A stretch of 64,000 nt of DNA from Jaminaea rosea (lineage: Eukaryota > Basidiomycota > Exobasidiomycetes > Microstromatales). How positions within the stretch are numbered: position 1 is the stretch's first letter; every line of letters begins with the position of its first letter. This document shows positions 1 to 64,000 of the stretch, one piece after another. Under the pieces are notes generated by a model, which was given only the letters and a program-made list of their open reading frames with translations, was not told where the DNA came from and searched no databases. Position numbers and translations under genes: made by a program. The stretch covers positions 310,001-374,000 of the forward strand of contig NW_020289985.1 of the NCBI RefSeq assembly GCF_003144245.1. The letters run 5' to 3'.

Positions 1-256
1 AGCGGGAGTGCGAGCGCAAATGCAAGCGGAGATGAGGGATCGGCGAGAGGGCAGCAGCAGCAGCAGCGACGAGGAAAGGGAGGAGGTGGGCAGCGAAGAG
101 GAGGCGGACAAAGAGGAACCCCTCCTCCGGCGCCGCCTTCAGCGAGCGTAGTGACGCAAGGAGCTCGGTGACAGCGTCGAGGCCCAGATCGGGCAGCTTC
201 GACATCAGCAGCAATGTCACACCAGCATAGCGCCCACAGCCGCTCGCACTTGGCAT
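1..256. other. Left-edge coding-like stretch, strand unresolved
   Basis: Three readings stay open at the window edge. On the plus strand, frame 1 runs to a TGA at 169-171 (Gln- and Gly/Arg-rich), and frame 2 runs to a TAG at 149-151 with a charged Glu/Arg/Ser composition. On the minus strand an ATG at 254-256 opens a frame that stays open to base 1 and contains a helix-like Leu/Ala-rich stretch. The charged plus-strand tail of a gene lying to the left is plausible, but no domain is visible. I cannot choose between them. Confidence 0.3.
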
Positions 257-424
257 CCCTTCATCCTTGATCTCGCACGCTCGCGCTAGTCTGGAATCAT
301 GAAGATTGTATGGAGACGGTGCTGGTGGTGAAAGTACATGCGAGACTGAGGGAAAGAACCCAGGTCTCAGAGAGAAGAAAGCAACCGCCGTCGACACAAT
401 CCAATCGCTTGCGCACACAAACGA

Positions 425-987
425 TTAGATGTAGGTGTCGTAGGCAATGGGCGCGAGAGTCTCGGGGATGTTGTTCTTCGTCGAGACGGTGTAGCTGCCG
501 CGAGGCATGGCCGGGAGACGCTTGAGCATGACCTTCTCTCCCTTCTCCTTTGCCTCCTTCTTCTTCTCTGCGTTGGCCTTGACGCGGTTGAGGAAGTCGT
601 CGCGGCACTTGGAGTGCTTGACGTGCTCGACGCGGAGGTTGACACGCTTCTCGATCTTGCGGTTGCCAACGGTCTTGTAGACGATGACACCGACAGCGCG
701 AGGGGCAACGTTGTAGACTACACCGGTGCGGCCGTGGTAGTACTGCGGGCGAGGCGAGGCGAAGAAGACGAAAGGGTTAGTTGAAAGTATACAAGAGGGC
801 GTGCGCGCTTGCTCGGACGCACCTTGTGGGGCATGCCCTTCTGCTCAGCTGCGTTGGCCTTGATGTCGACGATGTCTCCGACGTGGTAAGGACGGAGGTA
901 CGTCGAGAGCTTGATGGGGCCATGCTGCCTGAACTTCCTGGCGAACAGGTGGCGAGTTCGGGCGCGGAGACCAAACGAGTGAGGCAT
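425..987 (-). CDS. RPL21: 60S ribosomal protein eL21
   Basis: Structural protein of the large cytosolic ribosomal subunit. Exons on the minus strand are 987-823 and 742-425, split by an 80-nt phase-0 intron with a GTGCGT donor and GCAG acceptor; the product is 160 residues, the usual eL21 length. The family core is obvious: the N-terminal basic segment with [20 protein letters not shown], then [10 protein letters not shown] and QKGMPHK, then [12 protein letters not shown] at the exon junction, and the C-terminal [13 protein letters not shown]. The sequence CCGCCAG stands one base before the ATG, so a 5'-UTR intron probably ends there. The gene is divergent from uS4, another ribosomal protein, across about 0.9 kb, which suggests a shared regulatory region. 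Confidence 0.96.
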
Positions 988-1900
988 TCTGGCGGGGGGC
1001 AGGGCAGCATTGGATCAGTATGTGCTGGAGCATCAACGAGGTGACGACGAGTGGCAGCGATCGAGGCGTGCAGCAGCGCGCAGAGGTAGCAGAAGAGCGA
1101 GAGCGTGATCCAGCATCGACTATCCCGCAGCCAGGCCAGGATTGCAATGTGATTCGACCTCCCCACACCAGTCGTCTTCAACCTGCTCCACCCTCTCTCC
1201 TCTCTCCTCCCTTTGGCAGCAGCTGCTCAGACCTGCGGATAGCAGTGACTGCAACGTCTGTGCAAATATCTGACCATCCCATCCAACTGTCCTCGATTCC
1301 CATCTGGTCTCGACGAACTCGAGCATCTCCCTCTTGCCCACTCTGCCCGAATGCACCACTCGGCTCTGCATGCTCATGCTGTGCCTTTCGCGCTGCTGCT
1401 GCTGCTGTGATCGTCGCTGCCATCGCTTGCGTCGCTTGGATACCAACCTGAAGGATGAAGAAGGGGGGGAGGGTGACGGGTGGTAAGGAAGAAGGTGCGA
1501 ATTGGCGCTCGTCTACTCGTGGTCGCAGCAGCTGACGGCTCAGACTGCCCCTCGTCCGCCCGGCCAGCTTCCAAAGTCGAACTCCAGTCGAGCTCTGAGG
1601 GAGCGGGCGGGCGAGTGAATTTGGCGGGCGGGTCGACGGACAGTGGCCAAGTGCCTAACGCTCGATCCGCGGCGCTGCGCAGATGCGACTGCACGTGACT
1701 TGAGAGGCTCGATTCCGTCCACGCCGCCGCCAAGTTCGTCGAGGCCAGAGCGAGAGGGAGGGAGGGAGGGCGAGCCACGCTGAGCGGGGCGGGTGAGCGG
1801 GTGAGCGGGCGAGTGGGCTGGGCTTCTTCTGGGCGACGCTGCTCGTCGTGTTCACTTCCTTTCGTCTTACGACTTCCCCCACCCCTCTTCATCTTCCAAT
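988..1900. promoter_or_regulatory. Divergent intergenic region eL21/uS4
   Basis: About 0.9 kb separates the two ribosomal-protein start codons. It holds low-complexity, purine- or pyrimidine-skewed stretches and a run of GGGAGG repeats near 1758-1770. Long open frames across it (for example minus strand 2012-1374) have Ser/Ala/Pro-rich compositions with no domain and overlap both promoters, so I do not call a gene. It should contain both promoters and the presumed 5'-UTR intron of eL21, whose donor I could not fix. Confidence 0.5.
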
Positions 1901-2941
1901 ATGTGAGCATGCCCGGCGAGGACGGTGTGGCAGCAGCAGCAGCAGCAGTAGCGACTACGACTAGAGGAGGGAGAGAATGCGGAACGACGGATAGTTTGCC
2001 CATCCTCGACAAAGCGTTGGCTGCAAAAGTGGTGGACGAACGTCGAGAGGGCTGGCAGGACAGTGGTGATAGCCACAGCCAGGGCGCGATGCTACGCCAG
2101 CGTGGTAGGAATGGCGGGAAGTGCTGGGAAAAATCCAGTCAGTCAAGTCCTCTCATCGTCTGCTCAGAGGCCAAAGAAAGGATTCCTCTGCACTGCTGCT
2201 GCTGCTACACCACACCTCCATCATCTTCACCTCGAGTGCCCAACTAACCTTACCACCGCCCACCCCACCGCGTGCTCGCAGGCCCAAGGCTCCCCGAAAG
2301 CAGTCCAAGACGTACAAGGTCCCTCGTCGACCCTATGAGTCGTCTCGCCTCGACTCTGAGCTCAAGCTCGCCGGCGAGTACGGTCTCCGCTCCAAGCACG
2401 AGATCTGGCGTGTCGCCCTTGTCCTCTCCAAGATTCGTCGTGCCGCTCGTGAGCTCCTTAAGCTCGAAGAGAAGGACCCCAAGCGTCTCTTTGAGGGCAA
2501 CGCCATCATTCGCCGTTTGGTACGCATTGGTGTGCTCGACGAGACCCGCATGAGGTGCGCAATGATCCCGCAAAGACAATCGCTCGTTACACCCTGCTCA
2601 CCTTCACTTCCCACCCACGCACGCGCAGGCTCGACTACGTCCTTGCCCTCAAGCTCGAGGACTTCCTTGAGCGCCGCCTGCAGACGCAAGTCTTCAAGTC
2701 TGGCCTCGCCAAGTCGATCCACCACGCCCGCGTTCTCATCTACCAGCGCCACATCCGTGTCGGCAAGCAGATCGTCAACGTCCCCGGCTTCATGGTCCGC
2801 CTCGACTCGCAGAAGCACATTGACTTCTCCCTCAACTCTCCCTACGGTGGTGGACGTGCCGGCCGTGTCAAGAGGAAGAGGGCAAAGGCTGCTGCCAACG
2901 CTGGTGGTGACGGTGGGGACGCCGAGGAGGACGAGGAGTAA
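1901..2941 (+). CDS. RPS9: 40S ribosomal protein uS4 (S9), start codon split by an intron
   Basis: Component of the small-subunit body that binds 18S rRNA early in assembly. The conserved protein begins [20 protein letters not shown], but the genome has no ATG before the CCC AAG codons: exon 2 starts at 2282 with G CCC AAG right after a CAG acceptor. The needed AT comes from 1901-1902, followed at once by a strong GTGAGC donor. The exons are therefore 1901-1902, 2282-2554 and 2629-2941 (588 nt, 195 residues; yeast uS4 has 197). The S4 domain ([20 protein letters not shown] onward) and an acidic C-terminal tail are complete. The 379-nt first intron is longer than most in this window, as often seen in ribosomal-protein genes. 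Confidence 0.93.
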
Positions 2942-3453
2942 ACGTGCGCGCACGACGCTGTATGAAGGGCGGCTACCACACCTTTTTCTTCTCTCACGAC
3001 CTCAAAACCCACATACATTCTTGGCTCATTCATCGGCGTGCGCGCGATTCCCGTCTGTGCAAGCGTTGCGCATCAGCGGGCGCGAGCGTCGTTGATGCTC
3101 CCGTGGGGCTCTCCTTCAGCATCTTCTCTCTTTCTCTCTCTCTACCTACCTCTCAATCTGAGCTTGTAAACTACGAACCCGACCGCCTGACCGAAGCTGT
3201 GTGTGCGCTCACGCTACGCGTGCTGTACAAAAGGGTAGCCTGGTATTGTTACATGTCGTAAAGAGAGCAAGGAGGCAAGAAGGATATGAGAGACAACAGG
3301 TGAGAGAATGAGAGGACGAGCAGAAAGCCCGTGTCGACTTTTGAAGTGAAATGTAGGCATGCACGGTGCGGGTCAAGGCGGGTTTGCGCCGATGCGAAGG
3401 AAAGCGCTCGTCTTGATGCTGTTGGTTGATCGTAGGTGAAGATCCGGCGCCTA
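2942..3453. other. Convergent 3' intergenic region
   Basis: Roughly 0.5 kb between the stops of uS4 (+) and the CBF1-like gene (-). It contains a CT-rich run near 3120-3150, consistent with uS4 3'-UTR. No domain-bearing frame was seen. Confidence 0.5.
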
Positions 3454-5301
3454 TCACGCCCTACGACGCTTGCTCGCCGCATCTGAAGCTTCTGGCGCTG
3501 GCGGACTCGCAGCCGCATCACTGGTACGCTTCCTCCCGTTGTATCTCCGATATTGATCTTCTTGATCCCCAGCGCCGTCTTGGTGGTCATGGGCGCCCTG
3601 CTGCTCGTCTGCCCCGCCCCTCGAGGCTGCACCACTTGCATTGGAACCCTCCCGTGCTTCCTCGTCGGTATCATCCCGATCAGCCTCCTGCCCCTCTCCT
3701 TCGCCCTGGCCTTCATCTTCTCCCGTCCCAGTTGCAGCAGCAGCGGCAGCTCTCACCGCCTGAATGTTCTCCTCCATCGTAGCCGCTGCCGCCGCCACCA
3801 CCGCTGCGTCCGTCGTGGTGTGATCATGCCCATGGCCATCATGCTGCTCGACAGCCCCTGTAACAGCCCGAGTGGCGGCTGCCGCAGCTGCTGCGACGTC
3901 GTTGAGTGCACTGCTCTCTGCCGTGCTGCCTTCAGCTCCCGACTGCTGATGTTCCAGTCCTGGATCGATGACATCACCTGCATGATGCTGCGCGTGTTCA
4001 TGGTGGTGATGGCCTCCCCACTGCATCTGCTCCTCCGCCCTCGGAATCTCCTCGGCCTCCTTGCCCAACCTCTCGCGCAATTTCTCTACCTCCCGCCTAC
4101 TCGCCTCAATCTGCGCCGACAGGTCATTCAAGGCCTGGTCGGTCAACAACTTCTCGAGCGTCCATTTCTCGATGTTATTCGCCTCATTCGTCTTCAAATC
4201 GCGTATGTACTGTGCTGCTTTGTAGATGATATCGCCCTTGTTGACGCCCTTGCCTTCGCAATTGGGGACGAGGGTTTGCAGCTCTAGAATGGCGGAATTG
4301 ATACCTGCGCGACGTTTTCGCTCCACTTCCTTGTGATTGTCCTTGCGTTGCCGCTCGGTCTCAGGACCTGTGGCTGCTTTGAGTTTTGCCTTGGCGCTGC
4401 GATTTGTCGAGGAGCTGGGGAGCTGTTCTGCCAGGGCATCGGGATCGACGGGTTCGCCCGGGTGATCGAGGTGGTGACCAGCTAGTGTGCCCATTGCCGC
4501 AATCGCCGCCGCGGTGGCTGCATTGTCGTGGTGATGGTGATGACGTGAAGAGCCTTCGCCATGGTTGTCGTCCTCGCCATCACCCAGCCCTTCATCGCCC
4601 ATCGTCTCATCATCGTCGTGCTCTTCCCTGCCGCCGCTGCCTACGGCCTGCGCCGCCGCCTCTACTGCCGCGGCTGCTGCTGCTGAGGCGGCCTCATCCG
4701 TGCTGGTGCTGACGCTATCGCTGCGCTTGAAGCCGGCAGCGAACTCGCTGAGGGCGGATGCTGTCTGGGCGAGGTTGCTGGGTAGATGGCCTAGGACGTG
4801 ACGCGCCTGTTCATAAAGTGAGGCCGTTGAGCCTTCGTAGCTTGTTCCGGTGGCTGCGCGAGCGAGCAAGGGACGACGTCGTGGTGAGTGGTGAGTCAGA
4901 CAAATGACCGTAAAGCCACCATTTTGAGGCGCAAACTCACCCTGACCTCCTGTTGCCGTCGCACGCTATTGGTACCCAGGACGATGGCGTTGTCAGCTTG
5001 CCGTTTCCGCTCTGATGTCACTGAGCTCCCTCCCACTCACCGCCGCCTCTACAATCTTTGCTAGCTGCTCTGGATCCCAAGATGCAATGAGCTCCTGTGT
5101 CTGTTGTTGCGCATTGGCGTCGTGCTGCGCGGCGGCTACAGATGAGGTCGAAGTCGAAGTCGAAGACCCCGCAGCATTGGTAGCATGGGAGGTGGCAGTG
5201 TTCCCACCCTTCACAGCGACTGAGCTACTCTCAGCCTGAGCTGCTCCACTATCGTCCTCCTCGCTATGGTCGTGATGACGTTGTTGCGCAGAGGCAACCA
5301 T
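3454..5301 (-). CDS. CBF1: bHLH transcription factor, Cbf1 type
   Basis: Nuclear DNA-binding protein of the Cbf1 family, which in yeast binds E-box CACGTG elements at centromeres and sulfur/methionine genes. Exons on the minus strand are 5301-5041, 4965-4941 and 4853-3454, giving 561 residues. The middle exon has only 25 nt and encodes roughly RATATGGQ; it is needed to keep frame. The basic helix-loop-helix carries HKEVERKRRAGINSAI, with the E and RxRR residues expected for E-box binding, then a loop and helix 2 with NKGDIIYKAAQYI, and the family-typical EKWTLEKLL leading into a leucine-rich coiled coil. Flanks are disordered and acidic, with poly-Ala and His runs. An upstream in-frame ATG at 5421 exists but its residues look like 5'-UTR. 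Confidence 0.88.
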
Positions 5302-6040
5302 CTCTGGCTTCCTTCCACGCAGCGACCTCTCTTTGTGAGTTGAGTCTCGAGGGGCTGATCGGATGTGGGGACGAACACGTGATGGTGATGTAGCAAGGCC
5401 GCGAGTCAGGCCAAAAGACACGGACAGGCTAAGAGACGGAGATTCGAGGGCGACTTCCGCTCCGGCCCCTCACCTCACGCTCAAGCTACCACTCAACCGT
5501 GGCGACGAGCAGCAGGCAGCACGTAAGGCGATGATAACCATAGAGAAGACTGTGGCTACGAGCTCAGCGCCATGATTGTAGATGCCTCGACGGCCGTCCC
5601 ACCCCACCGCTTCCAGGCTGTGATGTTGCGCTGAGGCATAGCCACCCACGACCTTGGAGTGACGATTGCTGCTGTTTGACGGCTACGACTTCTCACCCTC
5701 CTCGTCCAACATCATTCTGATTGATTGTCCACTGCTGCATTTCTCAGCCATGACCACGACCTTGTATCCTGCTCCTTGGCCATTCGCTGCTGGCCGTCTT
5801 GCTCGCCCTTCCTTCCTCTCTCGCGCTTTCGCAGCTTTCGCTCCCGCCGCCTCTGACACAAAACGGCGCGCGCAGGCGGCAGAGGACGAGAGGAGGAGCT
5901 CAGACAGAGCCAAACGACGAGCCGTGCCTCGCTCGCTCTCGTCGGGTGGGCTGGTCAGGCCAGTCCAATTGCACTTCTTCGTCGCCCTTTCCTTTTGCCC
6001 TCATCACCACCACCACCTCCCACTCTACTTTAATTTCATC
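5302..6040. promoter_or_regulatory. Divergent promoter region CBF1/eIF5A
   Basis: About 740 bp between the two start codons. The eIF5A-proximal part (5960-6040) is a pyrimidine-rich leader with CCACC and TCATC runs. No gene was recognised. Confidence 0.5.
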
Positions 6041-6902
6041 ATGGTGAGCACAACGCGCGCACAGAGTTGTCAGGACGACCAGAGATGTTGCAGGGTTGGG
6101 AGAAGGCATCAGAAAGCGGTCATCGGCATCGCTGCCCTAGGCTGGTGAAAGAGACGGCATGACCAATCGGCCTTTGAGTCGCCCCACGGTTGTGATGACC
6201 TTCCACTCGACGCAAATATCAGAGAGCTCACACGACACATTCCACCTCCGCCTTCCCCGCCACTACAGTCTGACGACGAGGCCCACAACGTCAACTTCGA
6301 GACCGCCCATGCTGGGTCGTCTCTGACGTTCCCCATGCAGTGCTCGGCCCTCAGGAAGAACGGACACGTCGTCATCAAGGGACGTCCCTGCAAGGTGAGC
6401 ACTGGCGCTGATACTCGACACGACAATCGTTGCCTCTTTTGCTGACGACCGCATCCCCTGCGCACGCACAGATTGTCGACATGTCGACCTCCAAGACGGG
6501 CAAGCACGGTCACGCCAAGGTCCACCTCGTCGCTACTGACATCTTCACTCAGCGCAAGTACGAGGACATCTCGCCCTCGACCCACAACATGGACGTCCCC
6601 AACGTCCAGCGCCAGGAGTACCAGCTCATCAACATTGGTGCGTGCCGAGCCTTCCGCAGCTTTCCCCTCCCTCTTCAATGCATGCTGACCCTCATATCTA
6701 ACTTATCCTTTCATCTGCAGACGACGGCTTCCTCAACCTCATGACCGCCGACGGCAACGGTAAGGACGACGTCAAGGTCCCCGAGGGCGACCTCGGAGAC
6801 TCGATCCAGGCCGCCTTTGACGACGGCAAGGAGATCCTCGTCACCATCGTCTCGGCCATGGGTGAGGAGCACGCCCTCGCCTTCAAGGACGTCACCAAGT
6901 AA
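6041..6902 (+). CDS. HYP2: Translation initiation factor eIF5A
   Basis: Hypusine-containing factor that relieves stalled ribosomes, especially at polyproline, and assists termination. The four exons are 6041-6043, 6269-6394, 6472-6637 and 6721-6902, giving 158 residues; exon 1 is the bare ATG followed by GTGAGC. The hypusination loop [12 protein letters not shown] is intact, with the modified lysine at about residue 54. The N-terminal SH3-like and C-terminal OB-fold portions ([11 protein letters not shown], then the acidic KVPEGDLG region) are complete. It sits divergent to the Cbf1-type gene. Confidence 0.97.
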
Positions 6903-7544
6903 GCATAGGTGCCCTTTGTCAGACGGGGTTACTTTGCGGGATGACGGAGATGAAGGTCATAAAACAGAAGCTCTCGGCAGGGCGGGGGAAGAAGAGGGTG
7001 AGCTGGAGAAAGTGTAGCGGTGCTCTGGCGAACCGCGTTGTTGGATGCCTTGGACCTCGCTGGAGTCATGACCATCAATGACGTCCATCCACGTCCTTGT
7101 GTTCCCTTCTACCGCCTTTCCCGTGCGTCTTCTGAAAAGATTGTTCGTTTTCAATGTCCTCATCGTGCGACGATCCTGCGTACGTGTTTCTGACAGCGCC
7201 GCTTGGCTGTGAGACTCGTGTCGTGACACCAGGTTGCACAGAGCCGGACATGACCTTGAAGATATCTGGCTCGTTCGCATTGCGCATTGCTCTCATCTCC
7301 CTTGAGGAGCAGCTTTAAAGCGTCTTGATGCATCATGGTGACTTGGAGCAGTACAAAGGCAGGCGGTGCGGGCCCACCGCCCACTGGCTCGCCCTGGCTC
7401 ACTCCACTCTGTGCGGGCTTCATCGACGGACTGGACGCGTGAAGCGGACTTGACCTCGCGCTTCTACTCTCTTTGCTGCTCCTCATCATCATTTCGTTTC
7501 CCTGCCTTGCATCGCCTGCCCTCTGGTGGCTCGAATAGACCATC
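6903..7544. promoter_or_regulatory. Intergenic region between eIF5A and the USP-like gene
   Basis: About 640 bp between two same-strand genes, holding the eIF5A 3'-UTR and the promoter of the downstream gene. Minus-strand frames here (for example 7546-7160) have no recognisable domain and overlap the downstream start, so I treat them as chance. Confidence 0.45.
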
Positions 7545-10500
7545 ATGGCGTCTGAACAGGATGTAGTGTGAGGATTTGCGCTGCCATTGGAATGTCAGGT
7601 CGCCGCGAGCTCACTCGATCCTCCTCCCTCACGCCTGGCCTTGCAGGCAGTTCATGAGCATCGCCCAGTGCGATGCTGACACGGCGCGGTCGCTGCTAAC
7701 GGTGAGCACTGCGCCAGACATGAGCCAACCAGCTAGCTGCTCAGTACTGACTTGCCATAGCGTTCTCCTCTCACCCCTCGCCCTGCCGAACGCAGCGCTA
7801 CAATGGCGATGTGGAACGAGCGATGAGCGCCTACTTCGATGAGGGGGCCCAAGCATCGGCGACGCAGATTGGGCCGCAGCCACAGAACGGCAATGGGTGG
7901 GGCAATCTCGGCCAGCTCGATTCGTCTGGTACGCAGGCAAGGCCTCCCTCTCCTAAGCGCCCCACATCTCCGGTCAATGGTATTGGAGGTGGTGGAAACT
8001 TTACGGGCAAGGGAGGTGAGTGTCAGCGATGAGCGCTGCTAGAGAGATGACTCGCTCAGACGCCTCTCCCGCACGCTCGCAGACCGCAGCGATCCAATCG
8101 ATCTCTCAGGTGCAGACGGGTTCAATGATCCCGAGCTACAAAAGGCAATGGAGGCCTCGATGCAAGACCAACGTCCGCAAAGGGGTCAGGGTGCAAGACA
8201 AGGTGCTGGGGTAAGTGGGCGCGCGAGCTTCTCCAGTGATGAAGGCTGTTACGGCTACAGCGACGAGGAGGATGACGATGACTTGGACATGGAGACAGAT
8301 GCCGACGCAGAGCAGGACGACGAACAGGGCGCAGAGCATGCAAGGCCTCAGAGGAGAGGCTTGGGAGCCAAGCGCAAGCAGACACACCAGCAGCAAATGT
8401 ATGGCAGGAAGAGCACAGGCAAGCGACTCCATTACAGCTGCAATACCTCTCGTGGCGCTTGGTCACCTCCTGATATACCTGCTAGCCAATTCAGCGACAA
8501 CAACAGCGCAGCGACAGAAGACAAGGACTGGGCCCTAGGCCAGCAACGTCGCCAAGCCCCACCGCCCGGGCCTGTTCGCCATTCTCTACGTTTACGAGAT
8601 GCAGCATGCAGGGAGGGTCACGAGAGGATCTGTAGCTCCAGCGTCTCAAATTCTCTCACCTCATTTGGGCCGCGTAAGGCCACGCTGCGCCAACCCAGCC
8701 CTCCGCATCCCTACAAAGACGACATCTTCACGCCTCAGAAATGCACGAGCCAGAAGCGGGCGCTGACCAACCTTGCTACAGCCAAGGCCCGGGAGGTTGC
8801 TCAAGCAGGCGCTGTCAATAGCGATGGAGGCGGCTGCGATTGCGAAAATGAAGCTGGACCCTCCATGAGCCGCCGAGGCGCTTCCAATTCGGGCAGAACC
8901 ACCAAGCCCAGGGCTGCTACTGTCAAGAAGCCTATCCCCAAACCGAGTCTCCCGCTGGAGAGCAGCAGCGACGAGCATGGCGCCAATGGCGATGACGACC
9001 GACCACCTCGTTCCCTCTTCGACCTCGTGGCCAAGCAGAGGCAGAACTCGAAGTTCACGCATCGCAAAATGGGCAGGAATACGTGGGCGAACAAGCTAGC
9101 AAGCGCAAATGCGGTATGCATCAAGCGACGTGGCTGGTCTGCTCTTCAAATCTTTTCGCTCGTACATCTACTCCACTTCACTCTCGTGCACCACCCTTAC
9201 GTATCGGGGTCGGACCGGTCGACGATGAAGTCATTGGCAAGCAAGCTTCCGTCTTCTATGCTGCTCGTGCCTCCGACCAAGCCCAGGCGCAGGCGCGACA
9301 CGCTGTCCTGGTCTTGCCCTTTGGCAGCTCTGGTCCTCAATCGTCCTCCATGCCCGTCTACGCCTTCAACAATCTTACCCCACTGCAAGGCACCTGACCG
9401 GCGCTGACCCTTCATTTCTCCCTTTCCTCGCACCCGCCGCAGGAGATGTCCGACGAGGAGGCCATGGAGCAAGCAATCAAGGCGAGCATAGGATTCGACC
9501 AGCAAAACGCCTTTCAGGCTCCACAAGATTTCCAGCTTCCGCCACAGAGGCGACAAGATGGGCAGTGAGTTACGGGCGCGTATTCCTTCCGGCCCAGATC
9601 CGATCTCACGTCATCCTTGACCCCTATTTCGCAGCCCAACCGCTCTTCTGTCGCCCATCCCTGTCCTTTCCAGCATCGCTCTCCTCCTTCAAGCCGTCCT
9701 CGCATGTCCGAGCGCCCGTCGTGCTCTCCTGCACTTCCGCCCAGTGGACGAGCGCGTCGTCTCTTCGTCATCATCCTCAACACACAGCCTCTCCGGGTAC
9801 AATCAAGGCTTCTCACCGTCTGCCCTCGCGTACCGCCAAAACTCAGACTATCGTGCCCTCGAAACCTCTGTCCGTTCTGGATTCGAGACGGCCTGGCGTA
9901 CTCAGATCTTGGCAGGATTTGCAACATTAACAGGTCATGCAGCATGTGCTATCGGTGATGTGGCAGCTGATGTGCCTCAGGAGACGCTGAGGAAGGCCAG
10001 TAGAATTGGCGTAGCTGGTGGCGAGGGTAGTGCAGAGGTGGTGTCTTCCTACTACAAGCATTTGACGGGAAGCTGGTATGATGCAAAGCGATACGTCGAG
10101 GAGGTGGGCTGGGAAGGGATGCAGCAGCAAGACGGCGAGGCTGCAGTGAGGCGGCCGTGGGAGCTCCTCAAAAGGTGAGCGACGCAAGATGGCACAGAAA
10201 CGATCTCCTCGTCCGACACGCTGACCTCAGGCCCCGCGCACTCTTAGGACCTTTCACTCCGTTGGTACAGCCCAGCCGCCATCCCCTACGGCACGAGATC
10301 GCCTCGAAGACCAAAATGCAGTTGAGGTGGCTCTGCACCCAGATGGGGCTGGCCCTACAACAGTTACCGCCGCACTGGCGACCTCTCTGGCTACTCGCCA
10401 AGCTTCCATCACGCAAGCCTCAAATGTGCTTGCGTTCTCCATTCTTCCTTCCTCACGAGCGACGTCGCCATTCGGACCAGCTCCAGCCCCAAGCCAAGGG

Positions 10501-11505
10501 GCGGGACCATCGACGTCACCGGCATCCCGTATCAGCATCGAGCCCGTCATCTACCTCGACAGATTCATGTGGGAGCGCCGCTGCCATCTTGACCTCTCCG
10601 CACAGAAGAGCCAAGAGGAAGAGCTGGCGCTGCGCCAAAAGACAATCAATGAGCTTGAAAAGAGGCGCAATGAACTCTGCAACCATGATGGTGCGAGTAC
10701 AGCTGCGCTTCTCCGCCAGTCGGTGGACTATTTGGAGAACAAGGCCCAACGCAAGGCAGGGATGACCAACGGCAGCAAAGGCGATCAAGATGGAGAGGCG
10801 GGGGACCGCCTCCATCTCGAGCAACGCCGAGAAGCGGTCGCCTCTCTGGCTTCTATCCTGACCGCCCTTGACCTCGAGTCAGCCCGTCTCTCGGAGTCCA
10901 TCAGCTCACAGCTCACCGATCTAGGCGAGGCTCGGCGCTCCATGCTCCGCGAACAGGATCAAGTCTTCGAAGGGGACGAGTGGAAGACGATGCCCTACAG
11001 ACTCAGGGCTGTGCTTGCCACCAAGGCGAGCGGGATGGCATCGAGTGATGTGGTCTATTTTCGTGCCGGGCGGTCGGGAGGCTGGTGGAAGAGTGAGGGG
11101 CAGGGGGAGGTCGTCTCGCTCGAAGAGTCGGAAGTCTTGGCTTCCACGACTAGCGGCGACAACAACGGCACGGCGAACTCCTCGTCAGCAGTCGCACCCT
11201 CAGCGATTCCGTACTATCTCCTCTACAACGTAGCGTCAGAGGACGAGGATACAGACGAGCAAGAGGAGGAGAAGTACGTCCCACCGGTATTGCGCGAGGC
11301 TGTGGAGCAGGACAACGAGGTGTTGGACGGGATGCTGCTGTCGCTTGGGGCGGGTGATACGGAGGGAATAGATGCGGATGGAGATGCGACTATGGTAGCA
11401 GACGCAGAGGCAGAGAGGGGAATATCGAGCAGCAAGCCAGCCGACGAGTCTAAGCCGTCAGTCGTGCCGGCACGCGAGGAGATAGAGCAGAGTGCTGAGA
11501 CGTAG
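7545..11505 (+). CDS. USP25/28-like protein with UBA, two UIMs and a degenerate catalytic domain
   Basis: Proposed exons are 7545-7567, 7647-7701, 7796-8015, 8083-9113, 9443-9564, 9635-10174 and 10248-11505; all phases agree (3249 nt, 1082 residues). Order: a UBA-like helix bundle (about 1-45, DVERAMSAYF), UIM 1 (about 116-131, PELQKAMEASMQ, after IDL as in USP28), a disordered Ser/Asp-rich region, UIM 2 (about 444-459, EEAMEQAIKASI), then a USP fold. The C-terminal half matches USP25/28: a DRFM helix like DRYMYR, a coiled-coil insert, MPYRLRAVL like VPYRLHAVL, and PYYLLYN. The Cys box is not recognisable (VLSSIALLLQ where USP28 has NTCWFSAVIQ; Ser496 at the Cys position) and AGHYW is ASSDV (Ser930 for His). 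It is probably a ubiquitin-binding pseudo-enzyme. The 8.2-9.4 kb exon structure is the least certain; a GTAAGT donor at 8211 is an alternative. Confidence 0.7.
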
Positions 11506-11629
11506 CGATGGACAGATCTCCTCAATCGATCAGTCGAGGTCGCACGACCGGCCTTTGCGGAAATTGTGGGCGACAAATATATTCTGCTTTTAGCAAGCAG
11601 GATCGTCCCCGCAGTGTCAATAACCGTGA

Positions 11630-12553
11630 TCAAAGACCCTTGCTCTTGATGAATTGGGCTGAGAGGGGGAGGGATGGGGCCAAAGGAGCGATTGTCAGCA
11701 GCACGTCGCTTTGCGTCTCCCTTCTCACCTCGTGCTTACCGTACTGGCTCTCGTAGTCAGGATGCCATCGTGACAGCGCAGGCCTGTCCTGAATAATGTC
11801 GTTGACATTGTACTCCATCCTCGCTTGATCAAGGGCAGTAGGCGTGTCGTTGTCTGGGCACAGAACGTAAAAGGCATCCCTCGACTTGTTGATCTTCTCT
11901 AGGCAAAAGTCGGCCGTCTGCTCAGCGCTCCACGCTCCCTCTGGCTTGGCCTTGCCACTCTTTGCGCCTGTGAGACCTGTGTGCACCCAGCCAGGGATGA
12001 GCAGGTGAACACTGATGTTGCCCTTGGTCACCTCGTCCTGACGAAGCTCATGGGCGAGCTGCTCGGTGAAGACTTTGGTCGCGGCTTTGCTGATGTTGTA
12101 TGCTGCTCCTGAGCCAGGAGGGGTGGTGATGCCCTGCTTCGACCCGGTATTGCAGATCAAGGCCGGCTGGCCTCCCTGCTTTATCAGAGGCAAGAAAGTG
12201 TGGACCGTATTGACCACTCCATGGAAGTTGACATTCATTATCCTCTCCCACCCTTCAGGATCAGAGGCCTTGGTCGGTCCGCCGACACCAGCATTAGCAT
12301 GGAGAATGGAGATGGGCTTGCCAGGAAACTTGGTGGCAATGGCATCGCGGAAGGAGGCCAGGCTCTCCTTGCTGGTGACGTCGACGGGCAAAGCTTCGAT
12401 GCCGTTGGGAACAGCTCGGAGCGCAGAGTCATCGCTATCACCTACGGCTACGCGAAGCCCTTGCTTGGCGTAGAGCTGCGCGAGGGCGAGGCCGATACCA
12501 GAGGCGCCTCCTGTAATGACAGCTACGTTTCCTGATTTGATTGCTGGGTGCAT
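11630..12553 (-). CDS. Short-chain dehydrogenase/reductase
   Basis: NAD(P)-dependent oxidoreductase of the classical SDR family; the substrate cannot be inferred. The Rossmann motif TGGASGIG lies at residues 14-21, the NAG motif at 87-89 and the catalytic pair Tyr152/Lys156 in YNISK. The exons are 12553-11740 and 11658-11630 (minus strand), giving 280 residues. The terminal 81-nt intron has a GTAAGC donor and CTCAG acceptor but is a multiple of three with no stop, so retention would give a 307-residue form with the same last residues. It ends 125 bp from the convergent USP-like gene and starts divergently from the forkhead gene. Confidence 0.88.
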   Translation of the reverse strand: MHPAIKSGNVAVITGGASGIGLALAQLYAKQGLRVAVGDSDDSALRAVPNGIEALPVDVTSKESLASFRDAIATKFPGKPISILHANAGVGGPTKASDPEGWERIMNVNFHGVVNTVHTFLPLIKQGGQPALICNTGSKQGITTPPGSGAAYNISKAATKVFTEQLAHELRQDEVTKGNISVHLLIPGWVHTGLTGAKSGKAKPEGAWSAEQTADFCLEKINKSRDAFYVLCPDNDTPTALDQARMEYNVNDIIQDRPALSRWHPDYESQYGKHEVRRETQSDVLLTIAPLAPSLPLSAQFIKSKGL

Positions 12554-13260
12554 TGCGAGCGGCGGCAGCGGTGATGTAGGTGGTGTGATGTGACGACGAC
12601 TGCGAGCTGATAGCCACCACGGCCATTTCTTCCCGTTGATGTGGAGCTCTCACGTCCCTCATTGCCGTTCTCGCTAAGCTCAGGCCCGAGCTAGCTGGAT
12701 GATGATGGCCGCCTGTGGGGGGCCGCGAGCTGAGGCGGGGCGCGGCTTCTGGACCAAGACTTGCGTCAAGACAGGCTGACTGGAAGCAGCAGCTTGAGCG
12801 ACTTGAGCGACTGTGGCCATCTGCCTCCGCACGCGCCGCCTGCCGGGCGGGCAGGCCAAGGCAAGGCGGGAAGGCCAGAGGCTGATGAGGGCGAAGGCGC
12901 CGCCGACTGAGTAGCAGCATCCAGTCGTGCCTCGTCGTCTCGTGTCGCTTGCTCCTTCTCGTCTTTGCTATCTCATCTCATCTCCATCGCCATTTGTCGT
13001 CGCCCGCGACACACGCACACATCAATTGAGACGGCAGGGCGGCGCTCTCATCTTTCTATTCTCCATCGTCGTCCTCTCTTGTGCATCACATAGACGGGCA
13101 CCAATCGCTGCTCCCCTAACTCGCGCGGTCCTCCACTCGCGTTCTCCTCCTCCATCTCCTCCTTCCCTCCTCATCTCATCCTCCCATTCCACATTTCATC
13201 GGGCCCTGATCTTCTATCGCTCTCGCTCCTCGCGTCTGCGTCCTTGTATCGCCTCAACTC
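12554..13260. promoter_or_regulatory. Divergent promoter region SDR/forkhead
   Basis: About 700 bp. The half next to the forkhead gene (12940-13260) is a long pyrimidine-rich leader dominated by CTC, TCC and CATC repeats. No gene was seen. Confidence 0.5.
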
Positions 13261-15710
13261 ATGGACTCGCCCTACCTGAGTAGCCACGGCTCTCCGGCTT
13301 CTCCTCGTCTCTATCGCACCGCCGGCTCCTCACCTCAGCAGGCGTTCAGCAACGCCTTCTCTCAGGCGCAGCCCCAAAATTTCCTCAACGCTTTCCACAA
13401 CGCTCAACAGCATCACAACAATCATCAGCAGCAAGGTCAATCCTCCGCTTCGCAGGGAACGCTGCAGGGCATCCCCAAATCTGGACCTGCTGCGCTAGAC
13501 TATGCCAGTGCTCAGCTAAGCAACTACGCTGCTGCTCAACAGAATATGTACAACGGCAGTCCATCGACCCCTGGTGGATCAAACGCAAACGCCTCGTCAC
13601 CCAACGCTATGGGCTCCTTCCCTCCTCAGCTGTCGCAGCTGCCCCCAGGCATGGACTTTAGCAGCATGACGCTGCATTCGGCCAATTCGTCAGCGCCGGC
13701 CTCGGCAGCTTCGTCCCCTGGTTGGACACATCGTCGCCTGCCGTCGTCATCCTCATCTCAGCAGCAATCCACTCACACGCACAATCCACGCATTGCAGCA
13801 TCAGCTGTAACGGGCAAGCGTCTCAATTGGGGCGAGATGATTTGTGCCACCATCTATCACTCGGAGCATGGCAGGCTCGTCATTCAGGATTTGTTCGAGC
13901 AGATGTGCAAGCGCTTTCCAGAAGTGCAGGAGTGGTGAGTTGACCAGATTCCAAAGTGTAGCACTGTGTCGCACCACGAGTTGACATTCTCCTCCTCCAA
14001 TTGTCTCTTCGTAGGGCCTTTGGCAAGGACTGGGAAGCACGCGTTAAGAACCGCATCAAATCAACTCTTTCAATCAAGGGACACCTCTTCATCAAGGTCC
14101 CGCGACCGCCGTCAGCAGCCGGAAAGGGCTCGTGGTGGACCCTCTCGCAAGAAGCGCAAGATGCATTCCGTGAGAATCGACTCGCTCCACTCCTTAAGAT
14201 GAGCAACGGTGGACCCGCCTCAGCATCACATCCGCGCTCCAACTCGCGTGGTGGAACAGACGGCTTTGTGATGAGTGCGGTCACCAGCGCAGCCCCGAGT
14301 CGCTTCAACTCGCCCGGCCCAGGATCAGGCGCAGCAACGCCCATCAAGCAGCACGCTAGCGCGCATCCTCTGGCACAGCATCCCATTGGCGTTTCGTCGG
14401 GCTCGGGGTCAGGTTCCCCCTCGATGCAAGATCACCAAGCGCGTCAGGCAGCTCAACTCGCCCAACTACAAGAGCAGCTCCTCAAGCAACAGCAGGCCCA
14501 GCGCGACGCCTTGCCGGGCAGCTACGATCCCAATGCTCCTCCGAGTAGCGGTACCAATATGCCTTCCCTCTATTTCGATCAGCAAGGCGCGCAAGGTCAA
14601 ACGCCATTCGGCAGCTTTCCAGGCGGACAAGGCTTCACGCCCACGGATAATGACAGCTTCCTTGCAGCCCTCTCAGCCTTTCAAAATAGCAGCAACAGCA
14701 ACGATGCGGCGATGGGGGGCATCCCAATGCCAGGTGGTGGCTCAATCAAGTCGCCCTCTGGTGGCAATGCAGGAACGTCCTTTGAGAGTGGCTCGTTTGG
14801 CGCAACGCTCAACGCTCTCTCCGCCTTGGATGAGCAGCGTCGTCGCGATCTGATGCGGATGAGCGATTCGAGTGGCACAGAGTCGTACGACTCGTCTGGC
14901 GCGAGTGCCTCGGGCGGCTCAGGTGGTGGCTCCTCCTATGGTATTGGCTCACCGCAGAGTATTCCGCACTTGGGTGGGCCGCAGAGCATGCCTTTCCCTG
15001 CAGCGCGCTTCGCCGGTCCGGGGAGCATGGGTCCCATGCCTCCCACAGCAGGTGGTGGGCTCAACCAGAGCCAGGGCGCCGCAGGTGGTGGGTCGGCACT
15101 ACTGCAGAGCCCCTTTGATCCGAGCGCTAGCTTTGCGACCCAGCAGCAGCAGATGCAGTCTGGCGCGAACAGCCAGCAGCAACAACAGCAGCAACAGCAG
15201 CAGCAGAATCAACTGCAGCAACAACAGCAGCTGTTTCTTCAATCCCTCATGGCAGCCGGTGGAGGCAACCCTGCCGGGAACAATCCCTTTGGCGTCAGTC
15301 TGCCGGGTGGATACGCCATGCCTGGCGCCAGTGGTGGCCAGGGCTTCTACCCCGCTTCCTCGTCGTCAGGCAACGGCAACGACCCGCCCATCGCCCCTTC
15401 TCCTGCGGACTCGACTAGCGCCTTCTTCGCTTTCACTCCTGCGACGGGGCCCGTCGACTCAAATCCACAGTCCAGGGAGGGGACGGAGGGGCCGTCTGGC
15501 GCCTTTGCGGATGGTGGAGGGGAATCGGCTTTAGGCCCTATGGTGGGGAATAAGCATCGTGCAGGCAGGACGGGTAGCGTCAGTGGTAATGGGAACGGAG
15601 CGAATGGGAGTGGGACCGGAAACGGCAGCCAGGAAGGGCAAAGCGGGGGCAATGGATTGCAAAGGGTAGACGAGAGCTTCAGCTTACCCCCACCGGCTCA
15701 GAGGCGTTGA
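13261..15710 (+). CDS. Forkhead-domain transcription factor, divergent
   Basis: Probable nuclear DNA-binding regulator. The exons are 13261-13934 and 14015-15710, with the intron in phase 2 inside a TGG codon; the product is 789 residues. The domain spans about residues 185-270: LNWGEMICATIYHS for helix 1, LVIQDLFEQM and the FPEVQEW junction, then LSIKGHLFIKVPR and GKGSWWTL for the wing, the latter two matching forkheads closely. The recognition helix reads VKNRIKSTLS where canonical forkheads have WQNSIRHNLS: the Asn is kept but the base-contacting His is Ser. Flanks are Gln/Ser/Gly-rich, including a run of glutamines near 15175-15235, typical of activation regions. I cannot assign it to Fkh, Fhl1 or Hcm1 subgroups. 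Confidence 0.8.
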
Positions 15711-16345
15711 TCGCGAAGGAGCGCTATTGGGGCGCAGCCGACTCCCTCTTCGGTCACGTACGCTGCCATTCCAGCGACGCATCCTCTTCGTATCCATCCG
15801 AGTCACCCGTCTCGTGGTTCCCCTCCCCTCCCTCCATGCACAGTGTCGTCTCTTTTATCCATCGATTGTTCCCCAGCTCCCCTTCCGGGCCGAAGCCTAG
15901 CCCCTTCATGTCATATCCGCTCCTGCCACCCTTTTTACGTCTTCCTCTAGAGAACTCAGCGACCGCTTATCCATACTGCGGCCTAGCGCAAGAGTGACAT
16001 GACTGACAGAATGAGGGCGATGCGCTCCCTCCGCGATGACCAGGTGTGGCCATCACGGCTTGCTACCGCTACCGCTAGCGCTGCTTCGACTTCTCCCACC
16101 ACTGCTTCGGGCTCAGATTACCCGAAGAAGCGCTGAGTCCGCCAGGAGCCGGGGAGAAAAAGACACCGGCATCTCGCCTGAAGCTGCCGCCCTCTGCAGA
16201 CGGCATAGTGCGGGGTTGCTTCCCGATTGCAGTCAGAGGCAAAAAGAGTCAAGTGTCGCGTCCTCGCCCCACCTCTCCCTTCTTTCCTCTCTGCATCCTG
16301 CTCCTCCTCATCTTCGCCCTGCATTCATCTACGATACCCAGAAGG
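15711..16345. promoter_or_regulatory. Intergenic region forkhead/MFS transporter
   Basis: About 635 bp between two same-strand genes, holding the 3'-UTR of one and promoter of the other, with pyrimidine-rich blocks at 15780-15860 and 16250-16340. No domain-bearing frame was seen. Confidence 0.45.
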
Positions 16346-18473
16346 ATGGCCTCTCCACCTGCCTATTCAACTGGCTCTTCGGACGAGGGCAATGACAAGC
16401 TCGCGCCTGCCGGCTCTCTACCCGCAGCTTCTTCCCAACCTCAGCCCTCTGCAGTTGCCGCCACTTCCGAATCGACGAAAGATGTGACGGCGCAAGAGAT
16501 GCTTGCCACAGATGGCACAGGCGTCGATAAGGCCCTGGTGGATCGCGTGCACACGCATGGGACAGACGATCTCTACCCTGATGGTGACAGGGAGAAAGTC
16601 GCCTTCACTGAAGAGGAGTTGACGATTGATGAGGCGCAGAAGAAGCGCATTTTGAGGAAGGTCGATTGGGCCCTTGTTCCGTGAGCACAGAATAGTCAGA
16701 GCGAAAGCCTTGGACGAGAGAGAGTGCTAACATCGTTGATCTGCCCGCCTCGCTACGCGTCCGCAGCTACTTCTCCCTGCTCTACCTCCTCTCTTTCCTC
16801 GATCGCGTCAACATTGGACAAGCCAATGTTGCAGGGCTCACACCAGCGCTCGGGCTCAAGGGCAACGAGTACGCAGTTGCCCTCTCCATCTTCTTCGTCG
16901 CCTATGTCATCGTCGAAATACCCTCCAATTGGCTACTGAAGGCGATGAAGCCTCACCGCTTCGTACCGCTGATCATGATTGCATGGTCCATCGTCATGAT
17001 CCTGATGGGAGTAGTCCAGAACGCTGCTGGCCTGATCGCCACACGTTTCTTCCTCGGTTTTGCCGAAGGAGGCCTTTACCCTGGATTGAACATGCTCCTC
17101 TCCACCTGGTATCCACGCTCCAAGTTGAACCTACGCGTAGGCCTCTTCTTTGCTGGCGCAACACTGGCAGGTGCTTTCGGTGGCATCCTAGCATATGGGC
17201 TCCGTCACATCCAGACAGGAGCGTATGATACTCCTCAGCAGTGAGTCGGCGACGCGACGAGCTTGCCGCAGTCCGAGGCTCACCAGCATCCTCTCCTGCA
17301 CTCCGCTATGATAGGGGCTGGAGATTCATCTTTTTCATCGAAGGCGCGATAACCTTCGTTTGTGCTATCCCTGGCTACTGGATCATCGTAGACTTCCCTG
17401 GAGACAAGCAGAAGTTCCTCACGGAGCAGGAGGCGGCTCAATGGACTCGCGTGCTCCAGCAAAGCCAAGGTGTGACAAATGCACAGCTCCCTTTCACTTG
17501 GAAGCAGGTCAGGCAGGCATTCAAGGGTGAGTCAGCATGTCCAGCTGCGAAGATGGATCCGCGGCGCATGTCAGAAGGGCATTGTGGACGCGTTGGACTG
17601 TCAAGTAACAACTCACACCCTCTTTCTGACCCTTCTTCCCCCTTCCGCTCACCGATTCGGCCACTCGTACCCAGACTGGAAGCTCTATGTGTACAGCATC
17701 ATGTACCTCTCAATCGCCAACCCCCTCTATTCGCTCGCCCTCTTTACGCCTCAGATCATCGCCGACCTACACGTGGCTGGCGCTGCGGCGACCAATCTCC
17801 TCAGCACACCGCCCTACGTCCTCGGCTTCATCACAACTGTTGCGGCGGCTGTGGTGTCCGACCGATACCTTTGCCGCTCTGTGCCCATCATCTGCTGCAT
17901 GTCAGTCACTCTTATTGGCTACATCATCCTGATCACGGATGTGCCCGCCGGAGTCAAGGTGAGTGAGAGGCGCGCTGAGCGAGGCAGCTCTTTGTATGCA
18001 GCTGAAGCCTTCATCCTCTGCCCTGTGCTCGCCAGTACTTCTCCCTCTTCCTCGCCGTCGCAGGCGTCTCCCCCTCGATCGCCCTCGCCATCTCGTGGAT
18101 CGGCTCCAACTACGGTCCCATCTACACGCGGGCAACAGCCATGGGCCTCTTCTTCTCCATGGGCAACTCCGCAGGCCTCATCTCTTCCAACGTCTACCCA
18201 AAGACTGAGTCGCCGCGTTACATCAAGGGCCATGCGATCAATCTCGGCTTCACGGCCCTGGCCATCGTCTGTGCGATCGTGCTCGCGGTGGAGAACAAGA
18301 GGTTGAACAGAAAGAGGGACGCGATCCATCCTGCCAAGCCGGATGGGAGCGATGTGGATATCCGAAAGGCGGGAAACGAGGAGGAGAAGGTGAAGTGGGG
18401 ACTGCAAGGGATGAGCCAGAGGGAGATCGTGGAGCTTGGTGATCATCATCCGGGCTTCCGATACGTGTGGTGA
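16346..18473 (+). CDS. MFS anion:cation symporter, allantoate/nicotinate permease type
   Basis: Plasma-membrane proton symporter of the ACS (Dal5/Tna1) family, which takes up small carboxylates such as allantoate, nicotinate or pantothenate. The exons are 16346-16680, 16767-17240, 17315-17526, 17675-17958 and 18036-18473, giving 580 residues. After an approximately 100-residue cytosolic N-terminus, TM1 carries FLDRVNIGQANVAGL, the family hallmark; further membrane segments include SIFFVAYVIVEIPSN, TRFFLGFAEGGLYPG and, after the central loop, YSIMYLSIANPLYS and the last helices ending AIVCAIVLAVENKR. Its closeness to the allantoicase fusion at 20-22 kb makes allantoate or a related ureide a reasonable guess, but family members differ widely in substrate. 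It converges on CCC1 with an 83-bp gap. Confidence 0.87.
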
Positions 18474-18556
18474 CAAAGGGCTGCTGCTTTCATTCCATTC
18501 ATTATTCTTGCATCTACCTCCAGTCTTCACTTCTCCTGACCTTGGCTCGCCCTCGC

Positions 18557-19774
18557 TCACAGATCACCACCCTCCAGCGCCCTCACGATTCCCCACGAGC
18601 ACCCGGCCGCGAGCCCACCAACAGCGAGCGTCGAGACGGCCCCGTACACGAGACCCCACGTATCCGCTCGTCCACCCGTTGCTCTCTGCTTCACTACGCC
18701 AAAGATCAGTAGCGTCAAGGCAGTCACCCCCACCGAGACGAAGAGTGCTGTCCTCACGTTGTCGATGAAGATGTAAGGGAAGAGAGGCAGCAATCCGCCG
18801 AGGAAGTAGCTCAGCCCGATGAGGAGTGCAGACTGCCATGCGCGGGAGGAGGAGATGGGCTCCAGACCTTGGCCCATGCGGAGCAAGAAGGGGGTGAGGC
18901 CGCGCTCCTCCGCAGCAGCGTCGTCAACATTTGCCGTAGAGGCCGGGAGAGGGAGCCCGTCCGCGGCGCCGCGCGTCGTCTCAATGCCCACAAGCTTGTT
19001 GGCCACAAGGGCAGCTACGTCCGCGGGTACGCCGTATGGGCCGAGGATGTCCGTCACTTCGTCTGCCACAGCGCTCGAGCAAGAGCGAAGAACCTAAGCG
19101 CGGGAACGGCAAACACTGTCAGGTACATGCTCTTCTATCACCATCGCCCTCGGCACTTGCACTCACCCTCTCACGGGTCCTCTTGGACTCAAACTTGTAA
19201 TGCTGAACCTCAGCCTGTGCCGAGAGGAACCCGCCAACGCCCATGGAGATGGCGCCCGAGACAAGCTCTGCGAAACCAGCGATAACGACTAGCTTGGTAG
19301 AGCCTACACCGGAGAGGCCGGCTGTGAGGGCAAAGGGGACCTGCAAAGAAACAGAAGGGGTGATGAGCTTCATGCTTTACCTTAGTAGTAAGGGAAAGGA
19401 TGCGGCGCACTCACCGTCAAACCATCACTCAGCCCAATGATAACATCTCGCACCACATCCGGGTCAACGAGTGTGCGCTCGTCGTCCGAACCTTTAAGGT
19501 CTCGACAACAGACACCACCGCGAAGAGCGTCTACGGGCTGATCGCACTTGGCGTTGCGCACCGAAGAGGAGGAAGAAGCCAGGCCTCCGGTGTTCTCTGC
19601 CGCGTCAGCTCCTGTGCTGCTGCCAGTGGTAGCGCCGTACGAAGGGGAGGAGGTCGACCACAGAGGAGCAGACTCGCCGCTCTTGGATGTTCCTGATCGC
19701 TTAGGCAGCGAGAGGGAGGTGGCTGCGGATGGACCGCCTTCAGAAGGAGCGCACTTGCAGTCTGAGCAGCCCAT
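18557..19774 (-). CDS. CCC1: Vacuolar iron/manganese transporter, CCC1/VIT1 family
   Basis: Vacuolar-membrane antiporter that stores cytosolic Fe2+ and Mn2+. Exons on the minus strand are 19774-19415, 19340-19167 and 19093-18557, all phase 0; the product is 356 residues. The VIT signature is clear: DPDVVRDVIIGLSDGLT followed across the first intron by VPFALTAGLSGVGS, then GFAELVSGAISMGVGGFLSA with the metal-coordinating Glu positions, and three C-terminal hydrophobic helices (LSYFLGGLLPLFPYIF onward). The N-terminal 110 residues are Ser-rich with an early CSDCKC motif not usual for the family. Introns interrupt the domain between helices 1 and 2 and in the cytosolic metal-binding region. Confidence 0.93.
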
Positions 19775-20166
19775 GCTTTGACGTCTGAGGAGAAATGAGG
19801 TGGGGAGATAAGGTAGTCCGTGGGTAGCTCGGAGATCCGGATGCTGTATGGCTGAGATTGAAGTGAGCCGCAGCGGTGAGATGCTGCTCGGAAACTTGAA
19901 TGAAGGGAAGGAGAGTTGAAAGTTCAAGGTAGGGTAGGAAAGGCAGGCACGAAGTAATGACAGATGGGAATTGGCGTCAGACAGGTGATTGGGCGGAAAG
20001 GGGGAAAAACTAGATTAAAGTGGGGCTGCATGAGGACATCTCGCGTCGCGCTGCCAGATGGCGCGAGTTCTATTTCTAATCAACCGGCCAGGCTGAGCCT
20101 CGTTGGCAACAGCCGTCGAGCAAGCGTGGCAGCGGCAGAGTTGCATTGCATGTCCTCGTCGCAGCC
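19775..20166. promoter_or_regulatory. CCC1 promoter region with a GATA motif
   Basis: About 390 bp upstream of CCC1 (minus strand) and downstream of the allantoicase fusion. An AGATAAG element lies at 19806-19812, only 32 bp from the CCC1 start codon. Fungal GATA factors include iron repressors of the Urbs1/Sre1 class, whose site is usually ATCWGATAA; the match here is to the core only. Confidence 0.4.
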
Positions 20167-22139
20167 CTACAATGTGATCTGAGCAACACTCTCCTCCCAC
20201 CAATGCTCGTCACAATTCAGACCTGGCTCTCCCTCGCTCTCGGCCACTATGCACGCAAAGTCGAGCGGTCCGTCGCCCTCCTCACCCACGGGCGTCATGG
20301 GTAGATGCCACACCCCTGGCCGATACGCGAAGCCCTGCGACCCTTCGGCGACGAATGACTTTAGAGTGCCCAAGTCCGGCTGGTCGGTGTGCGCGTCATT
20401 CTGAGCCACCACGACCAGGTAGCGCCCACTGTGATTTGGGGACAGGAGGGGAATAAAGCTCTGGCTCGAGAAGCGATGCCTTTCGAGCATCTTGAGTGGG
20501 AGCGACTGAGAGGTGGAAATGTGCGTGGAGTCGCAGCGATAGAGGTGCATGTTGGTTTGTGATTTTGCTGAAGAGGGGAAGAGATCGATGAGCCGTGCTT
20601 GATGGGACCATTTGGATGCTGTGCCTTGGTTGACGGCGATGGGGGCTGAGAAGGTTGAGGAGGAGAAGGAGCCGCTGGGCCCCGCGATCACTTGGCCGTA
20701 GGGACTGAAAGCGTCTGGTGTCAGAGGGACGGACTGAATGCGGCGGGCGCTCAAAGCGGACGAGGACGCACTTTGGGAAGTCACGGCTGTGTACGCCGCA
20801 GTGGCTGCGTTGCTTATAGCGCTGAGGGCGTTGTTGGCCGTAGCTGCTGGCTCGCTCGGAAGAGCCTTGTCCATGAAGCCGGGTAGCGATACGGCGGGCA
20901 ACTCGCCACTGAAGTTGGCTAGGGGAGCCGCTCGTCGCCCGATGATGCGAACACGCTTGATACCTCCGTCCTGTACGAAGAGTGTGGGAAAGTCAGCCCA
21001 ACTTGCTAACACAACTTACCATCTCGCTGGTACTCACAGGATGCATAGTCACCCTGACATGGCTATATCGCTTTCCCTCTACATTATCCAGCGCAAAGAA
21101 GTGTTGCTTGCCCGGGCCTGTCTTCGATCTCTGCAGCAAAGAGGTCCATTTGCCTCCGTCCACCTCCGCCTCCTCTGCTCCCTCAGGCAGCTCGTCGTTA
21201 CTCTCAATCCCATGCAGCTCCACGCTCTCTGGGAAGTTGCCGAGGAAGTGCGCCGTATCAATCTCGCAGTAGTTGAGCAATCCTGGTTCGCCAAGCTTGA
21301 TGACGATCCAGTCGCGATGCCCGGGAGAGCGGCTACGCTTAGTTTCCCATCCGTCGCCCATGTCGTGGCCGCGCCCGGGGAGGAGGACGTTGGGACCTTT
21401 GCCGAAGTGCTGATCCGAAGTGAAAACGACTCGACCGCCATTGAGGACATGAGCTAGGTCGAGGGTGTTCAGACGGCTGTCTTGAGAAGTGGATTCTGTG
21501 ACGCCGAGTCCCACGGAGGGTGGGGTGATGGTGCCGTACACGCGGAAGCGGGCGATGCCGCCATCGGGAATCATATGCAGCTTGATGTGCGTGACTGTTG
21601 AGCTGGGTGGAATGGTGAAGAGGTGGCGCTGCGAAGGACCGCAGGGGACGCGAGTGAGAAGAGGCGACCACTGCCGGTGAGCGAGGAAAAGTCAGCATGT
21701 CAGTAAATCGCGTCTAGTCCTCGACGCCCCTCGAAGTGCTCACCCTCTCATCTGTAGCCTTCAACCCGCTCTCGTCCTTGTCATCCTCCAATTTCATCCC
21801 AAAGACTTCCACCTCGGGCGCCTCATTGCCATTGAAGTGCGCCGTATCGACATCGAATCCTACGACGGAAGCCCCACCCTTGGGTCCCAGCCTCAGGATG
21901 ACCCAATCTGTCCACTCTGGGTTGTGCCTTCTCGTCTCCCAGCCGTCGAAGAGAGCCCCCTTTGGCCCAAACTGACCCTTCAAGCTTGGTGCCGGCTCTA
22001 CCTTGAGCAAATCTGAGGCAGGAGCGAACCACTCATCGCTGCACGAGAGGATACGACCTCCGAGCGCGACGGACGAGACTTCGGTGTTGCGTTCCAGCAG
22101 GGCGAAGTCGCTGAGGGGAATTTGGCGTTGTGTGGTCAT
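20167..22139 (-). CDS. DAL2/DAL3: Allantoicase / ureidoglycolate lyase fusion
   Basis: Bifunctional purine-catabolism enzyme: allantoicase cleaves allantoate to urea and ureidoglycolate, and the lyase cleaves the latter to glyoxylate and urea. Exons on the minus strand are 22139-21744, 21670-21038 and 20970-20167 (all phase 0), giving 610 residues. Two allantoicase repeats are visible: repeat 1 with DGWETRRHNPEWTDWVILRL and FDVDTAHFNGNEAPEVEV, repeat 2 with DGWETKRSRSPGHRDWIVIKL and IDTAHFLGNFPESVELHG, ending DGGIKRVRIIGRR. After a linker, the lyase domain runs from VPLTPDAFSPYGQVIAGP through MLERHRFSSQSFIPL and FAYRPGVWHLPMTPV. A comparable fusion (DAL2,3,3) is known in Cryptococcus. The second intron has two in-frame donors. 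Confidence 0.92.
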
Positions 22140-22506
22140 GCTGAGATGGATGCTGAGGATGCTGGTATAGTTGAAGTTGCAGGAGAAAGAAAAAGGAAGA
22201 AGGAAGAATTGGCTGTATGCTGCTCGTGCTGCGAGATAAGGACCGTCGAAGGTCAGGCGGCGCTGCCGGGTAGCGCGGGCTCCACCCCACTTCTCGACAT
22301 CTCCGAGGTCCGACCGACAGACCATGCGACGGACGGAGAGGAGCAACGGAAGGCGGACTCGAGAGACGAGACGAGCCGCGCCACGCCACGCGTCGCGAGA
22401 AGGGCAAAGTGTTGGATTCCAATTACGCTGCGAGCCTGCGACTTGGATCCGTGCCACTCCTCCTTTGATCGGTGCATCTCAGCATCTTCGCCCTCATGAC
22501 AGAGCA
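22140..22506. promoter_or_regulatory. Divergent promoter allantoicase fusion/MMS22-like
   Basis: A 367-bp bidirectional gap. Apart from the GATA element at 22234-22240 I see no clear motif. Open frames cross it in both directions, but the conserved starts are at 22139 and 22507. Confidence 0.5.
22234..22240 (+). promoter_or_regulatory. AGATAAG, candidate GATA-factor site
   Basis: A perfect HGATAR match 95 bp upstream of the allantoicase fusion start. Allantoin-pathway genes in fungi are classic targets of nitrogen-regulatory GATA factors, so function here is plausible, but a 7-bp motif occurs often by chance. Confidence 0.35.
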
Positions 22507-25500
22507 ATGACGAGGTCTCCGAGCCAGGATGGCAATCAAAGGGAGCGCAGAGGCGACACGACGACATGGCCCTTGACGCAGCCCCCTCTGCACGGCGCGT
22601 CTTCATCTTCTTCCTCTGCGCCCCTCAGCGAGAGCGAGCCTCCACGACTACCTGCTTCCCAACCTCTGCTCAGAACAGGATCAACAGATTTAGACCTCAA
22701 CCTCGCAGTGCCGGCTCAAACCGAGTCTGTGCCCCTCGTCACAGATCAGATCGAAGCAGACGATGTCCCACTCGAAACGGCCCCGACTCCTATCACGGCG
22801 AGCTCGTTAGGACGGCCGCGTGAGCCATCGCCGCCTCAGATGGACGTCGACGAGCCTACGTACTCTGATGCACAGCGCTCTGAACGTCATATCATGGCTA
22901 CTCAAGGATACCGTGAGGTCTACGTCGACCTCACGAACAGTCAAGCGACCTCAATCCTCGAGCCATCTCAAGAAGCTGGCCCCAGCCACTCTCCTGCTCA
23001 GCACTCTCGCGAAACTACCCCTCCTCCTCCTCCTCCTGCTCCAGCTACAAGCTCGGCGCGTCCCGCAGAGCCGGATCCGCCCATACCCTCCGCCCTGCTA
23101 CAGCCATCTCCCCCGCGACGCAACCTCCGAACGCGCAAACCTGGGCAGCTGCACCCTTACACCGTCGAGATGGCCCTATATAAGCGTCGCCTGGAGCGTA
23201 ATGACTGGGAGGACGCCGTGGTCACAGACCACCACATGCGTCGACGGATGCGCGAGGAGAGGGAGAGAGCGGCTGCGAATGAGCTGCCTGTTGAAGGAGA
23301 TGAGGCGTCTTCTTCGTGGCTCGTGGCGGATCTGCCGGGTGACAGGGAGGGGGAGGAGAGGAAGAAGAGGCGGGCTGAGGCAAGAGAGGACAAGAGGAAG
23401 AGGAGAGAAGAGAGGCGAAAGGAAGCAGAGAGGGTCGCTGCGGCTGCAGTAGCTGAAGAGAGTCAAGCGCGCAGGGCTTCTTCAGCCAGCAATACAAAGG
23501 GCAAGGGCAAGGCAAAGGAGCCTTCAGCGCCGCCTCGTCAGGGCCTGTCTGCGAAGGAGCTGTTCGCTCGCTATGGTGGCCTTATCAGCGACGAAGAGGA
23601 CGACAGCGACGGCGATGATGCAGCGGGTGGTGGTGTGGATCGCTCCCCCGCTCTAGCTAGACAGTCGTCAGCAAGAGCAGACCGCCAGCTCGGTCCGAAG
23701 CAGCGGCAGCGGCGCCGCACTGCGCAAGCCGACAATAGCGACGCCAGCAGCGGCTCAGGATCTCGCTCGCCCTCGCCCGTCCTGCCACTGCGAAAGCGCC
23801 GCTTAATCAGCTCCTCGTCCTCTTCCTCATCATCCTCTCCGCACTCACCGACTCGACCCAGGTCTGCAGCAAGATCCCACTCAGCATCCTCATCCTCGTC
23901 GTCCGAGTCCAGCGAAGAAGAAGAGCTCGATCTCGACCGCTACTTCAGACAGCTCAAGCGAATGATGCCAGTCAGTATGGCGCGCAAGTACATCGCTGAC
24001 CTGCGCGCCATGCGCAAAGGCAAAGCGTATCACTCTGATGGGCACGTCAGTGATACGCCTGAACCCTCCAATACCAGCGAGAGCGAGGATGGCGAGATAG
24101 ACGGGGGAGACGCGACGATGACCCCATCGACGAGCCCGGCAGAAGCTGCTGCCCTTCGGCCAGGAGAGGCGAGGAAACGCTTGGGTAGGGGAACGCCTAC
24201 AGGCGATGCGAGATTCGAGCTGGTGGGGGACTCGGATAGTGACTCGTCTTCCAGTGCAAGAAGCGCCGTAAGCGTTCGGTCATCGAACTCTGAAGGCCAG
24301 AGGAGAGATTACCAAGTGTACGACGGCGATATCCGGTGGTGGGCACAGCCGACTGAGGAGCGTCCGGCTCCGCGACGAGAGGAGGACGCGATTGACCGCA
24401 TGCTTTCCAGAGCTGTGGGAGCGCCGAGAAAGGCGAGGAGACCGGGAGGCGGAGGGGCGAAGAGGATGAGGGCGATGAATGCAACGTCCGCATCTAGACG
24501 ACAAGGCGCAGTAAGTGGTGGTAGGCAAGCTGGTGGATCGAGCGCCCTCAGAGAACGCTCCGTCAATCATCCTGCGCTCGCTTCAAGCGTTCCGAAGCAG
24601 CCGTCAAGGGCTAAGCGTAAGCGATACGGTGGCGTCTCTCGTCCCTCGCGATCTTCAGGCCCTCGTAGCGCTGGCGGACCCCACCCGCTCGCTCCTAATC
24701 CGCCCCTTGTACAACCGAAGGTACGCAGGCCCTTGGATCTGCGCCAGGATGATGTCTTGTTCGATGTAGAGCTTCTTGCTCAGCCGCTTCCTCCGTCGCG
24801 CGACGACGAAAGGGGCGAAGACGAAGACGCAGCAGCCGCAAGAGAGTACGCGCAGCGCGTTCGTTCGTATCGAGAGCAGAGCCAGCCCAGCCGACCCCTC
24901 GTGAGGAGGAGAGTGGGACGCGGCGGCGATGGGCGTAAGGACCTACATGCTTCGCCAGCCGGCCAGCCTCACTCGGCAGCGGGTCCCAGGCCCGTTGTAA
25001 GGACAGGAAGTCGCGATTCCACATCGTCCAAGTCCCCGAGCGTCGCCACGAGTCCGCAACCACCGGGGCAGCAGCGCAACAAAGGCTTACGTCCGTTCCT
25101 CCGAGTCGAGTCGTGGGACAGACCATCCAGCAGCACAGCGTCAGGTCAGCTCTCTCGTGCTCAGCTTGACGCGGATGCATGGGGTGACCTTGCCAACCTC
25201 CGGCTCGACTTTGGTATCCGGCCTCTGCCAGCTGGCTTATCGTTCAGCCCTGCTTCAGCCATCGGGCGTGGTAGGCTGTTTGAGTTGGTCGAATTGGGCG
25301 AAGGTGGGAATCAGGAGAACGCTGCGCTTTCACGCATAGCTGGACGTACGGTGCTCGGTGTGGACCTACCTCCGCATCCAGATGTGGCAGTCATGCTGCA
25401 GCTGATGCCCGCCATCTTCGATGCCATCTTCGCGGCGACGGAGACGATTCGAAGCGGCAGAGGCGATGCTGGTGAGGAGATCAACGGCGAGAGCGCTCCC

Positions 25501-28500
25501 GACACGCTCAGCGCAGCGGTCACACGCACAACACATGGCATTGACGATCTACTGCGATATCTCGCGCAAGGCATCACCTCGCTGGCCGACTTCGTTCCAC
25601 CTAGAGAGGTGCGACAGTACGTGGCGTCGATCAAGTCACAGATGGTCCATCTGTTCGATCGCTTCCAGGCGGCGCCTACCGCCGACCAGGGTCAAGAAGG
25701 GCGCCAGCGGCAGAAGTCATTCGAGACCCTGCTGCTCACTCTGCGCTGGTTCGACGTCGAGGTCAGCTGGCGGCACATTGCTAGCAAGGGCCTGCAGAAC
25801 GCCGATGCAATCGACTTTGAGGAGAAGCTTGCCGATGAGGAGGAGCTGATTCTCGCGTGCGAAGGGCTGATGATCAGCTTGCTCTCTCACGGCATGCATC
25901 GTACGATGCACTGTATCAAGACCAGAGCAAAGAGAGACAGCAGCATCGACGCAGCTCCCTCACACATCGACGATACCTCCGCCGAGCTCTGGGTGTCCCT
26001 CATCCACCTCCTCGGCACCGCCGCCACCCTGCTGGGCCCGCACATGGCCTTCTGGCCGGTTCTCGACTCCAGCCTCTCCCAATGGCTCAAGATTCTCCCG
26101 CCACGCCGCCCTGTCCTAATGAGCGAAGCCATTTGGTTCGTCACGCTCTCGCTCTGTGCCCTCTCTCAGTTCTCCGCAGCGAACGGCACCACCCTCTCCC
26201 GCCCACAGCTGAGACAGCACTGGCCCTTGGTCGTGCAGGCCTTCGCTGCCACACGCTTGAGGTACGACGAGTCGGTGGAGCAAGCCATGCCCAGTGCTGC
26301 GCTGGCAAAACGAGACCAGTACTTGCGGGCTATCACGCAACGATGCTTCAATCTGGTGTCTCTCTGGCGCTGGTCAGGTGAGGGAGCCGAGGGCGCCCTC
26401 AGCAAGATCTTTGACGTCTTCAATGCGCACAAGTTGGCGGATCTACCCACGGAGGAGGATCACGACTTTCCCCCCTTCCTGCGCGACTTCAACCCAGAAT
26501 TGCTCTTTGATGAGACGAGCAGAGAGGGGACTACGTACCATGTCTTCCTCAAGCTACTCGCTCATGTAGCGCGTAGTCTGCAGGCCACAGCTTCACCGGA
26601 AGACGATCCTGCTGCTGCGGCGACCGCCGCGGATCGCAAAATCTCCCGTCTCTTCTCTCGCGTCTGCCCGGTCCGGGTCATGACTTTCAGTAAAGCCAAC
26701 CCTCCAACAGCACGAGAGCGATCCAGTCTCTTCAATCACTACTCCGTCGCCACGCTGCACCTCTTCCTCGTCCCCTCTGCGGCCCAGCAGCGGCTGAGGC
26801 AAATCAAGAGCTTCCTCGTCTTCAAAGAGGCGGATGCCCAAAGCCAGGTAACGTGCATCCGCGCCATGATGTACGCTGCGGTAGTGCATCGTCACTTTGA
26901 ACTGGATGTCGCGCCGATCACAGCCTGGTTTGGGAGTATCTTCAAGACACTGCTGGGCGATGCAGAGGAGGTCAATCGCAAGGTCGCGAGGGGAGGTGGG
27001 GCCACTGCTGCGGCAGGCGAATACTTTGAGACGCAGAGGCAGGCGAAGCGGGTGACTAGCTTGCTCGTCGCAGCATTGCGGTCGATCCAGCATGTCGTGG
27101 AGCATGTAAGTCTTGGAGGTGACCAGCAGGCATCCTCGCCATCGCTGCGCTACCCCGATCCACAGCTCATCGATCGAGCTTGGACGGCCGACGTGCTGGA
27201 GACACAAAGCGCCATTGACCCCGCTGTGGGGGTGGAGGTGCTCAAGTGCGTGCAGAGCTTTCTGGTGCAGCGCAGCCTCGTCGTGGCAAAGCTGCGGCCA
27301 CGGGATCAGCGGGGCAACACAGCGGCTAATGGCACGACGACCACACCTGCGCCTCGCAACGAGGAAAGCCAAGACAGCTTCGCCGAGTTGTTCGACGATG
27401 TTGGTGACTTTGACTTTACAGATCCAGCGCTCGACAATCTCTTGGATGGAGGCGAGCCAGCGGCAAACATGGATGGCTGTGCTCACATGTCTGTCGACGC
27501 AGCGCCATCAGCTACACTCATCGACTCTATCCGCAGCAAAGATCGTCTCTTCGCCGAACAGCTTCGTAGTCATACATCCCCCGCCCTCTTCTCCCTCATC
27601 TCCAACATCTTCCACCCCGACCGCGCGCGAGAGGGTAGACTCACTTCATTGGGCATCTCCCTCGAAGACACTGCCCCATCCGCAGCTACCGGTAGGCAGC
27701 GTCATCAATTGGACGCCCTCCTGAAACGTGGCGCACGTCGACGTTACCTCGAGCTTCTGGTGGACTGTTGGGCGGGTTGTGCTCATGTGTTGGTAGAAAA
27801 TGGCCTGCGAGACTGGGGGTCATACGTGACGTATGGGAACGAGTGTTGGAGGAGACTGGAAGACCCCGTCGGGAAGAGGGACGTCGCACTGCGCTTCCTA
27901 CGGGACGTGGTTGCGCTTGACCCTGAAGTGGTCCGAAGGCACGACAGAGCGAGGCGGAGTGGCTCGAGGACAACACACGACCACGGCAATACCGATGGGC
28001 AGCAGCAGCATCAAGATCACTATGGCGAATTCTTGCAGGTGTGGTTCGCAGCCGCACCTGCGAGGTCGCTGTCCGTGCAGGCGGAGTATACGCACGCTCT
28101 CTTCTATCCGGACGTCGAGCACGATGGTCAGGATGTAATGCCCTGGTTCCCTCGCTGTTCCCTGCCCGCGTCCCCGAGCGGCAGTGGCTACGGTCAGCTT
28201 GACCTGCCCCTCTTCGAGTCACAACGAACCAAGCTGATCCTTGGCGCGATCCGTGGCATGCGGCGCGACTACGAGGGCGGTCACAGTCATGAAGAGGAGG
28301 CTGGGGATGACGACGAAGTGGAAAGGGCCTTCCGACGGACACAAGTCTTCCCATGTCTTTCTGCCCTCCTCTCGTCGATGCGCATCCACCTCGAGGGGAT
28401 GCGCATTACGCCGCGAACCTTTGCCAATCTCAACGGAGGACGTAGAGGGAGCAGCAGCGATTCAGACGACAGTGATAGGGGAGGCAGCGCCAGAAGAGAG

Positions 28501-28686
28501 TCGAGCGAACGAGGCTACCTCGCCTTCTGTAGGCACATACTGCAGGGCATTGAGCGCGAGGCTGGTGAGAAGATCTTGAGGGGGGCCAGAGCTGAGGTCG
28601 AGCGGACTTGGGGGATTGTGAGGAGGAAAGAGGGAGAGATGGGCGTGAATGCGGATGCGGGTGCAGGCGCGGAAGGCGGCAGATGA
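22507..28686 (+). CDS. MMS22: Mus7/MMS22-family replication-repair protein
   Basis: A single uninterrupted frame of 2059 residues. The assignment rests on the short conserved box RTRKPGQLHPYTVEMALYKR followed by DWEDAVV (about residues 200-240), on the following segment with KELFARYGGLISDEEDD, and on overall length and architecture: a long acidic, Ser-rich disordered N-terminal third (DSDSDSSSS runs, SSSSSSSS tracts) and a helical alpha-solenoid-like C-terminal two-thirds. Family members (S. pombe Mus7, yeast Mms22) recruit a cullin Rtt101-Mms1 ligase to stalled forks. The start chosen is the first ATG after the divergent promoter; an in-frame ATG at 22324 would extend into it. The lack of introns over 6 kb is unusual beside its neighbours. 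Confidence 0.68.
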   Translation: MTRSPSQDGNQRERRGDTTTWPLTQPPLHGASSSSSSAPLSESEPPRLPASQPLLRTGSTDLDLNLAVPAQTESVPLVTDQIEADDVPLETAPTPITASSLGRPREPSPPQMDVDEPTYSDAQRSERHIMATQGYREVYVDLTNSQATSILEPSQEAGPSHSPAQHSRETTPPPPPPAPATSSARPAEPDPPIPSALLQPSPPRRNLRTRKPGQLHPYTVEMALYKRRLERNDWEDAVVTDHHMRRRMREERERAAANELPVEGDEASSSWLVADLPGDREGEERKKRRAEAREDKRKRREERRKEAERVAAAAVAEESQARRASSASNTKGKGKAKEPSAPPRQGLSAKELFARYGGLISDEEDDSDGDDAAGGGVDRSPALARQSSARADRQLGPKQRQRRRTAQADNSDASSGSGSRSPSPVLPLRKRRLISSSSSSSSSSPHSPTRPRSAARSHSASSSSSSESSEEEELDLDRYFRQLKRMMPVSMARKYIADLRAMRKGKAYHSDGHVSDTPEPSNTSESEDGEIDGGDATMTPSTSPAEAAALRPGEARKRLGRGTPTGDARFELVGDSDSDSSSSARSAVSVRSSNSEGQRRDYQVYDGDIRWWAQPTEERPAPRREEDAIDRMLSRAVGAPRKARRPGGGGAKRMRAMNATSASRRQGAVSGGRQAGGSSALRERSVNHPALASSVPKQPSRAKRKRYGGVSRPSRSSGPRSAGGPHPLAPNPPLVQPKVRRPLDLRQDDVLFDVELLAQPLPPSRDDERGEDEDAAAAREYAQRVRSYREQSQPSRPLVRRRVGRGGDGRKDLHASPAGQPHSAAGPRPVVRTGSRDSTSSKSPSVATSPQPPGQQRNKGLRPFLRVESWDRPSSSTASGQLSRAQLDADAWGDLANLRLDFGIRPLPAGLSFSPASAIGRGRLFELVELGEGGNQENAALSRIAGRTVLGVDLPPHPDVAVMLQLMPAIFDAIFAATETIRSGRGDAGEEINGESAPDTLSAAVTRTTHGIDDLLRYLAQGITSLADFVPPREVRQYVASIKSQMVHLFDRFQAAPTADQGQEGRQRQKSFETLLLTLRWFDVEVSWRHIASKGLQNADAIDFEEKLADEEELILACEGLMISLLSHGMHRTMHCIKTRAKRDSSIDAAPSHIDDTSAELWVSLIHLLGTAATLLGPHMAFWPVLDSSLSQWLKILPPRRPVLMSEAIWFVTLSLCALSQFSAANGTTLSRPQLRQHWPLVVQAFAATRLRYDESVEQAMPSAALAKRDQYLRAITQRCFNLVSLWRWSGEGAEGALSKIFDVFNAHKLADLPTEEDHDFPPFLRDFNPELLFDETSREGTTYHVFLKLLAHVARSLQATASPEDDPAAAATAADRKISRLFSRVCPVRVMTFSKANPPTARERSSLFNHYSVATLHLFLVPSAAQQRLRQIKSFLVFKEADAQSQVTCIRAMMYAAVVHRHFELDVAPITAWFGSIFKTLLGDAEEVNRKVARGGGATAAAGEYFETQRQAKRVTSLLVAALRSIQHVVEHVSLGGDQQASSPSLRYPDPQLIDRAWTADVLETQSAIDPAVGVEVLKCVQSFLVQRSLVVAKLRPRDQRGNTAANGTTTTPAPRNEESQDSFAELFDDVGDFDFTDPALDNLLDGGEPAANMDGCAHMSVDAAPSATLIDSIRSKDRLFAEQLRSHTSPALFSLISNIFHPDRAREGRLTSLGISLEDTAPSAATGRQRHQLDALLKRGARRRYLELLVDCWAGCAHVLVENGLRDWGSYVTYGNECWRRLEDPVGKRDVALRFLRDVVALDPEVVRRHDRARRSGSRTTHDHGNTDGQQQHQDHYGEFLQVWFAAAPARSLSVQAEYTHALFYPDVEHDGQDVMPWFPRCSLPASPSGSGYGQLDLPLFESQRTKLILGAIRGMRRDYEGGHSHEEEAGDDDEVERAFRRTQVFPCLSALLSSMRIHLEGMRITPRTFANLNGGRRGSSSDSDDSDRGGSARRESSERGYLAFCRHILQGIEREAGEKILRGARAEVERTWGIVRRKEGEMGVNADAGAGAEGGR

Positions 28687-29009
28687 GGAGCGGTGGGGAG
28701 CAGCGGACGGTGCCGTGCAAGGTGACGTTCATCAGGTCTCTCCTTGTAAAGCATAGCATCAATCAGTCTTTCAGCTGGCACGGCGTGGTGGCCACCAAAG
28801 GCAGGCTGCCTGCCCCTCAGCCATCTCCCTTTCCCAATTCTGTTCGAGAAAACCTCCGTCGCTATTGCGATTGGGTCAACACAAAGGTCGACGAAGTGGT
28901 GAGGATGCGTGAAATACAAGTGTGAATCGAGCGGTGATGATGACGACGTCGTCGCAGAGGTGATGAGACTCCCCCTGTTTCCAATCGTCCCTCTGTTGGC
29001 GCTCCACCA
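28687..29009. other. Convergent 3' intergenic region
   Basis: A 323-bp gap between the stops of the MMS22-like gene (+) and the ubiquitin-eL40 gene (-). No gene or striking structure was seen. Confidence 0.5.
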
Positions 29010-30459
<1,450 letters not shown>

Positions 30460-32031
30460 ATGGCTGCCGCGGCGTCCTCATCGTCACACGCCGACATGGC
30501 AGGGGCATCGCAGCTCTACACCTGCATGTCGTGCCTCGTGGGGTTTCACTCGCCCCTTGACCAGCGAACACACTATCGCTCTGACTTGCACCGATACAAC
30601 ATGAAGCGCCAGGTTGCTGGCCTGCCACCCGTCAGGCAAGACGTCTTCGAGCAAAAGGTTCAGCAACGTCAGCCGGCGGGAAATGACGCAGCTGCTGCCT
30701 CCAAGGTTTCTTTTGCGTCCACATCGCAAGCCGAGTCGTCGCAGCAGCGACCTCGTTGCCAGCAGTGCAGCAAGTCCTTTGCCTCGCCCAATGCATTCAC
30801 CACTCACCTCAACTCGCGAAAGCACAAGGAGACCGCAGCGAAGAATGCAGCCCACCCGTCCGTTGCCAGCGCCAAGGCGTCAGTTAACCCGCCTGCCACT
30901 ACGGGGGCAAGCGACGACCCCCTTGTCTTCCGCGTCCCAGCCTCTGCCGCCTCTGCTCTTAGCGGCAATCCTTCTCCTCTCGAAGCGATGGACCAAGTCA
31001 AGCAGGCTCTGCCAAATACCGCCAGCGTCGCTCAAGGGTCCGCCGACGCAGAGGCCAGCTCCTCCCCCTTCTCGTCCGCCACGGCCACCGCATCGACGTC
31101 CAAGCAACCACTCGTTCCCCCCACCTCTCTCACCCTTTCCTCGGATGCAAGCGACGCAGAGATTGAGGCTGCCATCAGCGCACGCCTCTCCTCGGCCACT
31201 CGAATCGACCCAGCCAAGACGTGTATCTTCTGCCCGCCCGGCACACCCGCTCACAACTTTCCCAACTTGGAAGCCTCCCTCGCTCACATGCAAAAGGCGC
31301 ACGGATTCTTCATCCCCGAGCGCACCTACCTCGTCGACCTTCCCGGCCTCGCGCAATACCTCGCCGACAAGGTCTCGGTCGGTCACATGTGCTTGTACTG
31401 TAATGGACGCGGTAGGGGTTTCTCGACGGCAGAGGCGGCTAGGAAGCACATGGTCGACAAGAACCACTGCAAGATTGCATACGATGCTGAGGAGGACAAG
31501 ATGGAACTCAGCGACTTTTATGACTTCACTAGCTCGTACCCTGACGCTGGAGAAGAGAAGGAGGAAGCAGAGTGGGAAGACATGGACGCCAGTGATGGCG
31601 AGGATGGCGCAGACGATGCAGAGATGGAGAAGGACGACGAGGAGAGCCTGCCTGCCAACACTCTGCGATATGGCGATTCCGAGCTCGAGCTGGTACTCCC
31701 CTCCGGCGCACGACTGGGCCATCGCTCGCTTGCGCGTTACTATCGTCAGACCCTCTTTTCCACCCCTGCGTCTGCCTCAGCGACGGATCGCTCAGGCGGT
31801 GCTGTTGCCCGCCGCTTAATCGACGAAGGGCGCCATCGTGGACGTGGTTCCGACCTGGTTGTACGAGACCGTGGTGGGCAAGAAGTCAAGGCGCGCAACC
31901 GTGGAGAGGCGCGCGAGGCCAAGAGACACATCAGAGAGTTCAGGGACATGAAGAAGCGCGAGCACTTTAAGACGCAGATTGGGTTCAGGGGAAACAACCA
32001 GAAGCACTTCAGGGACCCGTTGCTGCAGTAA
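30460..32031 (+). CDS. REI1: REI1/ZNF622-type 60S biogenesis zinc-finger protein
   Basis: Cytoplasmic pre-60S maturation factor that helps remove Arx1/Alb1 and probes the exit tunnel. A single exon encodes 523 residues. Finger 1 (Cys22, Cys25, His38, His44) sits in YTCMSCLVGFHSPLDQRTHY, followed by the family-defining SDLHRYNMKRQVAGLPPV. Finger 2 is PRCQQCSKSFASPNAF with THLNSRKH. Two further fingers (CIFCPPG, and CLYCNGRGRGF with KHMVDKNHCKI) and an acidic stretch precede the conserved C-terminus with LVLPSGARLGHRSLARYYRQ and IGFRGNNQKHFRDPLLQ. The start at 30460 is chosen over 30409 because the family begins shortly before finger 1. It is longer than yeast Rei1 owing to disordered insertions. 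Confidence 0.93.
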   Translation: MAAAASSSSHADMAGASQLYTCMSCLVGFHSPLDQRTHYRSDLHRYNMKRQVAGLPPVRQDVFEQKVQQRQPAGNDAAAASKVSFASTSQAESSQQRPRCQQCSKSFASPNAFTTHLNSRKHKETAAKNAAHPSVASAKASVNPPATTGASDDPLVFRVPASAASALSGNPSPLEAMDQVKQALPNTASVAQGSADAEASSSPFSSATATASTSKQPLVPPTSLTLSSDASDAEIEAAISARLSSATRIDPAKTCIFCPPGTPAHNFPNLEASLAHMQKAHGFFIPERTYLVDLPGLAQYLADKVSVGHMCLYCNGRGRGFSTAEAARKHMVDKNHCKIAYDAEEDKMELSDFYDFTSSYPDAGEEKEEAEWEDMDASDGEDGADDAEMEKDDEESLPANTLRYGDSELELVLPSGARLGHRSLARYYRQTLFSTPASASATDRSGGAVARRLIDEGRHRGRGSDLVVRDRGGQEVKARNRGEAREAKRHIREFRDMKKREHFKTQIGFRGNNQKHFRDPLLQ

Positions 32032-32495
32032 AGCGGATGAGAGGGGAACAAGGCCGCGCTGCACAATGGTTGCAGTATCGTTGTTCCTTTTACGCCTCCT
32101 CTTTGACGCCTCGTATCTACGCCAATATCATGCCCATCATCGCGTTGTCTCGTGCTCGAGCTTCCAAATTCCCGCTCTGTCGGTCGTTGCTCTGGCGTCG
32201 TGACCTCTGGCCGTTGCCCTGCCTTCGGCCGTTCGGCCATTGAGCGTCGGTCGGGTGGGGGTGCTTGGGCGCTGTGGCCTTGCGTGTCCGCCTGGTTCAG
32301 CGGGTCCTCAACTTGTGGCCGCGGCGCTTTGACCAATCTTCCCGTGCTCTCCACCGCACCACAGCGACATTGAGCCCCTCATCACCACATCGCGACACTA
32401 CTCATCTCTTCTCGCCGGATACCCAGCCAGGTACTCACTACTCCGCACGTCGCCCACAGCGCGCACCCCCTCGTCTGCTGGCTCCACTGCCTGCC
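32032..32495. promoter_or_regulatory. Intergenic region REI1/caprin-like
   Basis: About 460 bp between two same-strand genes. It includes a GGCCG-rich stretch at 32205-32245 and a pyrimidine-rich leader before 32496. Nothing else was seen. Confidence 0.45.
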
Positions 32496-34632
32496 ATGAC
32501 AGTGCCAGGCGGTCCCGCCGCCGCCAAGGCGCCCGCCATCAATGGCCATCATGCGGCGGCCCCACGCTCAGAGGCAGGCAACTCTCCTACCCCCACAACG
32601 ACCTCTTCCAAGAAAGAGGCCCTCACAGACGCCGCCGAGAGCACCGCTGCCCTTGCTGCAATTCGAATCGTTGAACACCCCCCCTCACCCTCGGCCAACC
32701 CCTCGCCCATCTCTCGCGCCCTCGCCAAGCGAGTCAAAGCTATCACCAAGAAGTTGCAGCGTATTGCCCAATACGAGGATCTTCCACCCGCACAGCTGAA
32801 CGAAGATCAGAAGAAGGCCATCGCCAGTCGATCGGCTCAGCAGGCTGTCCTCAAGGAGTTGCAGGAGGTCGCAAAGGCGCTTGATGACGCAGAGAAGAGC
32901 ATGAAGGTTGAGGAGGAGGGAAGATGTCAAGAGGAGAGAAAGAGGGGAGCAAGGGAGATGCAGGTGAGCAGGACAGATACTTGCACAGAAGTCGGTAGCG
33001 TCGTCGACTGACCGATCTCACTCCACGCCCATGTATACGCAGGCAGCAGCAGACGCCCAACTCCTTCTGATCCAGCAGATCCTCCGCCTATTCACACTCC
33101 TGCACGTACCGCAGCTCAAGGACAGCGCCAGCTTCGCTCCTACGACCTCGTCTTCATTCCTTGATACCATCACGGCACAAGAAGCAGCAGCGGTCGGCAA
33201 GCTCTATCAGGGGATTGTGGAGAAGTCACTTTACACTGGAGCGGAGCCTGCAGCAGGAGCGACAGGAGCGCCAACGAGTGCAGGAGGCGCAGAGGAGGGT
33301 AGCGTCCAAGAACTTCTGAGCCTCGTCACGAAGGGCAGCGAGAAGGACGAGGTCCTTCCGGGCGTGTCATACAAGCGTATGAAGGATCTCCTCAATCAAG
33401 CCGTAATGCCTCCCACCTCAGCAGAGGACGATGTTCCCAAACCTCCCGAGGCTTCAGCTGCGCACGAAGCCAAGCAGGATGCCAGTGGCGCGGGAGTGAC
33501 GCCGATGCGCGATCAAGATGACAAGGCGGTGGACGAGACGAAGGAAGTAAAAGAAATGGCACCGGATCTTGTTGAGGCGGCAGAGGGGAGCAAGTCGAAC
33601 GGCTCCGCAACTGCGCCGCCAGCAGGTACATCATCCTCCCGCTCGCCAGCCGTAGGAGGCATCTCCTTCCTACAAAGCAGCGATGTGCACTCCACAGGCG
33701 CAAATACGCCCACCAGCTCCGCTGCAGTGCCCGTCCCTGAGCCAGAGGGCGGCATGGTAGACTCAGCCATGCCTACCGCTTCGGCGGGTGAAGCGAGCCA
33801 AAAGGGAGCAGAGGCGGGCCAAGGCATCGCAATGGGTAGGCAGCAGAAACAGGAGACGAAGGCGGCGGGGGCGGGAGCAGCAGCCACGCCAGCTGTAGCA
33901 ACGCCGCCAGCTCGTTTCGACTGGTCAGCAGACGTGGAAGGGGACGACGATTTGGGGGACCCGATGGAGGCCTTCCCTGATAGTGCACCCAATGCCAAGC
34001 CGCCAGCTGTTGCGGTTGTTGCGGCGCCAGCGGAAGAGGACGGTGCGACGAAGGCAACCGGGTCATCGTCGGCAGCCGCCGTCGCTTCACCGCTCCAGAA
34101 GAAAGATACAGACGAGCCTGCTACGCCGCCTCTTACTGCCGCAAAGACAAGCACCGCAGCCGCAGCCCCAACCGCAGCCGCTTCCAGTCAGCGCGATCCA
34201 GCCGCTGCTCGTGAGCGCACCACCTCTACCGCTTCTGCCACTTCAACAGCCCCGGCAAAATCCTCTTCAGCATCCCTTCAAGCCCCACGTCCCCCTCAGC
34301 ATCAGCAGCAACCCACCCCATCCCCTCGCAAAGGTCCCATCGTAGACTCGGACGGCTTTGTCTTGCAGACGAGCAAGAGGACGCAGCACCTCCAGCAACT
34401 TCAACAACAACAGCAGCAGCAACAGCAAGGGTCCAGGGGAGGAGGACGAGGCGGTCGTGGTAGGGGAGGGAGAGTTGGGAGGGCGGGGGCCAATATGATG
34501 CGAGGAGACGGAGGTAGGAGTGGAGAGGGTGGAGAGGGGCAAGGAGGGGAGGGGAGGGGAAGGGGACGTGCTAGGGGCGGAGCGCGAGGAGGTTCAGGAG
34601 GACGAGGTGGTGCAGCGCCGGCGGGAGCATAG
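32496..34632 (+). CDS. Caprin-like RGG-box RNA-binding protein
   Basis: The exons are 32496-32963 and 33043-34632 (phase 0), giving 685 residues. Residues about 70-150 form a coiled coil (ISRALAKRVKAITKKLQRIA, then LNEDQKKAIASRSAQQAVL) that resembles the caprin N-terminal dimerisation helix including the LNxDQ motif; a helical segment continues in exon 2 (AQLLLIQQILRLFTLLHVPQ). The centre is disordered and Ala/Pro/Ser-rich. The C-terminus has a glutamine run (near 34400-34430) and a dense RGG region (GGRGGRGRGGR, GRGRARGGARGG). Caprin relatives, including fission yeast Cpn1, bind mRNA and partner G3BP in stress granules. The assignment rests on domain order and one motif, so it is moderate. 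Confidence 0.65.
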
Positions 34633-35065
34633 AATGTTGCAGAGCCAGGAGAAGCAGGGTGGCGAAGATGACGTCGAGACGAAATTGGAGGGGAGCAGAT
34701 GGCAAGCAGAGGCGTGCAGAGCAACTGGGCAGGACAAAGTCGTAGCTGCCCTGCAGTGAAGCAGGAGAGCAGACAAAGTAGCGTCTCCATGTAGCAGCAG
34801 CATCCATTTTGTCAATCTTTCATCTCTTCCAGCCATTCACCGTTGCCTGGCCTGGTCAGCGCTATTGAAGCGTCTAGCCGCGAGTGAGGCTCCACCGGCT
34901 CACGCGCTCGACGGGTGGCCCCCTCGCACGGACGTCGTCGGATTGACGCCAAGGACAATGATTCCCCGCTCTCCCTCGCTTCATCCTTTGACCTCCGTAC
35001 CTTACCTCACATCCTCTTCATCGCAGCTTTTTTCGAGCAGCAAGCAGGTGAAACGCAGCACAAGC
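34633..35065. promoter_or_regulatory. Intergenic region caprin-like/ATG5
   Basis: About 430 bp. The ATG5 frame is open across 34865-35065, but these bases are pyrimidine-rich and the encoded residues are not conserved-looking, so I treat them as leader. Confidence 0.4.
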
Positions 35066-36508
35066 ATGTCATCGACATCGCTGCGCCCATCAAACGTGAA
35101 TTCGCTCGCTGGCACGCCGTCGGGCAGCGCAGTAGCTGGTCCATCACGGTTGCCATCCTCTTCCCCATCGCCCGCTGTCAATATGGATCCCTCTCACCTC
35201 TCCGAGCGAATCTTCTCTGCCGCTCTTCCAGTCGTCATATCCATTGCTTCGGATGAAGTTCTTCCATCCTCATTATCAGAAGGCGCCCCAGCGGACCTGA
35301 CGTACTACACCACCCTTCGACGGACGGGCTACCTTTCTCTGCACCTACAAGAGATCAAGGAGAATCTGATAGATCTCGTCCTCCCGCCTTCCTCATCGAC
35401 GTACAAACCAGAAGATCTTTGGCTGTCCTCCGGCTCGACACCGCTCAAATGGCACTGGCCCATCGGCCTGCTCTACGACTTGACGACACTGAACGTGTGC
35501 TCCCCTGCCAAAGCCCTCACGCCTTGCGACCCCTGGAGATTGACATTGCACCTTCGTAATCCCCCGCACGCAAAGCTTCCTTGGCCTACAATTGCTCCTG
35601 CATCGTCCTACTCTACCTCAGCGGTAGGCATTCACGACGCTTTGGTAGAGGCAACCAAGCAAGCATACATGTCCCAGCTCAAGGAGGCGGACTTCATCCG
35701 TAACGGGAACACCAAGAAGGTCAACAGTCTGAGGAAACAGGAACTAGATGCTGTCTGGGAAGCGCTCGTTGCTGGAGAGTATGAAAAATGGATGGGAGTG
35801 GTGGGCAGACTGTTGCCTGCTCAGGGGTCTTGGCCGGATGAAGGAGTTGGGGCGAGGCCCGCATTAGCGCACCTGCAATCAACGACGTCGAGTATTCCGA
35901 ATCGAAGCAGCTCCCTTCATCCTGCATCGTCCTCGACGGATGACCATCTCGAGGGCGCAGATGACAGCGCAGTGCCATCCGCTTCTGGACCAGGCACCTT
36001 CAGCAAGAGCAACTCTGGCGCCTACACCAGCCTGCCAGGGTTGAAGGCCATCCCGGTCAAGATTGTATTGCAAGGAGGGACAGTAATACAGGAGGGGGTG
36101 CCGCCGCTCGTCGTGCTAGGGGGTGCGGGCAGCAATGGCGGTGGACAAGCGGATGGCAATGGCAACGGGAACGGTTCAAATAGCGCGACAAGATCCCTCA
36201 CGGTAGGTGAAGCCTTGCACGTCCTCCTGCCGGCCCTATTCCCCGCCTCTTCCACTCCAACTATCGAGCCATCACAAGCATCGGGGGCCGATCCAAGCTC
36301 ACTCGGCATCGACTTCTCTGGCTTTGACAGCACCGAAGGCAAGGCTCTCCCGGACCCGCCGGCTCCTCCGCCACCCATGGCAGTTCCCATTGTGCAAGGG
36401 GTGCGCATACCTCTCGAGAGCAGCATGCCGTGGTTATGTAGGGTGATGAGTGGAGGTGAAGGGTGGTTGACAATCGTCGTGCTGCTGCTGCCGATCGGCG
36501 TGTCATAG
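35066..36508 (+). CDS. ATG5: Autophagy protein 5
   Basis: Conjugated to Atg12 and bound by Atg16, it forms the E3-like complex for Atg8 lipidation at the phagophore. A single exon; 480 residues from the chosen ATG at 35066. In-frame ATGs at 34865, 34958 and 35183 are alternatives, because the conserved part starts only with ERIFSAALPVVISIASDEVL. The UblA part shows YLSLHLQEIKENL and the Atg5 hallmark TPLKWHWPIGLLYDL followed by PWRLTLHLRNPP. The Lys that receives Atg12 is in SQLKEADFIRNGNTKKVNSL, which is fully conserved. The C-terminal UblB is split by long Ser/Gly-rich insertions and ends MPWLCRVMSGGEGWLTIVVLL. It is therefore longer than the yeast protein (294 residues). Confidence 0.9.
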   Translation: MSSTSLRPSNVNSLAGTPSGSAVAGPSRLPSSSPSPAVNMDPSHLSERIFSAALPVVISIASDEVLPSSLSEGAPADLTYYTTLRRTGYLSLHLQEIKENLIDLVLPPSSSTYKPEDLWLSSGSTPLKWHWPIGLLYDLTTLNVCSPAKALTPCDPWRLTLHLRNPPHAKLPWPTIAPASSYSTSAVGIHDALVEATKQAYMSQLKEADFIRNGNTKKVNSLRKQELDAVWEALVAGEYEKWMGVVGRLLPAQGSWPDEGVGARPALAHLQSTTSSIPNRSSSLHPASSSTDDHLEGADDSAVPSASGPGTFSKSNSGAYTSLPGLKAIPVKIVLQGGTVIQEGVPPLVVLGGAGSNGGGQADGNGNGNGSNSATRSLTVGEALHVLLPALFPASSTPTIEPSQASGADPSSLGIDFSGFDSTEGKALPDPPAPPPPMAVPIVQGVRIPLESSMPWLCRVMSGGEGWLTIVVLLLPIGVS

Positions 36509-36675
36509 AGATTCTGGGGAATGAGAGAGGTGCAATGACGAAGCTGAAAGATGATAGACCGTATCGAGCTCACAAGTCGTATGAGAGCCCCTTCATTGCC
36601 GTTCAAAGTAATTTGCGCTCAATTTCCATCAGATTGTGAGACAATTCATTCGGCTGCCCGCTCGCTACTCCACGC

Positions 36676-37649
36676 TCACTTCTTAGGCAGCTTACCGTCG
36701 GCCTTCTCAATCTCCTTGTCTCCCTGCAACTCCTTCCTCCATCGCCCAACGTTCGTGTACTTGCTGATGTCCAGCTTGCCAAACTCGGCGATGTTGACCC
36801 AGCTGAAGAAGCTGTAGTCAGCAATCGTGGGCCTATCGGGTAGGGCAATGTACTGCTGCTTGCCCAATTGAGCATCGAGGAGAGCATAGAGACGGTGGCA
36901 TTCCCCTTCGAAGCGGGTGAAGGTGGACTCGTTGGCCTTTTGACCGTAGGTCGACTCCCAGTAGCTGTTGGGTGCGAATGGGATGAGAAGAAGATTAATA
37001 CAGGTCACAAAGCCGTGAGAGTGAAGCGGAAAGGGAGACTCACTGATGAGCATAGTTGAGGTTGCCCTGGAAGAGCGTTCGATGAATATTAGAAGTCGAG
37101 AGGTTGTTTGGGTGGTCAGCAACCGCCTACGACTCAGGTTGAGACGGGGGAGTGCTCACCTGAACGGGTCCCAGTCCGGAGAGCTGGTGCGTCAGCCACT
37201 GCATAACAACAGCCCTCTCCTTGGTGTCCTTGCCCAGGTATTTGCCCGCCTGTTAGCGACAAGGGGCCAATTCAGTCAGCGCTACCATCAAGGACGGCAT
37301 GGCATTATGCTCAGCTCACCTGGTCGTACTGCTCAGCCAAGTAGAACAGGATGGCTCCACTCTCCCAAAGGACAAAGTCTCCATTCTTGTGGTCTACCAG
37401 AGCAGGCACTCGTCCGTTTGGGTTGACGGACAGGAACTTCTTGCCCTTGACGCCGTTATTGTCATCGTCGGAGAAGTCGAGAGGGATGACCTCGTAGGAG
37501 AGGCCGAGCTTCTCGAGGAGGATGGCGACTTTGAGGGGGTTGGGGCCGCTGCGAAGGAGATGGATGAGGGTGAGAAATGTGACGAGGGTGGATCAGACGG
37601 TCGGCGGTACTTACGGGCCACGGTGTGAGTAGAGGGTGAATTGGGACAT
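36676..37649 (-). CDS. Glutathione S-transferase, Ure2-like class
   Basis: Cytosolic GST that conjugates or reduces with glutathione; substrates are unknown. Five exons on the minus strand, 37649-37615, 37548-37320, 37249-37160, 37066-37044 and 36964-36676, give 221 residues with agreeing phases. Exon 4 has only 23 nt. The thioredoxin-like domain has FTLYSHRGPGPNPLKVAILL, NPNGRVPALVDH with the cis-Pro, and the glutathione-binding ESGAI motif (residues about 70-74, LWESGAILFYLAEQYD). The helical domain follows with MQWLTHQLSGLGPVQ and the N-capping motif region RPTIADYSFFSWVN. Fungal members near Ure2 show the same GPVQG...YWES arrangement. It converges on ATG5 and diverges from acetoacetyl-CoA synthetase. 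Confidence 0.9.
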
Positions 37650-38110
37650 GATTTCGTAGAGGGTGTGTTTGTGAGATGGAGGGAAGAATAGGGCACGGCC
37701 TATATAATCTCACCCTTTCTCCACCTTGAGACGGTGAAGGTCACATACGATCTCAGAACCGACGTGGCAGCCCTGGCTAGAGCTTCTTCCTCGCGGCCCC
37801 GTAAAGAGCTCTCAGCGTTCACTTGCTGACGGTGCATCGTCGAACGTTGACGCTGGTCATGCGCTTGCATTTGCGTCGTCTCGGCAGGCGGCAGACGCGG
37901 AGCACGGCCAGTCCAAACGCCGAGGTGGCGCTCGAGCCATGCCACTTGAATCCGTGTGGAGTTGAAGCAAAGGCGGCCCGTTCGCCGATGGCCGGAATTG
38001 AATCGTGGCTTGGCTTCCCCACACTGCGTTCCGCTCTCGTTGAACAAGAAGGCGAAGACGACGAACTCTAGTGAGCGCGCCCCAATACCTTCTCCCTCTC
38101 CGTCACCAGC
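37650..38110. promoter_or_regulatory. Divergent promoter region GST/acetoacetyl-CoA synthetase
   Basis: A 461-bp gap. TATATAAT at 37701-37708 is a good TATA-like element, lying 52 bp upstream of the GST start on the minus strand (read there as ATTATATA). No gene was recognised; a frame at 38047-37700 is of low quality. Confidence 0.45.
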
Positions 38111-40619
38111 ATGGCGGATAGCAGCAGCGGCAGCACCAGCGAGCTCATCTGGTCACCACCTCCCAATCGCGACCCACCGTCTCGCCTAACAGTCTTTCGC
38201 AAGTTGATCGCTGAGGAGCACGCCGTCCATCTCGACAGCTACGCTGACCTCTGGAGATGGTCATGCGAGCACCCAGCGCAGTTCTGGGAGGCCGTCTGGA
38301 ATGAGTGTGGGATCATTGGTCAAAAGGCCGACAAGTGGGAGGCCGGTGTATCAAAGGGCGATGCCTTGTATCCGGCGCCGATGTGCGTATTGAAGATGAC
38401 AAGGCTACGTCGCCTCGCCAGAATGAAGCTGACCCACCGTTGCTCCCTGGCCTCGCAGGTGGTTCAAAGGTAGTCGTCTCAACTACGCCGAGAATCTCCT
38501 GCGGCACTGCCTCCCCTCCAGCGACGCGGACCGGGATGTGCCGGCAGTCATCTCGACCCTCGAAGCGCTCCCAGACTCGCCGCACGACTTTGCCCGCACA
38601 GTCTTCACCCGTTCGGAGCTTTACGACCGCGTAGCGCATACCTCTGCCTCCCTGCGTCACGCCGGAATCAGGCCTGGAGACGTAGTAGCCGCCTACTCGA
38701 GCAACGATGCCCACTCCCTCATCGCAGCCCTCGCTACCGCAGCTGTGGGAGCGGTGTGGTGTTCCGTCGCCGCTGAGGCTGGGCCGGAGGCGGTCCTCGA
38801 TCGATTCGAGACGGTCAGACCACGATTTATCTTCAGCACTGGGGCGGTCAGGTACAATGGGAAGCGCTATGGGCATCTCGAGAAGCTAGGTGCTGTGCTG
38901 AAGAGATTGGGAGAGCTCGATGGCCAGGGCGTCCTTGGCGTCGTTGTGGCTCCAGGACCGCCGGGTGGACCAGCTGATGAGCCCACGACAAGCGACGAGC
39001 TCGCTGCTGCCCTCTCATTGTCAGCAGGCTTGGCGAAATGCTGGTCTTGGGGCGACTTCCTCTCAGCACACTCAACCTCTAGCCTCAGCAACGGCTCTGG
39101 CTCCACCTTCGCCTCTTCTTACCCACCTCTCAACTTCGAGCGTCTGGACTTCAATGCTCCCCTCACGATTCTCTTCTCCTCAGGCACAACGGGCAAGCCG
39201 AAAGCGATCGTTCATCGTGCTGGTGGTCTGCTCATACAGCTAGCAAAGGAGCACCTCCTTCACTCCAATCTCCAACCTGCTTCTCCCTCTGGAGGAGGCG
39301 GAGATGTCTTCTTCCAGCACACCACGCTGAGCTGGATGATGAGCCCTTGGGGGAATGCAAGCCTGATCAGTGGTGCTACACTAGTCTTGTACGACGGCTC
39401 GCCCCTCCGACCTTCCGAAGGAGCCCTCTTCGACCTCGCGGCGCAGGAAGGCATAACGGTCTTTGGCACTTCAGCCGCCTGGCTCGCCGCCGTGAAGCGA
39501 AAAGATCTTCGCCCGAAGGAGCTGCACTGCGACAAGCTGAGAATACGACAGATTCTCAGCACGGGCTCGCCACTAGGCGCCGACGTGTACCCATGGATTC
39601 GCGACGCGATTGGAACCGGGTCGACGGAGGGGGAGGGAAGCGTCCTTGTTGGGAGCATCACGGGAGGGACAGACATTTGCTCCCTCTTTGCTGGGAATAA
39701 CGTCGACGTGCCTGTGTACGCCGGGGAGATCCAAGCGCCTAATCTTGGGATGCACGTCGCAGTGCTTGACGCGGCGACGGGAAAGGAGAGGCCGTACCCG
39801 CCACTCGCTGCGGCTCAGGATACCAAAGACGAAGAAGAAGGCGAGCTCGTCTGCTTGACGCCATTCCCTTGTCAGCCACTGGGCTTCTGGCCTCTTCCCT
39901 CTACCCCGGGCGCAGACTCACAAGCTCAACATGCCGCCGAAGAACGATATCGTGCTTCCTACTACGAGACCTTCGGCCCCAAAGCATGGGCGCACGGCGA
40001 CTGGTGTGCGTGGACATCGAATGGCGGGCTAGTCATGAAAGGTAGAAGTGACGGAACGCTCAACCCTGGTGGGGTGCGCATTGGCACCAGTGAGATCTAT
40101 GACGTCGTGATAGCGGCTGCTGCTACGAGTTCAAAGGGAGAAAAGCAGAAAGATGAGCTCGGCCTCATCATAGCATGTCTCGCTGTCGGGCTCAGAGTGC
40201 CTGACGAGGGCAAGCCGACCATGGCAGGCAGCGGCGATGAGGTTGTTGTGCTGATGCTGGTCCTATCTCAGCCGGCGGAGAATTGGGAGGCGCTCGTGGC
40301 AAAAGTCAAGCAAGAGCTCAGGACACGCAGGTCGGCCAGGCATGTGCCGCGCTTTGTTTGCCAAGTGGGCGATGTGCCGAGGACGGTCAACGGGAAGCTA
40401 GCGGTGAGTTGCGAGATGGTCAGGAGGAAAGAGACCGCGCTGACAACGTCTCTTGACGTCACTTTGCCTCGTCAGGAAGTGCCGGCCAAGAAGCTCCTCA
40501 ATGGGGCACCCCGAGCCGCAGTTCACGCCTCGACGCTGGCCAATGCCGAGTGTCTCGACGAGTATTCGCGACTCGGTCAGGAGCTGCGTGCTGAATTGGT
40601 GAAGGAAAGCAAGGCTTGA
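38111..40619 (+). CDS. Acetoacetyl-CoA synthetase
   Basis: ANL-superfamily ligase that forms acetoacetyl-CoA from acetoacetate, ATP and CoA, feeding sterol synthesis or leucine catabolism. The exons are 38111-38382 and 38459-40619, the intron splitting an ATG Met codon after AT; the product is 810 residues. The N-terminal ACAS region reads SYADLWRWSCEHPAQFWEAV and WFKGSRLNYAENLLRH. The ATP-binding loop is ILFSSGTTGKPKAIVHRAGG, followed by TTLSWMMSPWGNASL and the acyl-pocket region ILSTGSPLGADVYPWI and SITGGTDICSLFAGNN. The A8 hinge region is GDWCAWTSNGGLVMKGRSDG with NPGGVRIGTSEIY. Animal enzymes have about 670 residues; the extra length is in several Gly/Ser- and Glu-rich inserts. C-terminal catalytic Lys is in RTVNGKLAVSCEM. 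Confidence 0.93.
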
Positions 40620-40742
40620 AGAAGCAAGCGCGAGAGGTCTAAGGTCACGAAGGTTCCACTACTTCTCTCTATTTGCAATGTCATTGGCATCTGACACATG
40701 TGGCGTCTGTCATCTTGAGCTGAACAGAGCTTCGCTCCACTT

Positions 40743-43700
40743 TTACGACCACCGATGAGAGGGTCGCCCTTTGCCCGATGACGCAAAGGTGTCATCGTAC
40801 CCCTCCTGCCTTCGACCTCTGCCGCCTCGCTTGCCCTGAAAGCGGCGCTCCTCGCCATCGGAGTCTCGTCTACTCCCCAGGCGCAGCTCTGGCTCCCTTC
40901 CTTGTCCGAACGAATATCCCCCTCGTCGCGCCGCTGGCTTGTCCTCTTCCATTCCCCACAAGGGCGCATGGCCTTCCCCTGCCCTCCTACCACCACGACC
41001 ACGCCTCTCCTGACCCTCCAACTGGCTCCCATCCCCTCTGATGCCCAAATGCGTCAATCTCTTCTCCCTCGCTGCCCTCTGAGCCTCAAAGCTCAACTCG
41101 ATAGCTCTCTCTGTCCTCTTCCTCAATGCGGCCGTCTTGGTTCGATCAGAGAAAGCCAGCGGGAAGCGGAAGGAGAGCCATAGGTAGACACCCAGTGAAG
41201 CGTGCAGTGATTCCAGGCCTCGGATGACTTCGTCGTTTATGGGTGACCAGGCGGGGACGTACGCCATGAGTTGGCGGATGGTTGGCTCTTCTGCCTCTGC
41301 AGCCTCCTTCTGTCCGGAGATGCTCTGCTCGTTGTCCCACTCGCGTCTCATCTTCTCCTCCAACGCTTCAACCACGCTCAAGCTTTTGAGCAAATCCAGC
41401 CTCTCAACTACAGAGTCAAAGAGGACCAGATTGCCCAACGCGTACTCGCGGACGAAGAGAGCGAAGGCTGCCAGGACGGAAGCACTGCGTACATCGATGG
41501 GCGCCAGGGCGAAGGCGTTTTGCTCGCTTACCGTCAACACGGAGCGACGCTGTGACGGGCCGACCAGGGCAGGGGACTCGTCCTCGTCCTCGTCGTTTGC
41601 TGAAGTGGATGAGGCTGCCGTGGCGATCGAAGACGCGCGAAGCGCAACGGCGCGACTGTGCCCTGCTTGATCGAAGTTGGCCAAAAAGTATCGCGAATCG
41701 TCAATCGCAGCAAAGAGGCTGAGCTCGGCGTAAACGTTGTGAACTCGACCAAAGGCCGCGGCCTTGAGACGGAGCTGTGCTTGGCGATGTGATTTGGACG
41801 ACTTGGTCTGAGGAGAGTTGAGCCACGATCCTTGCCCTGCCTCCTGCTGCCCCTCTGCCTCGGTGAGAATCGATTCTACGTTCTCGAGCGCATCGCTCAC
41901 CACCTTCATTCGCCCGCCAGCTCGGGACCTGCCCCTCCCGCGCCCTCCACGCTGTGCAGCTTGCTTCCTTTCCTCATCCTTCTGCCTCTCCCTTTCCTCC
42001 TTCTCCTCTCTCTCCAGCCTCTCCTCAGCCTCGCGCGCGAACACCTCGTCGTCAGGTGGCAGGAGGGCCATGAGTCGCTCGATGTTCTCCGGAGGAGGCT
42101 GGACGCTCGCCCTCGTCAAATCCGCCCTTGGACTGGCCAGAGCGGCACGGACAACGTCCATATCTCCCTCCTGCAGGGTCAATGCCTGCCCGCTGGACGC
42201 ATCGTCCGCCTCACCATTCAGACCCATCCCATATCGCCCTGCTCGCCCTGCGATCTGCTTGATCTGAGATGCGGAGAGCGGAATGGTTTCCTTGCCGTTG
42301 AATTTGTAGACGGTCTCGAAGATGACGCGCTTAATGCGTAGATTCAATCCCATGCCGACCGCATCTGTCGCAACCATCAAGTTGGCATCAACCCCCTCGT
42401 TGAACATGCGCGCTTGTGTTGCTCTTAGCTCGGGAGGTAGAGACCCATAAGCAAGAGCACAGCGGAGCTCCCCGCCCTCTGACCCGTCCGGGGCCGCCGG
42501 CAGGGGTATGCCATCAATTCGCTTCTTGAGCGTAAAGATGGCGCTCCTCGCAAAGCCCACTAAGCAGTCACCGGGACGCAACTTGGTCAAGTCTCCATGT
42601 AAGCTCTCCTCAGCTACCTCGAGCGGGGTGAGGCGCTCGTACTCGTGCACCGTCAACTCATCACCACAGTCTGCCACCAGTCGCTTGATGAGTGGAACGG
42701 CGGATGGTTCACCGCAGAGATGGACCTCCTTGGCTGCTACGCCTAGCAAAGCTGTCGTCCAGGCATGCCCACGTTGAGGATCGGCGATCATTTGGATCTC
42801 GTCGATCACGGCCACATCGAAACGTTGCTTCTGATCGACCATCTCCACAGTGCTGCTCTGCAGGCCAACGAGAGGCCCCATGGTTTGCTCCTCTTCGCCC
42901 GTCTTGAGATTGCAAGGCCTAGGTGATACACCAGGGGCAACTTTGCCATTGTTGATCCGATCCCAGACCTCGTGAGCCAAAAGACGTAGCGGGCCGAGGT
43001 AAAGGCCCGTGTGAGCGCGTACAAGACGGAGGAGGGCGCCGTGCGTTTTGCCTGAATTAGTGGGACCGACGTGGAGGTGAATGGAGCGCTTGATTGAGCG
43101 AGCTTCGGGATAAAGATCGGCAGGATTGCGCACATCAAGGAGGGAGCGCGTGAGGGTAAGGGTATGCTGAGAGGTTGCAGCGATGACGGCGGGTGATGAA
43201 GCAGAAGGCTCTTCGGTGCTGGGCTGGGCGTCCGCTGCCAATTTGGCTAGCTGCTCCTGTACCCAGTCAAGGAAGGCGACAGTCTGGGAGCGAAGTAGCG
43301 CGCGTGTGACTGCGTTCGCGTCTTGCTCGACGACGGACGCAGGAATGCCGTCTACGATGTTGCGAGCGGTGGTGAGGAGGGGTAGCGAGGGCGCAGGCAG
43401 CACTGCTTTATCTGCCGACTTCGATGAAGAAGGTATCGGGCTGAGCAGCATTCTCTGCTCTTTTTCTATGGAGTAACGCTGATTCTTAACCCATTGGCGA
43501 AGCAATGCAGCAATGTGACCCCCTTGGCTGTCGGTGCCCTTGCTTTGGTTCGTAAAGACGCTCTTGAGGACAAGCTCGGCGGCCTCGTGCGAGAGACCGA
43601 GTGCCCGTATCCTTCTCGATATCAGCGTGTCTCTGCCAAGCTGCTTGATGGCCTCCTCCAACTGACTAGCAACCGTTGCATCCTTGGCCGGCTCTGGGAG

Positions 43701-44045
43701 CGAGTAGTCTGGCACTCTAGTCTTACGTGCGTGCAGCTCAATGACGCTATTCGAGGCCTTCCAGATGGTAGGCGGCGGTGTCAGGGACGAAGAAGAGGGG
43801 TCTCGACCTTTGCCGCTGTATCCTCTTGATGGGCCATCCTCCTGTCGGCGCGAGCGCGATCGCTGTGGCTGCTGCTGCCGGCGTTGGTGCGTCGAAGTGG
43901 TGAGGAGGCGAGACGTTGAGAGGTGGAATGCTTGCGGCAGGGTGAGACTCAGGATGCGACGTGATGAAGATGATGTCGCGCCTCTGGTACTATAACCCGC
44001 GATGGCAGCAGCATTGATCATGACGGCAGGGGTGCCTATATGCAC
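40743..44045 (-). CDS. SUV3: Mitochondrial ATP-dependent RNA helicase SUV3
   Basis: DExH helicase of the mitochondrial degradosome, which feeds RNA to the exonuclease Dss1 and controls intron and mRNA turnover. A single exon; 1100 residues. An Arg/Ser-rich N-terminus (STSRLLTTSTHQRRQQQ) suits a mitochondrial targeting sequence. Motif I is GPTNSGKT at residues 327-334, motif II is DEIQ at 415-418, motif III follows in HLCGEPSAV, and motif VI is QIAGRAGRYG. The C-terminal SUV3 domain (SLFAAIDDSRYFLANFDQAG, and the segment around WLSFRFPLAF) is followed by a basic Gly/Arg-rich tail. It is longer than yeast Suv3 (737) mainly through charged insertions such as the Glu/Arg-rich repeat after ALLPPDDEVFAREAEE. 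A second in-frame Met at residue 9 could serve as start. Confidence 0.94.
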   Translation of the reverse strand: MHIGTPAVMINAAAIAGYSTRGATSSSSRRILSLTLPQAFHLSTSRLLTTSTHQRRQQQPQRSRSRRQEDGPSRGYSGKGRDPSSSSLTPPPTIWKASNSVIELHARKTRVPDYSLPEPAKDATVASQLEEAIKQLGRDTLISRRIRALGLSHEAAELVLKSVFTNQSKGTDSQGGHIAALLRQWVKNQRYSIEKEQRMLLSPIPSSSKSADKAVLPAPSLPLLTTARNIVDGIPASVVEQDANAVTRALLRSQTVAFLDWVQEQLAKLAADAQPSTEEPSASSPAVIAATSQHTLTLTRSLLDVRNPADLYPEARSIKRSIHLHVGPTNSGKTHGALLRLVRAHTGLYLGPLRLLAHEVWDRINNGKVAPGVSPRPCNLKTGEEEQTMGPLVGLQSSTVEMVDQKQRFDVAVIDEIQMIADPQRGHAWTTALLGVAAKEVHLCGEPSAVPLIKRLVADCGDELTVHEYERLTPLEVAEESLHGDLTKLRPGDCLVGFARSAIFTLKKRIDGIPLPAAPDGSEGGELRCALAYGSLPPELRATQARMFNEGVDANLMVATDAVGMGLNLRIKRVIFETVYKFNGKETIPLSASQIKQIAGRAGRYGMGLNGEADDASSGQALTLQEGDMDVVRAALASPRADLTRASVQPPPENIERLMALLPPDDEVFAREAEERLEREEKEERERQKDEERKQAAQRGGRGRGRSRAGGRMKVVSDALENVESILTEAEGQQEAGQGSWLNSPQTKSSKSHRQAQLRLKAAAFGRVHNVYAELSLFAAIDDSRYFLANFDQAGHSRAVALRASSIATAASSTSANDEDEDESPALVGPSQRRSVLTVSEQNAFALAPIDVRSASVLAAFALFVREYALGNLVLFDSVVERLDLLKSLSVVEALEEKMRREWDNEQSISGQKEAAEAEEPTIRQLMAYVPAWSPINDEVIRGLESLHASLGVYLWLSFRFPLAFSDRTKTAALRKRTERAIELSFEAQRAAREKRLTHLGIRGDGSQLEGQERRGRGGRRAGEGHAPLWGMEEDKPAARRGGYSFGQGREPELRLGSRRDSDGEERRFQGKRGGRGRRQEGYDDTFASSGKGRPSHRWS

Positions 44046-44311
44046 CAGTGAAGCAAGTGATGGATAGCTTGATTGCTCGTTGTCCCCCTCGCCATCTTCT
44101 CAGCTCAGCCAAGTTCAAAATCGTCGCTTCCGCCTTGACGGGCGGGAGTGGCTCCTCGGCATTCCACGCACAAGGGCGGGCCTCCAAGCAAGACGAGCGG
44201 CGAGGCTCCTCGCTCGGACCAAGTCAAGTCGTCGATGGAGGCGGTGTTCGACGACTCTTGACTCTCCACCTTTCTTACTACTTTGATCGTATACCCAATT
44301 CACGCGCAATC
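44046..44311. promoter_or_regulatory. Divergent promoter SUV3/LIM gene
   Basis: A compact 266-bp bidirectional gap between start codons. No clear motif was seen. Confidence 0.45.
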
Positions 44312-45641
44312 ATGCCTCCAGTCTTTGGCATTAGCGCTCCCAAATGCCCACGCTGTACCAAGAGTGTATATCAGGCAGAGCAGGTGAGTCCCATCTGGGT
44401 TCCTTTACCAGTGTCAGAGTGGTGTCGATGTCGTCTGACATCCACTCTCTCCCTCCCCTTTCATCCGCATCCAGGTCATTGGCCCCAACTCCACACCATA
44501 CCACAAGCCTTGTCTGACATGCATCACTTGCAACAAGCGACTCGACTCGACCCTCCTCGTCGAACACGACGGCGAGGCTTTGTGCAAGAATTGCCATCGT
44601 TCTCACCTCGGTGTAGGTAAAGGAGCATTCGGCAAGGCGGTGCCTGTCAGGGCCACATTGCCGACGAGTCCCCAAAGGGGAGCAGAGAGCAATAGAAGGT
44701 TGGCGCCAGAGCACGGCGAGGAGGACATTGATGACGATACGATGCGTAGCTTGAGTGGCATTAGTATTTCGGCAAGATCGAAGCCAGTGGCGGTGCCCCC
44801 GCCTTCCCAAGAGAGAGACGTCGCAACCTCGCCCGATGTTGCTCGGCCGCCGAACCCAACACCTTCAACTGCCATGGATCCGGTACGCCCGCCGATCGCA
44901 TCACCGCCCTCAGGCTCGTTGGGGAATGGATCGTCTGTCACAAGCATCGATGACGCTGTTGCGGGAGGGATGGCCTTGCCCAACATTACATCGCGAAGTG
45001 CAGCTCTGCGAGATGCAGTTGATGGAATAGAGCGCGCTGTTGGTAGCGAGGAGCCAAGGGGTGATGCAGCATCAGTAGAGCAGAGGAGTGCTAGACCAGA
45101 ATCCATTGGCGGCGCAGCAGCAGCAGCGGCTTCAGCGCCTCTGCCTCCCTCCTCCTCGACCTCGGCAGCAACCCCTCGCCGCCTGCCCTCACCCGTACGC
45201 CGCACCCCTGCTGCATCAAGCAATGGATACAAGACGTCCTCCAACCTGGGCGGCACGGAATCGCCATCCTCGAACTACTCGCCCTCGGCCTCAACTCCCT
45301 TCCGCTCCCAATACTCCATCTCCTCTCCGAATTCAACGCCAACCCGCCTCGCCACCTCGATCAACTCGGGCACACCCCTCTGCAGTCGCTGTTCTCGACC
45401 AGCCTACCACGCAGAAGCCGTCGTGGGGGCCACATCTGGCGGGCGAGTCTGGCATAGGGCCTGCCTCAAATGCGAATCCTGTGGGACTACCCTCAGGAAG
45501 GGATTGGTGGAGGAAGGACCGGAGAGAGTGGGGCAGGAGGTGGGCGAAGGCATGAACACGTTCTGTAGGAACTGCCATAAGATGCGTTTTGGGCCTAGGG
45601 GGATTGGGAGCGCTGGGAGTAGTTACCCGTTGAAGGGATGA
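44312..45641 (+). CDS. Two-LIM-domain protein, CRP-like
   Basis: The exons are 44312-44383 and 44475-45641 (phase 0), giving 412 residues. LIM 1 begins at residue 11 with CPRCTKSVYQAEQ, then HKPCLTCITCNKRLDS and ALCKNCHRSHLG, filling the zinc ligand pattern of two fused fingers. LIM 2 is C-terminal: LCSRCSRPAYHAEAVVG, then WHRACLKCESCGTTLRKG and TFCRNCHKMRFGPRG. The roughly 250 residues between them are Ser/Pro/Ala-rich and disordered. The Gly-rich segments after each LIM (KGAFGKA, GPRGIGSAG) resemble cysteine-rich proteins (CRPs), which bundle actin or act as adaptors. Partners cannot be inferred. Confidence 0.85.
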
Positions 45642-46116
45642 TGGGATCTTGGAGACGCGACGTGACGTGACGTGACGTGACCTGATCGTCTTTCGATACC
45701 ACTTGACCTGTAGTATGTATGCTCTCCTCTCCTGTATCCTTCGTCCACTGTGCGAGAATGACATTGTAATTCCATTGCCATGGCCATCCGACCTCTCGTA
45801 GCGGCTGCCACTCTTGACCACGTGGCTCCTCCCCCACGCTCAGTCCGACGGCGACGGACACGGAGCTGAGGCGCCGACGGGCGGCCGGTGAGACCGTCGC
45901 GAGTCAAAGCGTTGAGGCGGACAGGAACGTTGGTTGGCTTTCGTCGCTACACAAGACTTTCCTGCCATCCTCTCATCAGAGGCCCTTTAATAGCGTCAAG
46001 AGCCAAAGTAGCTCAAGTACTTCCTCACAACCAAGAAGTCAATCGGTCGCGGCCACTAGAGTCTTCTCCTCCTCCTCCTCCTCCTCCTCCTACCTTCTGA
46101 GTCGTCGTTCTTCGTA
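45642..46116. promoter_or_regulatory. Intergenic region LIM/MPC1 with two simple repeats
   Basis: About 475 bp holding the LIM 3'-UTR and MPC1 promoter. It contains the CGTGA pentamer array (45661-45680) and a CTC/CCT triplet microsatellite at about 46066-46091 in the presumed MPC1 leader, 26 bp before the ATG. A minus-strand frame crossing it has no domain. Confidence 0.5.
45661..45680 (+). repeat. Tandem CGTGA pentamers, four copies
   Basis: Four perfect CGTGA copies, bounded by ACGCGA on the left and CCTGA on the right. The phase creates three overlapping TGACGTGA elements, close to the CRE/bZIP core TGACGT. The array is 19 bp beyond the LIM stop codon and about 440 bp upstream of MPC1. 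Confidence 0.8.
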
Positions 46117-47008
46117 ATGGCCTCTCGCTTCTTTGCTTGGGCGAAATCGCCTCAAGCTCGCGACTACTTCTTCTCGACGCACTTCTTTGGTCCTTTGGCT
46201 AGTGAGTATGAGCACTGCAAGAATACATTCTGTAACTGCGTAAGGAAGGGGAGGCCCGCCTGGAGGGGCGCGGTGTAAGGCCGAGCGAAATCGGAGAAGA
46301 CAGGTAGCATGACAGGACGGAGTTCAGGAGGATGAGTCGAGATAGGCAGGGGAAAGCTTGGCCTGGCGATCTGGTAGATGGAGTCGTGAGATGGTGCTTC
46401 GTATGCTCGCCTTCAATGGAGCATCACGAAGGGAAGGTGCGGGCGGGCACCAGAAGCAGAGTCGCAAGAATCAGCTCGGCCGCACCAGTTCCTACCGAGC
46501 AGCTAAGGAGCGACGTGTTCGTCTCACAGCATAGTGTACGACAGACCTGGGCTATGTTTGCGGCTCTATCCATGCCTCACCTCGTCCATGACTTCGCACG
46601 CAGATAAGCTGACATTGCCTTCCCCTCCTTCGCACAGACTGGGGTCTGCCCCTCGCCGCTCTTGCCGACCTGTCCAAGGACGAAGAGGTCATCTCAGGCA
46701 CCATGACCGCTGCCCTCTGCTCCTACTCGATCGTCTTCTCCCGCTTCGCCTGGCGTGTCACCCCGAGGAACTATCTGCTGCTCGCATGCCACGCCACAAA
46801 TGCTACGGCTCAGGCTGTGCAGGGGGGAAGATTTTTGGTGAGTTGACGAGCGGCTGGCGAGGCTGTCGGATGGAACAATGACTGAACTGACAATCGCCTT
46901 GCACTCTTCTCCTGCCAGAACTACAACTACTTTGGCGGCAAGGAGAAGAGACAAAAAGAGGCTGGCGGGCTCGAGCCTCCGTCGACGCCTAGGGTTGCTT
47001 CGGCCTAA
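46117..47008 (+). CDS. MPC1: Mitochondrial pyruvate carrier subunit 1
   Basis: Inner-membrane subunit that imports pyruvate as a heterodimer with MPC2/3. The exons are 46117-46201, 46638-46837 and 46919-47008, giving 124 residues, a normal length. The protein begins [20 protein letters not shown], with the [20 protein letters not shown] signature across the first intron, then [20 protein letters not shown] and [20 protein letters not shown] for the membrane helices, and the terminal [14 protein letters not shown]. The first intron is 436 nt, long for this window. It ends only 92 bp from the convergent MID1 gene. Confidence 0.95.
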
Positions 47009-47100
47009 GGCAGGCGAGCAAGACGAGATGGAGACAGGGCAGGGCATTGTTCATGTATTGTGCGTTGTCACGTCGTCAGAATCCAGAGTCCCATGATGAT

Positions 47101-49416
47101 CTACAAAAGTAAACAAGAAAGAAGCACCGCTAGACCGGCAGCCACGACCGCTACTGCTCGCGTCTCGCCACCTCCTCCTCTCATCAACCGCGGCGAAGCG
47201 TTCTGCTCTCTGAGGAACTTATCTACCCCCATCGCAGAGCAGTACGCATTCCCAAAGTTGTCCTGAGCAATGTATCTCAGCGGTCCTCCCCACCTCGCAA
47301 GGTCATCTCCAGCTCCACCGTTCAGTGCGGCTCCCAAGCCCTGATGCCCAGAATCAGCAAATGTCCCATAGTCATGCTGCGCTGTCAAATCCCAGGCGGG
47401 GCAAGCCCACTGAATCAAAGGTCCAGGACAGTTACGCGTGACGAAGAGGCAGGTGTAGAGGCAGGGAAGCACCTCACCGTACGTCGAGTCCACGCCTAGC
47501 TGCCCGCCGGCGAAACCGTGACGCGAGTGAGAGACGTTGCGATTCACTATGTAGGGAAGGGTGCGCGTGTTGAGGGGTGAGACGCGGCCTACGAGGGAGT
47601 CGACGTCTGTTACCGCTGCTGATTGATTGCCGGGATCGGACAGCGGGTCGGTGCAGCGTGGCATTGTGACAGCGCAGAGCCAGTCTTGGTAGGCGCCTGA
47701 GCATGCCGAAGGAGGATGGAGAGTCAGCATTGATGAGAAGGATGAGGAGAGGATGAGGATGATGGTCTACTACTCACGCTTGCAGTCTATGCAGGTTCGT
47801 ACGCTCGAGTAGGATCCAAAGTACGGGTCGTCACAGGGGAAAGTCGAGATGCTGCGTGGTAGGGCAACGTGCGATTGTGAGCTACTGCGGACCGCCTCCC
47901 GTCTCTTCTCACCGCGAACTCACGTCTTGGAGAAGTTGGCGTAGTTGGGGCTCACCGTCGAGTTGATGACGTTGAGGGCCTCCTCCGTAGGCACTCCCGG
48001 CCCTATTGGGATCGAGTAAGCCACCTGCGGGCAGAAGTCGACATCGTAGACCAACCTGCACGTCTCTGTCCCCTTCGTCTTGAGCTTGACAGCAGGATAC
48101 AGGGAGATACCTGGCACATTCGTGCTGTTCGTCACGTTTCCTCCACCGATGACTGCTGCGTCATCGCTAATCGTCGTGTTGATGGCCTTTGCCGTGGAAT
48201 TGACACTGACCAGCCAAGCAGTGTAGTTCGTCTCCGGTTGCAGCCCGGCGACTTCGAACTGCAGGCGACGATTGAAGACGTCGAATAGAGCCGTACTCCC
48301 CCTCGTCGTCTCACTCGAGTTGATGGCAGGGGAGGCCGCTGAGGAGGAGAAGGCTGACCACGCGTCTTGCAGGGCGCAGAAGGAAGAGTTGTAGTACTGT
48401 GAAGGCAGACTGTACTGCCCAAAGGTGGGAAGGACCACTAGAGAGATATTGGGCGCCACACTTTGTCCAATGCCGTTGTCGGGGACATCGGGACTGGAGA
48501 CGGTATAGTTGAACGATGTAAGAAGGGCCCGCGTTGAGTCTGTATCGTCCAGCGTTACGCCGTAGCGATTCTCGAGATTCAATGTAGGCACGCCCGTGCT
48601 CACGACGATCTGCACCGTAAAGTCTCCCTCAACCCCCCAATTGAATCGCGGCGGCCACACGCCGACCCATACCGATTCTGGATTGTCTGTGCCTCCCGTA
48701 TTGAGGGATAGCTGCGCAAAGCCTCCCCAAGCGTAGGCGAGTGCGCCAGGCGTGGGAACTGTGTCATCGTCGTCCCCCTGACCTACTGGCGGCGGACCTG
48801 GCTTTGATGTGCTATTGACCAAGGAGACGTAGACGCGCGCCAAGCTGCTCTCGAGCATTGAGCGTCGAGTGCTCGACGAGGCGTTGCGCGAGATGTCTGG
48901 CCTCACGCCGTCATTTGGGCCGGAGCAGAGGGAGACTGCTACATGGATTGGCTGTTGCTTGGCTTCCTCGCTGAGGGGAAGCTGGAAGAAAGCTGCTGCA
49001 TCCGAGTCGTTTGAGATGGAGATTGTCGAGCGTACAGAGACGGAGTCATTCAGGACGTAGGGCGTCGACGAGGCCAAGACGAGGCTGGCGGTGCTGGTTG
49101 AGTCTGGCAGGGCAGTTGACGTCGTGCCGGAGGAGAGATCCCCGGAGTAGGGGGCCGAAGTAGTTGTGACTGCTATTGATGACGAGATGGTGGTGGCACC
49201 CCCCGGTGGCGGAGGCGAGGCTTGCAGTTGGTCCAAGAGACCGCCGTGCACATCATGCTGCGCTTCGTCATTTTGGGCTTGTTGCTGCAGCGTTTGGGCA
49301 CGAGCGCCTAGTGTGATTAGGGACAGCAGATTGGCTACAAGTAGAAGGAGGAGAGAGGCTGCTGGGATGCGTAGAGGCCTTGTCGACCGTCGCAGCGACC
49401 GTCTATGCACCTTCAT
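47101..49416 (-). CDS. MID1: Stretch-activated calcium channel subunit MID1
   Basis: Regulatory subunit of the plasma-membrane high-affinity calcium channel (with Cch1), acting in pheromone, cell-wall and ER stress. Exons on the minus strand are 49416-47924, 47851-47778 and 47696-47101, giving 720 residues. A hydrophobic signal (AASLLLLLVANLLSLITLGA) follows a basic N-terminus. The extracellular part is rich in Asn-glycosylation sites. The Cys-rich C-terminal region is diagnostic: TFPCDDPYFGSYSSVRTCID, then YQDWLCAVTMPRCTDP, CPGPLIQWACPAWDL and the final DNFGNAYCSAMGVDKFL. The C-terminus ends in a Leu-rich hydrophobic tail (VAVVAAGLAVLLSCLLL). An in-frame ATG at 49554 would bury the signal, so 49416 is preferred. 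Confidence 0.92.
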
Positions 49417-49854
49417 CTTGTCATCTGCGGCGGCAGAGGCGATGAGACCCTCGCCTTCGTCGTCCTCGATTGCGTGACTCGTGGCACGACGGCGACCAAC
49501 GAGATAGTCCAGAACGTATCGGCCAGGACGGGGCTGACAGTGACCTGCAGTCAAGGAGCGCGAAAAGACCGAGCAGGAGGAGGAGGAGGAATAGCGTGAG
49601 GAGGTAGGAAAGGAGTGATTGCCAAGACGCCAAATTGCAGAGCAGCCACGGAGAGAAAGTCTCCGCCCTACAGGCCATCGCCGCCGCCGGCTCCCACTTT
49701 CCTTCCCGGCAGAACAAGGCGCTGCTTAGCGCAATCACTTGACCTCGATGTCGACAACGCTTTGCATAGCATAAAGCAATAGAACAGCATAAGAGATATT
49801 AACTTCAAAGCACCAAAAAGGTATTCGCACCATCGCCCGCTACACCAGCACCGC
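49417..49854. promoter_or_regulatory. MID1 promoter region
   Basis: About 440 bp between MID1 and the stop of SYP1, both on the minus strand. A GGAGGAGGAGGAGG purine run lies near 49575-49589. No gene was seen. Confidence 0.45.
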
Positions 49855-52791
49855 TTATTGCGCCACAAACTTCCCACTGACCGTCCTCCTCGCCACTTCA
49901 TCGAAGCTGCTCAACGCTCCTTCGTTCCCGCCAACGATTGTGATTCCGAGTGCACTCATCGTCGAGCCTGGCACAGCCCACCTCACTTGCACAGGCTGCG
50001 TAGTCCCCTGCCCATCGACCTGGAAGCGGGCGAGCACTTTGCCTCCTTCGCCCATCCCGCTCTCGTCCAGCTTCCAAGTCATTCGCTTGGTCTCAGCATC
50101 CCACTGACCCTCCGGCTTGGCCATGTGTCCTGTAACATTGGTGGGCCCCACGCTCGCCGTGAGAACTACTTCGGAAGCGCGCCCACCAGCCTTGGATGAG
50201 TCGTTGTACGACCAATTGCAGAGGAAGCTGGTCTGATGCGCCTCAAGTCGCCAGCGTGCGTCGATATTCAGAGGCACGTACTCGGCCAGCTTGTGCGTGG
50301 GAACGTGCACCTGATACTTGAGGATGGTAGCCGTGCTCGCAGATGAGGCACCATTGACTTGGCGAGCGAGTGACGCGACGTCGAGCATGTATTCTCCTGG
50401 CTTGCCGGCAACGCCCTGTAAGAAGGCAGGGTTGGGCGCCGCCTTCTCGAGTTGCTCAAAGGCTTCCAATCTAACATGCAAGGGTGGGGAAGAGGTAGTG
50501 GCCACGTCCTTGAGCTGCACACTAATGTCTCCCACGACCATCAGGCGGGTGATGCCTCCTCCGTTGCACGAGAGGATCGCATTGACCGTCTCTGTGATCG
50601 AGGCGCGGAGCCCAGGTGCAGAGGGCGGGGCGTCGAAGGGGTTGGAGGGGCGCGGAACCTGCTGAGCGGCCGACGTGGTAGAGACGAGGCTTTGTGCTCG
50701 ATCGCCTCCAATGGCGGGGGAGAAGGTAGCGGATACGGGAGAGGAGGAAACTGCGCCTGCGCCAAAGCCTGTTCCACTGGTCGTGCTTCCTCCCGTCGCT
50801 TGGGGAGCAAGAGCTCCAAACTGGCTCATGCCTCCTGCGCTGTTCATCCTGCTGCCGCTGCTCGTATCCAGCGTCGCGAGCGGGTTGTACGTCGTATTGC
50901 GCACGTCGCGTCTGTCCCTCCTCGTTGTGTTTCGGCGGGTAGGCGGACCACTCGTGAGCAGGGTGCTTCTGACCCGCTCCAGAGCAGCTTGGTCTTGCGC
51001 CGTATTCCCGCTCGTGGTAGCTCCGCCCGTCGCTGTTGGCGAAATGCTCATGTTGGCCACGCGCTGCGTAGGTGATGATGGGGCGACATTATCGCTGAGC
51101 TCCTCTCGGTCGCTGCTAGCCATGCCCATTGCGCCAGAGGCGGGGCCAGAGCTGAATCTGTCGGCGGGAGGAATGGAAAAGCCTTCTGAGTCTACTTGCG
51201 GGGCAGGAAGCTGAGGTGGGGGTGAGGCAGCTGCGGTGCGAGAAGGCGTCGATGGCGGGACAGATGCGCGAGTTGGGACCATGGGCGCCATCAAGCCGCC
51301 GCCGGCGGCACCTCCTGCCGCAGCGGCAGCCGCAGTCTTTGACGGCCGCATAGTTGCCATTCTGCTGTCGTCGGCATCATCGTCCCCGTCCAGCATGCGA
51401 CTCGGCGTGTCCCGCGTGTCGCGGCTCATCATCGAGTCGTCGCCCAGTCGCTCGCTCCCTGGCAGCGTCCCGTAGACGGTCGATGTATCTCCTTCATTGC
51501 CATCGCGCCCGGCGCCCTTGTTGCTCTTGTTGCGGCCGAAGCGACCGAAGGCACTGCGCAGCGTGCTTGCGGCCCCACCACCTCCACCGCCGCCTCGTGT
51601 CGTCCTTTGCTGCGTGTCATTGGTCGACGAGTGCAATGAGGCTGACGAGGGACCAGCGCCAAACTCGGCTCCTGCGCCACGCCCGTTGCGCTCGCGCTGC
51701 TGCTGCTGTCCAGCCGTATTAGGCCGAATGGAAGAGGCAACCGAGTCGTTGCGCTGTAGGCCGCCGCCCCGGCTGCTGTTGTTCATCGTAGTCGTCGGCC
51801 TCCTGACTGGCGTCCCAGTAGGCGGGGCCATCAGGCCTTGTCCACCTGCTCTCCTCTCACCCGTCCCCTTGCCATTCTTAAGAATAAATTCCTGCATATC
51901 CGCTTTTGGGTCGAAGCCCAGAGCAGCCTGCAGCGTCTGCTCCGTCATGCCCATCAACCTTTGAGCTGCGTCTGACTGCAAGGTCTCGAAGCGGGTGACC
52001 GTCTCCTTCAAGAGCTCAAGCCTTTGCGAGTCGATCCGCTGGTATGCTTCAAAGGTGAAGGGGGCCTCGGTCTCCCAGAGTTGCATCGTCTGGTCGAGGG
52101 AGCGCTGCGTATCGACTGCTTTCGCTTGTGCGTGGCCCGCTTTCTTGGAGGATGCTGTTTCGAGCTTGCGTTGGTCTTTCTGCAGTTGGGATTCGAGGAG
52201 TTGCAACTCTTTGAGAGTGGAGCTTAGGGAGTCATCGTGCTGGCGAGTAAGTGGAACAAGGGTCAGGAAGCCGTCATTGTGAGATCCAGAGTGCATTGGG
52301 GTACTCACATCCTTCTGCCTCGCCCACTCGCCTCTACTTGGCGCATTCCTCATCACCATCTCGCACTCCTCTGCGATCTTCTTCTCCAGCTCGCCGTGCA
52401 CGCTTGCTGTCTCTCCGATCTCCGCTATCAGTCTGTGAGGGAGATTGCGGCATCGTGTCAGCATCTGAGCAGTTCTTGGCTGTCGTCATCCTCGCCCTCA
52501 CCTCTCATAAACAGGAGCAAACCCTGGCCCCAAGGCCGCTGGATCAGAGAGAAAGCTACGCTTCGCCAGTTTCTGCAGTGCCTTCAGATAAGTGCTCTCC
52601 AGCTCGCGTCGAGCAGCAAAATAGTCTGCAAGCTCATCAGTCAGGAGACGAGCCTTGTGAATCCTGGTCTGCAGGAGAGTGGTAGCATCGCGAGGCTTGA
52701 GTGGGAGAAAGGCATTCGCGTAAGCTTGAGGAGGGAGAGACCCGTCCGCCGCGCCTGAAGAGGCGGCCGGTGGGGGAGATGTCGAGGACAT
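49855..52791 (-). CDS. SYP1: Muniscin SYP1, F-BAR and mu-homology domains
   Basis: Early endocytic adaptor that binds membrane through its F-BAR domain and cargo and Eps15-type proteins through its mu-homology domain. Exons on the minus strand are 52791-52502, 52432-52309 and 52239-49855, giving 932 residues. The F-BAR part (about 20-280) starts YANAFLPLKPRDATTLLQTR and has long helices such as RRELESTYLKALQKLAKRSF and LKELQLLESQLQKDQRKLE. A long Ser/Thr/Gly-rich linker follows, rich in possible phosphosites. The C-terminal domain (about 620-932) reads LRASITETVNAILSCNGGGI, then LMVVGDISVQLKDV and FLCNWSYNDSSKAG, as in SYP1/FCHO proteins. Neighbouring MID1 and the sulfite-oxidase-like gene show no functional link. 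Confidence 0.9.
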
Positions 52792-53137
52792 ATGGCTTTG
52801 CTGCTGATGTGTGTTGAGCTCTGACAGAGGTACAGGTGGAAGTGGTATCTTGAGTGACGTCGTGACAGCCGTCGCTGGTAATGAACAGGAAGGTCAGAGG
52901 TCAGGATGCGCTTTCGTCCTCTCGCCCAGCCTTCGGCCCGGCGGCGGCGGCCAGACTCGTCAGTCTCTCCAGGCCCGCGCCATGTGTGACGTCGAGCCTC
53001 GATCGCCTACCTCTCTTCTCCGTCCGCCCTCGCATGAATGCACGCACGGCAGCCAAGCGGCAAGAGCAAGGGTTCAATGTGGAGAGACCCTCTGAGTCGA
53101 GAAGGACTTGTCTTTGCCTTGATCATCCAGAGGCAGC
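52792..53137. promoter_or_regulatory. Divergent promoter SYP1/sulfite oxidase-like
   Basis: A 346-bp bidirectional gap. A TGACGTCGTGACAG stretch at 52855-52868 contains a TGACGTC CRE-like core. No gene was seen. Confidence 0.45.
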
Positions 53138-54851
53138 ATGAGCGACACCAAGCATTTTGATTCAGAGGGCGTCGTACACGAGAAAGGGGTGAGTGTGACT
53201 CTTTCGCTGCCACCAAAGTCTCTCTGACCTGACTCCTCGACGTGCCGACAGCGCCACGGCGAAGCTTTCAATGCTGAGCCGTCGATCCCCAATCTCACAT
53301 CACAAGGCGTCACAAGCCAGGAACAGCTCTTTCGTCGCAATCACGACGACATCGTCTACGCGGAGCCAGACGTGCCAGCCACGAAGGAAGAGTGGACCCT
53401 GGATGTCATCGTGGACGCGGATGTTGCTCAGGAGCAAGGCTGGAAAGAGTGGACCACGGGGACGAAGGGCAGCGAGTTCAGCCAGGATGATGGGGACGAC
53501 GATGCTACGATTGCACGATCGAAAGCGGAGAATATATCTCTGAGCAAGCTCAAGTCCTTCTACCCCAACCGAAGCGTTCTCTCAGCAATGGAGTGCGCAG
53601 GGAATCGTCGCAGCGAGATGGAGGCACGCAAGAGCAACCCAGCATCAGTGGAAGGTCTGCAATGGAAGCAAGGAGCGATAGGCAACGCACAATGGCAAGG
53701 AGCTTCCCTGCGCGAGGTGCTCCTCTCCCTGGGCATCGCAGATCCCTACGATCACCTGACACCCGAGGAATCCGCCCGCTTGCCGCCAACTGTGGACTCA
53801 ATGCAGACACGTAGCGCTCCCTGGTCACGCCATCTCTTCGTGCACTTCCTTTCCTCGCAGCCAAGCAGCGAGTCTACCAAACCACAGGGGCAAGTGTACG
53901 GCTCCTCTATCCCTCTCAGTACGGCGATGCATCCAAACCAGGATGTCCTGCTATGTTGGTCTGTCAACAACGTTGACCTAGGTCCCGCACACGGCTATCC
54001 ACTCCGTGCGGTCATTCCTGGCCATGTAGCCGCGCGCTGGGTGAAATGGTTGAGTGGAATCAGAGTGAGCAAGAGAGAGAACGACAGTCCGGCTATGCGA
54101 GATGATTATAAGATCTTGACGCCGCCCAAAGAGGTCAGAGAGCGTGGAGAGGAAAAAGAGTGGGCGGAGAGTGTCACGGGTGAAAATCAAGATCCCGACA
54201 AGAGAATGAAGGAGTTGCACGCCTTACCCGCTATGATGCGGTTAGGGGTCGGGTCAGGCGTGGGAGAGCCGGTCGAGAGGGATGGCGGTACTGTGGTTAG
54301 TGTGAATGGGGAGGGAATGTGGAAGGCGGAGGGGTACGCAGTGGGGACTGAAGGTGAGCGCAATGGCGAGATGGGGATCTTCGACATTCACTAACACGTC
54401 TGTCGCCATCGCAGGCTCCCCGGTGACTCTCGTCGAGCTTGTCATCCTCCCTTACTCTGGCAAAGACGACGACGAGTCCTCCTCTCTCGAAAGTCTTCGT
54501 CAAGCTGCCTCGCAAGTCCCACGGGAGAAGTGGAGTCGTCTTCTCCTCGACTCGACCCAGCGAGAGGGCGACAACGTCGTCGACGGACACATTCAAATCG
54601 GCGACGCTGCCGCAGCTGAAGCGTCTTCGTCGCGCTTCTCCTGGAGTTGGTCCCTATGGGAAGCACGCCTGCCCGCACCAAGGTCCCGAGATCATGGCGA
54701 GAAGGGGAAGGAGGAGTGGGCATTGCTGGTACGCTGCACTACGGAAGCGGGCGTCGTGCAGGAGATGCAGTCCCCCTGGAATGTGAGGGGATTTAGGGAG
54801 CGCAGTTGGCCCGTAGTCAGGGGGTTGAGGTTTGAGGAAGCGGGGCAGTAG
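53138..54851 (+). CDS. Sulfite oxidase-family molybdenum enzyme
   Basis: Molybdopterin enzyme that most likely oxidises sulfite to sulfate. The exons are 53138-53188, 53252-54353 and 54415-54851, giving 529 residues. The Moco-binding core shows NLTSQGVTSQEQLFRRNHDD, the Mo-ligand Cys132 in SAMECAGNRRSEM, WQGASLREVLLSLGI and then NVDLGPAHGYPLRAVIPGHV and ARWVKWLSGIRVS. The C-terminal dimerisation domain includes VTLVELVILPYSG and SWSLWEARLPAP. There is no cytochrome b5 domain, haem motif or clear targeting sequence, so it resembles plant-type sulfite oxidase; electron acceptor and location are unknown. A nitrate reductase is unlikely because haem and FAD domains are absent. Confidence 0.88.
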
Positions 54852-54903
54852 CCTCGCTGGTTGGCCTATACCGCTTTGCGTCCTCTCATGATGAGCATAC
54901 CAA

Positions 54904-55665
54904 TCACGAATTCCCTATCTTGTCGCTGTCCCCTTCAAGCGGCACCTGCGCCAAGCCCACTCTCTCCAGCCTGTGCCACCGCCCCACATCCCCATTGCAG
55001 TCCCAGAGCTCCAAGTGCGTGAAGCAGATGCTTTTCGGCATGAATGTTCCATCGTCTTCCTTCTTCAGCTCCGAGATGAGGCCTCGTGCTTGCTCGACGG
55101 TTGCGTCAGAGTAGAGGAGAGAGACGTGAGGGAAGTAAGGCGGGGCTGCCTTGATTGTCTCCGGCAACAGAGTTTGGCGAGCGAGCTCATTCAGCTTGAG
55201 CAGCGGCTCTGTCAGCTCGAGGGCAAGGACGAGGATCTGGAAGTACCAGCCACGCGTTACAAGACTTTCAACACGTGTCTCGACTTCGGAGATTGGAGTT
55301 GATGACAGATGCTGTCCCGCCTTCCTCCATCCACTAACCACTCGCAGCGCCTTGCTCCATAGCTCATCGCGCTTGCCGTTGTCCGTCCCATCGTCTGCTT
55401 TGAGGCCGGAGAGGAGTGTGGCATGCGGTGGGAAGGGGGAAGATGCCGGCGGGAGGGAAGGATCGGAGATGACCTTGTCCCTGATGCGTTGCATAAGGTC
55501 GCCAATGATGGTCACTGAGGAGCGGTCTGCCTGACGATCTGAGGCCAGCTCACCGGCCATAATCGGGGCAGGGACGAGCCATAGAGCGAGGCCTGCTGGT
55601 GGTGCGGTCAGACGTGAGCGAGGGAAACCAGCGGTGAGTGCGAGTGACCATTATTTCTCACCCAT
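54904..55665 (-). CDS. CPD1: 2',3'-cyclic-nucleotide 3'-phosphodiesterase (CPDase)
   Basis: 2H-superfamily enzyme that opens ADP-ribose 1'',2''-cyclic phosphate, a product of tRNA splicing. The conserved start GLALWLVPAP requires an upstream exon: exon 1 is only ATG G (55665-55662, minus strand), followed by GTGAGA and a 69-nt intron, with exon 2 at 55592-54904; the product is 230 residues. Two 2H motifs are visible: PPHATLLSG (HxT) in the N-terminal half and FPHVSLLYSD (HxS) in the C-terminal half. The protein ends near RLERVGLAQVPLEG, usual for CPDases. It converges on the sulfite oxidase-like gene with a 52-bp gap. Confidence 0.88.
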
Positions 55666-55983
55666 GTCTGATCTGCGCAAACGTCAGTCTATGTTATCGA
55701 GCTTCTTGACTGCTGCCCTGACCGTGACGTTGTTAGAGGCCTCAGGCCCCTTTTGGAGCGTGATTTGGATTGGCAATCGGCCCTCTCTCGGGTCGACCCG
55801 GTCTCGCGCGGCGGTCCAGCTCTTGCCCGCCCCGCTGCCTCGCCCTGTGTGGACTCGAGTTCATCAGCCAGCCTCAGTTCAGTGGAGCCACGCCTCGCCT
55901 CGCCTCGCTCGCGCTCGTTCCGGCCCTTCGTATCTTCCTTCTCGTCATCACTACCAAACCTCCTACTTCGACTATACGACACG
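55666..55983. promoter_or_regulatory. Divergent promoter CPD1/COX6
   Basis: A 318-bp bidirectional gap. Near 55893-55922 lies a CGCCTCG/GCCTCGC repetition just before the COX6 leader. No gene was seen. Confidence 0.45.
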
Positions 55984-56739
55984 ATGTCTTTCTTGGGATC
56001 ACTTCGAGCTGTCGCCGCCCCTAGGCTTGCCGCAAAGTCATCGCTGCGCGCTGTGGCTGCCCCGGCTAGGGCTGTCGTTGCGCCGAGGGTCGCTGCTCCT
56101 ATGATGGGTGAGTTTCATGATGAATGGGAAATGAGATGAAAGGCGACGGGTGGGCCAAGATTTGCAGCTTCAGAGATGCTTGCGAGCCTTCTCTCCGAGC
56201 GAAACAAGCTTCAGAGAGCTTGATGGGCGTCAAAAAGTCGCTCAATGAGATGTTGGAGGTGGATCTTTCTCAGTCAACTTCATCTTCTCATCTTCTCGGT
56301 CGGCGGATTGGCGAGCAAAGCATGCCTCTCGAGCCTCCAACTTCTTCGTTGCCGTCACCATGCTAATCACCGTTTCCCTACTTCTCCATCTCGTACAGCT
56401 CGCTCGTACGCCTCCCACTCGCAGGACGACGAGTCCTTCGAGTCTTTCACTCAGCGCTACGTCGGCTTCTTCACCTCAGTCGAAGACCTCTTCGAGCTGC
56501 AGCGTGGCCTCAACAACTGCTTTGCCTATGACCTCGTCCCGGCCCCCGAGGTCATCGAGGCAGCCCTCAAGGCCGCTCGCAGGGTGAATGACTACTCGAC
56601 TGCTGTCAGGGTATTCGAGGGGATCAGGGAGAAGGTCGAGAACAAGAGGCAGTACGAGCAGTACGTTGAGGCGCTCAAGGATGTCAGGGAGGAGTTGGGC
56701 ATCACCCTCAGGGAGGAGCTGTATCCGACTTCGTCGTAA
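55984..56739 (+). CDS. COX6: Cytochrome c oxidase subunit 6 (mammalian 5A)
   Basis: Nuclear-encoded matrix-side subunit of respiratory complex IV. The exons are 55984-56107 and 56399-56739, giving 154 residues. The Ala/Arg-rich N-terminus (AVAAPRLAAKSSLRAVAAP) is a typical mitochondrial targeting peptide, probably cleaved before SYASHSQDDES. The mature part has FTQRYVGFFTSVEDLFELQR, RGLNNCFAYDLVPAPEVIEA and DYSTAVRVFEGIREKVENK, closely matching the COX6/5A fold, and ends REELYPTSS. The 291-nt intron is in phase 1 near the end of the presequence. Confidence 0.96.
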
Positions 56740-57231
56740 AGCCGACGCGGAGGGAAATTGATGTGGGAAATGTTGAGGAGCTAGGCACGTCTGGGAACGG
56801 GAAGAATGGCAGCGGCCAAGCTAGAGAGCGCTTCGATGCGCTCAGCAGAGGCGCCTTTACGTGCGCCGTGGAGCAAAGGTGCTGCGGTGCCGCGAGCAAA
56901 AGCCTGGGACGGGCAGGCAAGGAGAGCGTTGGCAGAGGAGAGGGCCGCCTACGTTGTCCAATGAGACCCAATACAAGCGATACATCCACCAGCAAGCTGA
57001 TGTGCGAATCACATATCGGCTTTGGGCTGAGAATCATGTGAGAAAAAGGCAGTGTCATCACGCATAGACAGGTAGAGTGAGTCGAGTCAAGGAGCCACAT
57101 TCATGTGGGCCCACGGTTGCGTGCGTGTTGCAGCGCGAACCCTGTCTTTTGTTCTTTCATTACGCAGAGGTGAAGAGGAGAGACGAAGTGTGAAACCCAG
57201 GGCTCATCGCACGCCTCTCTGCCGACTACGA
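56740..57231. other. Convergent 3' intergenic region
   Basis: About 490 bp between the stops of COX6 (+) and the RBM26/27-like gene (-). A plus frame at 56763-57041 and a minus frame at 57100-56708 lack any domain. Nothing else was seen. Confidence 0.45.
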
Positions 57232-59885
57232 CTACCTCTTCCAATTCTCCTCCCCATCATGATCCCCCTCCTCCTTCGCCGCCGACCCTTCAATTCCCTC
57301 TCCTCCAGCCGGCGTGGTCGGAATGCTCGCCGGGCGTTGAGGAGCTGGTGCCCAAACAAGCTTGATCCCATCCACCTCCGCGGGCAGCTTACTCCCCGTC
57401 CCACTCGAGGCGGCGATGAGCGTCCTGACCGCCTGCTCTCCCATGCTTCTATGCTTGAACGTGACCGCCAGCCCCACCTTCTCTCCATTGTTCTCCTCGC
57501 TGGGCGCCTCATCAAACTCTGACACCTCTCCAAAGCTGGAAAGCCACTCCTTGACCTTTGTACGCTTCTGTTCCTCGCCCGCTGGAGGGCCCAGAACGTA
57601 CAACTTGGTGGATCGATTGTCCAGTCGCATAGGAGCAGCAGCACCACCGCCTCGAGCACCTCGGTATGCGCCGCGACCGCGTGCCGTATAGCCGCCCCTG
57701 CTGCTACCGCTGATTGGAGCGCCTGTCTTGTCCAGGCCCATGGAGGTCGCTTCAGCTTGGAGGGCGGCAAGCTTGGCAACGAGAGCGGGGTTTGCGCTGC
57801 TGCTGCCAGACGCTCCATTGCTGCTCCCCTCTGCGGAGTCACCTCCGCCTGTGGTAGTGTCTGGCTGACTAGCATGTGCCTCCAGCTCTCTGTCTAACCT
57901 CTCCCTCTCCATCTTCTCCCTCTGCTCAGCCTTGGCTCCGGGAGGCGCCGCCTTTGTGGGTTGGGGCAGTGCCTTAATCGCTTCGAAAGCCTCCCTGACC
58001 TTCTCTCCCGCTTCCTTGATCCCGGGCTCGACCTCCTTCAACCGCTTCATGGCCGCCTTTTTCTCCTCGGCGCTCGTTGCGCTACTTGTAGCCTTGACTA
58101 AGAGCTGCTTCTGCTCGGTCATCAGCTCATTGAAACGAAGCTGGGCAGCTTTCTGCGCTTCGAGGGCTGAACGGCGTGCAGCGTGTTGCTCCGGGGTGAG
58201 GCCGCCAGGCAGGTAAGGGGTAGAGGAAGAGGAACCAGCGGCGTGGGAGGGGGAGGAGGTGCCTGATGTCGAAGCTGCCGCACCTGCTGCACCAGGGGGA
58301 CGATAGACGTTTTGTCCTGCGGCGAAGGTCTGCTTCTGTGGCGGAGGCGGGCGAGGCTGCGCCGGTCCACCTCCGTTTGAGTCATCCAACTTCTGGAAGT
58401 AGACCTTGACGAATCGATTCCCAAAGATGACTTCTGGCGATTCGTGTGCCGCTTTCGCTTCTTGTGGACTCGAATAGCTGACCAGAGCCTTCGAACCAGG
58501 CGCATCGACTTGAATGTTGGTAATCGTACCGAAGCGCTTGAAGTAGTCGTTGATCTTGACCAAGTCGAGCGACTCGGCGGGAACGTTCTCGATGACCAGT
58601 GTCGTAGCGCTTCGTGCTCGTGATTGGAAGGTGCCTGGTCGTACGGCCTGGCCACCTCCACGACCTCGACCTGCAAAGCCTCCTCGTTGTGGTGCGGGCT
58701 GCACGCCGTCGTGCCCTGCGAATGGCGGCGGGCTGTTCTGCGGCTGCTGCTCGCCGAGTCGCATGCCCAGCGGGAGGCCCTCCGGTCCATTGCTGCCCGG
58801 TGGGAAGCCCATGGGCATCTGGCCTTGCTGATGCTGCTGTGGTGGCCCTCCCTGCCATCCCTGAGGACCCATCTGCATCTGGAAGCCAGGCGGCATGCCG
58901 CCAGGTGGCATATTCATCATCATCGGTGGGCGGCCCATGAAGCCGTTGGGGCCGGGAGGGGAGCCTGCCTGCCTCTGATTGAAGGGCGCGCCCTGCTGCT
59001 GCTGTTGCTGTTGAGGAATTCCTATGCCGCCGGGAAATTGACCTTGTGGGGGCATGCTGGTGCCCATGATCGCATCGCCTGAGTGCTCCCAGCGACATTG
59101 CTCTCCTCGGGAGCACCATCCCTTTTGGTGAAAGTCGCGACAAAGGTCTTTTTCTTTCCCCCTGATGCCAGGAGCTGCAGACTGCTGCTGCTGCTGACCA
59201 GGCTGCTGTGGTCGAGCAGAGCTGCTCCTCTCAGAGATGTCCCTTTCCCTCTCCCTCGTCGACTCTCGGTCTGAAGAAGGACCAGTCGGCGTACCATTGC
59301 GGCGATCTGATGCTGGACCACGGGGAGCAGCGGCTGCCGCTGGTGTGCTCTCGTTGCCAGCGCTGGGACGAGCAGACTTGGCTGCAGGTGGCTGCTGCCT
59401 GGAATGCTCCTCGTCGTCCTCCGCTGGTCTCTTGCGAGATGATGACGGGCCCGAGGGAGCTGCTGCTGCTACTTTGGGTAGATACGACTTCTTTGACAGT
59501 GCTGATACTAGTTTGGAGACGAAAGGGCCGGTCTCTGCGCGAACAGGAAAAGGGAGGAGGGTGAGCTCGTTGACGCATATTGAGAGAGGACACGCCGCCG
59601 AACTCACTGTCATCAAGGAAGTCAGCAAGCTGTTCATCAAGGAGCGACTTGAGCTCTCCCTCGGAGGCGTCGTGCTTAAGGAGAGCAATCACATAGTCTG
59701 CAAGAACGTCAGGCTCGGCGTCGCAGCTACGCGTGTGCGAATAGAGCGAGGAGTGGCCAAGTCAGTGGCACTGAGAGCGTGTATGCACGTCAAGATGGCG
59801 AGACCTTGACTCACATTGGACCGAGCTCTTTGGTGAGCCAAGCTTTCACCTGCGGCGAGTGCGCAGGATCAAAGAGTGCCGGCAT
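57232..59885 (-). CDS. RBM26/RBM27-like RNA-binding protein (PWI-like, CCCH, RRM)
   Basis: Nuclear RNA-binding protein; relatives (human RBM26/27, fission yeast Rmn1) work with exosome-targeting complexes. Exons on the minus strand are 59885-59815, 59726-59608 and 59534-57232, giving 830 residues. The N-terminal PWI-like domain starts MPALFDPAHSPQVKAWLTKE, continues ICDAEPDVLADYVIALLKHD and ends DDKTGPFVSKLVSALSKKSY. One CCCH zinc finger reads LCRDFHQKGWCSRGEQCRWE with a closing His. After a Gly/Met/Pro/Gln-rich stretch comes RRM 1 (TTLVIENVPAESLDLVKIND, with KALVSYSSPQEAK), then a Lys/Glu coiled coil, and a second RRM-like region (TKLYVLGPPAGEEQ, VGLAVTFKHRSMGEQAV). It is divergent from COA6 over 240 bp. 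Confidence 0.88.
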
Positions 59886-60125
59886 TGCAGCTTGCGAGGA
59901 TTGGGAAGATGCGAGTGCGAATGCGACGTTGATGAAGTTGATTGGTGGTTGGTGCGAACGACGGAATCCGCTTTTCGACGACGGACATCGACGACCACGC
60001 GGCCAAGCGGAGGTGGGTTGCTTATGTCATCAACTCGATGCGGAGGTCCACTTTCGCCGGCAACGCTTCGAGGATTCTCGTCAGCTTCATCCTCACTCCA
60101 CCACCCACCGGCTCGCCTCGCAACC
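59886..60125. promoter_or_regulatory. Divergent promoter RBM26/27-like / COA6
   Basis: A 240-bp bidirectional gap, the shortest in the window. No motif stands out. The COA6 frame stays open upstream to 59859, but those residues overlap the other gene's start. Confidence 0.45.
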
Positions 60126-60509
60126 ATGGGTCTCCTCTCCTGGGCATCATCGGGCTCATCAAAGAGCGACCCTTCCTCACCTGTCGAGGATCATCTTCCG
60201 ACCCGCACGAATCGCACAGCCTGTTGGGCCGGGCGTGACGCCTACTTCTCATGCCTTGACGCACATCAGCTCATCATCCCGCCGGGAAACGCAGGGGGCA
60301 GTGGAGGCGTCGAGGGAGCGGGAAAGGGAGTCCTTGGTAGGAGTGAAGATCCGTGTGCAAAGGAGAGGGATGGATATGAGGGCAACTGCGCAAAGAGCTG
60401 GGTCGATTACTTCAATAAGAGGAGAGTTTTGGAAGAGAGGCAGAAGAGGATGCTCGCTGCGAGCGGGCCGACGGCTGCTGGTGTGCAGCCAGTAAGCAAG
60501 GGGACCTAG
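60126..60509 (+). CDS. COA6: Cytochrome c oxidase assembly factor 6
   Basis: Intermembrane-space twin-Cys protein that assists copper delivery to COX2. A single exon; 127 residues. It begins MGLLSWASSGSSKSDPSS and has a CX9C pair in CWAGRDAYFSC and a CX10C pair in CAKERDGYEGNC, the exact COA6 spacing, followed by AKSWVDYFNKRRVLEERQKR. A Gly-rich loop separates the two Cys pairs. Import is expected through the MIA40 pathway without a presequence. It lies 3.4 kb from COX6. Confidence 0.93.
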   Translation: MGLLSWASSGSSKSDPSSPVEDHLPTRTNRTACWAGRDAYFSCLDAHQLIIPPGNAGGSGGVEGAGKGVLGRSEDPCAKERDGYEGNCAKSWVDYFNKRRVLEERQKRMLAASGPTAAGVQPVSKGT

Positions 60510-61889
60510 CAGGGCACAAAACGGTAATGCCACGACGAAAGCTACATACACAACAACCACCACTCTCGATCCACCCCATATACCCGCATCGCAATGGGTA
60601 GCATCTCTGTCAAGCACGGGCGGCAGACGAGTGTAGCCAGCTCCATCCTTCTGGCAGGGCATCAAGCACGTCGGACTCCATCTGGCGACCAGAATCGACA
60701 TGCATGGCTCCAAGGAGAGTCACGGTCTATGATGGGAGACAAGAGTGGGGCTAGAGATCACGATAATCCGCTCTCAGTGGAAGGGGAGCAGGAGCATTTT
60801 GACGGAAGTGGGCTATGGAGCACCTTGCTGTGTTGTGCAGGAAGCCACGCCCTTCTTGAATAGCTCCAAGCGAGGAGTGTACTCGGAGCCCCCGAGGCCT
60901 ACCAATCGAAGCAGTTCGGACCTGTTTGACGTGTGATGAGGCCGTCTCTTCGCGGACATATGAATGTTTGCTCGTGCTCACCCTCGTCCGACCGCCGCTT
61001 CCATTCGTCTTCTGCAGCCCGCAAGCTGCCTTGCTGGCCAGCGCTTGGCGGCTGACGATGCTATGCCAGACTTCTACTGTAAATCGGTCCTCGACGAAGG
61101 GGAAGGTAAGCCTACGGTCGCGGCCCTTCATTGGCAGCTAGAAGACATGCTTGTTCGAAGGCGGACGGGCCGACGAAGCGCGACATCTTCCTTAGATGCT
61201 CGAATCCTGCGGACAATCTGACGACACTCTGACAATTTCTTTGGCGCAGAGGCTGATGTGCACCCTCGATCAAGAGGCTCGCGAGCTCGAAGCGGAGGCG
61301 GACGCAGCCCAAGTCGCACCAACGTTCATATCGGTACCGAAGACAGAGTGATGATTGCGTCTGCCGCTACTCTCGATGATAGAGAGGCGAAGCAGTATAT
61401 GCTTGCCTGCCAAAGGCTATGAGCGTGGGTCGCAAATTGGAGATGGCGAACAGCGACGATGGACGAGGAGGCACAGTCGGCTTGCAACCTAGGCTGGCTC
61501 AGTCGAGACAGGGTCTCTGATAAGAGCGAGCCGCATCATGGGCGGGCTGACGATGACCGGGTAGTCGGCGCCTAAGATGATTAGATTGGGTGGACGTGAA
61601 AGATGAGAGAAGGATCATGGTCACGACTGCACGACCTCGAGATGGGAGTGGAGAGTCGGACTGCTTGCATCGCGTTGAGCGGACTGAGCCACGTGTTGGC
61701 GCTGCGCGCGGCGAGCTTTCGACTTCCGGAGCCGACGAGCTGCACATCGGATTGAGCGGGAGGCTAGAGCGAGCGGGAGAAGAAGGCTGCGAGCGAGGCC
61801 AGAGCCAGAGGACGAACCGACGACGACAGACGACGGCCGCCTCGACGCTACCTTGAATCCTTCAACTCCTCAAATTCATCAAGTCATAG
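60510..61889. other. Gene-poor stretch
   Basis: About 1.4 kb. Several short frames (60594-60863, 60964-61221 and 61590-61856 on plus; 61131-60751 on minus) show no domain, repeat or codon pattern like the neighbours. The right end must hold the eL20 promoter. One possible spliced small gene is listed separately. Confidence 0.5.
61063..61422 (+). CDS. Possible small spliced gene, unknown
   Basis: An ATG at 61063 opens MPDFYCKSVLDEGE up to a GTAAGC donor at 61106; a convincing 3' splice site (two CTGAC branch candidates, pyrimidine-rich tract, GCAG ending at 61249) leads to a second exon 61250-61422 encoding EADVHPRSRG onward to YMLACQRL. The two exons sum to 216 nt and 71 residues. The same acceptor in another frame gives an Ala/Glu-rich helix ending SVPKTE, so the frame itself is uncertain. 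I do not recognise the product and it may be noise. Confidence 0.2.
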
Positions 61890-62196
61890 GTGAGTGTCGA
61901 TGCGACGCGATGGGGAGATGTTTGAGTGAGGTAGCTAGGTAGCTGGAGAGACAGTGGTGCTGACCGTGTTTCGCTCTGTTCCCTCCCGGCTCTCCTTTCA
62001 CTCACGGCATCCACCTCGGTCCCCTTCCTCTACGGTTGAACACATCTCTTCATCCTCATTCTACATCGTCTCACTTCTTCATCATCTTCCTCCTCATCTA
62101 CGACACTCTTTGCCAACTCGTCACACCTGAATTTCGCCGCACCGCCAACTCGCACCGTCGCCTACCTTCTCTGCGTGCTCCTCTTGCACCTCCCAG
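61890..62196 (+). other. Probable 5'-UTR intron of eL20
   Basis: A GGTGAGTG donor at 61889-61896 and a CTCCCAG acceptor ending at 62196, two bases before the eL20 ATG, define a 307-nt leader intron with a CTGAC branch candidate. The same arrangement (acceptor at or beside the start codon) is seen in the other translation genes of this window. Confidence 0.6.
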
Positions 62197-62198
62197 TC

Positions 62199-63119
62199 AT
62201 GGGCCGCTTCACCGAGTACATCGTCGTGGGCAGGCGTCTCCCTACGGAGAACGAGGCTTCTCCTCCGCTCTACCGTATGAGCATCTTCGCGCCCAACGAG
62301 ACGGTCGCCAAGTCTCGTTTCTTCTACTTCTTGCGCCAGCTGAGGAAGATGAAGGCAGCCACCTCGGAGATTGTTGCCATCAACGCCGTGAGTATCTCAG
62401 AGAGCAGGATCGAGGCAGGATGACAATTGGCAGACTGAAGAGGGTCGGGAGGGAGACAGCATTGGGGCTCGCTGAGAAGCGTCGCATTGGATTAGGTGGT
62501 CGTACTGTAGCGTCGTTGTGGCGGATGTTGGGGGAGAGTCTGCGCAGAGGTCAACGATGGGTATGATATCGCGGGCACCATTGCACGACTCGCAGAAGGC
62601 GCAGAGGGGACATGACAGGGAGAGAGAAGGGCAGGAGGTCTTCGTCGTCGTGCAGCATCCCTCGTCTCTCCCGGATGGTCGACTCACACGTTCACGTACC
62701 GCCTACAGGTCGCTGAGAAGAAGCCCATGAAGGTCAAGAACTTCGGCATCTGGCTCCGTTACAACTCTCGCTCGGGCACCCACAACATGTACAAGGTGAG
62801 CAGCGAGCGGTGGGTTCGCCCTCCATGAGGCCCTCTCTGACCACCTTTGCTCCCTTCCCCCATTGCCCTTCGACAGGAGTACCGCAACATGTCCCGTGCC
62901 GAGGCCGTCGAGGACATGTACCAGGACATGGCTGCTCGTCACCGTGCCCGCTTCGCGTCGATCCACATTCTCAAGGTGGCCGAGGTAGAGAAGACGGCCG
63001 ACCTGCGTCGCCCCTACATCAAGCAGTTCACCGCCAACAAGCTCCGCTTCCCCATCCCCCACCGTCGCCCTACGGCCGCGGGCACCTACGCCGCTCGCCG
63101 ACCTGCTACCTTCTACTAA
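62199..63119 (+). CDS. RPL20: 60S ribosomal protein eL20 (L18a)
   Basis: Structural protein of the large cytosolic subunit. The exons are 62199-62387, 62709-62795 and 62877-63119, all phase 0, giving 172 residues as in yeast. It starts [20 protein letters not shown] and continues [20 protein letters not shown], then across the first intron [20 protein letters not shown], then [20 protein letters not shown] and [14 protein letters not shown], ending RRPATFY. The first coding intron is 321 nt, longer than usual here. Confidence 0.97.
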
Positions 63120-63750
63120 GCGCAGAGCGCGCGATAGGAGCCAGGTGTGCGGATTTGCGGTCTACGATGTATTGCTTGTCGTTGCGAATCAATGGCAGCA
63201 GTGCGATTTCACCCATCTCTGTCCCTGAGGCTCGATATACGGCAAGCCCCCAGCTGCCAGCCCTTGTTCCTCTCCTTTGTACCACCTAGCTACCATGCTC
63301 TTCCCATCCATCCTTTCTCTTGTGCATAATGACAGGAGAGAGATACAAGCATCGCCTCCGCGCCTGATCATGGCCGCGGACGTAGGCTACTAAGCCGATT
63401 GGGCGAGCTCGGACCCCTCGCTCTCCTCGTCGGCGGCGGTTGTGCAGCAAAGTGAGATCCAGCTAATCAATCAGTGCCCTCATCGCGTTGCCAGGAACAA
63501 GCCAAGTCGTGAGCTCATGTCGATTTGTGTGTCAACGTGTCGTCGCGTCCTCACCAGCGCAACTGAGCGGTGGTACTCCTTCTTGACACCTTCCTTTGTT
63601 TGTCCATCGTACCGTTCGCACAGATCAAAGTGCATAGTGCAGAATCAGCTTCGAGACGTGAGTAGCGGCTGATACTCGTTCAAAAAGCTCAACTTGAGGG
63701 ATGTTCGCTGATTCCCTTCTGCCAACTCACAACGCCCGCTTTACCACTGC
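63120..63750. other. Intergenic region right of eL20
   Basis: About 630 bp holding the eL20 3'-UTR and, probably, the promoter and leader of the partial gene at the edge. A 5' exon of that gene may lie here, but I could not define one. Confidence 0.4.
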
Positions 63751-64000
63751 ATGACGCGACACTTCCTCAACCACGGCGATGATGACGACGACGATAGTGG
63801 CCTCAGCGACCTTGATCTGCCAGATATCTGCGCCAGTCCACCCTACTACGACGATAGCGGCGAGCCTTCTCTGGAGTCAGACATCGGGAACGGCCTCATC
63901 AGCGACGACGACGACCTTCTCAAGAGCTCTTTGGCAGTTGCGGGCACGAGCGACGAATCACGAAGGCTCAGGCTTGACTCATTCGACTGTGGCGGTCTAA
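63751..64000 (+). CDS. Acidic protein, 5' part, cut by the window edge
   Basis: An ATG at 63751 opens a frame that runs to the last base (83 codons) without a stop. The composition is strongly acidic: MTRHFLNHGDDDDDDSGLSD, then LPDICASPPYYDD and LISDDDDLLKSSLA. Regular use of GAC, CTC and GGC codons resembles the neighbouring genes. No domain is visible. Whether this Met is the true start or an internal one is unknown. Confidence 0.5.
   Translation, partial: MTRHFLNHGDDDDDDSGLSDLDLPDICASPPYYDDSGEPSLESDIGNGLISDDDDLLKSSLAVAGTSDESRRLRLDSFDCGGL

Follow-up and report, generated by a model that had tools for sequence, protein, structure and literature searches.

A probable ubiquitin-reading pseudo-deubiquitinase of the USP25/28 type in the basidiomycete Jaminaea rosea

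Within a 64-kb window of the Jaminaea rosea genome (the whole stretch of 64,000 nucleotides that was analysed), we find a gene at 7545-11505 on the + strand, to which all coordinates below refer, whose product is related to the human deubiquitinases USP25 and USP28 and yet carries other residues in all three columns aligned with their catalytic triad. Its homology to USP25/28 at the C-terminus, the replaced triad and the lack of a rescuing Cys or His box in the sense frames of 9114-11700 together lend good support to the USP25/28-related pseudo-enzyme proposed in the initial annotation. We consider it likely that the gene is intact and that its product, a protein of the USP25/28 type, is catalytically dead, binds ubiquitin via its UBA and UIM elements and acts as an adaptor or cofactor. 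Since the three residues needed for cutting have been lost and the ubiquitin-binding parts kept, the protein is probably a ubiquitin reader or the helper of a partner enzyme, and not a cutter.

Domain order and relationship to USP25/28

At the N-terminus, residues 5-44 (7557-7849, across exons 1-3) match the Pfam UBA_4 domain (PF14555, E=8.5e-13, 48.3 bits against a cut-off of 21.8); a Pfam scan of the whole protein returned only UBA_4/UBA_8 and, below threshold, DivIC. A motif search placed an IDL motif at residues 105-107 (8097-8105), where USP25 has VIDLTGDD. It is followed by a candidate UIM, DPELQKAMEASMQDQR, at residues 115-130 (8127-8174; PF02809, 19.3 bits, E=0.0009, under the cut-off of 21) and, after an insert of about 316 residues, by a second UIM-like stretch, DEEAMEQAIKASIGFD, at residues 447-462 (9452-9499), which was recognised by its pattern alone and has no Pfam UIM match at this site. 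Of 5000 shuffled sequences, 27 contained two or more occurrences of the UIM pattern, which was composed with the motifs already known. The remainder of the USP25/28 layout described in the initial annotation could be located as well, with RRQDG at residue 479, VLSSIALL at 494, YLDRFM at 766 (10552-10569, the counterpart of USP25 YLDRYM by alignment), PYRLRAVL at 913, ASSDVVYF at 928, WWKSEG at 943 and PYYLLYN at 985 (11209-11229, aligned with YCLMYIN in USP25).

By sequence comparison, the C-terminal region (residues 868-1032) is homologous to human USP25/28. Single-pair blastp searches (BLOSUM45, no composition adjustment) aligned residues 868-1027 with USP25 at E=1.6e-6 and residues 877-1020 with USP28 at E=2.5e-4, and the local alignment scores of residues 868-1032, 77 against USP25 and 72 against USP28, exceeded the maxima of 56 and 52 found among 500 shuffles each. 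With the coiled coil removed (residues 905-1032), the score was reached by 1 of 3000 shuffles for USP25 and by 2 of 3000 for USP28. The region includes VPPVLREAVEQDN (11278-11316), which matches LPPDLRDFVEEDN of USP25 in the alignment. When the C-terminal 163-residue piece was used to search the PDB, USP25 chains took ranks 1-3 among 177,635 sequences, at weak E-values of 0.67-0.99, and a two-sequence profile comparison gave P=1.6e-4 at a probability of 50%.

The C-terminal piece was the one PDB query of four from the J. rosea protein that found USP25: the whole protein recovered no USP at E≤10, and neither the piece spanning YLDRFM and the coiled coil nor the half containing the Cys box recovered any. 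Pfam UCH, the USP domain, was not matched at E≤10 by the whole protein or by pieces of it. Tested alone, the first half of the domain gave a weak collinear score, reached by 6 to 51 of 1000 shuffles across six tests, and no USP25/USP28 signal was seen in residues 545-665 (score reached by 369/500 and 147/500 shuffles) or 655-765 (141/500 and 340/500), nor in residues 444-484 against USP25 (111/500). Fold predictions of two exon pieces, made without related sequences, were poor (mean pLDDT 48.4 and 43.3). The first model places a two-helix hairpin (residues 762-836 and 841-905; 10540-10971) at the position of the dimerising insertion of USP25/28, with a pLDDT of about 52-75 over most of its length. 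A fold search with this model returned, among the best 50 of 297 matches, chains that were either of coiled-coil type or unrelated (E≥0.49), which we deemed meaningless. Searches for orthologues in the non-eukaryotic collections viral_contigs and genome_contigs yielded 4 and 26 pattern matches for exon 7, and 119 and 35 for a three-sequence alignment, none of them confirmed by tblastn.

The unmatched UCH domain and the PDB searches with the whole protein and the first half would suit a UBA/UIM adaptor unrelated to USPs, in which chance or convergence has made the coiled coil and the C-terminus look like those of USP25/28. We regard this as improbable, because the C-terminal match persists without the coiled coil and has USP25 as its first hit in the PDB, and because UBA, IDL, candidate UIM, RRxDG, YLDR[FY]M, PYRLxAVL and VPPxLRxxVExDN follow one another collinearly.

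Coding structure of the gene

The gene consists of seven exons encoding 1082 amino acids, and all six introns are GT-AG. When small boundary variants were enumerated, a single combination of exons proved compatible with GT/GC-AG splicing, with one stop codon, the terminal one. In all seven exons the in-frame codon score exceeded that of the two other sense frames, the score having been trained on nine long, mechanically defined open reading frames within the window. Supported by splice sites and codon score throughout, the exons comprise exon 1 with the start codon (7545-7567), exon 2 (7647-7701), exon 3 (7796-8015), exon 4 (8083-9113), which encodes the IDL and the first candidate UIM followed by a long insert not found in USP25, exon 5 (9443-9564), which is further marked by the UIM2-like motif and RRQDG, exon 6 (9635-10174), which holds the first half of a putative degenerate USP domain with a weak collinear alignment, and exon 7 (10248-11505), which holds the second half of the domain, the predicted coiled-coil insertion, the C-terminal helix motif and the stop. 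A variant in which 8212-9442 is skipped via an internal GTAAGT was rejected, since the exon coordinates imply that the frame of exon 5 would break. The fourth intron (9114-9442, 329 nt) contains a stretch with a weakly positive codon score in the exon 5 frame.

Strong divergence of the catalytic boxes and of much of the first half is what one would expect if an active USP25/28-like enzyme were decaying into a pseudogene and had lost its catalytic boxes through drift. We rejected this explanation as very improbable on the basis of the intact frame, with no internal stop in 1082 codons, the GT-AG sites of all six introns and the in-frame codon bias of every exon; moreover, each box has been rewritten at several positions and not struck once.

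Replacement of the catalytic residues

As the initial annotation had proposed, all three catalytic positions are substituted. In alignments with USP25/USP28, the columns that we take to be those of the catalytic Cys, His and Asn are occupied by Ser496 (TCC, 9669-9671), Ser930 (AGT, 11044-11046) and Glu947 (11095-11097), respectively. The Asn five residues ahead of the USP25/USP28 Cys, which is presumably the oxyanion-hole residue, falls in the column of Ser490. The changes extend beyond these columns, as several positions have changed in each of the GNTCW, QQQDVSEF and GHYW boxes: the degenerate Cys box containing Ser496 reads VLSSIALLLQAV (9663-9698), and the degenerate His box, with Ser930 and Glu947, reads PYRLRAVL...ASSDVVYF...WWKSEG (10993-11100). 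Neither a Cys-box nor a His-box pattern occurs in any sense frame of 9114-11700.

Two further readings would restore an active enzyme. The protein could still be a protease that works through a serine or through displaced residues. Such a mechanism has been suggested for USP39 and USP52, and activity via non-conserved residues is reported for both (PMC10919355); in the J. rosea protein the Cys column is indeed occupied by Ser. This reading is nevertheless highly improbable, given Ser and Glu in the His and Asn columns, Ser490 and the missing His-box pattern in the frames of 9114-11700. Least probable of all is an error in the exon model that hides an exon with a normal Cys box, which the initial annotation had named as one finding that would overturn its reading and for which the codon score in the fourth intron might speak: we rejected it, since the sense frames of 9114-11700 contain neither box pattern and RRQDG runs into the degenerate Cys box over an intron of just 70 nt.

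Proposed function and comparison with known systems

We propose that the J. rosea protein descends from a deubiquitinase of the USP25/28 type whose protease chemistry would have been lost through the changes of Cys to Ser, His to Ser and Asn to Glu. What remains would be a UBA-like domain, an IDL, one or two UIMs, a degenerate body of USP fold, an inserted coiled coil and, towards the C-terminus, a motif like that of USP25/28. The UBA and UIMs would provide a putative grip on ubiquitin or ubiquitin chains, and the dead USP body may, together with the coiled coil, bind a partner, making the protein a ubiquitin reader and scaffold; selection for binding ubiquitin while no longer cleaving it, as the initial annotation suggested, may have shaped it. 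By analogy with Rup1 and Ucp6 in yeasts, the likeliest partner would be an active, Ubp2-like deubiquitinase.

Human USP25/USP28 (PDB 5o71, 6hel, 6h4i, 6hej) are among the known systems nearest to the J. rosea protein. Their architecture is described as including a UBA-like domain, IDL/SIM and UIMs (PMC6509359), and they share with the J. rosea protein the order UBA-like, IDL/SIM, UIMs (candidates in J. rosea), RRxDG, Cys-box region, YLDR[FY]M, coiled-coil insertion (predicted in J. rosea), PYRLxAVL, His-box region and VPPxLRxxVExDN. The J. rosea protein differs from them in its replaced catalytic columns, in the insert between its UIMs and in ending 62 residues past the VEQDN motif.

USP-domain proteins without catalytic residues have been described in fungi. 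They include Ubp10 and Ubp13 of S. pombe (PMC2935449) and yeast Sad1, the orthologue of USP39 and a pseudo-USP (PMC10919355), to which the J. rosea protein is likened by description. Thus the initial annotation's statement that no such fungal pseudo-enzyme is known does not hold for pseudo-USPs in general. It stands for the USP25/28 type, of which none appeared among the listed titles and abstract openings of matches in the open-access literature, one list covering 20 of 28 matches. In contrast to USP39/Sad1, the J. rosea protein has no ZnF-UBP or UCH match in Pfam. PAN2/USP52, a USP-fold protein long counted as a pseudo-enzyme, is similar by description, and pseudo-deubiquitinases can serve as allosteric activators or scaffolds (PMC10919355).

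Rup1 of S. cerevisiae and Ucp6 of S. pombe share with the J. rosea protein an N-terminal UBA, and the latter may be a local form of this known cofactor family. For the comparison we used a provisional Rup1 sequence of 630 residues, against the 671 of the real protein, in which the position of PPPSY is the one point of agreement with the literature. With loose gap costs it aligned collinearly with the J. rosea protein (score reached by 1/1000 and 2/300 shuffles); with ordinary gap costs the alignment was non-significant (21/300). Around PVLT...LEF, the provisional Rup1 sequence aligned with USP25/28 at ordinary gap costs with a score reached by 1/300 and 0/300 shuffles. At loose gap costs, its score against USP25 was reached by 11/300.

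Rup1 tethers Ubp2 to Rsp5 and reportedly raises Ubp2 activity (PMC2626285, PMC3777918), its PPxY motif for the Rsp5 WW domains being PPPSY at 131-135 (PMC2626285); its role is termed unclear in PMC3777918. The J. rosea protein has no PPxY. The Ubp2-Ucp6 pair of S. pombe is described as conserved in S. cerevisiae (PMC2935449). We tentatively suggest, at somewhat less than even likelihood, that the Rup1/Ucp6 cofactors and the J. rosea protein form one family of dead USP25/28 proteins, and that a dead form may be all that these fungi retain of USP25/28. If so, yeast Ubp2-Rup1 would be an active deubiquitinase paired with a ubiquitin-reading pseudo-deubiquitinase that boosts its partner's activity, and the role of Rup1 could be tested directly as pseudo-enzyme activation of Ubp2 and the coupling of Ubp2 to Nedd4-type ligases.

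Gene model and neighbourhood

The gene encoding the putative pseudo-deubiquitinase, a USP25/28-like protein, lies at 7545-11505 (+) and comprises seven exons and six introns with GT-AG sites, yielding a product of 1082 residues with a single terminal stop; both the exon model and a motif check agree with the coordinates and motifs of the initial annotation. This seven-exon model was the sole combination left among the small boundary variants enumerated, and its frame outscored both other sense frames in 7/7 exons when codon usage was modelled on nine long mechanical ORFs from the window. The introns measure 79, 94, 67, 329, 70 and 73 nt. At 329 nt, intron 4 (9114-9442) stands well apart in length from the rest (67-94 nt). 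Read in the exon 5 frame, it includes a stretch at ~9210-9330 whose codon score is weakly positive; we kept this stretch as intron because no good donor could be seen by eye. Exon 4 (8083-9113) carries an insert of ~316 residues, its final few in exon 5, that separates two candidate ubiquitin-interacting motifs, UIM1 and UIM2, and has a mostly positive codon score in frame.

The upstream neighbour ends at 6702-6902, in what we take to be the eIF5A C-terminus. Downstream, a short-chain dehydrogenase ORF (11630-12553, -) runs towards the pseudo-USP gene and lies ~125 nt from its 3' end. Further ORFs encode a Mus7/MMS22 family domain (22324-28686, uninterrupted, 2120 aa), all three ATG5 domains (34865-36508) and a SUV3-like helicase (40743-44045, -).

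Relationship to USP25 and USP28

Kinship with USP25/28 is clearest in the C-terminal piece. Using reference letters taken from PDB chains, single-pair blastp (BLOSUM45, without composition adjustment) matched residues 868-1027 to USP25 (E=1.6e-6) and 877-1020 to USP28 (E=2.5e-4). Local scores for residues 868-1032 were 77 for USP25 against a shuffle maximum of 56, and 72 for USP28 against 52 (500 shuffles each). With the coiled coil left out (905-1032), scores of 67 (USP25) and 63 (USP28) were reached by 1/3000 and 2/3000 shuffles, and the reversed control scored 38 and 30. A two-sequence USP25/28 profile picked the same stretch (hhalign P=1.6e-4, probability 50%; HMMER E=9.7e-7 in a search space of one). 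In a PDB search with a 163-residue C-terminal query, picked after the pairwise blastp match was seen, USP25 chains took ranks 1-3 of 177,635 sequences (E=0.67-0.99); the same search with the whole protein returned no USP. The matched tail reads VPPVLREAVEQDN here and LPPDLRDFVEEDN in USP25, and is to our knowledge particular to USP25/28.

Sequence support for the first half of the domain, which holds the Cys box, is much weaker. Shuffles reached the scores against USP25 and USP28, respectively, in 18/500 and 4/500 cases for the Cys-box piece (478-520), 3/500 and 12/500 for the YLDRFM piece (755-835), 111/500 and 1/500 for the UIM2-RR piece (444-484), and 344/500 and 32/500 for the second coiled-coil helix (845-912). 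The IDL-UIM1 piece (100-130) gave 30/500 against USP25 and 490/500 against USP28, whose construct does not include this region. There was no signal in residues 545-665 (369/500 and 147/500) or 655-765 (141/500 and 340/500). Aligned end-to-end, the first half gave 7, 8 and 20/1000 against USP25 (440-850) and 21, 51 and 6/1000 against USP28 (470-850), depending on gap costs, and the two-sequence profile gave E=0.0069 in a search space of one. We take it as USP because it is collinear with the secure C-terminal anchor, not by its own evidence.

Folding of two unspliced exon pieces without relatives gave poor models (mean pLDDT 48.4 and 43.3), the least poor part being a predicted two-helix hairpin at 762-905. 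A fold search with the model that contains this hairpin listed coiled-coil-type and unrelated chains, and is not evidence.

Catalytic positions and predicted ubiquitin-binding modules

In a three-way alignment with USP25 and USP28, Ser496 falls in the column of the catalytic Cys, Ser930 in that of the His and Glu947 in that of the Asn, bearing out the triad substitution proposed in the initial annotation. The other letters of GNTCW and GHYW are replaced too, as are those of QQQDVSEF apart from V and S, which align. Opposite the presumed oxyanion-hole Asn, five positions ahead of the catalytic Cys, stands Ser490. No sense frame across 9114-11700 contained a Cys-box or a His-box pattern, and the opposite strand gave two relaxed Cys-like matches. 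Since the triad columns and surrounding boxes are replaced and these sense frames contain no rescuing box, we infer that the protein is catalytically inactive, and the altered triad leads us to class it as a pseudo-enzyme relative of USP25/28 rather than an active family member.

At the front end, Pfam placed UBA_4 at residues 5-44 of the whole protein (E=8.5e-13), overlapped by UBA_8, together with sub-threshold DivIC at 780-837 and no UCH match at E<=10. As short pieces, UIM1 (115-130) scored 19.3 bits against a cut-off of 21, UIM2 (447-462) had no Pfam match, and three USP pieces gave nothing or sub-threshold DivIC and Sox_N. A UIM-like pattern, composed after the motifs were seen, occurred at least twice in 27/5000 shuffles of residues 1-486, a count inflated because overlapping starts were counted.

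No relatives were confirmed in the viral and prokaryotic contigs scanned with exon 7 and a three-sequence alignment. The initial annotation knew of no fungal pseudo-enzyme of this type; fungal pseudo-USPs are in fact described, namely Sad1/USP39 (PMC10919355) and S. pombe Ubp10 and Ubp13 (PMC2935449), and the claim holds only for the USP25/28 type, for which no paper appeared among the open-access matches listed.

A possible cofactor role and comparison with known systems

We take Ucp6 of S. pombe to be the counterpart of Rup1, for which our query was an approximate sequence of 630 aa against 671 aa for the real protein. Ubp2 of S. pombe has the UBA protein Ucp6 as a binding partner, and this pairing is described as conserved in S. 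cerevisiae (PMC2935449). Rup1 tethers Ubp2 to Rsp5 through PPPSY at 131-135 (PMC2626285), stimulates Rsp5 auto-ubiquitination and reportedly increases Ubp2 activity (PMC3777918); our query also has PPPSY at 131-135. From residue 131, the approximate Rup1 sequence matched USP25 around EIAPVLTILFNELETN...PLEFYPQLY (score 67, 1/300 shuffles) and USP28 (score 64, 0/300); loose gap costs gave 11/300 and 2/300. Against the pseudo-USP, it aligned collinearly with loose gap costs (1/1000 and 2/300 shuffles) but not significantly with ordinary ones (21/300). Profile matches to USP25/28 were weak (hhalign P=0.14, or 0.062 with the pseudo-USP added; HMMER E=0.0062, search space of one). Of the 12 sequences listed by a PDB search with the approximate Rup1, all but one capsid protein aligned to its N-terminal UBA, and none was a USP catalytic domain. 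Kinship of the pseudo-USP with Rup1 is a lead only.

In the likeliest mechanism, ubiquitin would be bound by the UBA and UIM1, with UIM2 perhaps contributing, and a partner by the presumed inactive USP body together with the coiled coil. An active deubiquitinase of the Ubp2 kind is a plausible partner; the protein would then act as a cofactor, not an enzyme. Unlike Rup1, it has no PPxY in a motif scan, and its ~316-residue insert, rich in acidic and basic stretches, is missing from USP25. USP25/28 carry a dimerising helical insertion (PMC6509359), and it is at the place of this insertion that the predicted hairpin sits.
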